64,000 nt of DNA from Defluviitaleaceae bacterium. Lineage in GTDB: Bacteria > Bacillota > Clostridia > Lachnospirales > WQUN01. Position numbers and translations under genes: made by a program. The stretch is from positions 186,001-250,000 of the forward strand of contig WQZS01000001.1 of the NCBI GenBank assembly GCA_009780585.1, written 5' to 3'. Under the pieces are notes generated by a model. It did no database searches and had not been told where the DNA came from. It saw nothing but the letters and a program-made list of their open reading frames with translations. How positions within the stretch are numbered: position 1 is the stretch's first letter; every line of letters starts with the position of its first letter. This document shows positions 1-64,000 of the stretch, piece by piece.

Positions 1-1180
1 TTTCCGAACCGCAAGCGCCGCAGTCTACGTGGTTCTTTTCGCTGTCCACTTTTCCCAACTGTTCAAACGCGTTGGCCATGTCCGCGTCCGTAATCTGCGG
101 GAAGCGGTTATATACAGGCTTGTACACCCGCAGGTAATCCCTGTAATCCAGCACGGCGTCCAACCGTTTATGCGGCGATTCGTAATCGGGTTTTTGCTTT
201 TTTTCGGTTATCTTCGCCCTGCCCTCGTGCATAATCCTGTCGTTTTCGAAGATATTGCGCCCCTGCGCCCCCGCTGGGCCGATGTTGCATCCCTCGATGC
301 AGTTTAATACGTCAAAGACCGCCGGTTTTAACGCGTCGGGGACCTCCGCGTATTTGTTTAACTTCTCGAATACGCTGAACCCCTCTCCCTTCATGATTTG
401 CAGCTTCTTCCCCGAAAAGAACTCGATGTTTTCTTTTAACCCGCCGGGAAGGGGGAACAGCACGCCCAAGCCGCTTTCGTTGTGGTCGAAGTCGGTTTCC
501 GCGTAGTTGCCCATGTCAATGCTGTTTTCATCCAAGTATTTGATGATGTTCGCGAAGGTAATGTTATACTGCGCGATGCCCGTGTCATGGAACTCGCCGG
601 ACTTCGCGATACAGGGCGAGAGCGCGGCGATCTTGTCGGTGATACCTTCGTGCCGCTTCATATAAATAGAGGCGCACGCCATGGGGCTGTGCACCGGGGA
701 TAGGTTGGGCAGCAAATCGTGCCGATACGTTTCGCAATAGGATACGATGACGGGGCAGGGTTGGGTGATGATCGGCGCGTGGTTTACCGCTTCCATGTGC
801 TTGACATGCGCCCAAATACAAATGTCCGCCCCAAGCGACACATCGTATATCTTTTTGACGCCCCGTTCCCTTAAATATGTAAAAAGCCTTTTGTATTTGA
901 GTATGTTGGTCTTTATGGAAGGCGCGGCCATCAGCGATATGGGGATACCCTTATCCAAATCCTCAAAGAAAAGTTGTATGTCGTCAGTATAATAACGCGC
1001 CCCATGCTTACACGCCCACACGCACCGCCCGCACCAGATGCACTTCTTCGCGTCTACACTTACTTTTATATCCCCGTTGTTGTCCTGATATGTAATATTC
1101 GCCATTTCCATGGGACATTCCCGCACGCACCGGTTGCATCCGACACATAGTTCGTGGTTCGTTTTAATCATTTCAACCAT
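1..1180 (-). CDS. [FeFe]-hydrogenase H-cluster domain protein, likely sensory type (C-terminus cut by window edge)
   Basis: This iron-sulfur protein begins at the ATG at 1180, behind a GGAG site, and runs off the left edge. Two ferredoxin-type 4Fe-4S clusters open it: C-x2-C-x2-C-x3-CP at residues 12-22, and a second C-x2-C-x2-C near residue 47. An H-cluster-like region follows, with CP in the first loop (ITQPCP), LSPCIAK in the second and NCIEGC in the third. At the edge the protein reaches a further Cys motif (DCGACG). Clostridial proteins of this architecture often carry a PAS or other signalling domain after that point and are classed as sensory hydrogenases. The catalytic TSCCP motif of bulk hydrogenases is not seen, so a sensory or redox-signalling role is more likely than main H2 production. 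That role is inferred, because the C-terminal part is missing. Confidence 0.85.
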   Translation of the reverse strand, partial: MVEMIKTNHELCVGCNRCVRECPMEMANITYQDNNGDIKVSVDAKKCIWCGRCVWACKHGARYYTDDIQLFFEDLDKGIPISLMAAPSIKTNILKYKRLFTYLRERGVKKIYDVSLGADICIWAHVKHMEAVNHAPIITQPCPVIVSYCETYRHDLLPNLSPVHSPMACASIYMKRHEGITDKIAALSPCIAKSGEFHDTGIAQYNITFANIIKYLDENSIDMGNYAETDFDHNESGLGVLFPLPGGLKENIEFFSGKKLQIMKGEGFSVFEKLNKYAEVPDALKPAVFDVLNCIEGCNIGPAGAQGRNIFENDRIMHEGRAKITEKKQKPDYESPHKRLDAVLDYRDYLRVYKPVYNRFPQITDADMANAFEQLGKVDSEKNHVDCGACGSE

Positions 1181-1262
1181 GGCGTATTCTCCAATCTTGA
1201 CGATAGGGTGATATGGCTAACATGATTCTAACATACTTGTGATTCGTTGTAACCTCTTTCCG

Positions 1263-1271
1263 TGTTATAAT
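1263..1271 (+). promoter_or_regulatory. Extended -10 promoter of dnaE
   Basis: A TG-N-TATAAT extended -10 element ends at 1271, 29 bases before the dnaE ATG. No good -35 box is seen at the usual distance, which fits an extended -10 promoter. A GGGAG ribosome-binding site lies 8-9 bases before the ATG. Confidence 0.6.
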
Positions 1272-1300
1272 CATCATATTATACACTTGGGAGTGTAGCC

Positions 1301-4300
1301 ATGTCATCCGCAAAGCCCTTCACCCACTTGCATGTCCATACCGAATATTCCCTCCTGGACGGTTCGGCCAAGATTAAAGACCTCGTCAAGCGCACGAAGG
1401 AGCTGGGCATGGACTCGCTCGCCATTACCGACCACGGCGTGATGTACGGCGTCATCGACTTTTACAAAGCGGCGAAAAAGGAAGGAATCAAGCCCATCCT
1501 GGGCTGCGAGGTATACATATCCCCCGGCTCGCGTACGGAAAAATCGAAAAGCGATTGGGGCAACTACCACCATTTGGTCCTGCTGGCGGAGAACGACATC
1601 GGCTACCATAACCTGATCAAGCTCGTATCGCTGGGCTTTACCGAAGGCTTCTATTACCGTCCGCGGATCGATATGGAAATCCTTGAACGCTACAAGGAAG
1701 GCTTGATCGCGTTAAGCGCGTGTCTGTCGGGTGTTATCAGCCGTGTGCTGGACGCCGAAGGGTACGAATCGGCGAAGAAAAAAGCGTTGTTTTACGACGG
1801 GATGTTCGGCCGCGGCAATTTCTTCCTGGAGCTGGGGGGATACGAAGCCGCCGAACAGCAAACCCTCAACCGCGAGCTGCTGCGTATGTCCAAGGAAACG
1901 GATATCCCCCTGGTTGCCACCAACGACGTACACTACATACACGCCGACGACGCCAAGGCGCAGGAAATCCTCCTGTGCATCCAAACGGGCAAGACGATCC
2001 TGGACGACGACCGGATGCAGTTCAACACCGACCAATTTTACCTAAAATCCCCCGAGGAAATGTACGGCCTTTTCCCCCACGCGCGCGAGGCGCTGGAAAA
2101 CACGCAAAAAATCGCCGACCGCTGCCATGTGGAGATCGCGTTCAACCAATATAAGCTGCCCAAATTCAACGTCCCGCAAGAATTCGTAACTTCTGCCCTA
2201 ATAGAGCAGAAGTTACAAACCAAGCCCGAAAATGCCGCCTATTTGTATTTGGAAGACCGCTGCGAAGCGGGCTTGGTTGAACGCTACGGTACGGACGCCC
2301 CTCTGCATAAGGAACGCCTGCACTACGAGTTGTCCGTCATCGGTAACATGGGTTTCGAGGATTACTTCCTGATCGTGTGGGACTTTATCCGCTACGCGCG
2401 GGAAAAGGGGATCATCGTGGGGCCGGGGCGGGGCAGCGGCGCGGGCAGTATCGTGGCGTACGCCCTGCGGATCACCGACGTGGACCCCATCCCGTTTAAT
2501 TTACTCTTTGAAAGGTTCCTCAACCCCGAGCGGATTTCCATGCCCGACTTCGACATCGACTTCTGCATCGAGCGGCGGCAGGAGGTCATCGATTACGTGA
2601 TCGAAACCTACGGGGCGGAAAACGTTTCCCAAATCATCACCTTCGGCACCATGGCCGCGAGAGCCGTGATAAGGGACGTGGGGCGCGCGCTGGCCATGAC
2701 CTACAACGACGTGGACCGCGTGGCCAAGATGGTCCCGATGGAACTAAACATCACGCTCGAACGCGCGCTGGTGATCAACCCCGAATTGCGCCAGGCCTTC
2801 GAACAGGAAGAAGACACGCGCAACCTCATCGATATGGCGTTAAAGCTGGAAGGACTCCCCCGCCACGCGGGGACGCACCCGGCGGGGGTGGTCATCTGCA
2901 ACCGCCCCGTGAGCGAATACGTACCCCTCAACGTAAACGACGGCGTGGTCACCACGCAGTTCCCCATGGGTACGGTCGAGGAATTGGGCTTATTGAAAAT
3001 GGACTTTTTGGGCCTGCGTACGCTCACGGTCATCCGCCGTGCTTCGGAGGAAATCAAACGCGGCAAAAACATCGATATAAACGTATTGGATTGGCAGCTC
3101 GGCTACGAGGACCCCAAGGTATATGAAATGATCGGCCAAGGGCGTACGGGCGGCGTCTTCCAATTGGAAAGCTCGGGCATGACGTCCACCATGCGCGACA
3201 TGCAGCCCCGCAACCTCGAAGACCTGACGGCGGGCATATCGCTGTACCGCCCGGGGCCGATGGACTACATCCCCCAATACATCAAAGGCAAGCGGAACCC
3301 GACGAAGATCAAGTACATGCACGCCACCCTGGAGCCGATCCTTAAGGTAACGTACGGTTGTATGGTGTACCAGGAGCAAGTCATGCAAATCGTACGGGAC
3401 TTAGCGGGCTACAGCCTGGGCCGAAGCGACCTGGTGCGGCGTGCCATGTCCAAAAAGCAAGCGGACGTGATGGACAAGGAACGCGAGAACTTTATCCACG
3501 GTTCACCGGAAGCCGGTGTCCCCGGATGCGTCAAAAACGGCATCCCCGAAAAAATTGCCTCGGACATCTTCGACGCGATGGAAAAGTTCGCCGCATACGC
3601 CTTTAACAAACCCCACGGTGTGGGTTACGCGGTCGTCAGCTACCAAACCGCGTGGCTCAAATATTACCACCCCGTGGAATTTATGGCCGCCACCATGTCC
3701 AGCATGATGGACAATACCGCAAAGGTAGCCGCCTACATCCACGAATGTAAGAAAATGGGCATCTCCCTCCTCCCCCCCGATATTAACGAAGGCTTCCAAG
3801 GCTTCAGCGTATCGGGCAAGTCCATCCGCTTCGGATTGGCGGCTATTAAGAACGTGGGGCGGGGCGCGGTGGACGCCATCGTAGCCGAACGCGAAGAAAA
3901 CGGTAAATTCGCGGGCATTACCGACTTCATTAACCGCTTGCCCGGCGGCGAAATCAACAAACGCTGTATCGAAAGCCTGATCAAAGCCGGCGCGTTCGAT
4001 TCCCTTGGCGGCAAGCGCGTGCAATATATGGCCGTGTTCCCCGGCATCGTGGACGGCATGGCGCAAGCGAAGAAATCGACGCTGGACGGGCAGCTTTCCC
4101 TCTTTGACTTGGAAGAGGAAGCCGCACCCCAATCCTTCCACGCGGACGAGTTCCCGCCGCTTAACGAACTGCCCAAACGCCAGCTATTAGCGGATGAAAA
4201 GGAAATGATGGGTATCTACGTCAGCGGCCATCCCCTGTCGGACTACGAAGCCGCCCTGCGCCGCTACACCAAACACACGAGCTTGGACTTTTCAAGCGAA

Positions 4301-4876
4301 TCGTCTGAAGGCGCGGGCGTACACGACGGCGAAGAAGTGAAGTACGGAGGCTTTATCACCGCCAAATCGGTCAAATACACCAAAAAAGACGGCCGCCCCA
4401 TGTGCTTCCTAACCGTGGAGGACCTGTACGGCTCGGTCGAAGTTATCGTCTTCGCCAACCAATACGAAAAGCAAGGCCACCGCCTGCAAAACGAACAAGT
4501 GGTAATCGTGCAAGGCAGGGTAAGCGTACGGGAGGAAGAAGACGCGAAAATCGTAGCGAACGAATTGCTTATGTATGAGGATATACCCCGCGGCGACGTT
4601 CTTCCATCGTCCGCTCCCCAACCATCGCCGACGGTATCACCCTCCGACGAAAAACCTAAAACCCTTTGGCTTAAGATATCGATCAACCGCGACATCGCCC
4701 TGCGGGACATTACGGATATCCTCTCCGCTTACCCGGGGGATACGCAAGTGATGATTTACAATGAACAAAGCGGGCAAAAGTTCGCCGCTAACAGGAACTA
4801 CAGGATCCGCCCCGACGCGGAACTGGCCCATAAATTAAAGGAGCTGCTGGGCGACGACGCGGTGAAGGTGGTTTAA
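1301..4876 (+). CDS. dnaE: DNA polymerase III subunit alpha (DnaE)
   Basis: This is the replicative polymerase catalytic subunit, 1191 residues long, the normal size for DnaE. The N-terminal PHP domain starts with HVHTEYSLLDG (about residues 9-19). The palm holds GPGRGSGAGS (about 374) and the catalytic PDFDIDF motif (about 413-419). The fingers, a tandem helix-hairpin-helix region and an OB-fold domain follow (YGGFITAKSVKYTKKDG at about 1015), and a short C-terminal tail domain ends the protein. Firmicutes usually pair DnaE with PolC; PolC is not in this window. The gene is alone in its orientation and overlaps the convergent ATPase gene by 4 bases at the stop codons. An 11-bp inverted repeat sits in frame around residue 300 and looks like a small insertion relative to the usual linker between the PHP and palm domains. 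Confidence 0.97.
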   Translation: MSSAKPFTHLHVHTEYSLLDGSAKIKDLVKRTKELGMDSLAITDHGVMYGVIDFYKAAKKEGIKPILGCEVYISPGSRTEKSKSDWGNYHHLVLLAENDIGYHNLIKLVSLGFTEGFYYRPRIDMEILERYKEGLIALSACLSGVISRVLDAEGYESAKKKALFYDGMFGRGNFFLELGGYEAAEQQTLNRELLRMSKETDIPLVATNDVHYIHADDAKAQEILLCIQTGKTILDDDRMQFNTDQFYLKSPEEMYGLFPHAREALENTQKIADRCHVEIAFNQYKLPKFNVPQEFVTSALIEQKLQTKPENAAYLYLEDRCEAGLVERYGTDAPLHKERLHYELSVIGNMGFEDYFLIVWDFIRYAREKGIIVGPGRGSGAGSIVAYALRITDVDPIPFNLLFERFLNPERISMPDFDIDFCIERRQEVIDYVIETYGAENVSQIITFGTMAARAVIRDVGRALAMTYNDVDRVAKMVPMELNITLERALVINPELRQAFEQEEDTRNLIDMALKLEGLPRHAGTHPAGVVICNRPVSEYVPLNVNDGVVTTQFPMGTVEELGLLKMDFLGLRTLTVIRRASEEIKRGKNIDINVLDWQLGYEDPKVYEMIGQGRTGGVFQLESSGMTSTMRDMQPRNLEDLTAGISLYRPGPMDYIPQYIKGKRNPTKIKYMHATLEPILKVTYGCMVYQEQVMQIVRDLAGYSLGRSDLVRRAMSKKQADVMDKERENFIHGSPEAGVPGCVKNGIPEKIASDIFDAMEKFAAYAFNKPHGVGYAVVSYQTAWLKYYHPVEFMAATMSSMMDNTAKVAAYIHECKKMGISLLPPDINEGFQGFSVSGKSIRFGLAAIKNVGRGAVDAIVAEREENGKFAGITDFINRLPGGEINKRCIESLIKAGAFDSLGGKRVQYMAVFPGIVDGMAQAKKSTLDGQLSLFDLEEEAAPQSFHADEFPPLNELPKRQLLADEKEMMGIYVSGHPLSDYEAALRRYTKHTSLDFSSESSEGAGVHDGEEVKYGGFITAKSVKYTKKDGRPMCFLTVEDLYGSVEVIVFANQYEKQGHRLQNEQVVIVQGRVSVREEEDAKIVANELLMYEDIPRGDVLPSSAPQPSPTVSPSDEKPKTLWLKISINRDIALRDITDILSAYPGDTQVMIYNEQSGQKFAANRNYRIRPDAELAHKLKELLGDDAVKVV
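2186..2216. repeat. Perfect 11-bp inverted repeat inside dnaE
   Basis: GTAACTTCTGC and its exact complement flank a 9-base loop. The segment is translated in frame (around residues 296-306, VTSALIEQKL) between KLPKFNVPQ and a conserved YLYLEDRCEAGL stretch. It resembles a palindromic element accommodated in a surface loop. Confidence 0.7.
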
Positions 4877-6261
4877 ATGTCCCGATAGGGGATTAACATT
4901 ATGTTTGCCGCGGCATCGGCTCTTTTTATCGCAGCATCGGTAAAACCTGTTTTCGCGAATATAAAATAATGTTTGTTACCGTAATGAAACAAGCCGCTGC
5001 GTTCAACCAACGTTTCGATTACATTTACATTTACGTGTTGATTCGTCCATTTACATTTCGCAAAAATGGCATCATCTTTGTTGTCCGCAATTATGTCGAT
5101 TTCACATTCCTCTTTTTTTCTTTTATCCGTTCCCCACCAGCGCCCGGCATCCGTAAAGATAAAAGGCAGTTGCCTTGACAAATTTTGCCGCCATAAATAT
5201 TGCTTGCAAATCTCCTCAAACACGCCGCCCATGTAAGCGGTTATTTGCGGCTTTATTTGACCGTATGCCAAATCGGCTTCGCCCCGTTGGATAAACGCCA
5301 TATTATCGGGTATAAAGCGATACCAAAACCGAAACATCCCGTCATTAAGGGAATAGATCGTTCTCTTGCTTATTTCCTCACGGAAGGGGTGTTCCTTTTT
5401 AACGATACCGATAGACATGAGCTTATTGATATAGGAGGAACACAGCCCGCTTTCCATCCCGACCTTTCCCGCGATTTCCGACAAACGGGACGCGCCGCCC
5501 GCAATCGCCCGAATAATCGCGTTGTATTGCGCGGGTTCGCGACATTCCTGTTTAATAAGGTTCCCCGGTTCTTCAAACAGGTATCCGGCGGGCGACAGAA
5601 AACCTTGCTTGATGTTGTCCTCAACGCTGAGTTTTTTGTCCATTAACGAAAGGTACAGCGGAACACCGCCGGTTATGCCGTACAATAAAGCAACGTCTTC
5701 CCTGTCGAAACCGTCGTTTGCAAAGTATTCCCTTGTTTGGGCGAAATCGAAGGGCAGGATTTTCATTTGTGCCGTCCTGCGGCCATACAGCGGGCTTTTG
5801 TATCCCAACACTTGATTTTCCATAAACGAAAGCGACGAACCGCACAGTATAATAAACAATTTCGATGTATCTTTGTATTTATCTATAAAAGTTTGCAACA
5901 AAGAAGAAATACCCCGGTAACCGTACGCGAGGTATGGGTATTCATCAACCGCGAATATAATGCGCCGTGTTTGCGCCGCGTTAAATACCGCTTCCAGCGC
6001 TTCATTATATCCCGTAAAAACCGGCGCGGATGCCGTAAAATCGGTTGAAATCGTAAAAATACTTTTGCTTAGACTATCGAGGTTATCTTTCGCGTTGGTT
6101 TCCTGTCCCGTGAAATATATCGCTTCCTTACCCTTTATGAACTCGGAAATTAAAGCGGTTTTACCGACGCGCCTTCGTCCGTACATAACGACGCATTGGA
6201 ATCTATCCGTTTTATACAACCGTTCAAGCTCATTCATTTCACGCTGCCTGCCGACAAACAT
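4873..6261 (-). CDS. Archaeal-type AAA ATPase with DUF234-like C-terminus
   Basis: The protein has 462 residues. Its N-terminus is FVGRQREMNELERLY, followed by a Walker A motif (GRRRVGKT, about 28-35) and a Walker B-like segment (IIFAVDEYPYLA, about 100). A winged-helix segment (LSEIAGKVGMESGLCSSYINKL) and a C-terminal domain with RWWGTDKRKKEECEIDII and ANCK-like residues follow; the latter resembles a restriction-endonuclease-like fold (E-x-D-hydrophobic). This is the architecture of the archaeal ATPase plus DUF234 family, whose biological role is unclear and which is often found in mobile or accessory settings. AT content rises in and around the gene, which is compatible with acquisition. 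An AAAGGGG site precedes the ATG and a sigma-A-type promoter lies upstream. Confidence 0.85.
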   Translation of the reverse strand: MFVGRQREMNELERLYKTDRFQCVVMYGRRRVGKTALISEFIKGKEAIYFTGQETNAKDNLDSLSKSIFTISTDFTASAPVFTGYNEALEAVFNAAQTRRIIFAVDEYPYLAYGYRGISSLLQTFIDKYKDTSKLFIILCGSSLSFMENQVLGYKSPLYGRRTAQMKILPFDFAQTREYFANDGFDREDVALLYGITGGVPLYLSLMDKKLSVEDNIKQGFLSPAGYLFEEPGNLIKQECREPAQYNAIIRAIAGGASRLSEIAGKVGMESGLCSSYINKLMSIGIVKKEHPFREEISKRTIYSLNDGMFRFWYRFIPDNMAFIQRGEADLAYGQIKPQITAYMGGVFEEICKQYLWRQNLSRQLPFIFTDAGRWWGTDKRKKEECEIDIIADNKDDAIFAKCKWTNQHVNVNVIETLVERSGLFHYGNKHYFIFAKTGFTDAAIKRADAAANIMLIPYRDI

Positions 6262-6295
6262 CGTACCGCCCCTTTGCTATATCGTGTTATACTAC

Positions 6296-6324
6296 ATTGT
6301 ATTATAGCCGACGGAGCGGGTCAA
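6296..6324 (-). promoter_or_regulatory. Promoter of the AAA ATPase gene
   Basis: On the minus strand, TTGACC (6324-6319) is separated by 17 bases from TACAAT (6301-6296), about 35 bases upstream of the ATG. Confidence 0.55.
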
Positions 6325-6443
6325 TAATACCCCGATAAAAAATTTAGTCTATATATAATATTTTCGCATAAGTCGATATGGTTCGACAGGAAATTCTATA
6401 TTATTATGTTCGAAGTCCATTAAATCATCCGGAGGTGTTTTGC

Positions 6444-6635
6444 GTGTCGAAAAAGGTTTTAATAAAAATCCTGTGTGTTGGGTTGGCTTGTTGGATGGCG
6501 ATGGCGGGGATATTGGCTTTGTTTCCCGTTCGGGTTGATGCCAATACCGGAACGAATAATCATCCCGTTATAACGCCTTTTGATATAGGGGAAACGGGAA
6601 GACCACCGGGTCGATTGCCTCCCCTTAGGCCGTGA
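6444..6635 (+). CDS. Small secreted Pro-rich peptide precursor (candidate signal peptide)
   Basis: The 63-codon gene starts at GTG 6444, behind a near-perfect GGAGGTG site with a 6-base spacer. The longer in-frame start at 6378 lacks such a site. The product has a basic N-terminus (SKKVLIKI), a hydrophobic segment of about 20 residues and a likely signal-peptidase site near VDA. The short exported tail ends in RPPGRLPPLRP. The gene converges on the HTH-TPR regulator gene, with a rho-independent terminator between them. Precursors of RRNPP-family signalling peptides (Phr, PapR, NprX, SHP) have this size, layout and neighbourhood. I do not recognise the peptide itself. The pheromone role is an inference, and a bacteriocin or lone exported peptide remains possible. 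Confidence 0.6.
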   Translation: MSKKVLIKILCVGLACWMAMAGILALFPVRVDANTGTNNHPVITPFDIGETGRPPGRLPPLRP

Positions 6636-6690
6636 TCGTATCATTACGATACCAAAGAGCAGCTTGACGGCTGCGTTATATACGATAAAG

Positions 6691-6717
6691 CGGCGAGCTT
6701 AGGTTCGCCGTTTTTTT
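6691..6717 (+). terminator. Rho-independent terminator after the small peptide gene
   Basis: A GGCGA/TCGCC hairpin (6692-6709) is followed by a run of seven T. It lies 56 bases past the stop codon. Confidence 0.8.
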
Positions 6718-6734
6718 ATTATTCGATTATCCGA

Positions 6735-8648
6735 TTATTCAAATATTATACCCAGGCGTTCTTTTGTATAATTAAAAATCGCTTTTTGGCTTAAAGGCAT
6801 CTTCATGATAACCGACCCAAAATAAGCTAAAGCGAAATGGGGGATGCTTTCTTCTTTTTGACCCAATTGGAACAGGTTAACGGCTATGTTGATCATAAAC
6901 CGTGACGCGTGCCATAAATCGTTATGCTTTATGCTAAGCTCATACCCGTCCCTTGCCAGTTTTAACGCCTTTGGGCGGTATTCGTTCCTGCCCAAGTACA
7001 TTGTGTAATGGTACAAAACCGTAAGGTATGTCCTCATCCGTTCGGTTTCGTCCACATAATTACTGTCCAGGTTTTTAATTAAGCCGTCAAATATTTTGAG
7101 CCCGCGTTCGCTTTCCCCGTTATCGCATAAATAGATCGCCATATCATTTAATATGATGATTTCATAATAGGTAATCCGTATATCCGCGATCTTGCCTTCA
7201 TTCGGTTTACCCTTGGTCACGAGCCAGGCTTCGGTAAGCAATTGCATGTATCGTTCATCGTATCCCTGTTTATTCCCATATATTTCCGCTTGGTTCATTT
7301 TAATGAATTGCAAGTTTATCTTTTCCCCATATTTTCTTCGGGCCCCCAAATCCGTCAGCAAGGGTTCCGCTTCATGGCATTTTTTGGCGGCGATTAAGGT
7401 GTATATCCGGTCCCTCAGGTATTTATCCTCAAAATCATCTTCATCCAACAATGTATAAAAATATTCGTCTATATCACGCCCCATGCGCTGCATTAACCCT
7501 TCCAACAAATATAAGCCGCCGATCGGGTATTTCGATTTGCTCTTTTCCATACTGTTGAACGTGGATGTGTTGCATAAACCCTTACATAATTCCCGTAATG
7601 TTATTCCCGCGTTTTTACGCAAACCCCGCATCAGTTCGCCGAAGTTGCTGCACGGTATGGATTCACCCCGATCAAAATCCCTATCGGGTATTTTAATGGG
7701 AAGGTTCTCTACGCCGTATGTATCAAAATCAATCCCGATGCTTTGGGCAAACGCCTTTACTTCCCGCGCCTTGGTTATGTTTTGCATAATTACGTAACCA
7801 TGGAAAGCGGACACCAGCATAATACGCAAGCCTTCCTTTTGCCCAAGGTAATTTAATGCCCGCGCTTTGTAATATGTAAAATCGGGTGCATACCTCCCCT
7901 TGGTACGCGTGACGGTCATATCGCCGATACCTTTTTCGCATATCTCCAGCGCTTCGCCGTATTTTCCGGCGTCCGTCAAAAGACGCGCAAGGTCAAGCAT
8001 AACAGGCGCGAGGTGGTGGATTTTATGCTTATCGTCCTGCGGCAAGCGCGACAATCCTTCGTATGCCCTTTGCAATATTTTAATGGCTTTATCCGGTTGG
8101 CCGTCGTTCGCGTACGCCAACGCCTGCGTGTGGATCAACCGCGCTTCTTCATATAACAATACGTCCCCTTCGAAGGTATCGGGGTCGTATTCGGGATAGG
8201 TTATGTATATACCTTCCCGGGTATACGCCAATATTTTATGCGGGTCCATCTTTTGAAGGATGCCCAAACGCGCCCGGCAGCTTAGGGTAAATTGCCTGTT
8301 GATACCGGAATCGAAGCCGCTCAGCTTTTCCATTTGGTCCAGCAATTGAAGCGATTCCTTAAGGCAATCGGGAGCATACGGCGCGCGGTCAAGCGTATAC
8401 AGCAATTTCCCGCGCAGTTTATACACCGCCAGGGGTTGATTTTCCAAAAAAGGATTGAACAATGTACCCGCGGGTATGTCCATCTTATGCATGATTTCCA
8501 TGCTTGTTCTTGCGTAGGGGGCTTGGTGCCCGTTGGATATGCGCGACAGCGTTATGGCGTCGATATTGTCGCCGTGCAACATCGCTTGCCTTAAACGCTT
8601 ACGGTTTCTAAATCCGTTAATCGTGTTGTTTTTATGTATGCTTGGCAT
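6735..8648 (-). CDS. Tandem HTH-TPR regulator, RRNPP-like
   Basis: This 637-residue protein appears to be two XRE-HTH plus TPR units in tandem. The first unit has a partly reduced helix-turn-helix (ITLSRISNGHQAP, about residues 32-44) and then helical repeats. The second HTH lies around residues 340-385 (ELMRGLRKNAGITLREL, then STFNSMEKSKSKYP) and is followed by another set of TPR-like repeats to the C-terminus. TPR regulators with an N-terminal HTH (PlcR, Rgg, NprR, PrgX) bind small exported and re-imported peptides. The facing peptide gene at 6444-6635 fits that role. The start ATG has a GGAGGA site 5 bases upstream. The gene sits downstream of the non-coding RNA, which ends in a terminator about 55 bases before the ATG. 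A TATAAT in the gap may serve as its own promoter. Confidence 0.8.
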   Translation of the reverse strand: MPSIHKNNTINGFRNRKRLRQAMLHGDNIDAITLSRISNGHQAPYARTSMEIMHKMDIPAGTLFNPFLENQPLAVYKLRGKLLYTLDRAPYAPDCLKESLQLLDQMEKLSGFDSGINRQFTLSCRARLGILQKMDPHKILAYTREGIYITYPEYDPDTFEGDVLLYEEARLIHTQALAYANDGQPDKAIKILQRAYEGLSRLPQDDKHKIHHLAPVMLDLARLLTDAGKYGEALEICEKGIGDMTVTRTKGRYAPDFTYYKARALNYLGQKEGLRIMLVSAFHGYVIMQNITKAREVKAFAQSIGIDFDTYGVENLPIKIPDRDFDRGESIPCSNFGELMRGLRKNAGITLRELCKGLCNTSTFNSMEKSKSKYPIGGLYLLEGLMQRMGRDIDEYFYTLLDEDDFEDKYLRDRIYTLIAAKKCHEAEPLLTDLGARRKYGEKINLQFIKMNQAEIYGNKQGYDERYMQLLTEAWLVTKGKPNEGKIADIRITYYEIIILNDMAIYLCDNGESERGLKIFDGLIKNLDSNYVDETERMRTYLTVLYHYTMYLGRNEYRPKALKLARDGYELSIKHNDLWHASRFMINIAVNLFQLGQKEESIPHFALAYFGSVIMKMPLSQKAIFNYTKERLGIIFE

Positions 8649-8701
8649 AGTTATCCTCCGCTGTTAACAATGCCCCCAAATAATCCTATTATACTTGCCG
8701 A

Positions 8702-8753
8702 AGAATAAAAATAAACCCTGTACAGGAACATAAAATATGCTCCCGCACAGGGT
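8702..8753 (-). terminator. Rho-independent terminator of ncRNA copy 1
   Basis: On the minus strand, CCCTGT and ACAGGG arms (8752-8747 and 8721-8716) are followed by a T-rich run. The equivalent terminator of copy 2 has CCCTGCGC/GCGCAGGG, so the sixth pair is a compensatory T-A to C-G change. Confidence 0.75.
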
Positions 8754-9023
8754 TTTCACCCGCCTCCCGACGTTACCGGGGAGGCGTTCTTATTCATTTT
8801 TACTCTTTTTCTGTTTTTTTGCTATGTCGTAGAAAAGGTCAGGCGGATATCCATTACATGCATACCTGTGACTCGGCTGCGCAGCCTTTATGAGTCGGTT
8901 GTAAGCCTCGGCGAAGTTAAATCGGGATCGTAAGCATCAGGGACGATTGTACGCAGAAATCGGAATGACCGTGTGCAGTCAGGGTCGTATGGATGCCGTC
9001 CGTCAAGAAGATGGCCTCGGCTT
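8702..9023 (-). ncRNA. Structured non-coding RNA, copy 1
   Basis: A unit of about 320 bases has its own promoter and terminator and no conserved ORF. The first 125 bases or so are nearly identical to the unit at 42711-43032. Both copies can form a closing stem AAGCC/GGCTT extended by GGC/GCC across a GA/AG pair, an inner GCATC/GATGC stem, a GACC/GGTC hairpin and a CGATT/AATCG hairpin. GGACG can also pair with CGTCC, crossing the GCATC/GATGC stem as a pseudoknot. A second conserved box (GGTATGCATGTAATGG) lies nearer the 3' end. Substitutions between copies fall mainly in loops. Copy 2 has a 65-codon ORF here, but copy 1 breaks it by indels. I cannot assign an RNA family from memory. The clostridial raiA-motif class should be tested first. 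Confidence 0.7.
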
Positions 9024-9029
9024 GTGTTG

Positions 9030-9057
9030 ATTATATCCGATTCGAATATATTGTCAA
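9030..9057 (-). promoter_or_regulatory. Strong sigma-A promoter of ncRNA copy 1
   Basis: TTGACA (9057-9052), 16 bases and TATAAT (9035-9030) on the minus strand. Upstream, at 9083-9072, lies AAACATAGGTTC, which is at the same distance in copy 2. Confidence 0.8.
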
Positions 9058-9190
9058 TCCTTTTTTAAACAGAACCTATGTTTTTATAATACGGCTTTCA
9101 TTACAACAACGCGGAAGGAAGTGAACGCATGAATGATTTTGCTCTTTTTCTAAGGGTTTCAACAGCCTCGCGGCTTAACCGCGCTGTATA

Positions 9191-10378
9191 CTACATAAGC
9201 AGTTTACCGAATTTTTTCAACGCTTCGGGTATGTCGATACCTTGCGGGCAATACGGGCTGCACTTGCCGCACCCGGTACACGCCGTGGGTTTTTCGCTTT
9301 CCTTTAGCGTGCGTATCGCCGTTTGCAAGAACCATCCCATTTCAAACCCCGCTTCGTTGTACATGGTAAGCAGCATGGGTATGTTTAGTTTCTGCGGACA
9401 TTCGTCCACGCAATATTTGCAATCGGTACAGGGGATTAAATCCACGAGGCTTTCCAATACCTCTCGCAGGACGGCTTCTTCCAGGGGGCCGGTAGGTTCG
9501 TGCTTGCCGAAGATTTTTAAATTTTCTTCAAGCTGCTCCATTGTGCTCATGCCGCTTACGACCACGGACACGTTTTTAAGCGATTGCAAATAGCGGAACG
9601 CCCACGACGCGTAGGAGGCGTCGGGCTTCGCTTCCTTTAATATAGCGCCGGATTTTTCGCCGAGGCGTGCCAGCGTACCGCCGCGCAGGGGTTCCATGAC
9701 CATTACCGGCAAGCCGTGCCGGGTTAATACATTGTATTTTTCGTTCGCCTTTTGCAACGTCCAATCGAGGTAATTGAGCTGAATCATCGCGAATTCAAAA
9801 ATATCGCCGTAGCGCGCCTTCGTTTCGTCCAGAAACTTTTCGATCGTTTCCGCGCGTCCGTGGGAGGAAAAACCCAAAAACCTGATGCGCCCCTTCTCCC
9901 GTTGTTTAAGCATGGCTTCAATGATGCCCAGTTCCTCGTCCGTATAGGTGTTGTAGGAGCTTTCCGCCACATTGTGCAGCATAAAAAAATCGAAGCGGTC
10001 CACACCGCATCGATTTAATTGGTACTCGAATATTTCCGTCGGGTCGGTAAACGTCCTGTTGTCCTTGTTGGAACCGGAAAGGCGGTACTTACCGTCGTCG
10101 CCCTTGCGCATCATCATGCCCGCGATCTTTGAAGCCAAATACCACGTATCCCGCGGATATTTGCCGAGCGCCTCGCCGATGAAACGCTCCGAATCGCCCC
10201 CGTGGTAAAACCACGACGTATCGAAGTAATTGACGCCGCTTTTGTAAGCGCGGTCGATCAGTTCAAACGCTTTTTCCTCATCGATGGGCGCGCCCCATTC
10301 GTTCCCCACGGAAGGGAGGCGCATACAACCCATACCCAGCGACGATAGCTGCAAATCCTTAAACTTTTTATAAATCAT
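9191..10378 (-). CDS. Aldo/keto reductase with C-terminal 4Fe-4S ferredoxin domain
   Basis: This is an NAD(P)H-dependent oxidoreductase fused to a ferredoxin domain. The TIM barrel begins LQLSSLGMGCMRLP and carries the conserved catalytic Asp and Tyr region (NYFDTSWFYHGG) and Lys (YLASKIAG). The C-terminal about 70 residues hold two 4Fe-4S motifs, CTDCKYCVDECP and CTGCGKCSPYCP. Such ferredoxin-fused aldo/keto reductases are common in anaerobic Firmicutes, but their substrate is usually unknown. I place the start at the ATG at 10378 because family members start MIYKKF or similar. That start overlaps the preceding gene by 11 bases, which suggests translational coupling, although no separate strong ribosome-binding site is visible and ATGs at 10384 or 10390 are possible. 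Confidence 0.9.
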   Translation of the reverse strand: MIYKKFKDLQLSSLGMGCMRLPSVGNEWGAPIDEEKAFELIDRAYKSGVNYFDTSWFYHGGDSERFIGEALGKYPRDTWYLASKIAGMMMRKGDDGKYRLSGSNKDNRTFTDPTEIFEYQLNRCGVDRFDFFMLHNVAESSYNTYTDEELGIIEAMLKQREKGRIRFLGFSSHGRAETIEKFLDETKARYGDIFEFAMIQLNYLDWTLQKANEKYNVLTRHGLPVMVMEPLRGGTLARLGEKSGAILKEAKPDASYASWAFRYLQSLKNVSVVVSGMSTMEQLEENLKIFGKHEPTGPLEEAVLREVLESLVDLIPCTDCKYCVDECPQKLNIPMLLTMYNEAGFEMGWFLQTAIRTLKESEKPTACTGCGKCSPYCPQGIDIPEALKKFGKLLM

Positions 10379-11396
10379 CCTCATCACCATCGAAATCGTC
10401 GTCTTCTTCGCCTTCGTCTTCATCTTCTTCCGTGAACGCTTCGATCGGTACGATTTCCAACGGACCGAGCTTTCGTTCCAATTCGGCCTCCAACCCGGCC
10501 ATCCGTTCGGGGCCCAATTTGAATTCCTTGATAAAGCGCGGGTTTTCGCCGCCGGTAACGTTGCGGATCGTTTGCGCCCAATTCGTCTTGCCGTCCTCTT
10601 GCGCCGGGTTTACGTTATATAGTGCCGCGTAGTCCGTCTTTTCTTCACCGTAGTTTAACACCGCCAACACATGGTAATCCCCCGTATGCGCGTCCCCTTG
10701 CTTGATTTGCGCGGCCGCAAGTACATCCAGCAAATCCTCCGTCCCGATCTCGATACGCTCGAGCGCGTCCTTGCTTATCGGGCGGAAGCTGTAATCGTTA
10801 AAGACGGGTGTTGCCCATGCGTTCTTTTCATGCAGGAAGAAGCCGACCGCCGACAACGCCGTGACTATCGGCAGCACATTGATGACCAGCAGCTCACATA
10901 TCCATATAAACGCCAAGGGGATGCCCGTGATATTTCCGCTTTCCGACAAGCCCCACGTACCCCAATAATTAAAAAAGCGCAGGTCGCTGATAAAGTCCCC
11001 CACGATATTGATGGGGTTAAGCGTCAGCGTCCAACTGAAGGTTTCGAAGAAGTCGCGCATGTTAAGGAAGGGGTTGATGTCCCAATCCAACAGATACCGC
11101 GCGTACCACATCCCGAAGAACATGTTCCAGCGCAGGTAATTGACGATCAGCAAACAAACCAAAACGACGATGAAAACGGGTATCTTGCTCGTTATCTTGC
11201 ACGCCTTCTTCATGCCGCGTATGATCAAACTCAAACCGACACCGAAGAACAAGGCAAACAACCCGTTAAGGTAAATATACGGCACGACGTCGTTAAGCCC
11301 TATGTAGACATAACTCAACAGAAACCCGACCGCCGTCAGCACCGCAAACAACAATATCAAGCCGCCGATATTACCCTTCTTTTCCGCTTCGTACAT
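10368..11396 (-). CDS. Membrane protein with acidic C-terminal tail, function unknown
   Basis: I do not recognise this 342-residue protein. Three membrane segments lie near the N-terminus (about residues 9-33, 37-61 and 73-96). A longer loop with NPFLNMRDFFETFSW follows, and then a fourth hydrophobic segment around 165-190. The remaining about 150 residues are soluble and presumably cytoplasmic, and they end in a run of Glu and Asp (EEDEDEGEEDDDFDGDEDDL). A GGAG lies 11 bases before the ATG. The stop overlaps the start of the aldo/keto reductase gene, so the two are probably co-transcribed. Confidence 0.75.
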   Translation of the reverse strand: MYEAEKKGNIGGLILLFAVLTAVGFLLSYVYIGLNDVVPYIYLNGLFALFFGVGLSLIIRGMKKACKITSKIPVFIVVLVCLLIVNYLRWNMFFGMWYARYLLDWDINPFLNMRDFFETFSWTLTLNPINIVGDFISDLRFFNYWGTWGLSESGNITGIPLAFIWICELLVINVLPIVTALSAVGFFLHEKNAWATPVFNDYSFRPISKDALERIEIGTEDLLDVLAAAQIKQGDAHTGDYHVLAVLNYGEEKTDYAALYNVNPAQEDGKTNWAQTIRNVTGGENPRFIKEFKLGPERMAGLEAELERKLGPLEIVPIEAFTEEDEDEGEEDDDFDGDEDDL

Positions 11397-11556
11397 GATA
11401 CGCCACGCTCCTTAAAATTTATGTGACACAGCCGTGAGTATATCCTTAGCGTAAAAATCTGTCCATAAATTCCCATGCACATAACCGTTTGTGTTTTGTG
11501 CCTAAAACGTTACATATCCTGCGTAAGACGGCGCGGCGGACGCTTACAATTTATTG

Positions 11557-13314
11557 TTACAACTTGAAATACGAAACCAGTTGTTGTAATACTTCCGCTT
11601 GTGAATTGAGCTCCTGCGAGGTTGATGCTGTTTCCTGCGAAACGGCCGAATTGGTTTGCACGACGCTCGATACCTGGGACAATCCGATGCTGATTTGCGC
11701 GATGGCATCGGCCTGTTCCTTCGACGCGGCGGAAATCTTGTCGATGATTTCCAGTACCTCGGCGGCGTTCCTTACGATGACCGCCAGGGATTGGGACGTG
11801 GTTTCGGCAATGTTGGAACCGGCGTCCACGCGGTTGATGGAGTCATTAATAAGGCCCGTGGTTTCCACGGTGGACTGCTGCGATTTGTTGGCGAGGTTAC
11901 GCACTTCGTCGGCTACGACGGCGAAGCCGCGCCCGTGTTCGCCCGCGCGCGCCGCCTCAACGGAGGCGTTGAGCGAAAGCAGGTTGGTTTGGAAGGTGAT
12001 GTCCTGTATCGATTTGATAATCTTGGAAATATCGGCGGATGATTCGCGGATTTTACCCATCGCGTCCAGCATATGCTTCATGGATTCGTTGCCTTCGTTG
12101 GCGTTTTCGGTAGATTTGCGTGATAGGTTACTGGCTTCGGCCGCGCTTGCGGCGTTTTGCCGGATTTGCTGGTTGATGATGTCGATCGACGCGTTAAGCT
12201 CCTGTACGGAGCCGGCTTGTTGCTGCGCGCCCGTGGCAAGGTCGTTTGCGCTGGAGGAAATTTGTTTCGCGCCCATCAGCACTTGCATGGACGCCGCCGC
12301 GATATCGCCCATGGTCTTGTGCAGGTTGTTGACGATGGTGTTTACGGAATTCTTCACCCCGTTATAGTCGCCTTGCATCTGGATTGAAATACCGCGGGTC
12401 AGGTCGCCGTTGGCTACGGCACCCAGGCATTTGCTCAATTCGTCCATATACTTGGGCAGTTCGGTGATGTAATCGTTCCAATCGTTTTTGATGGACATAA
12501 ACGTTCCGGCATAACTGCCGCTGATGCGCGGCGGGTTAAACGAGCCCTTGTTCAATACGGAAATGGATTCGCCGATTTCCGAAATGGGCGCGTCCACGGC
12601 ACCCACGACTTGGTTAAGCCCGGCCATGATTTCGCGCCAGTCGCCCTTATATTTGCCCGCGTCGATTTGGAAGTGCAGGTTGCCCTTAACCGCAATGGCG
12701 TCGATCATCGCCTTAACCTCCGCGCTTACGTTTTTGAGGTTAGCGGCCACACCACGGTAAGCCTGCGAAAATTGGAGCATGTCGCCGGGCATATCATCTA
12801 CTTTGATATCGAAATCACCGTCGTTGATTTGGTTAAATATCCTAAGTATGTCCATGAGGTTATCGATTTCCGAATCCAAAAGGCCGTTGATACTGTGTAC
12901 AAGCGCCTTAAAATCGTTGTTGTACTTGCTTACGTCGGCGCGGTATTTTAATTTACCCAGTTTGTTGTATTCGTGGTCGATTTGGGTCAAATCCTGCACG
13001 ATAGCGCGGATGACTTCCACCAGGTCGTATACGTCGCCCGTCAGCATCCCGATTTCGTCCCGTTTAAGGTGCGAACGGTCGATGTTGATGTTCATTTTCC
13101 CGTTCTTTACGTCGTTGACCAAGCGCATCAGATTTTCGATGGGTTTTATTTTTTGCAATATAATAAAGAAGCCGACCATTACCACCACTACAGCGATAGT
13201 GGTCAGCGCAAATGACCGCAGATTAAACTCCGTAAGAAACATCATAACCGTGTTTCCGATCGCCAGCGCGAAAACCAATACAATAAAGAGGCGGATCGTC
13301 GTTGAAATTTTCAT
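11557..13314 (-). CDS. Methyl-accepting chemotaxis protein without extracellular sensor
   Basis: The receptor has 585 residues. Two membrane helices at about 7-27 and 32-55 are joined by a very short loop, so there is no periplasmic or extracellular sensing domain. HAMP-like segments follow (about 50-110, with weaker repeats to about 300). The signalling hairpin includes the highly conserved tip [17 protein letters not shown] (about 455-475). Methylation helices flank the tip, rich in Glu, Gln and Ala. The receptor must therefore read a cytoplasmic or membrane signal. No che genes are nearby. GGGGAGATATATCC before the ATG provides a ribosome-binding site. Confidence 0.93.
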
Positions 13315-13430
13315 GGATATATCTCCCCGTTCCTTTTTAACGGAGTATACACCCTTGTCTACCGCTAAACAACAGTAAAAACCGCCGTTTCGTTACAACG
13401 GCGATTTCTGTTTATGCGCGATTTATGCCT

Positions 13431-14120
13431 TTATCTGCTCGCGTGCTGTGTTTCCCGTGCGGGAGGTGCGGGCTGTCTCCGATTCTGCCACCATTCCACC
13501 AGGCGGAAGCGTACGTGTACAGCCGCGGGATCGTTTTGCCCCTCCTGGTGCGTTAACAGGGCGAAGCCCGCCGCGGGTACCGTTTCTTCCAAGAGATTGC
13601 GCGTATGCTCCGTACTTGTCATCTCCACATAGCACAAAGGCGGGAACATCAAGCACCACCAATTGCGCCCCGTGCCTTCGCCCAGCGTAATCAACAGCGT
13701 TTCATATTGGCCCGGGGGAAAGACGATATCGCCGTACGCCGCCGTCGGGAAGAACCTGTGCGTGATTTCCGCCGTTACATCGTAATCGAAGCCCGCTTCC
13801 GCAAGCGTTGCCTTACCGATCGCGGCCAAATCGTCCAACCGCTCCGAAATATGATCGCGCGTAATCCCGATGCTTGCGCTGCTTGTGACGGCTGCTTCCA
13901 AATCCGCCAGTACAGCGACGCGTACCGCTTCCTTTAACAATTGATCCCCGTCGCCGTTTGAATGGGCCAATACGTGAAAGCGCAGCACGTTATCCGCGAT
14001 CCCGCGCTGTACGGTATCCGAGTATACATAAGAGGAAGCCGCAACCGTGACCGCAAAACCCAAACCGATCGCGAGGCATACCGCGAGGATCTTCAATTCC
14101 TTTATAAAACGTCTGTTCAT
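13431..14120 (-). CDS. spoIIR: Stage II sporulation protein R
   Basis: SpoIIR is made in the forespore under sigma-F and triggers processing of pro-sigma-E in the mother cell. The product has 229 residues from the ATG at 14120, which has an AGGGTGG site 6 bases upstream. It has a signal-anchor helix (ILAVCLAIGLGFAVTVAAS) and then the typical SpoIIR body: LRFHVLAHSNGDGDQLLKEAVR, FFPTAAYGDIVFPPGQYETL and WWCLMFPPLCYVE. The C-terminus has a short extra tail (REWW-type, ending HASR). The gene identifies the organism as a likely spore former. It is transcribed alone; an upstream extension to 14213 is unlikely to be translated. Confidence 0.95.
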   Translation of the reverse strand: MNRRFIKELKILAVCLAIGLGFAVTVAASSYVYSDTVQRGIADNVLRFHVLAHSNGDGDQLLKEAVRVAVLADLEAAVTSSASIGITRDHISERLDDLAAIGKATLAEAGFDYDVTAEITHRFFPTAAYGDIVFPPGQYETLLITLGEGTGRNWWCLMFPPLCYVEMTSTEHTRNLLEETVPAAGFALLTHQEGQNDPAAVHVRFRLVEWWQNRRQPAPPARETQHASR

Positions 14121-14243
14121 GTAAATAACCACCCTTCGTTTTGGTTTGTACATTCTTGCCACGGAAGGGGGGTTATATACTATAATGGTAAAAATGATTG
14201 GGGTGAACGCCATGGGGAAGATGAAACGAATGGAAACGATTTA

Positions 14244-14453
14244 GCCGAAGGGGATTTTACCAACAACGGCACATCCGAAAACGTTACCACCCCCTGCCCG
14301 GAGTTGTTGAACGTGACAAACATCTCCATCGTACCCAACGGCGACATGATGGTATGCGGCTATGCAATCGGTAATATCTATGAATAAAACGCCCGCGATA
14401 TCATCGCCCGCTACGACCCCTACGGGTATCCGGCTTGCGTGAATCGGTGTTAG
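14244..14453 (+). pseudogene. Remnant of a radical SAM / SPASM-domain protein C-terminus
   Basis: The reading frame shows PCPELLNVTNISIVPNGD, MMVCGYAIGNIYE, a TAA stop, and then NARDIIARYDPYGYPACV in the same frame up to TAG at 14451. This matches the tail of SPASM proteins (C-P-E, P-N-G-D, C-x-x-x-I-G-N-I, then a helix ending in YDP). There is no radical SAM core upstream and no start site. It is a fragment of a gene lost by deletion. Confidence 0.6.
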
Positions 14454-14470
14454 TTAATTGAATGTACAAT

Positions 14471-14508
14471 AAAAATCGGGGCTGTCTCATTTTATTGAGG
14501 CAGCTCAA
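14471..14508 (-). terminator. Terminator downstream of the ABC-F gene
   Basis: On the minus strand, GCTGCCTCA and TGAGACAGC pair with one mismatch and are followed by a T-rich stretch. The GGGGCTGTCTCA edge also resembles some insertion-sequence ends, but no transposase is present. Confidence 0.6.
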
Positions 14509-14585
14509 CTTTTACAAAGATTTTGACATAATTTTGCATCTAAGCCGCAGTAAAAACGCCCGTTTTAACGGTAACCCTAACGCTC

Positions 14586-16454
14586 TCACCCGACTAACGC
14601 TTCCCATTCCGCATACAATGCCGACAATTTCGCGTCGATAACCGCGTATTCCTCGTAGTCCGACCGTTCCGGTTGGTTTGCGCCCGGCTCGAAGCGTTTT
14701 TCAAATTCTGTTTTATAAACCTCCAACGATAATATTTCCATTTCCAAGGCTTCCAAGGTTTTTGTTTTATCCACCGGATTATTGCTTGCACGCTTGGTTG
14801 GTGTTTTTTGTGCTTTCGTTTTTTCGTGCGTGGTTTTTGAAGGCATCTCCCTTGATTTTTGATAATCGTCCCAATTACCGATAAAAATCGTTAACCGTTT
14901 GTTTTCTATAATAAATAACTTATTGACGCAGGTATTTAAAAACGAACGGTCATGGGATACGGCGATAACGCTCCCCGCAAATCGGGCAAGTGCCGTTTCG
15001 ACGGCTTCCCGCGCGGGTAGGTCCAAATGGTTGGTCGGTTCGTCCAATATCAGACATTGCGGTTTATCAAGCATCGCAAGGCCCAGCTTCAACCTAACCC
15101 GTTCCCCTCCCGACAGGACGGAAATGGGCTTGCGGTATTCCTCCTCGTACAACCCCACAACGGCCAACGCATCCCGGGCGGCACGTTCGTTTATTTCATG
15201 GCGGGCATGGATTTCCTGTAACGGTGTGCGGTTTTCGTCTTCGAAGGAAGCGTTTTGGTCGATGAACACGTACTTCACCCATCGCCCCAGGCTGCATTGG
15301 CCGGTAAAATGATCGTCAAACCCCAAAAGCATCCGCAGCAGCGTCGTTTTACCGCAGCCGTTCGCGCCGATGATACCCACGCGGTCACCGCCGTTCACCA
15401 GGAAATCGACATTTTCGAACAGCACCCTACCCTCGAATTCCTTTGCCGCGTTTACCGCTTCCGCTATGCGCTTACTTTTTTGCATGTCGTAGTCCAAATT
15501 AAGGGACGCGCTTCTGCCGTAGTCCAAATGCCCCGCCGCTTTTTCGTTTGCAATGTTCTTTTTATCCTTTTCAAGGCGGGCCAGTTGCTTTTCATACATA
15601 TGCAACGCGGTATGGCGGCGGTAATTGTAGGCCATCGTGATATGCTTCTTTTTGTTCTTTATTTCATAACGCAACCGGGCGGTTTCGTCCAAGGCGTATT
15701 TCCGGCGGATTTCCTTTTGCGCCATAAAGCTCGCGTAGCTACCCTTGTGTTCCAAAACGGTGCCGCCCGATAATTCGACGACGCGCGTGGACACACGGTT
15801 CAAAAAATAGCGGTCATGGGAAATAAATAACACGCCGCCTTCGAAGCGCATCAAAAAATCCTCCAGCCATTCCAACGCGTTGATATCAAGGTGATTGGTG
15901 GGTTCGTCCAAAAGCAGCAAATCCGGTTGCCTTAACAATATCCGTGCCAACGCGGCGCGCATCTTTTCCCCGCTGGATAAAAGGTTTAGGGGTGTGAGCA
16001 GGGTTTCTTCTTTTAACCCCAACCCCAGCAACGTATTCTTAAGCCGAACCTCCACCGTATAGCCGTCGATGGCTTCATAGTGCGCGGTCAGTCGGTCGTA
16101 CGCTTTCATTAGCGCGCCCATTTCGTTGGCGGACGCTTCGGATATTTGTTTTTCCAACGTACGCAGCTTGCGCTCGGCATCCACGATTTCGCGCCATTCC
16201 ATTGCCGTCGATTCGCCCGTCAGTTGGGACAAATCCTGGGTCAGCACACCGGGTATGACCCCCCGCGCAAAGGACGCCGTTCCGCTGTCCGCTTGCTCCA
16301 AGCCTTGGGCGATACGCAAAAGCGTGGTTTTGCCGGCACCGTTGGGGCCCACCAGCGCAACCCGTTCGCCTTTTTCTATGGCAAACGAAACACCCTTTAA
16401 TACCTCCAGGTTGTTATATGCCTTTTTTATGTCCGTAAAATTAACGAGTCCCAT
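14586..16454 (-). CDS. ABC-F family ATPase (ribosome protection / translation factor type)
   Basis: The protein has 622 residues and two ABC ATPase domains with no membrane segments, the layout of ABC-F proteins that bind the ribosomal E site. Domain 1 has Walker A GPNGAGKTT (about 38) and signature LSSGEKMR, with LLLDEPTNHLD. The inter-domain arm is long and basic (about 220-320, KNKKKHITMAYNYRRHTALH). Domain 2 has GANGCGKTT and LSGGERVRL with LILDEPTNHLD. A C-terminal coiled-coil region follows. Factors of this type confer resistance to ribosome-targeting antibiotics or act in translation; the sequence does not decide between these. The start at 16454 has a GGAGG site 5 bases upstream. The leader ORF and possible attenuator upstream favour antibiotic-responsive control. 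Confidence 0.9.
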   Translation of the reverse strand: MGLVNFTDIKKAYNNLEVLKGVSFAIEKGERVALVGPNGAGKTTLLRIAQGLEQADSGTASFARGVIPGVLTQDLSQLTGESTAMEWREIVDAERKLRTLEKQISEASANEMGALMKAYDRLTAHYEAIDGYTVEVRLKNTLLGLGLKEETLLTPLNLLSSGEKMRAALARILLRQPDLLLLDEPTNHLDINALEWLEDFLMRFEGGVLFISHDRYFLNRVSTRVVELSGGTVLEHKGSYASFMAQKEIRRKYALDETARLRYEIKNKKKHITMAYNYRRHTALHMYEKQLARLEKDKKNIANEKAAGHLDYGRSASLNLDYDMQKSKRIAEAVNAAKEFEGRVLFENVDFLVNGGDRVGIIGANGCGKTTLLRMLLGFDDHFTGQCSLGRWVKYVFIDQNASFEDENRTPLQEIHARHEINERAARDALAVVGLYEEEYRKPISVLSGGERVRLKLGLAMLDKPQCLILDEPTNHLDLPAREAVETALARFAGSVIAVSHDRSFLNTCVNKLFIIENKRLTIFIGNWDDYQKSREMPSKTTHEKTKAQKTPTKRASNNPVDKTKTLEALEMEILSLEVYKTEFEKRFEPGANQPERSDYEEYAVIDAKLSALYAEWEALVG

Positions 16455-16612
16455 GGGAGCCTCCGGTACCAAATAAAAAAGCCCTGTTGTAAGGGATGGA
16501 TGACGTTGATTAAGCCGCTTCCCGAGCATACGGTTTTACCATAAAGGTACAGCAGGTATTCACACGGGGCAAGATAAAAAATGGATATAAATAAAAAAAC
16601 ATTCGCAAACAT
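16455..16612 (-). promoter_or_regulatory. Leader of the ABC-F gene with an upstream ORF and possible attenuator
   Basis: The 5' region holds an open frame from ATG 16612 (peptide with LLYLYGKTVCSGSG) that runs into the ABC-F start out of frame. A CCCT/AGGG hairpin followed by six T (about 16463-16490) lies just ahead of the GGAGG site. CCTGCTGT within the leader ORF can pair with ACAACAGG of that hairpin, giving two alternative folds. Ribosome-mediated attenuation is known for several ABC-F and other ribosome-protection genes. Here it is inferred. Confidence 0.4.
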
Positions 16613-16758
16613 GTGATTGTATCAACCACAACATGCAAATGCCTTTTTTATTATATCCGTTATTTCAATCAATTTACCTGCCAATCAATCTTAACTTCCA
16701 GCGCCGCAGCTTGCTGTCCTTCATTGCTTTTCTTATACCCATGTTTTCCTTCCTTCCG

Positions 16759-17208
16759 TCAATATTTAACCCGATAATACAGCTTTAAAAACCCACGCAC
16801 CGATATAACGAAGAATAACGCTACCAAAAGCGTGAAGAACACCGTATCGTTAATGTTACCCGCGACGGCGGTGCCTACCGACAAGCCGTATATGATGACA
16901 TTCATGCCGTCGGAACCGGATTTTTGCAAAATGAACAGCTTTCGTTCATCGGTTTCGGATATGAATAGCTTTTTCATCTTGTCGGGGTTCTTTAACGCGG
17001 CAAGGTTCCTTTGCATGAAAAACATCACGATAAGGAAAAACATGAGCGTAAAACCCACTTGGAACCCGTCGATGAAGCTGTCGATATTATCCGTCCTTAC
17101 GGGTGATTCTATCAAACGGCTTGTCAAAAATATTGCGGAAAGCGCGGTCACCGAAGCCAAGCCCAGCATGATTTGACGCCATTTCATCTTTTTCTTAAAC
17201 TCGTCCAT
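16759..17208 (-). CDS. Small four-helix membrane protein paired with an HTH regulator
   Basis: The protein has 149 residues with hydrophobic segments at about 11-30, 45-65, 98-115 and 120-140, separated by a cytoplasmic stretch KKLFISETDERKLFI. This resembles the small membrane proteins found next to short XRE regulators in Firmicutes (DUF2178/DUF3796-like). The function is unknown. Its ATG follows the regulator's stop codon directly (TGAATG), so the two are translationally coupled. Confidence 0.75.
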   Translation of the reverse strand: MDEFKKKMKWRQIMLGLASVTALSAIFLTSRLIESPVRTDNIDSFIDGFQVGFTLMFFLIVMFFMQRNLAALKNPDKMKKLFISETDERKLFILQKSGSDGMNVIIYGLSVGTAVAGNINDTVFFTLLVALFFVISVRGFLKLYYRVKY

Positions 17209-17415
17209 TCAAAACTCCTCCACATCCGAGAAATCAAAGATTTCCTCTATGTTCATGTTGAAATGCCTTGCGATCTTGTACGCCAATACCAGCGACGCTG
17301 TGTACTTCCCTACTTCGATGGATGTAATCGTTTGCCGTGTGACGCCTACGGCGAATGCCAATTCCTCCTGCGAGAGCTTGTTTTTTTTGCGCAGCTCGGG
17401 GATTTTTGTTTTCAT
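17209..17415 (-). CDS. Short XRE-family HTH transcriptional regulator
   Basis: This 68-residue DNA-binding protein consists only of the XRE helix-turn-helix: IPELRKKNKLSQEELAFAVG, then VTRQTITSIEVGKYTASLVL and AYKIARHFNMNIEEIFDF. Such regulators act as dimeric repressors of their own small operon. The ATG at 17415 has a GGAG site. The promoter upstream carries a GCAAAG-N4-CTTTGC palindrome between promoter and gene and a further GCAAAG half site, a plausible autoregulatory operator. Confidence 0.88.
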   Translation of the reverse strand: MKTKIPELRKKNKLSQEELAFAVGVTRQTITSIEVGKYTASLVLAYKIARHFNMNIEEIFDFSDVEEF

Positions 17416-17428
17416 AACGCTCCTTTCC

Positions 17429-17491
17429 GCAAAGTTTGCTTTGCATGTGAAGCATAGCGTGCTTTGCATTTATTGTCAAGTAAACTTTGCA
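17429..17491 (-). promoter_or_regulatory. Promoter and candidate operator of the HTH/membrane operon
   Basis: TTGACA (17479-17474), 17 bases and TATGCT (17456-17451) on the minus strand. A GCAAAG-CAAA-CTTTGC palindrome lies at 17444-17429. Further GCAAAG motifs lie at about 17466 and about 17491, flanking the -35 box. Confidence 0.65.
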
Positions 17492-17574
17492 AATATATTA
17501 TAACCAATGCAAAAACGGCCTTACCGCGGATTGAATCGCGCATTAAAGCCGTTTATATAACCATCGATTTAATA

Positions 17575-18618
17575 CTATGAATACGGTCGATACGTTCGGG
17601 CAACCTCTACCATTAATTCGGCCTTTGTAAAATCCGCGCCGGAGGGGTACTCGCAGCCCGTGGCGAGCATGTATCCGCCGCCCTTGCCGAAGATATCGAT
17701 ATGCCTTTTACTTTCGGCGACCCATTCCTCGTCCGTACCCGTAACGGCCAAGGTGGGGGTTACGCAGCCGATCAGCGTGATTTTGCCGCCGTATTTTTCC
17801 TTACATTCGGCAAAATCCTTGCAATCGTCGGGCACATGGAGGAACGAAATGGCGCAAGGGTTCATGGCTTCGATTTGCGCGTCGAAGTAAATCCGCTCGC
17901 CGCAGTTATGCACCATCACCAAACAGCCGCGCGCGTGGCAGATATCCGCAAGTTCCTTTACGAAGCCGCCCTCCATGTCCTTCCACATCTGCTTTGACAT
18001 GATGGAACCCGAGGCGAAAAGGGTATCCAGCATAACCGCGTTTACGCCCGTATCGATCAGCGCATGGATGTATTCCTTTAGTGTTTCATTAATTTCGCGG
18101 GTGGCGGCCTTAACCGCATCGGGGTCGTCGTAGATGTCCATATACAGGTTTTCCTGCTTGCGCATCATGGACAGCACGCCCAACGGGCCGAAGACGAAAG
18201 CGACGACGGGAAATTCCCCGTTCGCTTTTTCCACCAGCCGCTTGCATACGCCGATGTGCATCATCATGCGCTTTGACGTTTTATAATCGGCCTTTTTTAT
18301 TTTAGCGTAATCGGTGATTTCCTTTACCACCAAGTCGTCGTAATTGGGGCGGGCGGCATCGTTTTCGCTATAAATAATTTTTTGCCCCCACGCGTCACAT
18401 TCGATGGAAAGGTCGATCAGGGTCACCGCCGCGTCCAGTTCAAATTGTTTGACGCTTTGGTAAAACGCTTCCGCGCAGATATCCGCGTTTGTTGACCATT
18501 CTTCGTAGCTTGCGCCCACCAATTTGCGCGTAACCCCGGCTAATATCGGGTACACGGGGGTTCGGTCCGTTTGCTTGTGTGCCAGCGCCGCCACGACGCG
18601 CTCCATCGCGGTTATCAT
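17575..18618 (-). CDS. Uroporphyrinogen-decarboxylase-family protein, corrinoid methyltransferase type
   Basis: The protein has 347 residues with the UroD/MtaA/CmuA fold. The N-terminus is MERVVAALAHKQTDRTPVYP. A zinc-ligand pattern is visible: H-N-C-G (VHNCGERIYFD, about 243) and a later Cys in LIGCVTP, as in methylcobamide:coenzyme M methyltransferases. True HemE would have other N-terminal Arg motifs and no zinc site. It therefore probably moves methyl groups to or from a corrinoid protein. No corrinoid protein or activator is nearby, so the substrate is open. The ATG overlaps the stop of a 24-residue leader ORF (ATGA), which may couple their translation. Confidence 0.82.
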   Translation of the reverse strand: MITAMERVVAALAHKQTDRTPVYPILAGVTRKLVGASYEEWSTNADICAEAFYQSVKQFELDAAVTLIDLSIECDAWGQKIIYSENDAARPNYDDLVVKEITDYAKIKKADYKTSKRMMMHIGVCKRLVEKANGEFPVVAFVFGPLGVLSMMRKQENLYMDIYDDPDAVKAATREINETLKEYIHALIDTGVNAVMLDTLFASGSIMSKQMWKDMEGGFVKELADICHARGCLVMVHNCGERIYFDAQIEAMNPCAISFLHVPDDCKDFAECKEKYGGKITLIGCVTPTLAVTGTDEEWVAESKRHIDIFGKGGGYMLATGCEYPSGADFTKAELMVEVARTYRPYS

Positions 18619-18689
18619 ACAACGTCCTCCGTGATGCTTACCGCGCCCGCTTCGGCTTCGATGGACATACCCCTCGCGTTAACTAACAT
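18615..18689 (-). pseudogene. Internally deleted fructose-bisphosphate aldolase remnant acting as leader ORF
   Basis: The ORF encodes MLVNARGMSIEAEAGAVSI and then TEDVV. The first five residues match the start of the aldolase gene at 20649. The rest matches its internal AKGMSIEAEVGAIGG-EEDGVV segment. The joint lies at GCG-AAA-GsC-ATG, a sequence present at both places in the intact gene, so deletion between short direct repeats is the simple explanation. It keeps a GGAGG site and its stop overlaps the UroD-family start codon. Confidence 0.7.
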
Positions 18690-18824
18690 GGACAGCCTCC
18701 CATATGAAATCGATTTCGCCAATGATTTAAAAAAGTATAGTATGCCTTACATCTTATATCAAGCGTCCTTACCAAATATTAATCACGATAATACTGCGTT
18801 TGCGCGTTCCATAGTTCATGGTAT

Positions 18825-19445
18825 TTATTTTTGTAATATGTATTCCCTTTCGCCGCGACGATTACTGTTTGAATAAATAATTTCCCTCCCCATCAGGAAC
18901 AACGATATATCATCCTCCGAATAATAACGGAACCGCAAGCCGTCGTTATACAAACGGCTCCCGTCGTCAAGTAATGTATGGGCGTTTTGTATGTCGTCCT
19001 CTCCCAACGGGTCGAAGGATAAATAAAGTAACCCGCCGGGCTTCAAAACCCGGTAAAGTTCCGCCAACGCGATTTTTGCGTCGGCAAACGGTAAATGGTC
19101 GATAACGGCATGAGCGGCGATTGCGCAAAAAGTATCATCGCCGTATTTAATATCCGTTATTCCGCATACTTTATATTCATCAAAGGTACATTCAAATTTC
19201 TTTAACATCCTTAACGTAAGGGCAACGGATTTTTCGGAAATATCGAACCCGCTGACTTCGTATCCCTTCTTTGCCATCATCACGCTGTACGCGCCGAAGC
19301 CGCAAGCCGCGTCGCAAACCTTCCGTACGCCATGCTTAGCGAATATTTCCATAAATTCGGGATTCCAAGTTGCATAACCTTTTACATATCCGATGTATTT
19401 ATCCGTTTCGGGGTCGTTCCAAACGCCGTCCCAATAATTATCCAT
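18825..19445 (-). CDS. Class I SAM-dependent methyltransferase
   Basis: This 206-residue Rossmann-fold methyltransferase has motif I VCDAACGFGAYSV (about 41-53), an acidic end of strand 2 (VSGFDIS), motif II FCAIAAHAVIDHL and LKPGGLLYLSFDP. The substrate is unknown. AAAGG precedes the ATG by 8 bases. The gene stands alone between the aldolase remnant and a response-regulator remnant. A perfect 8-bp hairpin (19487-19508) sits in its 5' region. Confidence 0.88.
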   Translation of the reverse strand: MDNYWDGVWNDPETDKYIGYVKGYATWNPEFMEIFAKHGVRKVCDAACGFGAYSVMMAKKGYEVSGFDISEKSVALTLRMLKKFECTFDEYKVCGITDIKYGDDTFCAIAAHAVIDHLPFADAKIALAELYRVLKPGGLLYLSFDPLGEDDIQNAHTLLDDGSRLYNDGLRFRYYSEDDISLFLMGREIIYSNSNRRGEREYILQK

Positions 19446-19486
19446 ATTTACAACCTTTCAATCATCGCCCGGTTAAGCGGTTCGTA

Positions 19487-19508
19487 AATTCCCCGCGGCA
19501 GGGGAATT
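19487..19508. repeat. Perfect hairpin upstream of the methyltransferase gene
   Basis: AATTCCCC and GGGGAATT flank a 6-base loop. There is no T-run in either direction, so it is not an obvious terminator. It lies about 40 bases before the methyltransferase ATG. Confidence 0.5.
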
Positions 19509-19551
19509 ACCGCGCCACTGCGAAAATGATTTGCACTTCTTTATTCACGGT

Positions 19552-19774
19552 TCAGATTTTACGCACCGGCGTCACCCCGTCCATCTCACCCATTTGTATA
19601 TCAAGAAGGAGGATGTCGGCTGCATCCTCCCCTTCACAGGCAAATAAATGTCTTCCGCGCTTTCGTATTCCGATAAACGCATGTCAATCCCCCGCGTCGA
19701 GGCCCACTTTTTTACCAGGGCTTGCAAGATTCCCGTTCGGCGCGTTCGTCGTCGCAGATGGTTATTTTTAACAT
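19552..19774 (-). pseudogene. Remnant of a response-regulator receiver domain
   Basis: From ATG 19774 the frame reads MLKITICDDERAERE, then shifts. Segments in other frames read LVKKWASTRGIDMRLSEYES, AEDIY and finally EGEDAADILLLDIQMGEMDG with VRKI and a stop. These are the DD pocket, the phospho-acceptor D (LLLDIQM) and the following loop of a receiver domain of the LytTR/AgrA type. At least two frameshifts are needed and the DNA-binding half is missing. Confidence 0.7.
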
Positions 19775-19785
19775 GGGGTGGCTCG

Positions 19786-20649
19786 TTATGCTTTATTCAC
19801 CGATCCGAATAATTCAAATTTTTCCTTCACCGTTTGTCTGATCGCTTCGTATCCCGGAGCCAGTAATTTGCGCGGGTCGAAGCCTTTGCCTTGGTGATCC
19901 TTGCCCTCTTCGATGTACTTGCGCGTAGCCGCCGCGAAGGAGAGCTGACATTCGGTATTGACATTTATCTTGGCCACGCCGAGGGAAATCGCTTTTTGTA
20001 TCATTTCCGCGGGGATGCCCGTGCCGCCGTGCAATACCAGCGGTATGCCGCCGGAAACGTCACGGATTTTACCCAGCACGCCGAAGTCAAGGCCGATCCA
20101 GCCTTCGGGGTATACGCCATGGATGTTGCCGATGCCCGCCGCCAAAAAGTCCACACCCAATTCGGCGATTTGGCGACATTCTTCGGGGTCGGCTACGTCG
20201 CCCGCGCCCACGACGCCGTCCTCTTCGCCGCCGATCGCGCCCACTTCGGCTTCGATGGACATGCCTTTCGCGCGTGCGAGGTTTACGAATTCCTTCGTCT
20301 TCGCCAGGTTTTCGGCGAAGGGGTAATGGCTGCCGTCAAACATGATGCTGGTGAAGCCCGCTTCGATGCAGGCGTGGCATTGCGCGTCGGTACCGTGGTC
20401 GAGGTGCAGCGCGACGGGTACGGTGATACCGAGGGATTTATACATTTCCTTAGCCATCGCGGCAACCGTGGAAAAGCTGACCATATATTTGGCCGCGCCG
20501 CCCGTTACGCCAAGGATGACGGGGCTTGATTGCTCCTGCGCCATCGTAAGTACGGCCTTCGTCCATTCTAAATTGTTAATGTTTATTTGTGCCACGGCGT
20601 AGCCTTCCTCCGCGGCTTTTTGCAACATGGCTTTCGCGTTAACCAACAT
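19786..20649 (-). CDS. fba: Class II fructose-bisphosphate aldolase
   Basis: This zinc-dependent aldolase of glycolysis has 287 residues from the ATG at 20649, behind GGAGGG. Motifs seen are the N-terminal LVNAKAMLQKAAEEGYAVAQ, the metal and active-site region ALHLDHG (Asp and His, about 80-86), EAEVGAIGGEEDGV, the zinc-ligand His in GNIHGVYPEG, LVLHGGTGIP and KINVNTECQLSF. Tagatose-bisphosphate aldolases share the family, so the exact substrate is likely but not certain. It lies downstream of pta-ackA and, with a gap of 117 bases from ackA, may be a separate unit. Confidence 0.93.
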   Translation of the reverse strand: MLVNAKAMLQKAAEEGYAVAQININNLEWTKAVLTMAQEQSSPVILGVTGGAAKYMVSFSTVAAMAKEMYKSLGITVPVALHLDHGTDAQCHACIEAGFTSIMFDGSHYPFAENLAKTKEFVNLARAKGMSIEAEVGAIGGEEDGVVGAGDVADPEECRQIAELGVDFLAAGIGNIHGVYPEGWIGLDFGVLGKIRDVSGGIPLVLHGGTGIPAEMIQKAISLGVAKINVNTECQLSFAAATRKYIEEGKDHQGKGFDPRKLLAPGYEAIRQTVKEKFELFGSVNKA

Positions 20650-20766
20650 AGTATACCCTCCATCATAAAATCCCAATGGTAAACGGGAATTTTTTTATCA
20701 ATAAATACGAATTCCAAGTTTATTTACCCGGATTCGTATAATCCCGACAGAATCCATTAAATTGTT

Positions 20767-21954
20767 TTATACAATCGCCTTCGTATCGCGGGCGATGACA
20801 AGCTCTTCGTTAGTGGGGATTACGAGCACGCGCACCTTCGCGTTCGGCTTTGAAATATCAAGCGCTGTCCCGCGCTTCGCGTTTAGTGCGGGGTCGATAT
20901 CCACACCCAAAAAGCCCAAGTATTCGCACACCCTTTCACGCACATAGGTATCGTTTTCGCCCACGCCCGCGGTGAACACGATCGCGTCCAAGCCACCCAT
21001 ATTGGCGGCGTAACGCCCGATATAACCGACAACGTTGTATACGTAGATATCCAGCGCCGTTTGAGCGCGTTTGTTTCCTTCCTTCGCCGCCGCGCCGATG
21101 TCGCGGAAGTCACTCGACACACCGGAGAGCCCCAGCACGCCGGATTTTTTGTTGAGCAAATCGTTGATTTGTTGCGCGTTAAGCCCTTCCTTTTCCATCA
21201 CGAACGATACCACAGCCGGGTCGATGTCGCCCGAACGCGTTCCCATCGTCAAGCCCTCCAGCGGGGTAAGTCCCATGGAGGTATCCACGGATTTGCCGCC
21301 GTCCACGGCGCAAACGGAAGCACCGTTGCCGAGGTGGCAAGTGATGACTTTCAACTCCCCGATGGGGCGGCCCAGCAATTCGGCGGCCTGTTGGGATACG
21401 TACATATGGCTGGTTCCGTGGAAGCCGTATCGGCGGATTTTATGCTTTTCGTACAGCGCGTAGTCGATGGCGTAGAGGTACGCTTTCTCCGGCATGGTTT
21501 GGTGGAAGGCCGTGTCGAAGACGGCTACCTGCGGTACGCCGGGCATTTCCTTTGCACAAGCTCGGATGCCTACAAGGTTGGGCGGGTTGTGCAAAGGGGC
21601 AAGCTCGCTTACGTCTTCGATGGCTTTTTCCACTTCCGGGGTGATAAGCGCGGACTTTGTGAAGGTTTCCCCGCCGTGCACCACGCGGTGGCCGATGGCT
21701 TCGATTTCGTCTTTATCCTTAATTACGCCGTGTTCCGCGTGCATGAGTGTGTCCATCACCCAGGAAATTGCCGCGCCGTGGCAAGGCATATCCAAATCAA
21801 AGGTCAGCTTTTCATGCCCGGGCCTTTCGTGTACGAGCCGCCCGTCGATGCCGATGCGCTCCGCTAAACCCTTCGCAAGCACCGATTCGTCCCGCATATC
21901 CAACAATTGATACTTAAGCGAAGACGACCCGCAGTTAATAACCAACACCTTCAT
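20767..21954 (-). CDS. ackA: Acetate kinase
   Basis: The enzyme converts acetyl phosphate plus ADP to acetate plus ATP. At 395 residues it has the standard length. Family motifs are [13 protein letters not shown] at the start, [63 protein letters not shown] and FTAGVGEND. It follows pta with a 33-base gap, so the two form the classic acetate-producing operon. GGGAGG lies before the ATG. Confidence 0.97.
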
Positions 21955-21987
21955 ATAAATCCCTCCCCAATATTTTATTCCGAATTT

Positions 21988-23010
21988 CTATTCTCCTTGC
22001 GCTTGTACGGCGGTGATCGCGACCACGCCTACGATGTCTTCCACGCTACACCCGCGCGACAAGTCGTTGAGCGGCTTGCCGATGCCTTGCGTAATCGGCC
22101 CGTAGGCTTGCGCTTTGGCGAGGCGTTCCACCAGTTTGTAACCGATGTTCGCCGCGTCCAGGTCGGGGAAGACGAGTACGTTCGCCTTGCCCGCCACGGG
22201 GTTGCCGGGGGCCTTCGCCGCGCCGATGGACGGCACGATGGCGGCATCGAGCTGGAATTCGCCGTCGGCTTTTAGATCGGGGCACATTTCCTTAAGCAAG
22301 CGTGTGGCTTCGACTACCTTGTCCACGTCGGGGTGCTTCGCGCTGCCCTTGGTGGAATGTGAAAGCATCGCCACAATGGGTTCGCCGATCAGCTTGCGGT
22401 AGGAATCCGCGGCTGAACGGGCAATATCGGCCATTTGCGCACCCGACGGATTTTGCACCAGCCCGCAATCGGAGAATACAAAAACGCCCCCGTTGCCGTA
22501 TTCGCAGTCCGGCACCACCATCACAAAGAAAGTGGAAACCAGCGAAACGCCGGGGGCGGTCTTTAATATTTGCAAGCCGGGGAGCATGACCTCGCCCGTG
22601 GAATAATGTGCGCCGGCTACCATGCCGTCGGCGATGCCCTCTTTAACCAGCATAACGCTGAGGTAGAGGGGTTTCGTTTTTAATAACTCGGCGGCTTCTT
22701 CAACGGTCATGCCTTTGGCCTTGCGTAATTCGGCTAGTTTTACAGCCAAGCCGTCCATACCCGCGTAGCTTGCCGGGTCAACGAAGTCGGCACCGCTTAA
22801 ATCCAGCCCAAGACACGAACCCCCTTGGGATTCGTATTTTTCAGCTTCCTTTCTTATTGCGCTTTCATCCCCGATAAGTATGACCTTCGCAATGCCTTCC
22901 TTTATAATCCGTTCTGCTGCTTTTAACGTACGCGGCTCCATCGATTCCGGCAGTACAATCGTCTTCAAATCAGCCTTAGCCTGTTCCTTAATCTTTTCAA
23001 TAAACCCCAA
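21988..23010 (-). CDS. pta: Phosphate acetyltransferase
   Basis: The enzyme makes acetyl phosphate from acetyl-CoA. At 340 residues it is the short Pta form. Motifs are KTIVLPESMEPRTLKAA at the start, MVAGAHYSTGEVMLPGLQI, DCGLVQNPSGAQMADIA, MLSHSTKGSA and VFPDLDAANIGYKL. The start codon is TTG at 23010, with GGGGAG 8 bases upstream. It is first in the operon with ackA. Confidence 0.96.
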   Translation of the reverse strand: MGFIEKIKEQAKADLKTIVLPESMEPRTLKAAERIIKEGIAKVILIGDESAIRKEAEKYESQGGSCLGLDLSGADFVDPASYAGMDGLAVKLAELRKAKGMTVEEAAELLKTKPLYLSVMLVKEGIADGMVAGAHYSTGEVMLPGLQILKTAPGVSLVSTFFVMVVPDCEYGNGGVFVFSDCGLVQNPSGAQMADIARSAADSYRKLIGEPIVAMLSHSTKGSAKHPDVDKVVEATRLLKEMCPDLKADGEFQLDAAIVPSIGAAKAPGNPVAGKANVLVFPDLDAANIGYKLVERLAKAQAYGPITQGIGKPLNDLSRGCSVEDIVGVVAITAVQAQGE

Positions 23011-23080
23011 CGTATATCTCCCCTTCCGATATTATAATCACGCGTTTTATTCCGAACTCCGGATTCCGAACTACGTATCC

Positions 23081-23794
23081 CTAACTCATAATCCCTTCCC
23101 GCGCCAATTCCTTAAGCGTTACCGCGCGGTCCTTGATCGCCGACGGGATGCCCTTGGCCACGACCACATCACCCACCCAGCGCAGCGCCTCGGCGAAATT
23201 ACCCAAACGGCGAGCCAATTCCGCGATCAAATATTTCGCCGTGATTTCGTCCATTTCGCCCAAGGGGAAACTTTCCGACGTAAAGGCGTCCTTGAAGCGT
23301 ATGTACGCTTCCCTCATCGCTTTTATTTCTTGGTCCTGCATATTTTCCATATCGCGGTAGACCCACGCTTTTTTGAGGTAGGTGAACGCGAATTGGCTGT
23401 CCTTCGCGTAGATGGCTTGGCAGCACGCCAACGCTTGGTCGTAACGATTAACCACGTCCTCTACGGAAATGGGGACATGGTATTCCTGCGGCCGGTATAG
23501 GGGCGTGATGAATTTTTTGATCAAGTCCTGCTGTTTTTCCGCGATGCGTTCAAAATACGCGTGTATGGCCGCGTAACCGCAATGGTAGCAAAGGGTCACC
23601 CCGTAATGGTTGGGGTCAACCACGTAGTAACGCTTGCGGAAGTCGCTATCCATTTTCTCCACGCGCAGCTTCGTCGTACGCACGCCGAAATCGGTGAACT
23701 CCCTTTCGCATACGGGGCACATAACATTTTTCGGGTAGAGTAAGGATAGGATTTCCTCGGGGGTCGGGGGCGTCTTTTCCTTTTGCTGGCTCAT
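23081..23794 (-). CDS. DUF2225 family protein
   Basis: The protein has 237 residues. The N-terminal zinc site (CPVCEREF about 25, CYHCGYAA about 69) is followed by helical, TPR-like segments, the usual DUF2225 layout in Clostridia. The function of the family is unknown. The start is at ATG 23794, where a GGAG lies 11 bases upstream; a GTG at 23806 is too close to that site. It probably continues from holA, 81 bases upstream on the same strand. Confidence 0.88.
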   Translation of the reverse strand: MSQQKEKTPPTPEEILSLLYPKNVMCPVCEREFTDFGVRTTKLRVEKMDSDFRKRYYVVDPNHYGVTLCYHCGYAAIHAYFERIAEKQQDLIKKFITPLYRPQEYHVPISVEDVVNRYDQALACCQAIYAKDSQFAFTYLKKAWVYRDMENMQDQEIKAMREAYIRFKDAFTSESFPLGEMDEITAKYLIAELARRLGNFAEALRWVGDVVVAKGIPSAIKDRAVTLKELAREGIMS

Positions 23795-23875
23795 AATTGG
23801 CTTCACTCCTTACAGTTTAAAATACAACGCGATTGTAACGTAATTGAAAAAATTATGCTACCCTCGTCAAATCCG

Positions 23876-24847
23876 TCATATCGTATATTTGATGATCAGC
23901 ACCTCTACCCCCATCTCCGCGTCCAGCTTACCCGTTTTAACACGTACGTCGGTATCGGCGCAATCCTCGAGGGCTGCCAGCAACTTTTCCGTGGTGTAAC
24001 GCCGCGCCTGCGCCAACGCCTCGTCCACCATAAAGGGACGCAGCCCGAACGCCTTAGCCATATCGGGCTTGGCGTATTTTTTCGCTTGCGCTTCCTTACA
24101 TAGCAAAAGAATACGGAATTGCCTGATCAGCATCGCCAGTATCATTAACGGCTGTTCCTTCATGTGGAGCATGTTTGAATAGAGCGTCAACGCTTGGCCT
24201 GTATTGCCCTTACCCATCGCGGCGAGCAAATCGAAGACGCGGGTTTGCAAGGTAGGCGTACAAAGGGCGTTGATATCCTCGGGCGTGATGGACGGACGCG
24301 CTCCTGCGAAAGCAGCCAACTTATCGATTTCCGCCACGAGCGCGGTCATGCTGTGCGCGGCGGAACGCATGAGCTGTTCCGCCGCCGAGGGGGAAATGGA
24401 TTTATTTTTATCGCGGCATTTTTTAACCACCCAGCGGGTAAGGTCGGGCGGGTTGAGGGGGGTACATTCAACGGCGCGCCCGAGCTCCGCTACCTTTTTA
24501 TAGAGGCGCGTACGCTTGTCCACGTCGGACTCGACGAAGATGAGAACCGTTTCATCGGGGATTTGCGGGACGAAATCGGCCATCGCGTCGGTATCGGTCT
24601 TGCGTCCGGTGGAGAACAGCTTGGAATCACGGACGTACACGGCTCGTTTTTCCGCCAAAAACGGGAAGGCGTTCGCGGCCAGGATGATTTGCGCGGCGGG
24701 AATTGCCCCTTCAAAAACGTCCCTGTCGAAGTTTTCGCCCAGCGCGTCCGCGTAGTGCGATACGAGGTAACGCTCGTCGCCGTAAAGCAAATACGCCCGT
24801 TTTAATTGGCGGGAATCGATATCCTTTTGTACCGTTTTTACGTCCAT
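23876..24847 (-). CDS. holA: DNA polymerase III subunit delta
   Basis: HolA is the wrench of the clamp loader that opens the beta clamp. The product has 323 residues from ATG 24847. It shows the family start KDIDSRQLKRAYLLYGDERYLVSHYADAL, a degenerate AAA core (ETVLIFVESDVDKRTRLYK), domain 3 (MILAMLIRQFRILLLCKEAQAK) and the closing DVRVKTGKLDAEMGVEVLI. It is divergent from pyrH with 62 bases between the start codons. Confidence 0.93.
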   Translation of the reverse strand: MDVKTVQKDIDSRQLKRAYLLYGDERYLVSHYADALGENFDRDVFEGAIPAAQIILAANAFPFLAEKRAVYVRDSKLFSTGRKTDTDAMADFVPQIPDETVLIFVESDVDKRTRLYKKVAELGRAVECTPLNPPDLTRWVVKKCRDKNKSISPSAAEQLMRSAAHSMTALVAEIDKLAAFAGARPSITPEDINALCTPTLQTRVFDLLAAMGKGNTGQALTLYSNMLHMKEQPLMILAMLIRQFRILLLCKEAQAKKYAKPDMAKAFGLRPFMVDEALAQARRYTTEKLLAALEDCADTDVRVKTGKLDAEMGVEVLIIKYTI

Positions 24848-24909
24848 GTAACATTTTCCTTTCATTTACGTTACGGGTATGATATATTTTACCAAATAGG
24901 GAGGCGTAA

Positions 24910-25662
24910 ATGCTTAAACGCACCGTAATAAAGTTAAGCGGCGAAGCGATCGGATGCAATACAAGCCCTTCGGGGTACGACGATGACGTAATCGTTTCCA
25001 TCCTACGACAAATACGGCAAGTGATGCAAGCGGGCACGGAAGTCGCGCTCGTCGTCGGGGGCGGCAACCTGTGGCGCGGGCGTTCGGCCAACCCGGAAAT
25101 GGACAGGGTCAAGGCCGACCAAATCGGCATGATGGCCACGGTAATGAACGCGTTGTACCTGGCGGACATGTGCCGCAGGCAGGATATGAAGGCCCAGGTC
25201 GTGACGCCGATCCCCATCGGCAAGATGACGACGCTATATGAAAAGGAACGGGTCTTAGCCATGATGGCCGAACAAACCGTGGTGATCAACGCGGCGGGCG
25301 TGGGGCATCCCTTCTTTTCGACCGATACGGTGACGGCGCTGCGGGCGGCCGAGCTCGAGGCCGATTGCGTGCTGTACGCGAAAAACGTGGACGGGGTTTA
25401 TTCATCCGACCCGGCAACGAATCCCAAAGCGGAAAAATATAAGCACCTCAGCTACAAAACCGCCATCAGACGGGGACTCAACGCGGCGGACATGGCAGCC
25501 TTGCACCTTTCCGCCGAGGCGGAAATCCCTTCCTACGTATTCAGCCTAAACCACCCCGACAGCATTACGCTGGCTTGCACCTACCCACACAGCCTTGATT
25601 TGGAAGGCACATACATATCTTTGGATGATAAGGAGGATTTTTATGCCGCAAGGAGGCAATAG
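24910..25662 (+). CDS. pyrH: UMP kinase
   Basis: The enzyme phosphorylates UMP to UDP and belongs to the amino acid kinase fold. It has 250 residues and starts LKRTVIKLSGEAIG. GGGNLWRG (about 54) and YLADMCRRQDMKAQVVTPIP are visible, as is the nucleotide site AAGVGHPFFSTDTVTALRAAELEAD. The C-terminus is longer than usual (LDLEGTYISLDDKEDFYAARRQ) and overlaps frr by 20 bases. GGGAGG precedes the ATG. It is first in the pyrH-frr-uppS-cdsA-dxr-rseP operon. Confidence 0.97.
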   Translation: MLKRTVIKLSGEAIGCNTSPSGYDDDVIVSILRQIRQVMQAGTEVALVVGGGNLWRGRSANPEMDRVKADQIGMMATVMNALYLADMCRRQDMKAQVVTPIPIGKMTTLYEKERVLAMMAEQTVVINAAGVGHPFFSTDTVTALRAAELEADCVLYAKNVDGVYSSDPATNPKAEKYKHLSYKTAIRRGLNAADMAALHLSAEAEIPSYVFSLNHPDSITLACTYPHSLDLEGTYISLDDKEDFYAARRQ

Positions 25663-26254
25663 ACGCCCCGAAAACACCCGCAAGTCGGAAAACGTGCAGC
25701 GTTCCGACCTTACGAAACCCTACGAGGACCGCATGGCGAAAACCGTTTCGATACTCGAAGGCGAATATGAAACGATTCGGGTGGGCCGCGCTAATCCGCG
25801 CGTGCTGGATAAGCTGACCGTCAACTACTACGGCACACCCACACCCTTGGCGCAGGTAGGCAACATTACCGTGCCCGAAGCGCGGATGCTCCAAATCGCC
25901 CCATGGGAAGCGAATATGCTCAAGGAAGTCGAAAAAGCGATCCAGGCGTCGGATTTGGGGCTTAACCCCACCAACGACGGCAAGGTGATCCGCTTGGTAT
26001 TCCCGGAGCTCACGGAGGAACGCAGGAAGCTCCTTTCAAAGGACGTAAAGAAAAAAGGCGAGGACGCGAAGGTCGCCATCCGTAATATCCGCCGCGACGC
26101 CGTCGATGCCTTCAAGAAAGCCGAAAAGAAATCGGAAATCACCGAGGACGACCTAAAGGGCCTCGAATTGGAAACCCAAAACCTGACGGATAAATATATC
26201 ACCGAACTGGACAAGCGGATCGAAACCAAAACGAAGGAAATCATGACCGTTTGA
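25643..26254 (+). CDS. frr: Ribosome recycling factor
   Basis: RRF splits post-termination ribosomes together with EF-G. The start is at ATG 25643, behind AGGAGGA, and the product has 203 residues. The RRF core appears after an 18-residue polar extension (MPQGGNRRPENTRKSENVQ): PYEDRMAKTVSILEGEYETIRVGRANPRVLD, YYGTPTPLAQVGNITVPEARML, and RRDAVDAFKKAEKKSEI. The extension is unusual; standard RRF is about 185 residues. Confidence 0.96.
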   Translation: MPQGGNRRPENTRKSENVQRSDLTKPYEDRMAKTVSILEGEYETIRVGRANPRVLDKLTVNYYGTPTPLAQVGNITVPEARMLQIAPWEANMLKEVEKAIQASDLGLNPTNDGKVIRLVFPELTEERRKLLSKDVKKKGEDAKVAIRNIRRDAVDAFKKAEKKSEITEDDLKGLELETQNLTDKYITELDKRIETKTKEIMTV

Positions 26255-26952
26255 TGCGTACCACGGTTGATTCGCGCGCGCTCCCGCAGCATGTCGCGAT
26301 TATAATGGACGGAAACGGACGTTGGGCTTCCAAACGATTACTGCCCCACAACGCGGGACATCGTGCGGGGGCCCAAAATTTACGTAAATTATCCGAGGAA
26401 ATCGAAAGGCTGGGGATTAAATACCTAACGGTTTACGCCCTCAGTACCGAAAATTGGGCGCGGCCCGAAAAAGAAGTACAGGGCTTAATCAAACTCATGC
26501 ATGAATATTTCCAACAATACATCGACGACAGTAAAAAAAACGATATGAAACTGACCTTTATCGGGGACGTAAGCCGCTTCGAACCGGACTTACGGCAAAA
26601 AATCGAAACCTTAAAAACATTGACAAAAGAAAAAAAAGGCTTGCATGTAACGCTGGCCATCAATTACGGCGCGCGTGACGAGTTGGCAAGGGCGGCGCGG
26701 AAGTTGGCGGAGGAAGGTACGTATATAGATGAGGAAACGCTGACGCGTACGCTCGACGGCTTCCCCACCCCCGACCCGGATTTACTGATACGTACCGGGG
26801 GGGAGATGCGGCTCAGCAACTTTATGCTTTGGCAATTGGCTTATGCGGAAATGTATTTTACGGATATATTGTGGCCGGATTTCGGTAAGAAGGATTTGAA
26901 CGCGGCGTTGGAATGGTTCGGCGGCCGTGCCAGAAGATTTGGCGGAAGATAA
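26254..26952 (+). CDS. uppS: Isoprenyl transferase (undecaprenyl diphosphate synthase)
   Basis: The enzyme makes the C55 lipid carrier for peptidoglycan from FPP and IPP. The product has 232 residues. Motifs are HVAIIMDGNGRWASKR with the catalytic Asp, GHRAGAQNLR, YALSTENWARP, INYGARDEL, and PDPDLLIRTGGEMRLSNF with WPDF. The ATG shares one base with the frr stop (TGATG), so translation is coupled. Confidence 0.97.
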   Translation: MRTTVDSRALPQHVAIIMDGNGRWASKRLLPHNAGHRAGAQNLRKLSEEIERLGIKYLTVYALSTENWARPEKEVQGLIKLMHEYFQQYIDDSKKNDMKLTFIGDVSRFEPDLRQKIETLKTLTKEKKGLHVTLAINYGARDELARAARKLAEEGTYIDEETLTRTLDGFPTPDPDLLIRTGGEMRLSNFMLWQLAYAEMYFTDILWPDFGKKDLNAALEWFGGRARRFGGR

Positions 26953-26978
26953 ACCCGCCGCGAAGCGTGGGAGGCCGA

Positions 26979-27809
26979 ATGAGCAGCATACTAAAGCGCG
27001 TATTGACATCGGTTGTGGGATTGCCCTTAGTGATCGCGTTGGTTTATTTGGGCGGGCTTTTCCTACTCGTCGTGTGTGCGCTTTTGGCGTTGGTGGGCCT
27101 GCGCGAATTGTATTTAGCGTTCGGCAAGGTGGACAAGCCGATCCACGCGGTCGGGTATATAGCGACGGTTGTTTACTATACCGCGGTCTATTTTTTCGGG
27201 CCGGGTTATTGGCTGTTGATCAGCCTGACCCTTTTTATCATAGCCGTACAGACCTGCCTCGTCGTCTTCTTTAAGAACCTGCCGATAGAAGACGCGACGT
27301 CGGTGGTGTACGGCTTTTTGTATGTGCCGTTTTTATTGTCGTTCATCATTTTCGTGCGCGAGCATGAAGCGGTGGGCGCGTTTTATGTGTGGCTGATTTT
27401 TACAAGCTCCTTCGGCTGCGATACATTCGCGTATATAACGGGCATGACATTGGGTAAACGGAAACTGATCAACACACCCAGCCCTTCGAAGTCGCTGGAA
27501 GGTATTATCGGCGGCATCGTCGGGGCGACGTTTATCGGATTTTTATTCGGTTCGCTCTTCGTACGCTTTATAGGTTTGGAATTTGAAGGGAACCTCGTGT
27601 TAAACGCGACGATCATTTCCTTCTTTGGCGCGGGGTTTTCGATCATCGGCGATATGTCCGCTTCCGCGATCAAGAGGCGCACACAAATCAAGGATTTCGG
27701 CAACCTGTTCCCCGGGCACGGCGGATTTTTGGACAGGGCGGATTCGATCGTCGTGGTCGCGCCCATCGTGTATTTGGTTGTAAATTTGCTTATGGTTATG
27801 CCGGTATGA
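26979..27809 (+). CDS. cdsA: Phosphatidate cytidylyltransferase
   Basis: CdsA makes CDP-diacylglycerol in the membrane. It has 276 residues and about seven to eight membrane helices. The CdsA signature is seen near the C-terminus: GAGFSIIGDMSASAIKRRTQIKDFG and LFPGHGGFLDRADS. The start is at ATG 26979, with GGGAGG 5 bases upstream. It overlaps dxr by 4 bases (ATGA). Confidence 0.95.
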   Translation: MSSILKRVLTSVVGLPLVIALVYLGGLFLLVVCALLALVGLRELYLAFGKVDKPIHAVGYIATVVYYTAVYFFGPGYWLLISLTLFIIAVQTCLVVFFKNLPIEDATSVVYGFLYVPFLLSFIIFVREHEAVGAFYVWLIFTSSFGCDTFAYITGMTLGKRKLINTPSPSKSLEGIIGGIVGATFIGFLFGSLFVRFIGLEFEGNLVLNATIISFFGAGFSIIGDMSASAIKRRTQIKDFGNLFPGHGGFLDRADSIVVVAPIVYLVVNLLMVMPV

Positions 27810-28999
27810 GGGCGTTCGGCGTTCGTAATTCCACACCGGGCGTAAAGGACATCGTCTTGCTCGGGGCGACGGGGTCGATCGGGACGCAAACGTTGGATGT
27901 GGTGCGCCGGTGCTTGCCGAACGCGAAGGTTCGGGCGTTGACGGGTTACGGGAATGTATCGAAATTAACGGAATTGGTTAATGAATTTAAGCCCGATATG
28001 GTGTGCGTGAAGGATGAAAAAACAGCAGATGATTTAAAGAAATCACTTGTACCGGATTTCGGTACAAGTTTACGGATCGTTACGGGTGACGAAGGCTTGA
28101 TCGCTTGCGCTGCGGAAGAACATTCCGCCGTCGTGGTTAACGCCTTGGTAGGCCGCGCGGGGCTTGCGCCGACGCTTGCCGCCATACGCGCGGGCAAGCA
28201 TGTCGCGCTGGCCAATAAGGAAAGCCTGGTAACGGCGGGTGCCTTGATTATGGGTGAGGCACGGGAAAAAGGCGTCCGTATCATGCCGATAGACAGCGAA
28301 CACTCCGCGATTTGGCAATGTTTGCAAGGCAACGAAGGAAACGAAATCGAAAAAATTATTTTAACCGCGTCGGGCGGACCGTTCCGTACGTGGCCTTCCG
28401 CCAAGATTAACAAAGCAACCGCCGAAGACGCGTTAAAGCATCCCAATTGGCACATGGGCCCCAAGATAACGATAGACAGCGCGACCCTGATGAATAAAGG
28501 GCTCGAATACATCGAAGCCTTGCATTTATTTAACGTAAAGCCCGAACAAATCGAAATCGTGATACACCCGCAAAGCATCATCCATTCGATGGTGCAATTT
28601 ACCGACGGCTCGGTTATGGCACAAATGGGCCTGCCCGATATGCGGCTGCCGATTTTGTACGCGCTAACCGCCCCACATCGGGTAAAGACCGACTTTCCGC
28701 GGTTGGATTTACTGAAACATAAAACGCTGACGTTCCGGAAGCCGAACGAAAAAAAATTCCCTTGCCTTGCCATCGCGAAGGAAGCCGCCGCCATCGGCGG
28801 TACCGCCCCCGCCGTGATGAACGCCGTCAACGAATGGGCGGTGGGGCGATTTTTATCGGGAAGGATTAGATTTACCGATATTGCGGCGATAATAAGCCGT
28901 GCCCTAAAGGAATATACTGTTAAACCGTTGAAATGCGCCGAAGACGTATGGGAAGCGGAAAAATGGGCAGGGGAACTGGTGGAAGCATGTCAACTTTAA
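27806..28999 (+). CDS. dxr: 1-deoxy-D-xylulose 5-phosphate reductoisomerase
   Basis: This enzyme commits the MEP pathway to isoprenoid precursors. It has 397 residues with the NADPH site LLGATGSIGTQTLDV, the metal and substrate region NKESLVTAG, PIDSEHSAIWQ, the flexible loop LTASGGPFR, HPNWHMGPKITIDSATLMNKG and HPQSIIHSMV. It carries a 10-bp inverted repeat in frame around residue 80-88. The paired operon partner ispG supplies a later step of the same pathway. Confidence 0.97.
   Translation: MRAFGVRNSTPGVKDIVLLGATGSIGTQTLDVVRRCLPNAKVRALTGYGNVSKLTELVNEFKPDMVCVKDEKTADDLKKSLVPDFGTSLRIVTGDEGLIACAAEEHSAVVVNALVGRAGLAPTLAAIRAGKHVALANKESLVTAGALIMGEAREKGVRIMPIDSEHSAIWQCLQGNEGNEIEKIILTASGGPFRTWPSAKINKATAEDALKHPNWHMGPKITIDSATLMNKGLEYIEALHLFNVKPEQIEIVIHPQSIIHSMVQFTDGSVMAQMGLPDMRLPILYALTAPHRVKTDFPRLDLLKHKTLTFRKPNEKKFPCLAIAKEAAAIGGTAPAVMNAVNEWAVGRFLSGRIRFTDIAAIISRALKEYTVKPLKCAEDVWEAEKWAGELVEACQL
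28045..28069. repeat. Perfect 10-bp inverted repeat inside dxr
   Basis: ACTTGTACCG and CGGTACAAGT surround a 5-base loop. It is translated in frame (SLVPDFGTS) in the short linker before RIVTGDEGL. Confidence 0.65.
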
Positions 29000-30096
29000 T
29001 ACCGATCCTTATATTCTTACTTATCCTGGGTGTGGTCGTTTTCGTCCACGAGGTGGGGCATTTCCTAGGGGCCAAGCGCGCGGGTGTCTTCGTGGAGGAA
29101 TTCGCCATCGGCGTGGGGCCGAAGCTTTTTTGGTTTAACGGGAAAAAGAAGGAAGCCGACGGCTCGGCTACGGTTTATTCCATCCGTATGATCCCCGCGG
29201 GAGGGTTTTGCAAGCTGCGCGGGCAGGACGAGGACTCGGCGGTCACCGACGACCGCGCGTTTAACAATAAATCCGTCCCCGCGCGTATGCTCGTCATGGC
29301 GGGCGGGTCGATTATGAACTTTTTGCTGGCGTTTATCCTGTTCCTGATATTGACGTTGCTCACGGGCTATCAAATCGTTGAAATCCGCGGCTTACCGGAA
29401 GTCAGTCCGGCCCGGCAAGCGGGCTTGCAAGTGGGTGACCGCGTAACCCATGTTAACGGCGCGCGCGTATTTTTGTGGGAGAACTTCCTGTTGCAAATGG
29501 AATTCTCCGGTGGCGCACCCGTGGATTTACGCGTCAACCGTAACGGTACAATCCATAGTTACAGCGTCACCCCGCAGGAAACCTCCCCCGGTGTTTACCG
29601 CCTCGGTTTTTGGCCGGATTTCCGTTACGGTTTGTTGGACGACCCCATCGAGGGCTTCCGCCGTGTGGGGCTGTGGGGTTCGACACGGACCGCCGCGGAA
29701 ATGATCCTGTTTAACATTCGTCTGCCCTTTACCATGCTGGCGCGGTGGGTCACCAACCAGCACATGCCCGCCGGGGCCAATGTAATGGGCCCCATCGGCA
29801 TGGCGGGTGAAGTGACGGTGATCTACCAACAGGTCATTCAGCGCGGTGTGGGCGATATGGTGCTGACTATGCTGTTCTTTGCGGGATTATTAAGCGCGGC
29901 ATTGGGTTTGTTTAACTTGCTGCCCATTCCGGCGATGGACGGCGCGCGGCTCGTATTCCTCATCATCGAAGGCATACGCCGTAAACCCGTACCCCCCGAG
30001 CGCGAGGGCATGATCCACTTGGCGGGATTCGTATTAATTATTTCGTTGGGGATTTTTTTGGCGTACCGTGATATTATAAGGCTGATACCCTCATAA
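28987..30096 (+). CDS. rseP: RIP metalloprotease RseP (site-2 protease)
   Basis: This intramembrane zinc protease has 369 residues. HEVGH (HExxH) lies in the first membrane helix (about residue 21), a PDZ domain lies in the middle (GLPEVSPARQAGLQVGDRVTHVNG), and the second zinc-ligand motif NLLPIPAMDGARL is near the C-terminus. Family members cut anti-sigma factors or signal-peptide remnants. The start overlaps dxr by 13 bases. Confidence 0.95.
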   Translation: MSTLIPILIFLLILGVVVFVHEVGHFLGAKRAGVFVEEFAIGVGPKLFWFNGKKKEADGSATVYSIRMIPAGGFCKLRGQDEDSAVTDDRAFNNKSVPARMLVMAGGSIMNFLLAFILFLILTLLTGYQIVEIRGLPEVSPARQAGLQVGDRVTHVNGARVFLWENFLLQMEFSGGAPVDLRVNRNGTIHSYSVTPQETSPGVYRLGFWPDFRYGLLDDPIEGFRRVGLWGSTRTAAEMILFNIRLPFTMLARWVTNQHMPAGANVMGPIGMAGEVTVIYQQVIQRGVGDMVLTMLFFAGLLSAALGLFNLLPIPAMDGARLVFLIIEGIRRKPVPPEREGMIHLAGFVLIISLGIFLAYRDIIRLIPS

Positions 30097-30109
30097 GGGG
30101 GAAGCGTAC

Positions 30110-31576
30110 ATGAGCAAAAAAGCCGCGAACAAGCGGTCGAAATTTATCGCGCGGTTGGTGTTGGGTATATCCGCGCTTGTTTTGCTGGGCTTTTCCACGG
30201 TTTTCGCGATCATTTTCTTCTTTATGCGCGACATGCTGTACGACGAATTCTATACCGTCATGATGGTGCTGGCCGTCGTATTCGGCGTCGTTTTCTTCGC
30301 GGTTACGTTCTTTATTTTCTATTTGATCAAGGTATTAAACACACAACAGACAGCGGATGAAAAATACCGCATCGATATGGCACGCGAGCAAGCCGCCAGC
30401 CGCGCGAAGAGCCTCTTTTTGTCGAATATGAGCCATGAAATCCGTACCCCCATGAACGCCATCATGAGTATGGCGCATTTCGCCAAGGCCGCGGACGAAC
30501 CCGACAAAAAGGACGTCTATATTGAAAAAGTCGAAACCGCTTCCGGTCATTTGTTGGGCATCATCAACCAGGTATTGGATATGTCGCAAATCGAGGCGGA
30601 TAAATTCTACCTGACCGCAAAGCCGTTCCATTTGAAGGAAATGTTGGACGGGATTATCGGCGCGGCGGGCGCGGCAATCGCGGCGAAGGAAATTTGGCTG
30701 TCCGTGAACATCGACAAGGACATTCCCGTCAAGGTCGTGGCCGACGAACGCCGTTTGTCGCAGGTCGTGACCAACCTCCTTTCCAACGCCATCAAATTCA
30801 CCCCGTACGGCGGCATCGTACGGCTTAACGTCCGTATCGTGTCGGAGCGTAACCTGCGCTTCGAAATTTCCGACACGGGCATCGGCATACCCAAGGACGA
30901 ACAGGAGCGCATGTTCGACGCCTTCGAGCAATCGGAGGAAGGCCGCAACATCGGCGGCACGGGCTTGGGCTTGGCGATATGCAAGAAAATCGTCACCATG
31001 ATGGGCGGGGGTATATGGGTCGATTCGCAATCGGGCAAGGGCGCAACGTTTACGTTCATCATCCCCGTGGAAATACCCGAGGATTCCTCTGAGGAAAGCG
31101 GCGAAAACAAACATAACACCTACGGCACGGGTTGCTTTAAGGATTACACCTTCCTGTTGGCCGAGGACATTGAAATCAACCGCGAAATCATCATGACCAT
31201 CCTGGATGATTCGGGCGCGGAGATCGTTTGCGCGGAAGACGGCGCGCAAGCCCTGCGTATATTCGAAGCCGAACCCGAACGCTTTGATTTGATATTCATG
31301 GATTTGCAAATGCCCGTAATGGACGGGCTCACCACCACCCGGCGCATCCGCGAAATCAACACGGAGGTCCCTATCATCGCCATGACGGCCAACGTCTTCC
31401 CGGAGGACATCGATACCTGCCTGGCCGCCGGCATGAACGACCATTTGGGCAAGCCCTTGCAATTGGACGAAGTCTTCGAAAAAATCGGCAAATGTTTACC
31501 GACTGATGGCGGAAATTCGACGAACGGCAGCGGGTACCTATCGAACGGCGACCCGCATTTACCTACCACCCCATGA
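30110..31576 (+). CDS. Hybrid sensor histidine kinase with C-terminal receiver
   Basis: The kinase has 488 residues. Two membrane helices (about 17-40 and 45-72) are joined by a very short loop, so there is no outside sensor. The phospho-acceptor H is in FLSNMSHEIRTPMNA (about 110). N, G1, F and G2 boxes are NLLSNAIKFTP, DTGIGIP, AFEQSEEGRNIGGTGLGLA. A receiver domain starts around 345, with the acceptor Asp in LIFMDLQMPVMDG and Lys in GKPL. No output domain or regulator is next to it. It lies 13 bases after rseP and overlaps ispG by 4 bases, so it is embedded in the MEP/envelope operon. Confidence 0.95.
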   Translation: MSKKAANKRSKFIARLVLGISALVLLGFSTVFAIIFFFMRDMLYDEFYTVMMVLAVVFGVVFFAVTFFIFYLIKVLNTQQTADEKYRIDMAREQAASRAKSLFLSNMSHEIRTPMNAIMSMAHFAKAADEPDKKDVYIEKVETASGHLLGIINQVLDMSQIEADKFYLTAKPFHLKEMLDGIIGAAGAAIAAKEIWLSVNIDKDIPVKVVADERRLSQVVTNLLSNAIKFTPYGGIVRLNVRIVSERNLRFEISDTGIGIPKDEQERMFDAFEQSEEGRNIGGTGLGLAICKKIVTMMGGGIWVDSQSGKGATFTFIIPVEIPEDSSEESGENKHNTYGTGCFKDYTFLLAEDIEINREIIMTILDDSGAEIVCAEDGAQALRIFEAEPERFDLIFMDLQMPVMDGLTTTRRIREINTEVPIIAMTANVFPEDIDTCLAAGMNDHLGKPLQLDEVFEKIGKCLPTDGGNSTNGSGYLSNGDPHLPTTP

Positions 31577-32625
31577 TTACCCGCACCCAAACCAAGGTTA
31601 TACATATCGGCGGCATCCCCATCGGCGGGGGCCATCCCATCGCCGTGCAATCCATGACCAATACCGACACGCGAAACGTAAGCGCAACGGTCGCGCAAAT
31701 CCATGCATTAGAAGCGGCGGGCTGCGAAATCGTCCGCGCAGCCGTACCCGACACCGAGGCGGCGCAAGCCCTCCGCGAAATCAAAAAGCAAATACATATA
31801 CCCCTCGTGGCCGACATCCACTTTGATTATCGCCTTGCCGTCGAGGCGATTAGGAACGGCGCGGACAAGATACGCATCAACCCCGGCAACATCGGTTCGG
31901 ACAACCGCGTGCGCCAAGTGGCGGAAACCGCGGGTGCGGCGGGAATCCCCATACGCGTAGGTGTCAACGACGGTTCGTTAGAAAAAGAACTGCTTAAAAA
32001 ATACAACGGTGTCACCGCACAAGGCCTTGCGGAATCCGCCTTGCACAACGTTGCCCGCTTGGAAAAATACAATTTCACCGATATCGTCGTAAGCGTAAAG
32101 GCAAGCAACGTACCTATGTTGGTGGAAGCCTACGGCATCATCGCCGACAAACTCCCTTATCCCCTACATATCGGGCTGACGCACGCGGGTACGCCCCAAA
32201 AAGGTGCGCTCCGTTCCGCTGTCGGGATGGGCGCGCTGTTGGGTATGGGTATCGGCGACACCATGCGTATATCCCTTTCCGGCGATCCGGTCAACGAAAT
32301 CACTACCGCACGCGAAATCCTGGCAGCGTTCGGTTTGCGCCCCTACGGCCCGCATGTCATCGCCTGCCCTACTTGCGGCCGCACGGGCATAAACGTAATC
32401 GAAATCGCGGAACGGATTGAAACCCGTATCACCCATATTAATAAACCCATTACCGTCGCCGTCATGGGCTGCGAAGTGAACGGCCCCGGGGAAGCACGCG
32501 AAGCGGATGTGGGTATCGCCGGGGGTAAGGGGCAGGGTCTTTTATTTATGAAAGGTGAAATTATCAAAAAACTCCCCGAAAGGGAGTTAGAAGACGCATT
32601 GGTAGCGATGTGCGAAGAACTATAA
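31573..32625 (+). CDS. ispG: 4-hydroxy-3-methylbut-2-en-1-yl diphosphate synthase
   Basis: IspG is the 4Fe-4S enzyme that makes HMBPP in the MEP pathway. It has 350 residues, the short bacterial form. It starts TRTQTKVIHIGGIPIGGGHPIAVQSMTNTDT, and the cluster Cys residues lie in ACPTCGRTG and MGCEVNGPGEAREAD. GLTHAGT and SVKASNV are also typical. The ATG overlaps the kinase stop. It ends 2 bases before the convergent nucleoside phosphorylase gene. Confidence 0.97.
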   Translation: MITRTQTKVIHIGGIPIGGGHPIAVQSMTNTDTRNVSATVAQIHALEAAGCEIVRAAVPDTEAAQALREIKKQIHIPLVADIHFDYRLAVEAIRNGADKIRINPGNIGSDNRVRQVAETAGAAGIPIRVGVNDGSLEKELLKKYNGVTAQGLAESALHNVARLEKYNFTDIVVSVKASNVPMLVEAYGIIADKLPYPLHIGLTHAGTPQKGALRSAVGMGALLGMGIGDTMRISLSGDPVNEITTAREILAAFGLRPYGPHVIACPTCGRTGINVIEIAERIETRITHINKPITVAVMGCEVNGPGEAREADVGIAGGKGQGLLFMKGEIIKKLPERELEDALVAMCEEL

Positions 32626-32627
32626 CC

Positions 32628-33464
32628 CTACATCCCCCGCACGACCCCCCGCACTAACGCCGAAAACCGCGGCGCGGCGTTCTTCGCTTCGGTCAGTACC
32701 TCTTCTTCGGAAAGCGGTTGGTCAAGCACACCCGCGGCCATGTTCGTAACCAACCCGAAGCCCGCGACGCGCATACCGCACCGACGCGCCATGAGGGTTT
32801 CGTGTACGGCGCTCATGCCCACGAGGTCGCCGCCGAGGATGCGGATGGCGCGGATTTCCGCGGGGGTTTCGTACTGCGGGCCCGTCATGTAGAAGTAGAC
32901 CCCCTCACGCAGGGGGATTTTTATTTGCGCGGCAATTTCGCGGGAAAGGCTTCTGTATTCCATGTCAAATGCTTGCCCCATGTCAAAGAAGCGATGCTCA
33001 AAACCCGTCAAATCGAAGGAATTGCCCGCGTAACCCGCCAGCAAGCCCGGATGGGTAAAGTTGATATAATCGGTCATTAATACCAAATCGCCGACCTTGT
33101 AATCCATGTTGACCCCGCCGCACGCACAGGTAAGGAGCAGCTTACTTACGCCGATAAGGTGCGCGACGCGTACGGGGAAGGCCGTTTCCTCGGGGGCGTA
33201 GCCTTCGTAGAGGTGCAGACGACCCTGCATGGCGAGTACGTTCTTGCCTTCGAATACGCCCGCAACAAAACATCCCGCATGGCCGGGCGCGGTGGACGCG
33301 CGCATGTGCGGGATATTTGAATAAGAGACGCGTATGGGATTGATTATTTCCTCCGCGAGGAAGCCCAGGCCCGAGCCCAGGATTAACAGCGTTTCGGGGG
33401 CAAATCCTTCCAACCGCTCGCGCAGGTAGGCGGCGGATTCTTGGTACTGTGCCAATTTATACAT
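32628..33464 (-). CDS. punA: Purine nucleoside phosphorylase (inosine/guanosine type)
   Basis: The enzyme cleaves purine nucleosides with phosphate. It has 278 residues, in the trimeric PNP family. Motifs are LLILGSGLGFLAEEI, the phosphate-site His in APGHAGCFVAG, MQGRLHLYEGY, the nucleoside site TCACGGVN, and MTGPQYETPAEIRAIRILGGDLVGMSAVHE. AAGGGG lies before the ATG. The mecA-like gene lies upstream on the same strand with a 13-base gap. Confidence 0.95.
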   Translation of the reverse strand: MYKLAQYQESAAYLRERLEGFAPETLLILGSGLGFLAEEIINPIRVSYSNIPHMRASTAPGHAGCFVAGVFEGKNVLAMQGRLHLYEGYAPEETAFPVRVAHLIGVSKLLLTCACGGVNMDYKVGDLVLMTDYINFTHPGLLAGYAGNSFDLTGFEHRFFDMGQAFDMEYRSLSREIAAQIKIPLREGVYFYMTGPQYETPAEIRAIRILGGDLVGMSAVHETLMARRCGMRVAGFGLVTNMAAGVLDQPLSEEEVLTEAKNAAPRFSALVRGVVRGM

Positions 33465-33477
33465 TTCCGTACCCCTT

Positions 33478-34125
33478 TTATGTATATAATGTATGGTATT
33501 TGCTCAGCTTCGCCACGGCTTCGTGCGCGATGATGGGTTCCCCGTGTTCTTCCAGGTAATGGTGACTGAGGTCGCCCGATATATGCTTTTGGCCGAATTC
33601 GTGCAGGGTAAGTTCCAGTTCGGGGGTGGTGCGTTCGTCGTCGGTCTCATTTTGGAACCATAGGAAGTAACGCCCGTTTAATTTATATAAACGGCTCGGT
33701 CCTTCAAAGCCGGGGTACAAACACGCCGCCGCCGCCGCCGCCATATCTATATCGGGAAAGGAAAATACGCTGTGGCTTTCCGTTTCGTCCGCGGCTTCCG
33801 GCAGTTCGATAAGCCCCGCCCGTTTAAAACGCCCGTGACTGTGCGCGGCAGGCATCAAATCAAAGGCATCGTCCTCCCTATCGGGTTCGGCCAGCTTGGT
33901 TACCGTCACCACGACCTTACCGTCCGAATCCCACTTGGCCTCCATCATCATTTGGGTGGAGCGGAAGTCACATTCATCCTGTAAAAGCTGCATAATCTCC
34001 CGAAAAAGGTGCTGCGTCTTTTCCGAGCCGTAATGCAACTCATTGATATTGATATCCCGCGCCGCCAAGTCATCGTTCATCAGGATGAAACGAATCTGCG
34101 TATCGCTCACACGCTCAATCCGCAC
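33478..34125 (-). CDS. mecA: MecA-type adaptor protein
   Basis: MecA/YpbH adaptors hand substrates such as competence regulators to ClpC. The N-terminal substrate-binding part is recognisable: RIERVSDTQIRFILMNDDLAARDININELHYGS and MMMEAKWDSDGKVVVTVTKL. The C-terminal domain (about 120-205, VFSFPDIDMAAAAAACLY, KLNGRYFLWFQ, YLEEHGEPIIAHEAVAKL) is also in the family pattern. It has 215 residues. The start is GTG at 34125, with a GGGGGG stretch upstream. Confidence 0.85.
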   Translation of the reverse strand: MRIERVSDTQIRFILMNDDLAARDININELHYGSEKTQHLFREIMQLLQDECDFRSTQMMMEAKWDSDGKVVVTVTKLAEPDREDDAFDLMPAAHSHGRFKRAGLIELPEAADETESHSVFSFPDIDMAAAAAACLYPGFEGPSRLYKLNGRYFLWFQNETDDERTTPELELTLHEFGQKHISGDLSHHYLEEHGEPIIAHEAVAKLSKYHTLYT

Positions 34126-34240
34126 GCGAAAGCCCCCCGATTCATAGTAATAATGCAGTATAGTAAATGGCTGACGCTCTGTAAAGAGCCGAACGCTGGT
34201 GTTTTATGTCTTTTTATCGGTACCGCGCGGAGGTGGTTGG

Positions 34241-35053
34241 GTGTTTACGTCCGATGTATTGAAAAACAAAATCGATCGCTTGGCGGAAAAATATCCCTTC
34301 GTACGCGCCGAAATCATCGGCACCTCACGCCTGGGTAAGCCGCTGCACGCCCTGCGCGTCGGGCACGGGCTGAAAGCAATCGGCATAAACGCCGCCCACC
34401 ACGCCAACGAATGGATAACCGCTGCTCTCCTTACACACTTTGCGGAAGAATATTGCGCATATTGCCAAGTCCACCCCGAAATGGATTTGCTCAAACGCTT
34501 TACCCTCCACGCCTTACCTATGATTAACCCCGACGGCGCGGATTGGGTGATAAACGGCACGAAGCCCGGCGAATGGAAGGCCAACGCCTACGGGGTGGAT
34601 TTGAATTCCAACTACCCCGCTTCATGGGAAGTTGCGCGTAAAAATAAATTCGCCCAAGGCTTTACCGCGCCCGGGCCAAAAGGCTACGTGGGTGCTTACC
34701 CCCTGTGCGAACCCGAAAGCCGCGCGCTGGCAGCATACACGATACTGCACGATTTCGCGCTGACGGTTTCGCTGCATACCCAGGGGGAGGAAATCTATTG
34801 GCGATACCGTGACTTTCATCCAACAGGCGCGGAAAAAATAGCCGCCGACATGCAACGTGTCAGCGGCTATCTATGCGTGGATGTCCCCGACGAAGCCTCC
34901 CACGCGGGGTATCGGGATTGGTTTATCGAAAAGTTTAACCGCCCGGGGTTTACGGTTGAATGCGGCCTGGGGGAGAACCCGCTGCCGTTTGAGGACTTTT
35001 CCGCAATTTGCGAAAAGGTTATGCCCCTGTTGTGGGTGGTGTTTAAAAATTAG
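34241..35053 (+). CDS. M14 zinc carboxypeptidase, gamma-D-glutamyl-mDAP peptidase type
   Basis: The peptidase has 270 residues from GTG 34241, which has GGAGG 7 bases upstream. Zinc ligands are H and E in AAHHANEW (about 51-56) and H in SLHTQGEEIYW. The substrate Arg-type and Asn-Arg-equivalent region is GVDLNSNYPASW. The catalytic Glu is in FTVECGLGENP. This pattern is that of the bacterial endopeptidase I group that cleaves peptidoglycan stem peptides, often during sporulation. No signal peptide or LysM domain is present, so it would act in the cytoplasm or forespore. Confidence 0.88.
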   Translation: MFTSDVLKNKIDRLAEKYPFVRAEIIGTSRLGKPLHALRVGHGLKAIGINAAHHANEWITAALLTHFAEEYCAYCQVHPEMDLLKRFTLHALPMINPDGADWVINGTKPGEWKANAYGVDLNSNYPASWEVARKNKFAQGFTAPGPKGYVGAYPLCEPESRALAAYTILHDFALTVSLHTQGEEIYWRYRDFHPTGAEKIAADMQRVSGYLCVDVPDEASHAGYRDWFIEKFNRPGFTVECGLGENPLPFEDFSAICEKVMPLLWVVFKN

Positions 35054-35325
35054 GAAAACAATTCGGAATGTGAACCGGTGCGCGTAGCGGTAAGAATGAG
35101 ATTGCCTTTGTCGATGGCGTATATTAACAACCAATCAGGAGAGATATGACATTCACGGTGTCCTCGATAATCGCCTTTGAGGGCATGGTCGTTGTATTTC
35201 GGGGCGAGGGGTTTTCCTTCCAACAATGTTAAGATTACTTCGTTTAACAAAGATATATCCAACTTTTGCTTGATTGCGCGTTTTATATCTTTCCGATATT
35301 TTGCTGTAGTTCTAAATCTCATCAT
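35050..35325 (-). CDS. yafQ: YafQ-type mRNA interferase toxin
   Basis: This RelE-superfamily toxin has 91 residues. YafQ catalytic residues are all in place: His in DHALKG, His and Asp in ECHISPDW, and the C-terminal His in TGSHSELF. The gene overlaps the antitoxin gene and has GAGG before the ATG at 35325. It also overlaps the convergent M14 gene by 4 bases at the stops. A second related toxin lies at 38074. Confidence 0.92.
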   Translation of the reverse strand: MMRFRTTAKYRKDIKRAIKQKLDISLLNEVILTLLEGKPLAPKYNDHALKGDYRGHRECHISPDWLLIYAIDKGNLILTATRTGSHSELFS

Positions 35326-35611
35326 TTCCGTCCTCATTTTTTAAATCCGTATAAAATTCGTCAAGTGATGAATATGACTTTGCTTTAATTTTCCCCGCTA
35401 TAATACCCTTCGCTTCCTGTATAGCCGCTTCGGTTTCGGCGTTATACCGCGGTTGGCGCACTTCAAACGGTAACCCCCGTACCATTAACGATTGACGCAA
35501 AAACATATTAACCGCGTCGGAAATCGTAATGCCGAAATTTGAAAATAATTCCTCCGCACCCGATTTCGTTTCGGGGTCAATGCGGATGTGTAAGTTTGCC
35601 GTCTTTGTCAT
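35312..35611 (-). CDS. dinJ: RelB/DinJ-family antitoxin
   Basis: The antitoxin has 99 residues. The N-terminal ribbon-helix-helix is NLHIRIDPETKSGAEELFSNFGITISDAVNMFL, which represses the operon as a dimer. The flexible C-terminal part (SYSSLDEFYTDLKNED) would wrap the toxin. The start is ATG 35611, with AGGAGGAG 8 bases upstream. Confidence 0.92.
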   Translation of the reverse strand: MTKTANLHIRIDPETKSGAEELFSNFGITISDAVNMFLRQSLMVRGLPFEVRQPRYNAETEAAIQEAKGIIAGKIKAKSYSSLDEFYTDLKNEDGNDEI

Positions 35612-35670
35612 GGTAATCACTCCTCCTTGCATACAGTATATCCAAACGCCCGCACATTAGCAACACATTT

Positions 35671-36357
35671 TCATTTCATCATCTTAACCCGCGCGTTCCT
35701 GTCGGCGATTTGCTTCATTAATTTTTCACACAGCGCGGGGATGTTAGCGGGGTCGTTGCCGTCCATGCCTTGCATATCCATGATGCTCCGTTGGATTTGT
35801 TCTTCGTAGAGTGCCAAAGCGGGGTTGGACATCGGGTCCGAATACCGCAGCGCTTCCGACACTTGCTTCAAGGGAGCCGAATGGGCGGGGTGTTCCCGCG
35901 CGAGGGATTCCACATCCGCTTGCAACATGCGAAGCACGGATACTTTTTGCTTAATTTCCGCGTCCTTTTGCTCGATGATTTCCTTCCCGCCGTGCATGAG
36001 GAGCAAAAATACCGTAAAGAAAGCAAACACCGCAACATGCGCGGCAATAAACAACCCCACGGGGAACGCGCCGCCCAAAGCGATATTTTCACGCAGGATA
36101 AACACGACGGATAGGGTAAGCTGCGTAACCAGATACCGCCAAATCGTTGCCGGAAACGCCACGAACCACGGGAAGCTCTTCCTGCTTGAAAGCATATAAA
36201 CGCTCCCCGCGCAGAACATACCGATAGCGGTTAAGGTAAACACGTACCCGATCAGCAGCGTTACCGTCAAGGGTACGAAGAAAAATACGGATGTTGCCGT
36301 TACCGCCATCAGCATGGCGATGATTAATATGAACGAACGGTTATTTCGCGTATCCAT
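35671..36357 (-). CDS. Four-helix membrane protein with cytoplasmic coiled-coil tail
   Basis: This 228-residue protein is not recognised. Four membrane segments fill the first 115 residues. The C-terminal half (about 120-228) is polar, with heptad-like patterns (IIEQKDAEIKQKVSVLRMLQADVESL, KLMKQIADRNARVKMM). It starts 3 bases past the stop of the SPFH protein gene, behind GGAGG, so the two form an operon and may act together at the membrane. Confidence 0.75.
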   Translation of the reverse strand: MDTRNNRSFILIIAMLMAVTATSVFFFVPLTVTLLIGYVFTLTAIGMFCAGSVYMLSSRKSFPWFVAFPATIWRYLVTQLTLSVVFILRENIALGGAFPVGLFIAAHVAVFAFFTVFLLLMHGGKEIIEQKDAEIKQKVSVLRMLQADVESLAREHPAHSAPLKQVSEALRYSDPMSNPALALYEEQIQRSIMDMQGMDGNDPANIPALCEKLMKQIADRNARVKMMK

Positions 36358-36359
36358 AA

Positions 36360-37691
36360 CTAAGCCTCCTGTTTTTGCCCACATTCAAGGCAGAACTTAC
36401 CGCCGGGGGGCAGCTCGGTATTACAGCCCGTACATTTCCTTACGAAGGACGCGCCGCACTCCACACAAAACTTACCCTTGGGTGTTTTGGCGTTGCACGC
36501 GGGGCAAAGGGTTTCATACGCGCCTATTGCGGGGGCTTGCGCCGCACCTGTTGCCGCGTTCATGCTGTTGTTTACCATGTCGCCCACGTTCCTGCCCAGC
36601 GCGCCCCCTACCCCTGCCATCATGCCCAAGCCGATGCCCATGTTGCTCATTTGCCCGACGCCTTCGTTGCCCGCCACGCGCTCGGCTACGTCGAAGCCGC
36701 GCTCGTCCTGATAGGTGTAGCCTTCCAAGGCGCGTTTTTGCGCCAAGCCCTGCGCCTCGATAATCATGCGCTGGGCTTGGGTTTCCTGGTCGATCAGCCC
36801 GGTTTGTTGGCGCAGCTTCGCTTCCGCCAAGTCGGCGTATTGGCGGAAGTGCAGCTCCTTAAACCGCTTATAATTGCCGTCTTCTTCGGGCTTTACGATT
36901 GTGGTAACGAAAAAACGCTCCATGGATATGCCGTAATCCATAAAATCCGGCGAAAACAATCCGTGCAGCGTTTCCGACAAGGTAAGCAAATGTTCGTCGA
37001 TTTCAAATATATTAATCCTCTCCCGCTTTATGTAGGCGGAGAGGTGGTTCTTAATCCGCGTATTCAAGAACGCACGCATCTTCTGTACGAACCCTTGGTG
37101 GGTGATGTAATTTTCCGTCCCCACGATCTTAACCAGCAGCCTGCGCGAATCATCCACCCGCAGCGACATTTCGCCCGACGCGCCGATTTGTATGGGGAAG
37201 CCGTAGGTCGGCTCCACGTATTCCAGCTTGCTGTCCGTCCCCCACTTTATAGCCATTTGCTCGGTTTTGTTAATGAAATACACTTCGCAATGGAAGGGCG
37301 TGACGCCCCCCGTCGCCGCTTTAAAGAACTTACCCACCAACGGCAGGTTCTGTGTTTCCAGCGTATGCCGCCCCGGGCCGAAGAGGTCGAGGGCTCGGCC
37401 GTTCATAAAGAAGATAGCCTCCTGCGATTCATGTACGATGAGTTGGCTACCGGTGGTAAAGTCCTGCAAGGGGTGCTTCCATATAAATGTGTCGTTACCA
37501 CCCTCGTACTCGATTACGCTTGCGAAGCCCTTTTCCTTAATGCGTTGGGCTAGGTTGTCGGAGTTGAGGCTGTCGGCAACGTTACCGAGGTTGATATTTT
37601 GGGAAAGTCGTTGGGCGGTTTGGCTATCGGCTAGCCCTGCCGTGGGGTCGGCGGCTACGCGGTTGAATAGGTTGGTGATGGGGTTGGGCAT
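36360..37691 (-). CDS. SPFH-domain protein with C-terminal double zinc ribbon
   Basis: The protein has 443 residues. The SPFH (Band 7) core spans about 70-330, with SQLIVHESQEAIFFMNG and FGPGRHTLET at its start and RERINIFEIDEHL, DYGISMERFFV and ELHFRQYADLAEAKLRQQ later. A Gly-rich segment follows (GLGMMAGVGGALGRNVGDM). The C-terminus holds two zinc ribbons: CPACNAKTPKGKFCVECG and CTGCNTELPPGGKFCLECG. This YdjI-like group forms membrane-associated oligomers whose targets are unknown. There is no N-terminal membrane helix; attachment may come from the partner gene downstream. AGGAGG lies before the ATG. Confidence 0.88.
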   Translation of the reverse strand: MPNPITNLFNRVAADPTAGLADSQTAQRLSQNINLGNVADSLNSDNLAQRIKEKGFASVIEYEGGNDTFIWKHPLQDFTTGSQLIVHESQEAIFFMNGRALDLFGPGRHTLETQNLPLVGKFFKAATGGVTPFHCEVYFINKTEQMAIKWGTDSKLEYVEPTYGFPIQIGASGEMSLRVDDSRRLLVKIVGTENYITHQGFVQKMRAFLNTRIKNHLSAYIKRERINIFEIDEHLLTLSETLHGLFSPDFMDYGISMERFFVTTIVKPEEDGNYKRFKELHFRQYADLAEAKLRQQTGLIDQETQAQRMIIEAQGLAQKRALEGYTYQDERGFDVAERVAGNEGVGQMSNMGIGLGMMAGVGGALGRNVGDMVNNSMNAATGAAQAPAIGAYETLCPACNAKTPKGKFCVECGASFVRKCTGCNTELPPGGKFCLECGQKQEA

Positions 37692-37781
37692 GGTATATTC
37701 CTCCTTTAATTAAGATGGCTTGATAATTGCATTGCTTTGTAGTACATTATCATTACAAATCATTAATGAGGAGTGGAATAT

Positions 37782-38081
37782 ATGGCCACCATTCAAGTAC
37801 GTGTGGATGATCGGGTTAAATCATCCGTCGAAGAGCTTTTCGGCAAATTGGGCATGGACGTTTCCACCGCCGTACGCATGTTTTTTTCCGCCGCGCTTGA
37901 ATACGACGGCATCCCCTTCGCGCTGCGCCGCACCCCTAATGCCCGCTTGCGCGCCGCCATCGAGGAAGCCGAGCAGATTGCGGCGGATATAAAAGCCGGA
38001 AGACGTAAACCTTATGCGACCGCGGAAGAAATGTTCGCCGCGATGGACGCCGAAGACGAAGCGGAGGGGTATGATGTATAA
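37782..38081 (+). CDS. dinJ: RelB/DinJ-family antitoxin (second copy)
   Basis: The antitoxin has 99 residues. Its ribbon-helix-helix start is IQVRVDDRVKSSVEELFGKLGMDVSTAVRMFFSAAL. The C-terminal part is YATAEEMFAAMDAEDEAEG. The start is ATG 37782, with GAGGAG 7 bases upstream. It overlaps the toxin gene by 8 bases. It is divergent from the SPFH gene across an 90-base gap. Confidence 0.92.
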   Translation: MATIQVRVDDRVKSSVEELFGKLGMDVSTAVRMFFSAALEYDGIPFALRRTPNARLRAAIEEAEQIAADIKAGRRKPYATAEEMFAAMDAEDEAEGYDV

Positions 38082-38355
38082 GGTTGACACATCCGTTAAG
38101 TTTAAACGGAATCGCCGTTTATTGTCTAAGCGCGGGTATGACATTTCTTTATTAGACCAAACTGTCAAATTATTAGCTTCCGGCGACCCCCTACCCCCTA
38201 AATACCGTGACCATGCTTTAAAGGGAAATTACAAAGATTACCGCGAATGTCATGTAGACGGTATGGGGGATTGGTTGCTCATTTATAAAAAGTTTAATGA
38301 TACGCTCCTTTTAATATTGACTGAAACGGGTACTCATTCGGATTTGTTTGGGTAA
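38074..38355 (+). CDS. yafQ: YafQ-type mRNA interferase toxin (second copy)
   Basis: The toxin has 93 residues with the YafQ catalytic set: DHALKG, ECHVDGMGDW and TGTHSDLFG. It is clearly related to the toxin at 35050 (shared PPKYRDHALKGNYKDYRECH-like core) but well diverged, so each probably matches its own antitoxin. The start at 38074 has GGAGG 6 bases upstream; 38071 is also possible. Confidence 0.92.
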   Translation: MYKVDTSVKFKRNRRLLSKRGYDISLLDQTVKLLASGDPLPPKYRDHALKGNYKDYRECHVDGMGDWLLIYKKFNDTLLLILTETGTHSDLFG

Positions 38356-38376
38356 AAATATCCTAACAATATCATT

Positions 38377-38942
38377 TCATTCTTCATCAAGAGATTCTTT
38401 GCACAAATCTAAAAATTCCATTAAAATTATTTGATTAACCGCTTCTTCTACCAAGTCGTGTTTTTGAAACAAATACATTTTTATAAAAGTAAACATTGTT
38501 AGGGAAACTATTAGTGTTAGTTCAATTCCAATTGCAAATAATTGGCTAGTGTTGGATGAATTGCTATTAAAAATGAATTTGTTATAAATCTTGTAATTAT
38601 AATGGTAATTAATGCGGCCGCTAGCGATAATAATGACGGATAAAATATCATTCTCTTTAAATCATAATCAATTTTACAATTTTCTTCACAAACATCTAAA
38701 AAGGTAATAATTTTACTTTTTTCATTCCATTTTTCTCTTTTACTGATTAATCGGAATGTATCTTTTACATGCCCCTTTTCATAAAACAGGGAGTTATAAG
38801 TATCCTTTTTTACTTTGTAAGAATTTGAATAACCCTTGAATAAATCATAAAAATCATTTTTAAAACATTCATTCTCATGATCAATTTTTAATAAATTAAA
38901 AAATTCTTTTCTTTGCCTTCTTAATTTTTTGTTTGTATTCAT
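38377..38942 (-). pseudogene. AT-rich two-helix membrane protein, frameshifted companion of the TIR gene
   Basis: An intact frame runs 38942-38517 (141 residues, polar N-terminal domain and a membrane helix LLSLAAALITIIITRFI). A second frame then carries SNTSQLFAIGIELTLIVSLT, a second membrane helix, and a charged tail ending LCKESLDEE at 38377. The two join if one T is added to a five-T run at about 38575. The product would be about 188 residues with two membrane helices. It may be a pseudogene, a slippage-controlled gene, or a sequencing error. Its AT content is much higher than that of the neighbours. The start lies 55 bases after the TIR gene stop on the same strand, so it is probably co-transcribed. 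No known family is recognised. Confidence 0.6.
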
Positions 38943-38997
38943 TTGATTTCTCTCCTTTTTATTTTTGTTTGATTCAAAGACAACCTTACAATTTTAA

Positions 38998-41679
38998 TTA
39001 CCGGGGGTCAAACAGTTGCCAATTACCGACATGCAAATTGCTAGCTAACCCACCAGTAGTTACTACCGTTCCGTCAGCCCGTAATCCAACGACGTAATCC
39101 AACCCTGTTGCAATAGCTACGATATCACGCCATCCATTGGTATTTACACTACTATTACGCGCACCTCCTGTCGTTACCACCGTCCCGTCAGCCCGTAAAC
39201 CAACGATGTGGCTAGGCCCTGCTGTAATGGCTACAATATCGCGCCAACCATTGGTATTAAGCTGACCCTGTACATGTAAATTATTTCCCACCGCTATTAC
39301 GGTACCGTCCAACCGTAAACCAACGGTGTAGGTAGACCCTGCTGTAATGGCTACAATACCACGCCAATCAGTGGTATTACGTTGATCATGAAAATTATTC
39401 CCCACCGTTATTACAGTCCCGTCCGACTTTAAACCAACGGTGTGAATAGACCCCGCTGTAATGGCTACGATATCGTGCCAATCATTGGTATTAAGTTGAC
39501 CATGTAAATTATCTCCCACCGCAATTACGGTACCGTTCGACCGTAAACCAACGGTATGCCCGCTCCCCGCTGCAATGGCTACAATATCGCGCCAATCATT
39601 GGTATTAAGTTGACCATAAAAATTATCTCCCACCGATACTACGGTACCGTCCGACCGTAAACCAACGGTATGCCCGCTCCCCGCTGCAATGGCTACAATA
39701 TCGCGCCAACCACTAATAATCACAAACTTTGCTAATAAGTCACCGGTAATTGGAGTCATTGTAACCGTACCATTCTCATGTAAACCCAAAATATATGGTC
39801 GATTAGTTCCACTTGTTTCGATAGCGGCTTTCATTGAATTCCTTATTTTAGCAAGTGCTCCTATGTGTACACGTTCCGCTGCCATGTTGTATAAATACGG
39901 ACCTCCCATCACAATCAATGTGACCAAAACGGCACATGATGCCAAAATAATTATCAATTTATTTCGTTTTTTTATAGAAAGAATCTTCGCTTGTTTTTTG
40001 ATTTCCCGCAAACGTTCGGATAATATGCGCATTTGTTTAGGCGCGTCTTTATAGTTCTTTAATTGGTTGAAAATATTTATTGCATCTAAATATTTTTCCA
40101 TTTGCGCTAAATTTACCGCACGCTTATATTCTTCTTCCTGCGCTTGTTCTTTGATTTCCCGTAAACGATCGGATAATATGCGTATTTGTTCGGGTGCGTC
40201 TTTATAATTTTTTAATTGATCGAAAATAGTTATTGCATCTAAATATTTTTCTTTTTGTGCTAAATTAACCGCACGCTCATATTCTTCTTCCTGCCGTTCC
40301 CGGCATCGGGCAAGTTCTGTTTCTGCGTTTTCAAAGTCTTGCAAACCTTCCAAAATCCTAATTGCTTCGTCTAAGCTATCGGTGTATTCACATAATCTTG
40401 ACGCTTCTTTTAATAACGCCCGCTTCCGTTTGGTTTCCGCACGTTCATTCACGAGTCGCTTGCTGTTTTCATCATAGCCAATGATTATCCGTTTGTACCC
40501 CGCGTCTGCGAAGCGCAAAGCGCGTTGGTATAGGTTTCTTTCTTCCAACCCTTCGCCGCAATCGTTTAATTGTTCCTCGTGTGTATATCCGTATTCTACC
40601 AGCAACAACCCCACATATGCCTTTGCGTTTTCCGGGTCGATGTTAAGGGCTTGGTCCAGCAATTGCTGCGCTTTGTCAAATTCCTTATCCTCGATGGATA
40701 TAAACGCGCGCTTGATTAACGGTACCGCTCCGCTTACGTCTGCCGTTTGGACAACGGTTTGCGCTTGCGTTTTCGTCGCTCCCTCCGAGCCTGTTACTTT
40801 TTTCACACCCCGCACCAAGTCCTGTATAAACCCGATTTTACCCATATCCATCGCTTGGAAAGCGGTTAATTCGTCCGGCATTTCGTACGCGTCCATATCG
40901 CGGTAGCAGGGTATCAAAAGGCGCGAACGGTCGGTTTTCATCAGCGCCAAATAACGGCTCCATTCGTTCTTCACCCACACGGCGTTGAGGTATTCGGGCT
41001 TGGTGCCGATCACCAGCATCACCTTCGCCGTGTTGAGCGCGTTGAATATATAAGGCTCGTATTGTCTGCCTATTTTTTCCTCCAGGGTGATTTTGGCGAA
41101 GAAAACACGCAAGCCTTCTTTGGTGAGCTGATAATAGATATCCTGCGCCAGCGTACTGTCCTTGGTGCGGCTTCCGCCGTCGGTGGATTCTTTATAACAG
41201 ATGAAAACGTCGTAGGGTTCCTCTTGGTTGGACACGGCGAGGATATCGCGCTGGATTTCGTGTATGCGCTTGGCGGCTTCTTCGTACAAGCCGTGGGTGT
41301 ATGTATCGGGCGCGTTTTCCAACGCGGCGATGTAATCCGCGTCCGTTAGGATGGACGCGAACTGCGTGCGGTGGCAGGTGGGTACGCGCTCGTAGGTTTT
41401 GGGATCCTCCACGTATTCGATGCCGTAACGGCACAGCACCACGCACCAATGGGCTTCGGCGTTTACAGGGTCCTCGGTGAGGATGCTCTCGTAAGCGGCG
41501 AGGGCTTTGTCAAATTCGTGGTGACGGCGGAAGTGGTTGGCGCGGTTAAAGAGGTTGACGATGCGTTCGTCGTTCGCCTTGGGCAGCGTGGACGTTACCC
41601 CGCAGGAGTCGCATGTGCCGATTAACGCGTTAACATCGGCGGAGATATCGCCCCCGCACATCTTGCATTTGAATGTCAT
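38998..41679 (-). CDS. TIR-domain protein: zinc ribbon, TIR, TPR-like repeats, membrane helix, RCC1 repeats
   Basis: The protein has 893 residues. The order is: zinc ribbon (CKMCGG at 5-10, CDSCG at 23-27), helical TPR-like segment (about 40-140), TIR domain (about 155-290), TPR-like repeats (about 320-565), one membrane helix (about 574-592), then RCC1-type beta-propeller repeats of 39 residues (about 630-893). The TIR domain has YDVFICYKEST, GLRVFFAKITLEEKIG and a candidate catalytic Glu239 in AVWVKNEWSRY, as in NAD-cleaving TIR enzymes. With TIR inside, the propeller would be outside the membrane. This suggests a sensor-effector, perhaps for defence or signalling; this is inferred. A 153-bp tandem duplication codes for residues 464-565. 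The leader carries a tetranucleotide repeat and a strong terminator. Confidence 0.85.
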   Translation of the reverse strand: MTFKCKMCGGDISADVNALIGTCDSCGVTSTLPKANDERIVNLFNRANHFRRHHEFDKALAAYESILTEDPVNAEAHWCVVLCRYGIEYVEDPKTYERVPTCHRTQFASILTDADYIAALENAPDTYTHGLYEEAAKRIHEIQRDILAVSNQEEPYDVFICYKESTDGGSRTKDSTLAQDIYYQLTKEGLRVFFAKITLEEKIGRQYEPYIFNALNTAKVMLVIGTKPEYLNAVWVKNEWSRYLALMKTDRSRLLIPCYRDMDAYEMPDELTAFQAMDMGKIGFIQDLVRGVKKVTGSEGATKTQAQTVVQTADVSGAVPLIKRAFISIEDKEFDKAQQLLDQALNIDPENAKAYVGLLLVEYGYTHEEQLNDCGEGLEERNLYQRALRFADAGYKRIIIGYDENSKRLVNERAETKRKRALLKEASRLCEYTDSLDEAIRILEGLQDFENAETELARCRERQEEEYERAVNLAQKEKYLDAITIFDQLKNYKDAPEQIRILSDRLREIKEQAQEEEYKRAVNLAQMEKYLDAINIFNQLKNYKDAPKQMRILSERLREIKKQAKILSIKKRNKLIIILASCAVLVTLIVMGGPYLYNMAAERVHIGALAKIRNSMKAAIETSGTNRPYILGLHENGTVTMTPITGDLLAKFVIISGWRDIVAIAAGSGHTVGLRSDGTVVSVGDNFYGQLNTNDWRDIVAIAAGSGHTVGLRSNGTVIAVGDNLHGQLNTNDWHDIVAITAGSIHTVGLKSDGTVITVGNNFHDQRNTTDWRGIVAITAGSTYTVGLRLDGTVIAVGNNLHVQGQLNTNGWRDIVAITAGPSHIVGLRADGTVVTTGGARNSSVNTNGWRDIVAIATGLDYVVGLRADGTVVTTGGLASNLHVGNWQLFDPR
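39000..39720. repeat. 117-bp tandem repeats encoding RCC1 units
   Basis: About six head-to-tail copies of a 117-bp unit encode GWRDIVAIAAGSGHTVGL and the following 21 residues of each 39-residue blade. Adjacent copies are close to identical at the DNA level, so unit number could change by recombination. Confidence 0.85.
39985..40290. repeat. 153-bp tandem duplication in the TIR gene
   Basis: Residues 464-514 and 515-565 are near copies (both contain RAVNLAQ, EKYLDAI and QLKNYKDAP), so the DNA was duplicated once in frame just before the membrane helix. Confidence 0.85.
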
Positions 41680-41703
41680 GGCTGCACCTCTGATTTTATT
41701 GGT

Positions 41704-41745
41704 AAAAAAATAACCGTTCGCCGTGACTGCGTCACGGCGAACGGT
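41704..41745 (-). terminator. Strong terminator between the leader repeat and the TIR gene
   Basis: A perfect 15-bp stem (ACCGTTCGCCGTGAC and complement) with a 3-base loop is followed on the minus strand by TATTTTTTT. Only 24 bases remain to the TIR start codon, so TIR transcription needs read-through or a promoter inside the terminator. Confidence 0.85.
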
Positions 41746-41772
41746 CTGTATTGTTAAACGGAAAACGCCTAG

Positions 41773-41835
<63 letters not shown>

Positions 41836-41931
41836 GTTTTCACCCCCGTTTTGTCGTATTATGGTAACACATTACGGCGTGTTTTGCAAGGATTAAAGGG
41901 TGTTTCGGCAGGTGTTGCGGGGGTGGTTGGG

Positions 41932-42321
41932 TTAAATTAATTTTGTTAAAAATTCCACAGGTGTCATGATGAACGGTTCGGTTGGATAATGCTTGGCGTT
42001 CCCCGTGATTAGGATGGCTTGGCCTGCCAACGCTGTATCGTAAAAAAATCGGTCACTTTCGTCCGTGAAAGGTACGGCACTTTTCTTCGGAATAACGGCT
42101 TTACCATATTTTCTGATGTTGTTTATCAATTCGTCAATTTGATGTTGTGAAAAGCTAAGCCGTGGACGTGAAAGGACAGCGTTATATTCCCTTAAAATTT
42201 CTTCACAATAACAGGGGACGATTTTACCATCCGGTATCAAATGGATAACCTTGGCGGGGTTTCCATCATGCGACCATAACGCAGAAACAAGGATGTTAGT
42301 ATCCAATACCGCGCAAATCAT
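41932..42321 (-). CDS. PIN-domain toxin
   Basis: This ribonuclease-type toxin has 129 residues. PIN acidic residues are visible: VLDTNILVSAL (Asp near residue 6), a central Glu in EEILREYN, and FTDESDRFFYDTALAG with LITGNAKHY near the end. It belongs to the PIN group annotated as putative toxin components. The ATG overlaps the antitoxin stop (TAATG). Its antitoxin is RelB/DinJ-like rather than a VapB/AbrB type. Confidence 0.88.
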   Translation of the reverse strand: MICAVLDTNILVSALWSHDGNPAKVIHLIPDGKIVPCYCEEILREYNAVLSRPRLSFSQHQIDELINNIRKYGKAVIPKKSAVPFTDESDRFFYDTALAGQAILITGNAKHYPTEPFIMTPVEFLTKLI

Positions 42322-42623
42322 TATTTTGCCCCCTGTGTCTTCATTTCCAAACGGGCGGCTTTGATTTCCGCATTAATTTCGTCATCATTTAAAAAGCCCC
42401 GCTCAGCGGCATTAGCTCTCATATCGTCCAACAACTTATGGAACTTTACAGCTTCATTGTCCGCCATATGGATTTTGAAAGGTATCGCCCGTTCGGAAAC
42501 CATTTGACGTACGAAAATATTAATGGCTGTTGATAATGTCATACCCATCGAATTAGCAACAAAGTCCGCATCCTTTTTTACGGAGCGGTCTATTTTTACA
42601 TTCAAACTTGCCAAGGCACTCAT
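42321..42623 (-). CDS. RelB/DinJ-like antitoxin paired with the PIN toxin
   Basis: The antitoxin has 100 residues. The N-terminal ribbon-helix-helix is ASLNVKIDRSVKKDADFVANSMGMTLSTAINIFV. The C-terminal part is charged (EINAEIKAARLEMKTQ). AAGGAGG lies before the ATG. An 8-bp inverted repeat upstream is a likely operator. The ncRNA copy 2 terminator ends about 90 bases upstream. Confidence 0.88.
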   Translation of the reverse strand: MSALASLNVKIDRSVKKDADFVANSMGMTLSTAINIFVRQMVSERAIPFKIHMADNEAVKFHKLLDDMRANAAERGFLNDDEINAEIKAARLEMKTQGAK

Positions 42624-42665
42624 CGAAGCACCTCCTTAAAAAGATACAATAACCGTAACAACAGT

Positions 42666-42693
42666 TTCGCCTATTGTCAATATATTAGGCGAA
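42666..42693. promoter_or_regulatory. Inverted-repeat operator upstream of the RelB-PIN operon
   Basis: TTCGCCTA and TAGGCGAA are separated by 12 bases and surround a TTGACA-like -35 box (minus strand), fitting autorepression by the ribbon-helix-helix antitoxin. Confidence 0.55.
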
Positions 42694-42710
42694 TATTTTG
42701 TTTATTAATA

Positions 42711-42755
42711 TAGAAAACCCTGCGCAAGAGCATTGAAATAAGCCCACGCGCAGGG
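42711..42755 (-). terminator. Rho-independent terminator of ncRNA copy 2
   Basis: CCCTGCGC and GCGCAGGG arms are followed by TTTTCT on the minus strand. The loop differs from copy 1 but the stem is kept. Confidence 0.75.
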
Positions 42756-43032
42756 TAGTCACTCAGCCGCTCGCACCAATAAAGCGGTCTTCGTGTTGTT
42801 TACGGTTCCTTTTCGTTTTAAAAGTACGTAAAGCAGTCGGGAGGGCCCGTTACATGCATACCCGTAACCCCAATGACGCGGCCGGCCGGTACAGAAGGGT
42901 CGTTTGTGTAAGCCTTGGCGAAGTTGAAAATCGGGAGCATAAGCATCAGGGACGATTGTACGCAGAAATCGGGATGACCGTTTGACGTCAGGGTCGTATG
43001 GATGCCGTCCGTCAATAAGATGACCTCGGCTT
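42711..43032 (-). ncRNA. Structured non-coding RNA, copy 2
   Basis: This is the second copy of the unit at 8702-9023, again with promoter, conserved 5' domain, variable middle and terminator. The conserved stems are AAGCC/GGCTT, GCATC/GATGC, GACC/GGTC and CGATT/AATCG. The loop of the third hairpin is CTGACGTCAAAC here and CTGACTGCACAC in copy 1. A GC-rich palindromic hairpin follows (CCGGCCGG; GGCTGCGCAGCC in copy 1), then the conserved box GGTATGCATGTAACGG. It lies between two toxin-antitoxin operons on the same strand. A 65-codon ORF crosses it but is not conserved in copy 1. Confidence 0.7.
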
Positions 43033-43038
43033 GGGCCC

Positions 43039-43092
43039 ATTATAACGCAATAGAACGCAATGTCAACATAATTTGAATAAGAACTTATGTTT
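43039..43092 (-). promoter_or_regulatory. Promoter and conserved upstream box of ncRNA copy 2
   Basis: TTGACA (43066-43061), 16 bases and TATAAT (43044-43039) on the minus strand. AAACATAAGTTC lies at 43092-43081, the same distance from the -35 box as in copy 1. It resembles the Firmicutes LexA box (GAAC-N4-GTTC) with one mismatch. Confidence 0.75.
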
Positions 43093-43134
43093 GTTTCTCG
43101 GTCGTTCCAACAAAACAAACTTATTACTATAGGA

Positions 43135-43518
43135 TTAACCGATAAATATCACCGCCGCGGGGTATTGGGTCAGCAACGCGTCCGATGTTAGAAACCGCAT
43201 ATTCTCAACCATGGCTTGCGCAAGCAGTATGCGGTCGAACGGGTCTTTATGTATTTTTGGTAATTGGTTGATTGCCAATGCGTGGTTAGCGGTTATTGAT
43301 AATTCGTTGTATCCGTTGTTAACAAGACCATAATATAGTTTATAAGGGTCTACGTTAAAGTCCGAACGGTCAAGCCCTCGCTTTATTACGACTTCCCATA
43401 TGCTTGCCGTACTAAAATACAATACATTGGATTCATCAAGGATATATTCCTCCGCAACGGGGTTTAGTTTACCCAACGCGCTTAATAAAATAATGTTCGT
43501 ATCCAGGAGGATTTTCAT
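43135..43518 (-). CDS. vapC: VapC-like PIN-domain toxin
   Basis: The toxin has 127 residues with the PIN acidic set: ILLDTNIILLSALG (Asp6), SIWEVVIKRGL (Glu), DPFDRILLAQAMVE (Asp) and LTSDALL (Asp). This is the YoeB-independent, Phd-partnered PIN type common in bacteria. The start overlaps the antitoxin stop (ATGA). Confidence 0.92.
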   Translation of the reverse strand: MKILLDTNIILLSALGKLNPVAEEYILDESNVLYFSTASIWEVVIKRGLDRSDFNVDPYKLYYGLVNNGYNELSITANHALAINQLPKIHKDPFDRILLAQAMVENMRFLTSDALLTQYPAAVIFIG

Positions 43519-43754
43519 AGTAAAACGCCTTCAAACATTTCTGCGATTTCGTCCGCCCCCATATCGTTAAAATTATCAGGCACGTTTATGTCCGATAAGA
43601 ATCCAACCCTGCTTCGTTTTGCAACGGGAACATAAGGGACGACCTTAGCCACCGGCTTGCCGGATTTTGCCACGATAAACGATTCGCCTTTCGCAACTTT
43701 GTTTAGCAGCGATGAAAGATGCGTTTTTGCGTCATGAACGTTAACTTGCAACAT
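43515..43754 (-). CDS. Phd/YefM-family antitoxin
   Basis: The antitoxin has 79 residues. It has the Phd fold start LQVNVHDAKTHLSSLLNKVAKGESFIVAKSGKPVAKVVP and a C-terminal toxin-binding tail (DIAEMF-like, EIAEMFEGVLL). I start it at ATG 43754, with AAAGGA 8-9 bases upstream; 43763 is also possible. It forms an operon with vapC. Confidence 0.92.
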   Translation of the reverse strand: MLQVNVHDAKTHLSSLLNKVAKGESFIVAKSGKPVAKVVPYVPVAKRSRVGFLSDINVPDNFNDMGADEIAEMFEGVLL

Positions 43755-43866
43755 TGGCGACATCCTTTATATTAAAATAACCAACCGGACTTAGTTTACT
43801 TTGACAAGGATGTGTTGTCAAATAAACCAATGCGGTTGGATATAAAAATTAACCCCCTGCTGTGTG

Positions 43867-45168
43867 TTAGGTAATTTCGCAATAAATAAGCGGCGGTTTT
43901 TCCACGGGCGTGTCGGAAAACGTAAAACATTTCAAAAATTTTTCCCTCGCGGTGTCAGCTTTCGCTTCATCGGAGGTATATAGGGTCGCCAGCGGCTGTC
44001 CCTTTTCCACGCGGTCGGCGGTTTTCGCATGGAGGATTAACCCCGCCGTGTGGTCGATTATGTCGTCGGGTTTTTCGCGGCCCGCGCCCAGCATAAGGGC
44101 GGTGACACCTATGCCCTCGGTATCCATGGCTTGGATGTAACCGCTTTGGGGGGCGGTGACTACACATACGGTTTTTGCCTTGGGGAAGCGTTCGGGGTCA
44201 TCGATGTACGCCCGGTCGCCGCCTTGCGCCGCTACGACTTCGGCGAATTTTTCCGGCGCTTTGCCGCTTGCGATGGCTTCTTCTGCCAGCTTTCGGCAAT
44301 GTTCGATCGTACCTTTCTCCGCGAGGTAAAGCATATGCGCCGCCAATTCCACGCAAACGTGGCGCAAATCTTCGGGGCCTTCGCCCCTAAGCACGGCGAT
44401 GGCTTCCTGTATTTCCAATATATTACCGATGGCAAAACCCAACGGGGCGGACATATCGGTGATGAGCGCGGCGGTTTTGCGCCCCGCGCCTTCGCCGATG
44501 GCGACCATTGCCTTGGCCAAGCCGCGGGCGTCGTCGAGGGTTTTCATGAACGACCCGCTGCCCGTTTTTACGTCCAACAGAATCCTGTTTGCGCCGGCGG
44601 CGATTTTCTTTGACATGATGCTGGCGGCAATCAGCGGGATGCTTTCGATGGTGGCGGTGGCGTCGCGCAGGGCGTAGATTTTTTTATCGGCGGGGGCAAG
44701 GCTCATGGATTGCCCCGAAAGGCAAATGCCCGTACGCCGCACGGTTGCGAAGAATTCCTCCATGGTTAACCCCGTGTTAAAGCCGGGGATGCCTTCGAGC
44801 TTATCCACCGTTCCGCCGGTATGGCCCAAGCTGCGGCCGCTCATTTTGGCTACGGTCACGCCCATCGCCGCCACCATGGGGGCGACCACCAACGTCGTCT
44901 TGTCCCCCACCCCGCCGGTGGAATGTTTATCGACCTTAATGCCGGGTAAGCCGCCCAAGTCCAGCGTATCGCCCGAGTTCGCCATCGCCAGGGTGAGCGC
45001 GGTCGTTTCCGCCGGGGTCATTCCCTTCAAGCATATTGCCATCAACAACGCGGTAATTTGATAATCGGGGACCGACCCGTCGGTTACGCCGCGGACAAAG
45101 AATTGAATCTCAGCTTCCGTCAACGCAAACCCGTCCTTCTTTTTATGAATGACATCATACATCCGCAT
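43867..45168 (-). CDS. pdp: Pyrimidine-nucleoside (thymidine) phosphorylase
   Basis: The enzyme splits uridine, thymidine or deoxyuridine with phosphate. It has 433 residues. Motifs are YDVIHKKKDGFALTEAEI, ALLMAICLKGMTPAET, the signature region KVDKHSTGGVGDKTTLV, KMSGRSLGHTGGTVDKLE and VKTGSGSFMKT. The start is ATG 45168, with GGGGTGG 5 bases upstream. With cdd and the AbrB-type regulator upstream it forms a pyrimidine salvage operon. Confidence 0.95.
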   Translation of the reverse strand: MRMYDVIHKKKDGFALTEAEIQFFVRGVTDGSVPDYQITALLMAICLKGMTPAETTALTLAMANSGDTLDLGGLPGIKVDKHSTGGVGDKTTLVVAPMVAAMGVTVAKMSGRSLGHTGGTVDKLEGIPGFNTGLTMEEFFATVRRTGICLSGQSMSLAPADKKIYALRDATATIESIPLIAASIMSKKIAAGANRILLDVKTGSGSFMKTLDDARGLAKAMVAIGEGAGRKTAALITDMSAPLGFAIGNILEIQEAIAVLRGEGPEDLRHVCVELAAHMLYLAEKGTIEHCRKLAEEAIASGKAPEKFAEVVAAQGGDRAYIDDPERFPKAKTVCVVTAPQSGYIQAMDTEGIGVTALMLGAGREKPDDIIDHTAGLILHAKTADRVEKGQPLATLYTSDEAKADTAREKFLKCFTFSDTPVEKPPLIYCEIT

Positions 45169-45204
45169 GATTTCCACCCCAATCCTTTTATACCGAACTA
45201 CGGA

Positions 45205-45615
45205 TTATCCCAAATCCTTCGGCCCAAACCCGAACGGCAGAATTTCCGCCCATTTGTGCACGCGGTAATCGTCCGCGGATTTCGCGATGATGACTTCGAA
45301 ATCCTCCCCCGCGAATTCGTTGAGCATTTGACGGCATACGCCGCAGGGGTAGCAATAGTCGCCCTCCGCACCCGACTTCGAACCCGCTACGGCGATGGCC
45401 TTTAGCTTGCGTTCCCCTTCCGACACAGCTTTTAATAATGCCGTGCGTTCGGCGCATACCGTGGCGGGAAAGGCCGCCGACTCCACGTTGCACCCGATGT
45501 ATATCCGCCCGCTTTCACAAAGCAAAGCCGCCCCCACATGGAAGCCCGAGTACGGCGCGTAGGCGCGGTCCTTGGCTTCGGCGGCGAGGGCGGCAAGTTG
45601 TTTGTAATCCTTCAT
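45205..45615 (-). CDS. cdd: Cytidine deaminase
   Basis: The enzyme deaminates cytidine to uridine, feeding the phosphorylase downstream. It has 136 residues. The zinc site is CAERTAL (Cys with catalytic Glu) and PCGVCRQML (Cys-x-x-Cys). YAPYSGFHVGAAL and GCNVESAAFPATVCAE are typical of tetrameric Cdd. The ATG overlaps the regulator's stop codon (TAATG). Confidence 0.95.
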   Translation of the reverse strand: MKDYKQLAALAAEAKDRAYAPYSGFHVGAALLCESGRIYIGCNVESAAFPATVCAERTALLKAVSEGERKLKAIAVAGSKSGAEGDYCYPCGVCRQMLNEFAGEDFEVIIAKSADDYRVHKWAEILPFGFGPKDLG

Positions 45616-45872
45616 TATTTTATCAATCCGGCCTGCTTCGCCATTTCCTTGACGGCGGCTTTCGAAACCTTGCGGCCTTCGTATTCCATCAAATCCTCTG
45701 CCGCACCCGTGAAAATACACGCGGGTTCGTACTTCTTCAACACAATGCGGTCGCCGTCTACAAAGACCTCCAGCGGATCGCGGTCGTTAATGTGCAGTAC
45801 GCGCCTTAATTCGCACGGCAGCACGATACGGCCTAATTCGTCAATCCGTCTTACGATGCCTGTCGCTCTCAT
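45615..45872 (-). CDS. AbrB/SpoVT-family transition regulator
   Basis: This 85-residue regulator has an N-terminal AbrB swapped-hairpin DNA-binding domain: MRATGIVRRIDELGRIVLPCELRRVLHI, then DPLEVFVDGDRIVLKKYEP. The C-terminal part includes MEYEGRKVSKAAVKEMAKQ. It lacks the GAF domain of full-length SpoVT. The start is ATG 45872, with GGAAGGA 9 bases upstream. Being first in an operon with cdd and pdp suggests growth-phase control of pyrimidine salvage. Confidence 0.9.
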   Translation of the reverse strand: MRATGIVRRIDELGRIVLPCELRRVLHINDRDPLEVFVDGDRIVLKKYEPACIFTGAAEDLMEYEGRKVSKAAVKEMAKQAGLIK

Positions 45873-45906
45873 AATCAAAATTCCTTCCTTTTTTTGTTAT
45901 ATCCTT

Positions 45907-45934
45907 ACTATACCACAATTGTAAATTTTTGCAA
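45907..45934 (-). promoter_or_regulatory. Promoter of the abrB-cdd-pdp operon
   Basis: TTGCAA (45934-45929), 16 bases and TATAGT (45912-45907) on the minus strand, about 35 bases before the ATG. Confidence 0.55.
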
Positions 45935-46055
45935 GTATTGGAAGAAATTCAATAAATTTTGTCGAGCGGAAAGCGTTATTCCATAACTTACATTAGTATA
46001 TGACGGATGCGGGCGATTATACTGTTTACGCAGCATATGAAGGGGGGGCATAAAC

Positions 46056-47828
46056 ATGGAGTATATACGTAAATACAGGAATATCATCGGCGCGTTTGCG
46101 ATTACGGTGATAATCGCGGGTATTTTGGTTGCCGCGTTGGTCACGAACCGGGCAACGCCCGACTTCGTTGAATATACAACATTCCTGGAAGCCTTGGGGG
46201 AAGGGCGTATCGCTTCCGCACGGATAGGCGGGGACGCGACGTTTACGTTTTCGTTTACGGAAGGCGAAGGGTTTTTTACCACCAACAACCCGCGCCGCGA
46301 GGATTTTAAGGAAACGCTTTTGCTCGCGGGCGTAACCGTGGCGGAGACGGGTACAACGGAAACGGACTTTGTCATGCTCGGCTTTACTGTCGTATTGGCG
46401 GCGGGGATCATCTTCATCGTTCGGCGGCGGGGCGGTATGGCGACGGTTAAGAACGGCCTCAACCCCGTAGCGGTCAACACTTCCCCGGATGGGACAAGCA
46501 CCCCTTGCGGCTTCGGCGACATCGCGGGTAACTTGGAAGCCAAGGAAAGCGTCGGCGATATTATCGATTATTTGCGCGAGCCCGAACGCTTCGCACGGTA
46601 CGGGGCCCGTATGCCGAGGGGTATCCTCCTGTACGGCAAACCCGGGACGGGAAAGACCTTGATGGCACGCGCCATGGCGGGTGAAGCGGGTGTACCGTTC
46701 TACGCGGTCAGCGGGTCGGACTTCGTGCAAATGTATGTAGGCGTAGGCGCGGCGCGTGTGCGGGAGCTGTTTAAGAAAGCACGCGAACACGGCAAGGGCG
46801 TTATCTTCATAGATGAAATCGACGCGCTGGGTAAGAAACGCGGCGACGGTATCAACGGAAACGACGAACGCGAACAAACGCTTAACGCGCTGCTTACGGA
46901 AATGCAAGGCTTTGCGGAAAATAACGGCATCGTGGTCGTAGCCGCCACCAACCGTATCGATACGCTGGACGAAGCGTTATTGCGCCCCGGTCGTTTCGAC
47001 CGCCGCGTGGAAGTGGACCTGCCCGACATCAATGCCCGCAAGCAAATCCTTTCGCTCCACGCCCGTAATAAACCCCTCGCCCCCGAAACCGATTTGACCA
47101 AACTCGCCCGCGATACGGTTTACTTCAGCGGGGCGATGTTGGAAGGCTTGCTTAACGACGCGGCCATCAACGCGGCAAGACGCGATAACGACGCGAACTG
47201 CGGAAATGATATTTGTAACGGTACAATTAACGATAATGACCTTTCCTCCGCGTATTACACCGCCGTTGCGGGCGCGGAAAAAAAAGACCGCTCCATGCTG
47301 CGTGACCATGACCGTGCGGTTACGGCATGGCACGAATCCGGCCACGCGCTGGCCGCCGCCCTAACCCACCCGGAAAACCGCGTGGCGAAGGTTACGATCA
47401 TCCCCTCCGGCGGGGGCGCGGGCGGGTTTTGCGTGAGTATCCCGCCCGAGCGTATGTATTGCACCAAGGGGGAATTGGAAGCACAGCTCATGATTAATTT
47501 CGCCGGACGCTGCGCCGAGGAAATCAAGTTCGGCAAGGACTCCGTTACAACGGGCGCGTCCAACGATATCGAGAAGGCGACGGACCTTGCCTTGCAATAC
47601 GTTACGCGCTACGGCTTCGGCGAAGGTATCCTCGACCGCTCGAAGCTGGACGACAAGGCATCCGTTACGAAGGAATGTAACGCGCTCGCAAGCAGGGTAT
47701 ATACGCAAACCCTTGACCTTTTGCATAAAAATAACGCCGCCCTCGAAGCCTTGGCGGCGCAATTGCTGGAAAAAGAAACCTTGGACGGCGATGAAGTAGC
47801 GGGTATTATCGGTCAAAACAAATCTTAA
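46056..47828 (+). CDS. ftsH: FtsH-type ATP-dependent zinc metalloprotease
   Basis: This membrane-anchored AAA protease has 590 residues, a little shorter than most FtsH. Membrane helices are at about 10-30 and 110-130. The AAA module has [20 protein letters not shown] (Walker A), [12 protein letters not shown] (Walker B), and the arginine-finger region [16 protein letters not shown]. The protease zinc site is [13 protein letters not shown] (HExxH), with the third ligand Asp in [14 protein letters not shown]. The pore motif [17 protein letters not shown] is normal. AAGGGGGG precedes the ATG. It may be a second, divergent FtsH; the usual copy beside tilS/hpt is not here. Confidence 0.93.
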
Positions 47829-47842
47829 AAAACCTTATCCAT

Positions 47843-48718
47843 TCATACGGCATCAAAAAATTTCCACATGCGCGTCCACGCGCGGCTTTTCCCCGGTTCC
47901 ACGGGGAAGTCGCCGAAAATTTCCGGTGAAATCACGCGGCGGGTACCCCACGCGTAAAAATCCGTCACATCGAAGTCGCCCCATTCCTGCACGCGTAATC
48001 CCGCTTTGTTGTCACGCAGTTCCCAGCGCATGGGCGCGTACGCGGCGGGCTTATCGCATTTAATCATAAACGAACCTTGAACATCATCGGTGAAGGTTAT
48101 GCTGTCCTCGTTCATGATTAGCCCGGGTGTTTCGATTTCGTTTTTATAATTTTTATTGATCGAAAGCGTTGCCTGCGGGTGCGCACCGTTGCCGTTAAGG
48201 GATAGGAAGTTGTGGTTATATTCCCGCAATTGCAAGGGTTTTTCGCCTTGGTTGGTAAGGGTCGTTGTGATGTGCAGCATGTCGCCGATGACGGCGATGT
48301 GCTTGTGCATGGCGTAGGCGATACCCTTTAGGGGGATGGCATCCAAATAAAAATCCGCGTAATCCCCGCCTGCTTGCATCGTGCAGGGGAAGGGCTGCGC
48401 GATTTTGTAATCCGTGAAGAAGAAATAAGGTTTGTCATTGACTTTTTCCAGCAAACCCACGCCGGGCTTGAGGAAAAAACGGTCGCTGCCGTCCCAGCCC
48501 ATTGAGGCGTCGTCCGCTTTAAATTCGTTGCACAGCCCCTCGCCCCCCGTACTTGGCGGCCCGCCGGGGGAGGATTCTGTCGTGCAAAAGGTTTGCCCGC
48601 GCAGGGAAACCTGCGGGATAAAACCCGTCCAATCAAAGCGGGAACGGGCGTAACGTTTACCGGGTTCGGCGACCCATACCTGTAAATCGCCGCGGCCTAT
48701 CCGAATACAATTTTCCAT
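47843..48718 (-). CDS. Galactose-mutarotase-like fold protein, function unknown
   Basis: The protein has 291 residues and resembles the aldose-1-epimerase superfamily by its beta-rich pattern: WTGFIPQVSLRGQTFCTTES, KPGVGLLEK, and NHNFLSLNGNGAHPQATLSI. The catalytic His/Glu pair of true epimerases cannot be placed with confidence. It is last in the operon with the GTPase system genes, 10 bases after the membrane/SH3-like gene, which may be chance or a functional link. GAGAGG lies before the ATG. Confidence 0.65.
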   Translation of the reverse strand: MENCIRIGRGDLQVWVAEPGKRYARSRFDWTGFIPQVSLRGQTFCTTESSPGGPPSTGGEGLCNEFKADDASMGWDGSDRFFLKPGVGLLEKVNDKPYFFFTDYKIAQPFPCTMQAGGDYADFYLDAIPLKGIAYAMHKHIAVIGDMLHITTTLTNQGEKPLQLREYNHNFLSLNGNGAHPQATLSINKNYKNEIETPGLIMNEDSITFTDDVQGSFMIKCDKPAAYAPMRWELRDNKAGLRVQEWGDFDVTDFYAWGTRRVISPEIFGDFPVEPGKSRAWTRMWKFFDAV

Positions 48719-48728
48719 AAGACCTCTC

Positions 48729-49715
48729 CTATTCGATTTCGATCAGATAACTGGCGATATAGCCTTCCGGTCCGTCGGATACGCGTACGCGCAGCCAATA
48801 TAAACCGGACACGTCCGCGTCGGGGACGAACGCGCCGAGGTATTCAAGCGTTGCGCCGCCCCATACCATTTGGGTCACCACGCCGCCGAAGCCGGGTACG
48901 TCACGCAACCGCGCGCCTTCCGAACCGTGGACGTTTAAGCGCAGGGTGATGGGGGCATCGGGCCACGAAGCGGGATTTACGTAACCCGGGGGGTATATGA
49001 TATCGGGAAGCGGGGTTGGGGTCGGGAAGGGTGTGGGGTTTGTATCGGTGGAGGGGTCATAGCCGTTACCGTGGTTCGGAGGGGCTTCGTTGTGATTCGG
49101 GGGGGCTTCGCCGTGGTTCGTGTTATTCGCGTTGGTTTCGCCGTTAGGCTCCGATTGGTTGGTTGTATCCGTTCCGTTTCCGGTTGGCCGGTTGTTCGGT
49201 TCACGTCCGTTGTTCGGCGCGGATTCCCCCGGAATTCCCGCCAACGCGGGTACATAATATTCTTGGTGCAAACCGAAAGCCGTAAGCCATAACGTGGAGG
49301 CAACCCCCACCGTAACGACGATAACCCACGCCGCGCGCTTTACGCCGCCGCGGTACAGGATGCCCTTATATTTGGTATGGCTGAGGAGCAAGCGGTTTTT
49401 TTTTGCCTTGTCGGTCAAGCGCAAGTAAGCCCTGTGCAAGGTAGGGCTGTCCTTCGAATAGAAGCGAATGTAAATCAATTCCCGGGTTGTCTCCACGCAC
49501 AGGTAATTGTACGCGCGAAAGATAATGTGGCGATAAAACAACACGAAAAAAGGCCCCAAAACGTATTGGAACAATTGCGCGAGCGTAAAAAGCGCGCCCC
49601 ATAGTATTAACAATAATATAGCGGTGCGTACCGTAAAATGGACGTGAAGCCACTCGGAAAACCACGCGGCGTACAGTTCGGATGCCCAATCAAAGGCGTT
49701 ATGGAGGTGTGCCAT
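48729..49715 (-). CDS. Membrane protein with Asn/Pro-rich spacer and C-terminal SH3-like domain
   Basis: The protein has 328 residues. Membrane segments lie at about 32-65 (probably two helices) and 140-162. A low-complexity spacer rich in Asn, Pro, Thr and Gly spans about 170-240, ending TPFPTPTPLPD. The C-terminal about 85 residues resemble a bacterial SH3 domain (GSEGARLRDVPGFGG, YWLRVRVSDGPEGYIASYLI). The SH3-like end is probably outside and could bind the cell wall. It overlaps the GAP1-like gene by 17 bases, so it is likely a partner of the GTPase system, perhaps its surface sensor. Confidence 0.7.
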   Translation of the reverse strand: MAHLHNAFDWASELYAAWFSEWLHVHFTVRTAILLLILWGALFTLAQLFQYVLGPFFVLFYRHIIFRAYNYLCVETTRELIYIRFYSKDSPTLHRAYLRLTDKAKKNRLLLSHTKYKGILYRGGVKRAAWVIVVTVGVASTLWLTAFGLHQEYYVPALAGIPGESAPNNGREPNNRPTGNGTDTTNQSEPNGETNANNTNHGEAPPNHNEAPPNHGNGYDPSTDTNPTPFPTPTPLPDIIYPPGYVNPASWPDAPITLRLNVHGSEGARLRDVPGFGGVVTQMVWGGATLEYLGAFVPDADVSGLYWLRVRVSDGPEGYIASYLIEIE

Positions 49716-50880
49716 GTATATATCCCTCGCTTTGCAGGGTATGAAGGATTTTTTCACTTTTTTCCGGGGTCAAGCGGTAGCTTCCTATTATATAACGTAA
49801 ATCTTCGTCATTCGGTCGCAGGATGGATACCTGCCGTTGGATGTCCGCCATGATGAAATCGGAAGGCGTATGCCCGATGATTTCGTTGTATTTGCCGCTT
49901 TTGCCCCGCCGAATAAACGCTTCGGGAAGGATGCCGCCGCTTTCCAAAACCTGCGCCATACGCGCTGTTATAGCTTGCCGAAAGGTTTCCGCTTGTGCAA
50001 TCCGCGGTTCCCTCGCCAGCCAAAAGTCTATCTCACCGAATATCCGCTCACAGAACCGCTGCGTCGGCATTGACGCGAAGCGGACATGGAAATAATCGAT
50101 TTCATCGCCCGCATTATTTATTATACCCGTTTTTTCCGTAAAATCTATTAAAAAATCCCCTTTTAATCGGGGGTTGTCGGTGAAGATGAGGTGTATGCCG
50201 TTCCTTTCAAGCGGTTCGCGCGCGTTTGTGCAAAAGCCCAATACGTGCCGAAGTTCGGTGGGCAAGCGCGGATATAATTCCGCCAGCAGGGCAAGCGCGA
50301 AGACATGCGTATCGGCGGGCCCTTTGGTGGTAGATGTGCGTATGTATGTTTTTTTGTTGCCGGCCGCGGATAGGGTTAGGTAACGGATGAGGGGGGTAAA
50401 GTCATATTCCGTAAAATCGTATAACCGATTTGTTAATACCCCATTATCGTTTGTGTTTGTTTTTACTTCATCATCATTCTTTTTTATTTTTATCCCATCT
50501 TCGTGCGCGTTTGTTTCTATCCCATCCGCTTGTTTATTAATCGGCAATTTTTCAAGCGCAGGCAACATTCCGCTTTGCGCGGCATCATAACCCGTTTCGA
50601 ACTGTACCCCCGCAAAACCTGCCACCAAAACCGCGTTTACCATTTTTACCGGTACTATTAGATTGTGCTGGAAGAACGCCCGCGGTACATGCACCGCTTG
50701 CCCCAGGAGCATCCGCCCGTCGGGGTAGTGTACGGCTGTCAGGCATTTTCCTCCCTCCCCCGCGGAATACACGCAATACGGCAAAATATCGCATTTGACA
50801 TTATTATCAAAAATCCCGGCCGAGCGCGCGACCGTGCCGTATCCCCGTTCCCTCCTTGTGTAATAATGCTGCTCAATCAC
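49699..50880 (-). CDS. GAP1-N-like GTPase-associated protein
   Basis: The protein has 393 residues, starting GTG 50880 inside the GTPase gene's 3' end (8-base overlap). The N-terminus IEQHYYTRRERGYGTVARS and the following CVYSAGEGGKCLTAVHYPD match, by eye, the GAP1-N domain defined in GTPase-centred conflict systems. A low-complexity linker with Asn/Lys/Asp (about 135-165) separates it from a helical C-terminal region (about 280-393). No catalytic residues are recognised. It probably regulates or reads the GTPase. Confidence in the family is moderate and comes from the start motif and the gene pair. Confidence 0.6.
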   Translation of the reverse strand: MIEQHYYTRRERGYGTVARSAGIFDNNVKCDILPYCVYSAGEGGKCLTAVHYPDGRMLLGQAVHVPRAFFQHNLIVPVKMVNAVLVAGFAGVQFETGYDAAQSGMLPALEKLPINKQADGIETNAHEDGIKIKKNDDEVKTNTNDNGVLTNRLYDFTEYDFTPLIRYLTLSAAGNKKTYIRTSTTKGPADTHVFALALLAELYPRLPTELRHVLGFCTNAREPLERNGIHLIFTDNPRLKGDFLIDFTEKTGIINNAGDEIDYFHVRFASMPTQRFCERIFGEIDFWLAREPRIAQAETFRQAITARMAQVLESGGILPEAFIRRGKSGKYNEIIGHTPSDFIMADIQRQVSILRPNDEDLRYIIGSYRLTPEKSEKILHTLQSEGYIHGTPP

Positions 50881-52132
50881 CTTTAATATAGCCCAATTTG
50901 TATAAAAGCCACAGGAACGGTTCGTCCACCCGTACGGGCGCGAAGGACGCGACGCGCTCCCGTGCCGCGTCGCCGTTATCGCGCAACGGCTGCGCACCCA
51001 GCGCCGAAACCGCGAAGAAACCCAAATGCGCAAACCGCCGTTTTAACGCGTTACGGAAGTTGGGGTCCACGATTTCGAGGAATTCGTCCACTTCATCGTC
51101 GATTCGGGCGAAGGCTTCCAAATCGAAGGCCCCTTTATGCGTAAAGTTGGAAAAGAACAGGCTGTCCGGGCGCATGTATTCCCCCTCCGCGTACAAGGGA
51201 CGTAGAAGGTCGGTTTTGGTCAGCACTACGGCGGTGGGTATTTTCGAAACGCCGCTCGCCTGTTTATAAATATAATCCTCCACAAGGCCGCTCAGTACCT
51301 CCGTCGGCTCGTCGGTTTGGTTCGGATCAAAGTCCATACCGTTCTGCATGGCGATCTTTTTCCCCACCGTACGGAACTGCATCGGGTCCACCAGGAAAAG
51401 CACCCCCGAGGAATTCCGTATATGCGACGCATAGATATCCATATAACCGTTGTCAACCATGCCTTCCCCCGCGGCGTCGAAGAACGCGATGTTTATTTCC
51501 GGCAAATTGCCGTCCGCGAAGGAAAACGTAAAGATAAACGGCTCCTGCTGCCGTTCCTTTTGCGTCGGGTCCAACAGGAAGCCGTTTTCAATTAGGGGGT
51601 CTTCGTAGGTCAGTTTGAATTTACGCCCCATTTCGTTGTTAATAGGCGTACAGAAAATCGGGAAATTACGCGGCGTCAGCGTTTTGAGGGTATGCACGAG
51701 GCTGGTGAGGTATACGCTTTTGCCTGCCTGCGACGCACCCACGAAGGATATGATCGTGCCGGGAGCGAAGCCCGCGCTCTGGGGCAGGTCGTTGTGGCAA
51801 TAGGGGCAAAGCCGCTTGGTCGTGACATTGTTATGGTCGTCGGTTACGGACGAAAGGATGCCCCGATGGTACCCCTTGTTCACCTCGTTGAAATCGTCGG
51901 GGTCCAGCACCACGGGCAAATCGCCCGCATCACCCATATGGAAGCGCGCGCGGTACGCGTCCAAAGCGCCGTCCGAACAAGCGCGGTACCCTTCCGCGTC
52001 CACATGTTCGAGCGCGCGGAACAACACACGGTCATGGTCGAAATTCTTAAAGCAATACAGGCATACGATTTCGTGCGTTTCCTCCAGCTTCGCGCGTTTG
52101 ACGGCTTCCATTTTCTTTTTGAACAGTCCCAT
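50873..52132 (-). CDS. Zinc-ribbon P-loop GTPase (DO-GTPase2-like)
   Basis: The protein has 419 residues. An N-terminal zinc-binding region has CLYCFKNF (about 24) and CPYCHNDL (about 107). The P-loop domain has SFVGASQAGKSVYLTSL (Walker A, about 127), a switch II-like motif IAFFDAAGEGM, and the base-recognition motif VVLTKTDLL (TKxD). The membrane is not involved. The order of motifs fits the TRAFAC GTPases found with GAP1-type partners, annotated as double-GTPase 2. Start ATG 52132 has GAGG 6 bases upstream. Confidence 0.8.
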   Translation of the reverse strand: MGLFKKKMEAVKRAKLEETHEIVCLYCFKNFDHDRVLFRALEHVDAEGYRACSDGALDAYRARFHMGDAGDLPVVLDPDDFNEVNKGYHRGILSSVTDDHNNVTTKRLCPYCHNDLPQSAGFAPGTIISFVGASQAGKSVYLTSLVHTLKTLTPRNFPIFCTPINNEMGRKFKLTYEDPLIENGFLLDPTQKERQQEPFIFTFSFADGNLPEINIAFFDAAGEGMVDNGYMDIYASHIRNSSGVLFLVDPMQFRTVGKKIAMQNGMDFDPNQTDEPTEVLSGLVEDYIYKQASGVSKIPTAVVLTKTDLLRPLYAEGEYMRPDSLFFSNFTHKGAFDLEAFARIDDEVDEFLEIVDPNFRNALKRRFAHLGFFAVSALGAQPLRDNGDAARERVASFAPVRVDEPFLWLLYKLGYIKGD

Positions 52133-52146
52133 AGCCAACCTCACAT

Positions 52147-52734
52147 CTATTTTATCCGCAAATCATACAAACCGCGTTTCGATTCGTCCGCGACGAGGAT
52201 TTCCAACCGTTCATGCTTGCGCGTCAGGATGTGCCTTACCAACGGCACGTTGCCAAGCGGTTCTTGGAAGGAGTATACCACATCGCCCGCCCCCGCACCG
52301 TAAGCGCATCGCTTTATATAGGAAAGCTCCCCTCCCGCCGTCGGGTAATCGGAGGTCAACGTTAATACATGCGTCGCGTATTCGCCGAAGCCCCGTTTAC
52401 GCTTAACCGTTCCGCGGATCGTCGTACGGCCGGTTTGGCAGGTAATACTTTCTACCGCGCCTTCGTTAAGGTCTGTTGTTATATAAAACGTAAAAATCCC
52501 GGGTTCGTTGGGTATTATGTAACCGCCGCGGCGTTTGTATTCTTGCAAGGTCAGTAAACGCGCGTTTTGCGGGTCACGGCCAAGGTCGGCCGCCGGCCTC
52601 GCGGGAGGGTTGCCGGTTTCGTCTGCCTTTGTGCGGAAAACGTACACATGGTCCGCATCAATCGGCCATCGGAAGGTTAGGCGAACGCAATCGCTGTCAT
52701 GCACGCAGCGCAAATCGGATACGTTTTCCCGCAT
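52147..52734 (-). CDS. Beta-sandwich-like protein, first gene of the GTPase operon
   Basis: The protein has 195 residues with no recognised family. The predicted pattern is mostly beta strands: VRLTFRWPIDADHVYVFR, GGYIIPNEPGIFTFYITTD, THVLTLTSDYPTAGGELSYI, LEILVADESKRGLYDLRI. This could be two fibronectin-like or immunoglobulin-like folds. It has no signal peptide. It precedes the GTPase by 14 bases, so it is likely a binding partner or effector-recognition subunit. The start is ATG 52734, behind GGGGGGT. Confidence 0.6.
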   Translation of the reverse strand: MRENVSDLRCVHDSDCVRLTFRWPIDADHVYVFRTKADETGNPPARPAADLGRDPQNARLLTLQEYKRRGGYIIPNEPGIFTFYITTDLNEGAVESITCQTGRTTIRGTVKRKRGFGEYATHVLTLTSDYPTAGGELSYIKRCAYGAGAGDVVYSFQEPLGNVPLVRHILTRKHERLEILVADESKRGLYDLRIK

Positions 52735-52814
52735 TTTACCCCCCAATCATGCTTTTTTTATTTATATGTTATAATATTATTTCAAATTACATACGCAAAA
52801 GGATTGAACGCCCC

Positions 52815-53543
52815 ATGCGCTTTGTCTTGGATGTCCATTGCCATACCGTCGCCAGCGGCCACGGCTATTCGACCGTCACCGAAAACGCCGCGCAAGCCGC
52901 AACGCTGGGTTTGACCCACATCGGCATCGCCGACCACGGCCCCGCCATGCCGGGTGCGCCGCACTTCTACTTCTTCGGGAACATGAAAATCGTGCCGGAT
53001 ACGATGCACGGCGTACGCGTGTTGAAAGGCGCGGAAGTGAATATTTGCAACCACGACGGCAAACTTGATTTATCCGAGGAAATCATGGAGCGGATGGATT
53101 TTATCATCGCCTCCCTGCACCGAGGTGTCTTGGCACCAACGAATAAGGCCGACCATACCCGCGCAATGGTAAACGCGATGGAAAACCCCCTCGTTGCTAT
53201 CCTGGGCCACCCGGGGGATTCGTGGTTTGATATCGATTACGAAGCCGTGGTCGAAACCGCAGCCCGTACCCATACAATCATTGAAATCAATAACCAAACG
53301 CTAAACCCCGTTTCCCTGCGTTACAACGGGGAGGAACCGCAGCGCAGGCTGCTCGCGCTGTGTAAGGAATACGGCGTCCCCGTTTTGGCGTCCTCCGACG
53401 CGCATTATCATACGCTGGTGGGCGAATTAACCGAAGCGAAAAAGCTCATCATCGAATCGGGTATCCCCGCTTCGCAGGTTTTAAACACCGACCCCGCGTT
53501 GTTCTTCGCCGCCGTCGCAAGGAAAAGGGCGTGCGCACAATGA
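52815..53543 (+). CDS. PHP-domain phosphoesterase (YcdX-like)
   Basis: The phosphoesterase has 242 residues with the PHP metal sites: DVHCHTVASGHG, IGIADHGPAMPG, GAEVNI, ASLHRG, ILGHPGDSWFDID and ASSDAHYH. The family includes the YcdX/histidinol-phosphatase-like trinuclear enzymes with unknown natural substrates. AAAGGA lies 11 bases before the ATG at 52815. It overlaps pcrA by 4 bases (ATGA). Confidence 0.9.
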   Translation: MRFVLDVHCHTVASGHGYSTVTENAAQAATLGLTHIGIADHGPAMPGAPHFYFFGNMKIVPDTMHGVRVLKGAEVNICNHDGKLDLSEEIMERMDFIIASLHRGVLAPTNKADHTRAMVNAMENPLVAILGHPGDSWFDIDYEAVVETAARTHTIIEINNQTLNPVSLRYNGEEPQRRLLALCKEYGVPVLASSDAHYHTLVGELTEAKKLIIESGIPASQVLNTDPALFFAAVARKRACAQ

Positions 53544-55834
53544 CGGATTACATATCACAATTAAACCCCCGCCAACGGGAAGCCGTCCTTTACGGGGACG
53601 GCCCGCTTCTGATATTCGCGGGGGCGGGCTCGGGCAAAACGCGCGTGCTCACCTACCGCGTGGCGCGGCTCATACAGGAAGGCGTGGACCCCTATCACAT
53701 CATCGCCATCACTTTTACGAATAAAGCCGCGAGGGAAATGCGCGAGCGGATATCCGCGATAACGCCCTTCGGCGACCAAGTGTGGGTGAGTACGTTCCAT
53801 TCCGCTTGCACGCGCATCCTGCGGCGCGATATCACGGCGTTGGGATACAAATCGGGTTTTTCCATTTACGACGCGCAGGACAGCGAGCGTTTGCTTAAGC
53901 TGTGTATACGTGAAGAAAATTTGGACGACAAAAACTATCCCCCCGCGGGTATCGCAAACACAATCAGCGCACAAAAAAACCGCTTGATCGGGCCGGAGGA
54001 ATTCGAAAGCGCCGCCGGGTCGGATTTCCGCTTGGGCAATATCGCAAACATCTACACCCGCTATCGGCAAAAACTTAAAGATAACAACGCCCTCGACTTC
54101 GACGATATCATCATGCTCACCGTCAAGCTCTTCACGGAAAATGAAGACATCCGCAACCGCTACCAACAACGCTTCCGCTACGTGCTGGTGGACGAATACC
54201 AGGACACCAACCACGCGCAATACATGCTGGTCAGCCTTTTGGCGGGGCATTTTAAGAACTTGTGCGTGGTAGGTGACGACGACCAAAGCATATATGGCTG
54301 GCGCGGCGCGGACATCGAGAACATCCTGCGCTTTACCGCCGACTACCCGAACGCGAAGACGATCACCCTCGATCAAAATTACCGCTCAACGCAAACGATT
54401 TTGGACGCGGCCAACCTCGTGATTTCCGGCAACCAACACCGCGCACCCAAATCCCTTTGGACGGACAATGACCAAGGCGTACCCATACGCGTGTACTACG
54501 CGCGGGACGAACGCGACGAAGGACTGTTCGTCACGCAAGCCATCAAATACGCCTGCGACCGCGGTGCCAAGTACAACGACTTCGCCGTACTCTACCGCGG
54601 CAACGCGCAATCCCGCGCCGTGGAGGAGCAACTCATCCTCGCGGGTATCCCGTACCGTTTGTTCGGCGGGGTGCGCTTCTACGAGCGGATGGAGGTTAAG
54701 GACATCCTCGCCTACCTAAAGGCCATCGACAACCCCGCGGACGATTTGGCTTGCCGACGTATAATCAACGTCCCCCGCCGCGGCATCGGCGATACAACCA
54801 TCACGCGCATCGCTAATTTCGCCGCCGAACGCGGAATCTCCTTTACGGCTGCTCTCGCAGAGGATATCCCCGGCATCACGAAAAAGACCCGCGAAAAGCT
54901 CGCCGAATTTTCGGTGTTTTTAAGCGACTGGACAAAACTGGCCGAAACCGCGCCCCCCTTCGACTTGCTGCGGCAAATCCTCGCCGATACCCAATACCTC
55001 GAAAGCCTGAACGACGGTACACCCGAAGCGCAAACCCGCATCGACAACGTGCAGGAGCTGCTCACCAAGGCAAAAGAATTCGAAACACAGGCACAGGATA
55101 CGTCGCTGACCAATTTCCTTAACGAAGTCGGGCTCGTCGCCGATATCGACAATTACCAAGAAGGTGCGCAAGCCGTGTCCCTCATGACGCTGCACAGCGC
55201 GAAGGGGCTGGAATTTAACCGCGTCTTTATCGTGGGCATGGAGGAATACACCTTCCCTTCCGCCCGCAGCGTGTTAAGCGAAACCCCGAAGGAAATCGAG
55301 GAGGAACGCCGCCTTTGCTACGTCGGCTTTACCCGTGCGCGGCAACGGCTGTACCTCTCCCACGCCACCATGCGGATGCGGAACGGGCAGCGGATGCTGT
55401 GTGCGCCCAGCCGCTTTTTGAAGGAAGTGCCGACGGAATATATGGAACCGGTCAACGCTCACGGGCGGCCGAAATCCGTTGTGCGGTCGCGGGCGAGGGA
55501 TAATGTCCCTTCGTCCGTAATAAAAAAAGCAAGGACAGGTCCTGCTCCGTTTTTAAGAGACATGCATACGCCGATTATGCCCGCTTATAAAGCGAAACCG
55601 ACACCGCTGATAGGAAAATCGATATTAGAACCCACATCCGTTGCCACGTCCGTTGCCGATGATTGCCCGTTCGCAATCGGGGATATGGTACGCGACCCGC
55701 GGTTCGGCAGGGGTGTTGTAATCGCCATTTCCGCTAATGGCGCGGATCATGAATTAACGATCGACTTCCCCAACATCGGGCGCAAGAAGCGGTTGGCGAA
55801 ATTGTTTAAAATTATGAAGGTTGGAGCGGATTGA
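53540..55834 (+). CDS. pcrA: ATP-dependent DNA helicase PcrA/UvrD
   Basis: This superfamily 1A 3'-5' helicase acts in repair and in removal of replication obstacles. It has 764 residues. Helicase motifs in order are: LNPRQREAV (Q motif), AGAGSGKTRVL (I), TFTNKAAREMRERI (Ia), VLVDEYQDTNHAQ (II), GDDDQSIYGWRGAD (III), LDQNYRSTQ (IV), LMTLHSAKGLEF (V) and YVGFTRARQRLYLSHA (VI). The C-terminal tail has the RNA-polymerase-binding-like segment DMVRDPRFGRGVVIAIS. It is translationally coupled to the PHP gene. Confidence 0.97.
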   Translation: MTDYISQLNPRQREAVLYGDGPLLIFAGAGSGKTRVLTYRVARLIQEGVDPYHIIAITFTNKAAREMRERISAITPFGDQVWVSTFHSACTRILRRDITALGYKSGFSIYDAQDSERLLKLCIREENLDDKNYPPAGIANTISAQKNRLIGPEEFESAAGSDFRLGNIANIYTRYRQKLKDNNALDFDDIIMLTVKLFTENEDIRNRYQQRFRYVLVDEYQDTNHAQYMLVSLLAGHFKNLCVVGDDDQSIYGWRGADIENILRFTADYPNAKTITLDQNYRSTQTILDAANLVISGNQHRAPKSLWTDNDQGVPIRVYYARDERDEGLFVTQAIKYACDRGAKYNDFAVLYRGNAQSRAVEEQLILAGIPYRLFGGVRFYERMEVKDILAYLKAIDNPADDLACRRIINVPRRGIGDTTITRIANFAAERGISFTAALAEDIPGITKKTREKLAEFSVFLSDWTKLAETAPPFDLLRQILADTQYLESLNDGTPEAQTRIDNVQELLTKAKEFETQAQDTSLTNFLNEVGLVADIDNYQEGAQAVSLMTLHSAKGLEFNRVFIVGMEEYTFPSARSVLSETPKEIEEERRLCYVGFTRARQRLYLSHATMRMRNGQRMLCAPSRFLKEVPTEYMEPVNAHGRPKSVVRSRARDNVPSSVIKKARTGPAPFLRDMHTPIMPAYKAKPTPLIGKSILEPTSVATSVADDCPFAIGDMVRDPRFGRGVVIAISANGADHELTIDFPNIGRKKRLAKLFKIMKVGAD

Positions 55835-56821
55835 TATTTTAGACAAGATAACGGAGCAAATCATACAAAGGCGTATGCACGGATTGTATCTATCGCGTAA
55901 ATGTGACGATATCGTCGGGCTTGCAAGCGAACTCCTCGGATTGCATTGCTGGTTCCACCGTAACGTCGCGTTTTCCGCATTAATTCGCGGAGCGGGTTTG
56001 GCGGGCTGGAAGTACGCGCTCACCAAAACTTGGATTCACCACGCGCTACACGGCGTAGCCCCCGATGACCTGCCGGCGCTGCTCGCGCTCCATTCGGGCG
56101 AATGGCGCTGGGGGGAGCATTATAAGGAAATCGCCGATAAGGTAATAAACCTTTGGAGGACGGTATCTATTCCCGTGCCGAAATGCGCTTGTTATTTTCG
56201 GACCAATACGACAGGCAAACGATAGACCGGGCGCTGTCCCCATGGGGCGGCGTTTTTTGCGAGCTGGCGAGGCTTGGAAAAGTCGCTTTCCGGGATATGA
56301 CCAGCCGTGATTTTGATTTGATCGATGCCGAACCGACGCAAACATTCGAAGACGTACTGCCCGAACTGTTAAGAAGGTTTATCGCGGCTTACGGCCCCGC
56401 AACCCTTGCCGACGCGGCATGGTTTTTCGGTTTGCCGAAAGAAAGAAAAAAAGTGCTTTTCGCCTTTAACATGGACGGATATCCGCGGTTTACGCATAAT
56501 AAAAAGGATTACTACTATATCGAAACTACGGAAGAAATGGGCGAAATCCCCGAACTAACGTTACTATCCGGTTTCGACCCGTTTATCGTGTCCTATACGG
56601 ACAGAAGCGCGGTTTTACCGCAGGAATACAAAAGCGCGGTTATCATGAAATCCGGCATATGTTTGCCGACAATCGCCGTTAACGGCCAAGTGGCAGGGTT
56701 ATGGAACATAAAAAAGGGTGAACCAACCGTGGAATTCTTTACTTCACAACCCAAACAGATAAAAGACACCGCATTTGATTTAACCCATAATATTTGCCGG
56801 AAAACACGCGGGCATATATGA
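55821..56821 (+). pseudogene. AlkZ-like winged-helix protein split by a frameshift
   Basis: Two adjacent frames together give one protein of about 333 residues of the HTH_42/AlkZ-like (winged helix DNA-binding, DNA glycosylase) family. Frame one holds the N-terminal part (RRMHGLYLSRKCDDIVGLASELLGLH). Frame two, from about 56153, holds RAEMRLLFSDQYD, YGPATLADAAWFFGL, SGFDPFIVSY and the closing strand segment ICLPTIAVNGQVAGLWN. The shift is at the CCTTTGG region near 56151-56155, where one added T restores the frame. There is no start codon for the second part. It overlaps the pcrA end. Confidence 0.75.
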
Positions 56822-56945
56822 TTGCGTTATTATCAACGGGTTGCAAAAATAAGCCGTTCGATAATCATATAACTTTATGTACCTTAAAACCCGCCGAAAG
56901 CGGATTTTATTAATTTCGTTTATATAAAGCGAAATCAATGAAGAA

Positions 56946-57006
56946 CGGTCTTGCCCGAGCCGAAAATAGCGGACGCTCCAACTCTTTTCGGCGACAGGCA
57001 AGACCG
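56946..57006. repeat. Long two-part inverted repeat between convergent genes
   Basis: Arms CGGTCTTGCC/GGCAAGACCG and GCCGAAAA/TTTTCGGC enclose an 18-base loop. It could work as a bidirectional terminator, although T-runs are weak, or be a small palindromic element. Confidence 0.6.
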
Positions 57007-57063
57007 ATTCTGAATTATTTTGCTACAATTCCATTATTTTTTACAGGAATTATCCGTTGGTCG

Positions 57064-58230
57064 TCACCCCATAAACAGCCACCGCTTAAACAGCCTGCCC
57101 GTCATATCGCCCAAGCTCGCCTTTGCGATTTCCTCGGCGATAATCAGCTCGCTGCGGCCTACTTCCTCGCCTTCGTGCGTGTAGATGACCACACCCGCGC
57201 GTTGGCCTTCCATGACCGGTGCATCTAATGCTTCTTCTATCCGAATATCGCTATCCACCACAATGTGCTTACCCTTGGGCGCGAGTACGTTGGTTTGCTC
57301 CTTTATCACCACGGGCGCGGATTCGACCTTACCTTTAAATATTTGAATCTCGCCCATGGCTGTGCCGGATTCCTCCTTGGCGATGAGCGCGTAATTAGCG
57401 TAGCCGTAATCCAAGAGCTTGACCGCACCGTCGAAGCGTGCGGTCGGGTCGGGCGCGGCCAGCACAACTGCGATGAGTTGCATCCCTTCCTTTTCAGCCG
57501 TGGCAGAAATGCAGTACATCGCTTGGGATGTTGAACCCGTTTTAAGACCCGTGATGCCGGAATAACGGCGCAATAAACGGTTGGTGTTGGTCAAACCGAA
57601 TTCTTCTTCGCCGCGTGCGGTTTTGTGCGTGATGGAATCCAGCCGTGTAGTGGCGTAGGTAATGACTTCGGGGTATTTGAGCATGATTTCGCGTGACATA
57701 AGCGCGATATCGTACGCCGTGGTTAGGTGACCTTCCGCGTCCAAACCGCAGGAGTTGACGAACGCCGTATTCTTCATACCCAGCTCCCGCGCTTTTTTAT
57801 TCATTTGCGTGACGAAGGCTTCTTCGCTGCCGGATATAAATTCCGCCATCGCCACGGCGGCATCATTTGCCGACGCGATAACGACGGCCTTGGTCAAATC
57901 ACGTACGGTTTGCCTTTCCTCCGCTTCGAGGTAGATTTGCGAACCTCCCATGGAAGACGCGTGCGCACTCACCGTTACAATGTCATCCCATTTGATGCGT
58001 TCCTGGTCGAGGGCTTCATAAATAAGCAGCATCGTCATAATTTTGGTGACGCTGGCGGGAGCAAGTTTGTCGTGGGCGTTATGCTCGTGCAGTACGCGCC
58101 CCGTTTCCGCCTCCATCAGGATGCTTGCCTTCGCTTCGATGCCGATGGCCCCCACGGGAATGGCCGTATAGATGAGCATCCACAACGCCGCGGCACATGT
58201 AAATAATAACCGATATAAAATCCGTTCCAT
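57064..58230 (-). CDS. dacF: D-alanyl-D-alanine carboxypeptidase (DacF/PBP5 family)
   Basis: This low-molecular-weight penicillin-binding protein trims D-Ala from stem peptides. It has 388 residues and a signal peptide (ILYRLLFTCAAALWMLIYTAIPVGA). The active-site triad is ASVTK (Ser near 60), SAN (about 118) and KTG (about 229). The C-terminal domain is a beta-rich stalk, and the last residues (FKRWLFMG) may form the amphipathic anchor. Its ribosome-binding site lies in the hairpin that terminates ftsZ. Confidence 0.95.
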   Translation of the reverse strand: MERILYRLLFTCAAALWMLIYTAIPVGAIGIEAKASILMEAETGRVLHEHNAHDKLAPASVTKIMTMLLIYEALDQERIKWDDIVTVSAHASSMGGSQIYLEAEERQTVRDLTKAVVIASANDAAVAMAEFISGSEEAFVTQMNKKARELGMKNTAFVNSCGLDAEGHLTTAYDIALMSREIMLKYPEVITYATTRLDSITHKTARGEEEFGLTNTNRLLRRYSGITGLKTGSTSQAMYCISATAEKEGMQLIAVVLAAPDPTARFDGAVKLLDYGYANYALIAKEESGTAMGEIQIFKGKVESAPVVIKEQTNVLAPKGKHIVVDSDIRIEEALDAPVMEGQRAGVVIYTHEGEEVGRSELIIAEEIAKASLGDMTGRLFKRWLFMG

Positions 58231-58272
58231 AAAAAAAGTCCTCCCTTTGCTTGGTTGCTTTTAGGGTGGACT
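58231..58272 (-). promoter_or_regulatory. ftsZ terminator hairpin that contains the dacF ribosome-binding site
   Basis: On the minus strand, AGTCCACCCT (58272-58263) pairs with AGGGAGGACT (58246-58237) with one mismatch, followed by seven T and at once the dacF ATG. The GGGAGG needed for dacF translation is in the 3' arm. Confidence 0.7.
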
Positions 58273-58303
58273 ATTTTTTACATATTATTCATTTATCGAA
58301 GGG

Positions 58304-59473
58304 TTATTTCCTTTCGGTCGGTTTCTTCCTTTGTAAAAATATCGGTATCTCGAACGGTGTATCCGCGTCCTTGTCCTTATTCGCGTCACGGACGGAACGG
58401 AGTTCGATTTTTTCTTCCTTTTGTTCGACCGCTTCAACCGGGGCGGCTTCCTCGGGGTTGACGGCGATCGCGGGGGCTGCTTTTACAGTCGCTTTCATCG
58501 CGGCACGGCTGTGCCCGACTTCGCTTAAGCCCGTCGCCACCACCGTAACCATTACTTCGTCCTTAAACGCGTCGTTAATGGTCGAACCCATGATAATTTC
58601 CGCTTCGGGGTCCACAGCCATACGGATATGGTCCGCCGCCGCGTTAACGTCCTTCATCGTCATGCCGCTGTCACCCGAGAAGCTGATGAGCAGGGCTTTT
58701 GCCCCATGGATCGAGGTTTCCAGCAAGGGGGAATTAATCGCTTTTTCGGCGGCATCCATGACCTTATTTTTACCCGAGGCTTTACCCACACCCATGTGGG
58801 CGATGTGGCCGTTGCCGCGCATGACCGTTTCCACGTCGGCGAAGTCAAGGTTAATCAAACCGTCGTCCAGTATCAAACCGCTAATACCGCGTACGCCTTG
58901 GTGCAACACTTCGTCGGCCATGCGGAAGGCATCCACGATGGAAGTATCCTCGTCAATAATTTCAAGCAAGCGTTGGTTGGGAATGACGACAAGTGTATCC
59001 ACACTCTTGCGTAATTCATCGATGCCCGCCAGCGCGTTCCTCATACGCGGGCCGCCTTCGAAACTGAAAGGCTTTGTAACGACACCGACGGTCAATATCC
59101 CCATATCGCGTGCGATCGCGGCGATTACCGGCGCGGCACCCGTACCCGTACCGCCCCCCATTCCCGCGGTGATAAACAACAGGTTCGTACCTTCAATGGC
59201 GCCGGCTACAACATCGCGTGTTTCTTCCGCCGCGCGGCGCCCCATTTCGGGCTTTCCGCCCGCGCCCAAACCGCGGGTTAGCTTTTCGCCCAATTGGATA
59301 CGCATTGCCGCTTTTGATTTCGTGAGGGCCATATTGTCCGTGTTGGCGGAAATGAACTCTATGTTCGCCACTTTTTCCTCGACCATACGATCGACCGCGT
59401 TATTACCGCCGCCGCCTACGCCGATTACCCTAATTTTCGCTTTTACGTCTTGCATGATATCTATATCGATCAT
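58304..59473 (-). CDS. ftsZ: Cell division protein FtsZ
   Basis: This tubulin-like GTPase forms the Z-ring. It has 389 residues, starting at ATG 59473 behind GGGGGG, since family members start about 12 residues before IRVIGVGGGGNNAV. The GTP-binding tubulin signature is GGGTGTGAAPVIA. The C-terminal variable linker is short and Glu-rich. The final conserved peptide is FEIPIFLQRKKPTER. It follows ftsQ on the same strand with a gap of 108 bases. Confidence 0.97.
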   Translation of the reverse strand: MIDIDIMQDVKAKIRVIGVGGGGNNAVDRMVEEKVANIEFISANTDNMALTKSKAAMRIQLGEKLTRGLGAGGKPEMGRRAAEETRDVVAGAIEGTNLLFITAGMGGGTGTGAAPVIAAIARDMGILTVGVVTKPFSFEGGPRMRNALAGIDELRKSVDTLVVIPNQRLLEIIDEDTSIVDAFRMADEVLHQGVRGISGLILDDGLINLDFADVETVMRGNGHIAHMGVGKASGKNKVMDAAEKAINSPLLETSIHGAKALLISFSGDSGMTMKDVNAAADHIRMAVDPEAEIIMGSTINDAFKDEVMVTVVATGLSEVGHSRAAMKATVKAAPAIAVNPEEAAPVEAVEQKEEKIELRSVRDANKDKDADTPFEIPIFLQRKKPTERK

Positions 59474-59581
59474 GTTGCCCCCCGTATACTCGTACGAATC
59501 TTGGATATCCATCCGCGATTCGTATTGCTCGTCCGCGTTTTCATAATTTTGTAACACAAACTTAATAATAAAGCAAGTCTT

Positions 59582-60316
59582 TTACACAATAATCGTAAGA
59601 AAGTATTGATCCGAAATTTCGCGCAAATCCACGATCCCCCGATACGACGCGACATCGGGTATAGCCAAAAGGATTTCGACCATCACACGTACTTTTTCAT
59701 CGGCGTCGCGCGCGTTACCGACGTTAAATTCGATATTGGGGAACCTTAAACGTGTATTATATACATCTGTCACGTCAATATGTGTAACGAATCGGATCAA
59801 GCCATGCCGCCGCAACGCCTGCGCGTATTGCGTAACGATACTGAACGCCGCGCGGTTGGGTACATCCAAACGCTCCCCCAATTGGAAAGAAGAAAACGAA
59901 AGACCCGTCACCAACGGCAACGCTTCGGTAAAAAACGTCCGTACTTCCAACACGCGCCCGCTTTCGTCGATAAACAGGAAACTCCCCTGCGTATGCTCAA
60001 CGTAAGCGATGAGACGCCGCTCGCGTATGGTTACGGTTAAGCGGCCCGGCAATTCACGCTCAAAGGCGACGTCGTCGATATACAAGTTTTCCATGATACG
60101 CTTCCGCGCGGCGGCGGTATTGATCAATAGAATGTTATCTCCCGCAACGACGTCCATCCGGTCTTCGATTTCGATACGGCTGACCGTAGCGTTCCCCGCG
60201 ACCACGATTTCGCGGACGGCAAAATAGGGCGATAATAAAAATATTACCGCCCCCAATACCATGATACATATAACCAGCGTTACCTTAAACTTCACTTTTG
60301 AACGGCTGCCAACCAT
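59582..60316 (-). CDS. ftsQ: Cell division protein FtsQ/DivIB
   Basis: This divisome protein has one membrane helix (VTLVICIMVLGAVIFLLSPY) and an outside POTRA domain (VREIVVAGNATVSRIEIEDRM), followed by the beta domain (RELPGRLTVTIRERRLIAYV). It has about 244 residues. The start is uncertain: ATG 60316 lies inside the end of the NYN gene and has no good Shine-Dalgarno, GTG 60295 is an alternative. The overlap with the upstream gene suggests coupling. Confidence 0.9.
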   Translation of the reverse strand: MVGSRSKVKFKVTLVICIMVLGAVIFLLSPYFAVREIVVAGNATVSRIEIEDRMDVVAGDNILLINTAAARKRIMENLYIDDVAFERELPGRLTVTIRERRLIAYVEHTQGSFLFIDESGRVLEVRTFFTEALPLVTGLSFSSFQLGERLDVPNRAAFSIVTQYAQALRRHGLIRFVTHIDVTDVYNTRLRFPNIEFNVGNARDADEKVRVMVEILLAIPDVASYRGIVDLREISDQYFLTIIV

Positions 60317-61860
60317 ACCGCGAAGCGATCCGTATGCAAAGCGGCAACCCATTCTTTATAAATCAGATAATATTTATTTTTGTATTTGAAGGATTCCTTC
60401 CAATATTTGATTTTACCGTTAACGCTGCGTTGCGCGTCAAGGTTTGAACGCGTTTCGATTTCCTTAAAGACAGGGGTTCGGATACCGAAGGTTTTAAGGG
60501 AATATTCCGGCGTAGTCAGCCGCTTGGCTTCCGCGTTGGCGAGTTTGTCCTCTTGGGAGAGGGCCAGGAATTGGTTCTTTACCCATTTACGCATGGACCC
60601 TTCGTCAATCACCACGGGGGGGATTTCCTGCACCGGCTTTACTTTATTACGGGTTGTCTTCGCTTTTTTCGGGGCGGGTTCGGGTTTTGCTTTTTTTACT
60701 TCGGGCTTTTCTTTTTTAGGGGTCGGCTCCGTTTTTACCGCTTTGGGCTTAACGGCTTTGGGGGTTCCCTTCACCGGCTTGGGTTTGGCGACGGCCTTGG
60801 GTTTGGGGGGTGCTTGTGTTGCGGGTTTTTCGACCGCCGTAACCGTATGCACGAAGGACGAACCTTCCGGCACATCGAATATGGACGCGTAACGGCTTGC
60901 ATCCGGTAATACGAATTGCAGCCCCGGTACGTCTTCGATTATTTCGCCCTTACTGCCGACCGTGCCGCGCCGCGCGATTTTGTGACTGTTCTTTTCCGCC
61001 GCGTACAGCGTCAGCGGGCTGCCCGTAAGCATAAAACGCATAAAATTGCTGAAGCGCGAAAAACCGAAGCGGTTAACCTTAAAGCCGGGTACATAATGGT
61101 TTAGGTACGTCATAAAAACGGAAATTTCCAAATCGGGCAAATCCTTGGTTGTGTCGGTATGGAGGGCTTCCAACAGTTTGCGCACTACCATAAGGCTGCC
61201 GGAAGCGTCCGCCAAATCGCGCCATACGGGGATATTGGCGGCAATGATCGCGTCGGAATATTTGGTTTTTGGGAATTTATTGGGGACCTTCGCCGGAGCG
61301 GGGGATGCGGGGGCGGGTTCCGATACGGCGGTTGGGGCCGACTCGATCTTTTTGCGCTCGTTTAACGTAGCCACCAATGACTTGTCGGTCTTTTCCAAAC
61401 CGATGAATGTATCACAAGCGTTGCGGAAGATATTGTTTGTTATTTTATCGAAGCCGATTCCGATGACTTTTTTGCCGTGTTCGTGCAGTTTTTTGGCTAA
61501 AAACGCGTAGATACCATCCCCCGAAGCGACTACGTAGTTGATGATTTCGGGACGCCTGGCGATCAATTCGACGGCGTCAATGATAAGAGAAACGTCCGCG
61601 GCGTTCTTGATCCTGTCATAGGGATTGGTATTGAAGATGTGAACGGGTTCGATACCCACTTGCAATACCGAACCGCGCAGGTTGCGGTGAAGGGGTAGCG
61701 ACCAATCGGCATAAGCGCGTTGTACGGATACACCCGTTACACCTTCCGATGCCAGGACGCGGCGGTATATCTCGTCCAAGTGTAGGATCGTATTCGCCTT
61801 ACCGGTGAACGGGCCGATTAGGTTTTCAATATCGTAGAATATTGCCGTGTTTGGAGCCAT
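60292..61860 (-). CDS. NYN-domain ribonuclease-like protein with OST-HTH domain
   Basis: The protein has 522 residues. The N-terminal NYN (PIN-like, LabA-type) nuclease domain spans about 1-150, with acidic residues in AIFYDIENL, KNAADVSLIIDAVEL and VVASGDGIYAFLAKKLHEHG. An OST-HTH/LOTUS domain lies about 205-285 (WRDLADASGSLMVVRKLLEAL, FSRFSNFMRFMLTGSP). A linker rich in Lys, Pro and Ala spans about 345-420. A small helical C-terminal domain ends the protein. The domain pair suggests RNA binding and processing. It is upstream of ftsQ and overlaps it, an unusual place for the family. Confidence 0.85.
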   Translation of the reverse strand: MAPNTAIFYDIENLIGPFTGKANTILHLDEIYRRVLASEGVTGVSVQRAYADWSLPLHRNLRGSVLQVGIEPVHIFNTNPYDRIKNAADVSLIIDAVELIARRPEIINYVVASGDGIYAFLAKKLHEHGKKVIGIGFDKITNNIFRNACDTFIGLEKTDKSLVATLNERKKIESAPTAVSEPAPASPAPAKVPNKFPKTKYSDAIIAANIPVWRDLADASGSLMVVRKLLEALHTDTTKDLPDLEISVFMTYLNHYVPGFKVNRFGFSRFSNFMRFMLTGSPLTLYAAEKNSHKIARRGTVGSKGEIIEDVPGLQFVLPDASRYASIFDVPEGSSFVHTVTAVEKPATQAPPKPKAVAKPKPVKGTPKAVKPKAVKTEPTPKKEKPEVKKAKPEPAPKKAKTTRNKVKPVQEIPPVVIDEGSMRKWVKNQFLALSQEDKLANAEAKRLTTPEYSLKTFGIRTPVFKEIETRSNLDAQRSVNGKIKYWKESFKYKNKYYLIYKEWVAALHTDRFAVWLAAVQK

Positions 61861-61889
61861 TTTGCACCTCTTTATTTAGATTTTTCGTC

Positions 61890-61917
61890 ATTATAGCATG
61901 TATTAACGGGATTACAA
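61890..61917 (-). promoter_or_regulatory. Promoter of the NYN gene
   Basis: TTGTAA (61917-61912), 16 bases and TATAAT (61895-61890) on the minus strand, about 30 bases before the ATG, which has GAGGTG. Confidence 0.65.
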
Positions 61918-61931
61918 CGGATTTTTTTCGA

Positions 61932-62636
61932 TTAATTCCGCGCTTTGGCCCGATAATAAGCAACCAAACTTTGCGCGGCGTTATCCATCAGATATTCGAT
62001 GCCTTTTGCGGATAAAGCGTAGGTTCCCTTACCGGTTTTTTCGTACCAGCCGTAGAAATTCGTGCACAAAATAGTATAGGCGTCGCCTTCGCAACCGTGT
62101 TCGCGGATGAGCGCGGGTGCGTTAAGCGGCGCGTGGATTTCGAGTACCGCGGCTATACGCACGCACCGTTCGCGGTACGCGGTATTCACCTTTTCCTGCG
62201 TACCGCCCTTTGTATCGATGGTACGCCCGGCGATTTCACGTTTGACTTGGGCGGTCTTCTTATTCTTTTTCGCATCTTTGCCCGAAGGGAAGCTGATAAT
62301 TTCCGCCAATCGGCCGGGGCTGTCCAAAGCGACGGTGATTAACCCGATATTCAATTTTTTAAGGATTTTCGAAAATTGCGTATAATGTTTATCCCGCGCG
62401 TTTCGCGGGCGCGGGATGGCGACGAATACCCAATCGGTGGCTGTTTGCCGCTCTATCGCTTGGAAAAGGAGCTTCAAACTGGCGGAAAGTTTCATTTCGA
62501 CGATCCACAACGCTTCATCCTTAACGGCGGCGATATCGCATCCCTTTACCTCGCCGCGCACGGTGAAGCCCTGCTCGGCGAGCAAGCGGCGGATGGGGTC
62601 GTAGAGGTCGGTTTCCTTGTATGTAATCTTTTTCAT
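61932..62636 (-). CDS. DUF2161 family protein (PD-(D/E)XK nuclease-like)
   Basis: The protein has 234 residues. The N-terminal part shows a nuclease-like core: YDPIRRLLAEQGFTVRGEV, CDIAAVKDEALWIVEMKLS (D-x-n-E-x-K). The C-terminal about 80 residues are a helical winged-helix-like domain (YAILCTNFYGWYEKTG, LSAKGIEYLMDN). DUF2161 proteins are predicted nucleases with no known target. The ATG lies only 8 bases after a TGGTATAAT extended -10 box, so the transcript may be leaderless. Confidence 0.85.
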   Translation of the reverse strand: MKKITYKETDLYDPIRRLLAEQGFTVRGEVKGCDIAAVKDEALWIVEMKLSASLKLLFQAIERQTATDWVFVAIPRPRNARDKHYTQFSKILKKLNIGLITVALDSPGRLAEIISFPSGKDAKKNKKTAQVKREIAGRTIDTKGGTQEKVNTAYRERCVRIAAVLEIHAPLNAPALIREHGCEGDAYTILCTNFYGWYEKTGKGTYALSAKGIEYLMDNAAQSLVAYYRAKARN

Positions 62637-62643
62637 AAAATAA

Positions 62644-62652
62644 ATTATACCA
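62644..62652 (-). promoter_or_regulatory. Extended -10 promoter, possibly leaderless, for DUF2161 gene
   Basis: TGGTATAAT on the minus strand ends at 62644, which places the transcription start at or next to the ATG at 62636. Confidence 0.5.
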
Positions 62653-62677
62653 TAATCCCGAACCGGCCCTGCATGAT

Positions 62678-62706
62678 TTGCACGCATCATGCCGATAAAA
62701 TATAAT
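62678..62706 (+). promoter_or_regulatory. Promoter of the RCC1-protein gene
   Basis: TTGCAC (62678-62683), 17 bases and TATAAT (62701-62706), 40 bases before the ATG. Confidence 0.7.
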
Positions 62707-62745
62707 AGACCATACTATTTGGCTTCGGCCGAAGGGGTTGGCGGA

Positions 62746-63948
62746 ATGATGCTGCCCGTAATCACCCGTATCCTGACGGAATATGGGGAAGATATATTCA
62801 AAAATACGCAACGCACCAATGCGATGCTCATGGATTTGGCGCCGGGCCAAAATAAGGAGCGTATCTTGGTGCGTAATTTTATTGAAGCGGACGGTTTTTC
62901 CGCCTTGGCGGAAGCGGATGATTACGGCTTGGCGGAACGGCGGTTAACGCACCAATTGACGGAAACCTATTCGTTAAAGCGGGGCGCGGCATTGTGGGTG
63001 GTTCGCTTGTTCGCCGCCGCGCTGGGCCAAATACCCGAAAGCGAATGGAACGAAGACCCCGCGGATACAGTCCCTTCCTTTTCAATGCCGTATCTGCATG
63101 GGCAGGTTTCGATGGGCAAGACGCACGTCGTCGCGGTGGGCACCGATGGGACGGTTTTCGCGGGCGGTACGGACGACGCGTACCAATGCAATGTATCGGG
63201 TTGGCACGATGTGGTGGCCGTAGCCGCCGGGGAAGCGCATACGCTGGGCCTCAAAGCCGACGGAACGGTACTGGCCGCCGGATCGAACGCGTTTGACCAA
63301 TGCGATGTGGTGCATTTATCGGGGGTGAAGAACGTCTACGCCTTCGGCCACGACAGCGTCTTCGTATTTGGGGACGGTACGGCTGCTAGCGTGGGACGTT
63401 CGAAATGGGACTTGTCCGAATTTAAAGACATCGTCACGATCGCGCAGTATCCCGAAGGGGTAATCGGTATCCGCGGGGACGGGAGGCTTTCGCTCGCTTG
63501 CTACGCGGGGGAAGAGGACATGCAGCGCGAATGGGAATGGCTGCTTTCGCAAACCGATGTCGTGCAGGTCATTTCGACCTATATCAACGGGAGCATCGTA
63601 TTGAAGAAGGACGGGCGCCTGTATAAAAGCGGCGAACCCGATAACTATTTCGCTCAATGGCGTGACGTGGTTTCGATCGCCAACGTGACGGACGGGTTCG
63701 CCATCTTGTGCGCGGACGGGACCGTACGGATACTTTCCTACGATCGGGCAAAACCGCGCATTTCCTCCTACGCCGATAATTGGCAGAACGTAAAGGCCAT
63801 TTACGGCGGGTATCGCCGCGTGATCGGCTTGACGCACGAATCGCGTTTGCTGGCGGCAAGTACGAACCTGGGCTGGTTATGGCAAAATAAAGCCATGAAC
63901 ATAGATTACATCGCTGATTGGTACCCCGTGAGCGCGTACCATGGATAA
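62746..63948 (+). CDS. RCC1-repeat protein with N-terminal helical domain
   Basis: The protein has 400 residues. The N-terminal about 110 residues are helical (VITRILTEYGEDIF, LVRNFIEADGFSAL, YSLKRGAALWVVRLFAAALG). From about 125 RCC1-type blades follow (VAVGTDGTVFAGG, WHDVVAVAAGEAHTLGLKADGTVLAAGSN), becoming more degenerate toward the C-terminus. No membrane helix or signal peptide is seen, unlike the TIR protein, so this propeller would be cytoplasmic. The next gene starts inside its stop codon with a similar helical sequence, so a tandem set of related genes seems to begin here. Confidence 0.8.
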   Translation: MMLPVITRILTEYGEDIFKNTQRTNAMLMDLAPGQNKERILVRNFIEADGFSALAEADDYGLAERRLTHQLTETYSLKRGAALWVVRLFAAALGQIPESEWNEDPADTVPSFSMPYLHGQVSMGKTHVVAVGTDGTVFAGGTDDAYQCNVSGWHDVVAVAAGEAHTLGLKADGTVLAAGSNAFDQCDVVHLSGVKNVYAFGHDSVFVFGDGTAASVGRSKWDLSEFKDIVTIAQYPEGVIGIRGDGRLSLACYAGEEDMQREWEWLLSQTDVVQVISTYINGSIVLKKDGRLYKSGEPDNYFAQWRDVVSIANVTDGFAILCADGTVRILSYDRAKPRISSYADNWQNVKAIYGGYRRVIGLTHESRLLAASTNLGWLWQNKAMNIDYIADWYPVSAYHG

Positions 63949-64000
63949 CAGGATATTGGACGCGCTCGCTGCCATACGCGATACGTACGGCGACGCGGTA
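63941..64000 (+). CDS. Start of a second gene with the same helical N-terminus (cut by window edge)
   Basis: ATG 63941 overlaps the stop of the RCC1 gene. The first 20 residues, NRILDALAAIRDTYGDAV after Met-Asp, resemble the VITRILTEYGEDIF start of the gene before it. Confidence 0.6.
   Translation, partial: MDNRILDALAAIRDTYGDAV

Follow-up and report, generated by a model that had tools for sequence, protein, structure and literature searches.

The receptor and putative precursor genes at the locus

The window analysed here is a 64,000-nucleotide stretch (G000:C1:186001-250000) of a 3.1-Mb draft genome of a Defluviitaleaceae bacterium. Within it, a small gene on the forward strand (6444..6635) and the gene of a 637-residue regulator on the reverse strand (6735..8648; Shine-Dalgarno GCGGAGG) lie in convergent orientation, with 99 nt between them. 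The small gene, proposed to encode a pheromone precursor, starts with GTG at 6444 and specifies a propeptide of 63 amino acids. Its Shine-Dalgarno sequence is GGAGG (6431..6435, +), and GGAGGTGTTTTG is found identically before the small gene of the homologous locus L015. A candidate promoter (TCGATA-18-TATATT; 6373..6402, +) has a weak -35, and a strong intrinsic terminator in the direction of the small gene (6687..6718, +) separates both genes, its hairpin consisting of 12 pairs followed by a T-run (MFE -18.4 kcal/mol, z -4.9). At its N-terminus the precursor is rich in K at the start and has an extended hydrophobic stretch, with a plausible cleavage site for signal peptidase between VDA and NT; from this composition we infer that the product is exported. 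Upstream along the forward strand, a gene for an ATPase_2/DUF234 protein (4873-6261, -) is convergent with an ORF resembling the DNA polymerase III alpha subunit (1301-4876), the two ends overlapping by 4 nt.

Inverted repeats recur at loci of this type. At many of the small genes, a long inverted repeat stands beside a weak -35, its end lying some 6-26 nt ahead of the -10; behind control genes such repeats are uncommon (6% of 230 scored at least 13). At the nearest orthologue of the receptor, L011 (66% identical, genome G002), the small gene is missing and a repeat, ACCATATCGATTTATGCGAAAAAATTTTGCATAAGTCGATATGGT, stands directly after the receptor. The window contains the exact right half of this repeat, GCATAAGTCGATATGGTT (6366..6383, +), placed over the candidate -35 of its small gene as a candidate receptor box; the candidate operator sequence of the 6340-6444 region is GCATAAGTCGATATGG. 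The identity of the half-sites in the window and L011 speaks for an operator, whereas the T-runs on the receptor side of about ten repeats point to termination of the receptor transcript, and the long inverted repeats may be both. A further imperfect inverted repeat of 43 bp (8713..8755, -) upstream of the receptor start is either the terminator of the upstream gene or an operator. In the genome search, exact copies of the box GCATAARTCGATATGGTT were confined to the window site and two L011 sites, and the remaining matches were at control level; no regulon of this box was found. The PlcR box TATGNANNNNTNCATA, a feature of the PlcR subfamily, has no exact match in the window, and its one-mismatch matches there are at chance level. 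The intergenic regions gave no Rfam match and no known RNA; among them is the long stretch that separates the receptor from the aldo/keto reductase gene, where a perfect match to a sigma-70 promoter, TTGACA-16-TATAAT, is located (9030-9057, -). In another genome of the set, G001, the doubled locus L029 and the single-module locus L073 both have near-perfect inverted repeats upstream of their small genes, with the same outer arm, GTCCATAAC.

Architecture and distribution of the doubled receptor

The regulator is composed of two modules. Module 1 (residues 1-330; 7659..8648, -) has a helix-turn-helix (HTH) domain at about 6-55 and a TPR domain at about 73-303, and module 2 (residues 331-637 plus the stop codon; 6735..7658, -) has its HTH at about 336-388 and its TPR at about 403-632. 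When the alignment of 25 doubled members was split at residue 330, HHalign matched module 1 to module 2 over 303 columns with E=3.4e-53. The AlphaFold2 model of the receptor (mean pLDDT 89.9, pTM 0.89) shows TPR helix pairs after each of two HTHs, whose helices lie at 6-55 and 336-388. In Pfam, RNPP_C was matched at residues 493-578, within module 2, together with TPR, and among the doubled members RNPP_C was found in 17 of 25 and HTH_3 in 16 of 25.

PlcR is the closest solved relative by both sequence and fold. It is the best match of the whole profile (E 9.5e-16, residues 334-625, that is, module 2) and ranks first among solved structures for the module 1 profile alone (E 1.5e-11). Foldseek likewise ranked PlcR first for the whole model, and a separate model of module 1 gave PlcR, ComR and Rgg as top matches covering HTH plus TPR. 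Aligned to PlcR with VIA-align, the whole model scored Z 18.3 (280 residues, rmsd 5.0) and the module 1 model Z 19.3 (261 residues, rmsd 9.2). In the whole-model alignment the PlcR chain spans residues 4 to 631, from HTH 1 through TPR 2. PlcR and Rgg form swapped dimers (PMC5131891), and in the predicted model the mapping from HTH 1 to TPR 2 would fit a crossed arrangement of this kind. The first-pass annotation had described the regulator as two HTH-TPR units fused in tandem and had proposed structure prediction as a check; the comparison of the halves, the AlphaFold2 model and the Foldseek matches of module 1 all bear this description out, with an RRNPP receptor as the closest structure. As expected of RRNPP receptors, the protein has an N-terminal HTH and a TPR domain related to theirs, but it departs from their usual form of 250-500 amino acids with one HTH and one TPR in being 637 amino acids long with two of each, each module alone measuring about 310-330 amino acids.

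Doubled members were detected in 10 of 38 genomes of the window's family, representing ten species, and outside it in a single genome from a different family of the same order. Among named relatives the nearest is the MAG WRDO01000058.1 (Defluviitaleaceae), isolate Lab288P3bin217, a name that presumably points to a termite-gut sample. Samples of 391 genomes from the class and 398 from the phylum contained doubled members in the window's own genome only. Genome G001 encodes six doubled receptors and probably a seventh, which contig ends are likely to have split (L033 and L035). The tree of the modules and their single-module relatives has all first halves on one side of a branch with support 92; the second halves all lie on one side of another branch, with support 99, and the two subtrees are mirrored. 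The separation of first-half and second-half clades indicates that the doubling probably happened once, and the module tree is probably best described by one duplication and fusion followed by expansion of paralogues. An origin of the doubling in an assembly or frameshift fusion was ruled out by the 25 aligned doubled members from 11 genomes and by their two mirrored clades. Spread by mobile elements was likewise discarded, as the phage and plasmid collections yielded no doubled protein and only distant single-module matches.

Small exported genes beside homologous receptors

A convergent exported ORF of 44-63 amino acids lies at the 3' end of 13 of the 25 doubled receptors (L001, L002, L012, L015, L019, L022, L023, L024, L025, L026, L027, L028 and L029). 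Its end is no more than about 10 nt from the receptor stop, often with a 4-nt overlap, except in the window, where the distance is 99 nt, and at L029, where it is 20 nt. Under a fixed rule (35-80 amino acids, a Shine-Dalgarno sequence, N-terminal K/R, a hydrophobic segment and a distance of -30 to 250 nt from the receptor stop), such ORFs were counted at 13 of the 26 doubled receptors and at 14 of the 29 with a single module. The positives L018 and L077 are doubtful, and the small ORF of L018 was rejected because its orthologues L016 and L017 are without it; that of L025, whose start is without a clear Shine-Dalgarno sequence, was added by eye. Nearly the same rule, with an upper limit of 75 amino acids and excluding ORFs inside another gene, was applied to 281 control genes from the same genomes, of which only one had a convergent exported ORF bearing a Shine-Dalgarno sequence (Fisher p about 1e-14 against the receptors). 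This control count and the homologues rule out a chance or wrong-frame ORF and, together with the GGAGG and the strong terminator, agree with the earlier call of the 63-residue ORF as a real gene. An adjacent gene for an exported propeptide of 10-100 amino acids, another mark of RRNPP systems, is present, convergent and 63 codons long, with export judged by composition. The convergent arrangement of receptor and exported ORF also occurs in G425, from another family of the class.

Co-conservation of an exported gene, which the first-pass annotation had named as a check, holds beside 13 of the 25 doubled homologues and many single-module ones, but no small exported ORF is detectable beside the other 12, L011 included. 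These are L003, L004, L011, L013, L014, L016-L018, L020, L031, L032 and L034; the contig of L004 stops 177 nt past the receptor stop codon. It is possible that doubled receptors lacking a pheromone gene are eavesdropping receptors.

The homologous precursors have in common a proline core with a short polar tail behind it. The cores read TPFDIG (window and, identically, L012), NPFIIG (L015), TPFCIL (L023), APFSIG (L028), QPWING and HPWENW (L002 and L024, respectively) and SPSSIH and SPTTIF (L022 and L026, respectively), and P-F is present in every member of the window's receptor clade that has a small gene (L001, L012, L015, L023 and L028). In the window the core codons, VITPFDIG, are at 6567..6590 (+), and the stretch around them that is the candidate source of the peptide is HPVITPFDIGETG. 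The Pro-rich tail RPPGRLPPLRP that had first drawn attention to the precursor is indeed there, but it was found in the window alone, the conserved part being VITPFDIG just before it. As judged by sequence, this core resembles the PlcR pheromones: PapR7 is ADLPFEF, with Pro4, Glu6 and Phe7 critical (PMC6568020), and PapRa7, an internal segment of its precursor, is CSIPYEY (PMC3519770). Pairs of receptors with higher identity have more similar precursor tails (Mantel r=0.74, p=2e-4, n=13), a correlation that shows joint inheritance rather than binding and could be produced by common descent.

The same arrangement could be read as a type I toxin-antitoxin-like system, in which the small gene would encode a membrane or secreted peptide toxin kept in check by the regulator transcript that converges on and overlaps the gene. 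Given the stop-to-stop overlaps and the inverted repeats located past the small gene, transcription of the regulator may extend over that gene in antisense, and each precursor has one hydrophobic segment. We regard this as very improbable, since a membrane toxin has no need of a start resembling a signal peptide or of the polar tail behind it, in which a proline core recurs, the genes of the window are separated by a terminator, and the regulator is closest to peptide receptors.

The two pockets and the proposed signaling pair

The two modules differ at the positions of the PlcR asparagines N159 and N201, which we take to contact the peptide. These sites were placed by HMMER sequence alignment to PlcR rather than by coordinates. 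Asn occupies the N201 site in 20 of 25 second modules and 21 of 28 single-module proteins, as against 1 of 25 first modules; at the N159 site the counts are 15/25, 16/28 and 0/25, respectively, and 23 of the 25 first modules have His instead. Module 1 of the window is likewise without the clamp asparagines. An equivalent residue makes a backbone contact in PlcRa (N205; PMC3519770), as does N208 in ComR (PMC5131891). The asparagine counts indicate that a PlcR-like pocket is kept by module 2, while the pocket of module 1 is changed yet conserved, with a His/Thr signature of its own. By this alignment it is most likely module 2 that would read the peptide, although the window is not a textbook case, as its module 2 keeps N501 but has H547, not Asn, at the N201 site.

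We consider it likely that the locus encodes a signaling pair of the PlcR/PapR type whose receptor is a double unit in a single chain. The precursor would be exported and processed to a short peptide around VITPFDIG, which would then be re-imported; the genome encodes three proteins of the peptide-binding SBP_bac_5 type. In the cytoplasm the peptide would bind the concave TPR surface of the 637-residue receptor, most likely in module 2. Both modules would form one covalent pseudo-dimer with two HTHs per chain, replacing the PlcR homodimer, and peptide binding would make the HTHs ready to bind DNA. The promoter of the small gene itself is the likely first target, which would create a positive feedback. 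The pair is probably a real cell-to-cell signaling system, and the earlier proposal of an RRNPP-type pair with a doubled receptor is upheld by the PlcR-like two-module structure and the co-conserved exported gene, the two products being presumed to interact. Our confidence is good rather than high because 12 of the 25 doubled homologues have no small gene and the repeats are ambiguous.

These points also feed other explanations. A doubled RRNPP-like regulator might sense another ligand, either a peptide from elsewhere or a non-peptide metabolite, the small gene being a target or a mere neighbour. The half of the doubled homologues without a small gene and the loss of one clamp asparagine from the window receptor would agree with this, but the tail-to-tail linkage across many divergent loci, the precursor tails that track the receptors and the likeness of the core to PlcR pheromones make it unlikely. 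Doubtful to a greater degree is that the doubling only produced an asymmetric DNA binder that no longer senses peptides, the small ORFs being remnants: although 12 doubled receptors have no small gene and both asparagines are gone from module 1 in nearly all members, most second modules have kept the asparagines, and in divergent genera the small genes retain Shine-Dalgarno sequence, export-like start and core. A tentative extension of the PlcR/PapR-type reading, to which we give a small chance, is a two-input sensor, in which module 2 reads the neighbouring pheromone, module 1 a different ligand, and one chain integrates both signals. If so, the receptors without a neighbouring pheromone gene would listen to the peptides of other species.

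The likeness to PlcR/PapR of the Bacillus cereus group extends from PlcR being the top match of each module in sequence and in fold, with HTH plus TPR, to the adjacent gene for a small exported precursor, the P-[F/Y]-[E/D]-hydrophobic core and the clamp asparagines, which by alignment are here in module 2 of most members. However, PlcR is one module acting as a homodimer, whereas here two modules are in one chain. Also, the pheromone gene of the PlcR subfamily lies downstream in the same direction, and in Bacillales systems immediately downstream of the receptor gene (PMC9765709), whereas here it is convergent and often overlaps the receptor stop. In the B. cereus paralogue pair PlcRa/PapRa, the peptide CSIPYEY is internal in its precursor, as VITPFDIG is here, but the receptor has a single module and papRa is upstream of plcRa, unlike in the window. 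Qsr/QssR (Clostridium), Rgg, ComR, PrgX, NprR, Rap and AimR are likewise cytoplasmic TPR receptors of short peptides, the structures of Rgg and ComR also matching module 1. The validated RRNPP receptors listed by one survey are single units of 285-473 amino acids, and only proteins of 250-500 amino acids were searched (PMC10075063), a size range that puts the doubled form outside its reach. In the open-access literature no description of a doubled RRNPP receptor was found, most subscription papers lying outside the search. Within this scope the fused double receptor stands as a new form, as first supposed. What is new here is the single-chain double receptor with its asymmetric pocket, the pairing of peptide and receptor being of a known kind. 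With unequal modules in one chain it can be asked which half reads the peptide and which the DNA, a question impossible with a symmetric homodimer, and PlcR-like pheromone signaling would be extended to uncultured gut Clostridia.

The same bacteria also have single-module PlcR-like receptors (e.g., L008, L045, L067-L073), which are homologous to the modules and have a convergent, often overlapping exported ORF, but are 305-340 amino acids long with one HTH-TPR unit. A relative of this kind occurs outside the window's family on MT837704.1 (L134), a 6.3-kb contig from human faeces deposited as Bacteriophage sp., where a single-module PlcR-like receptor (977-1903) is convergent with, and overlaps by 4 nt, an ORF for an exported product of 64 amino acids (1900-2094).
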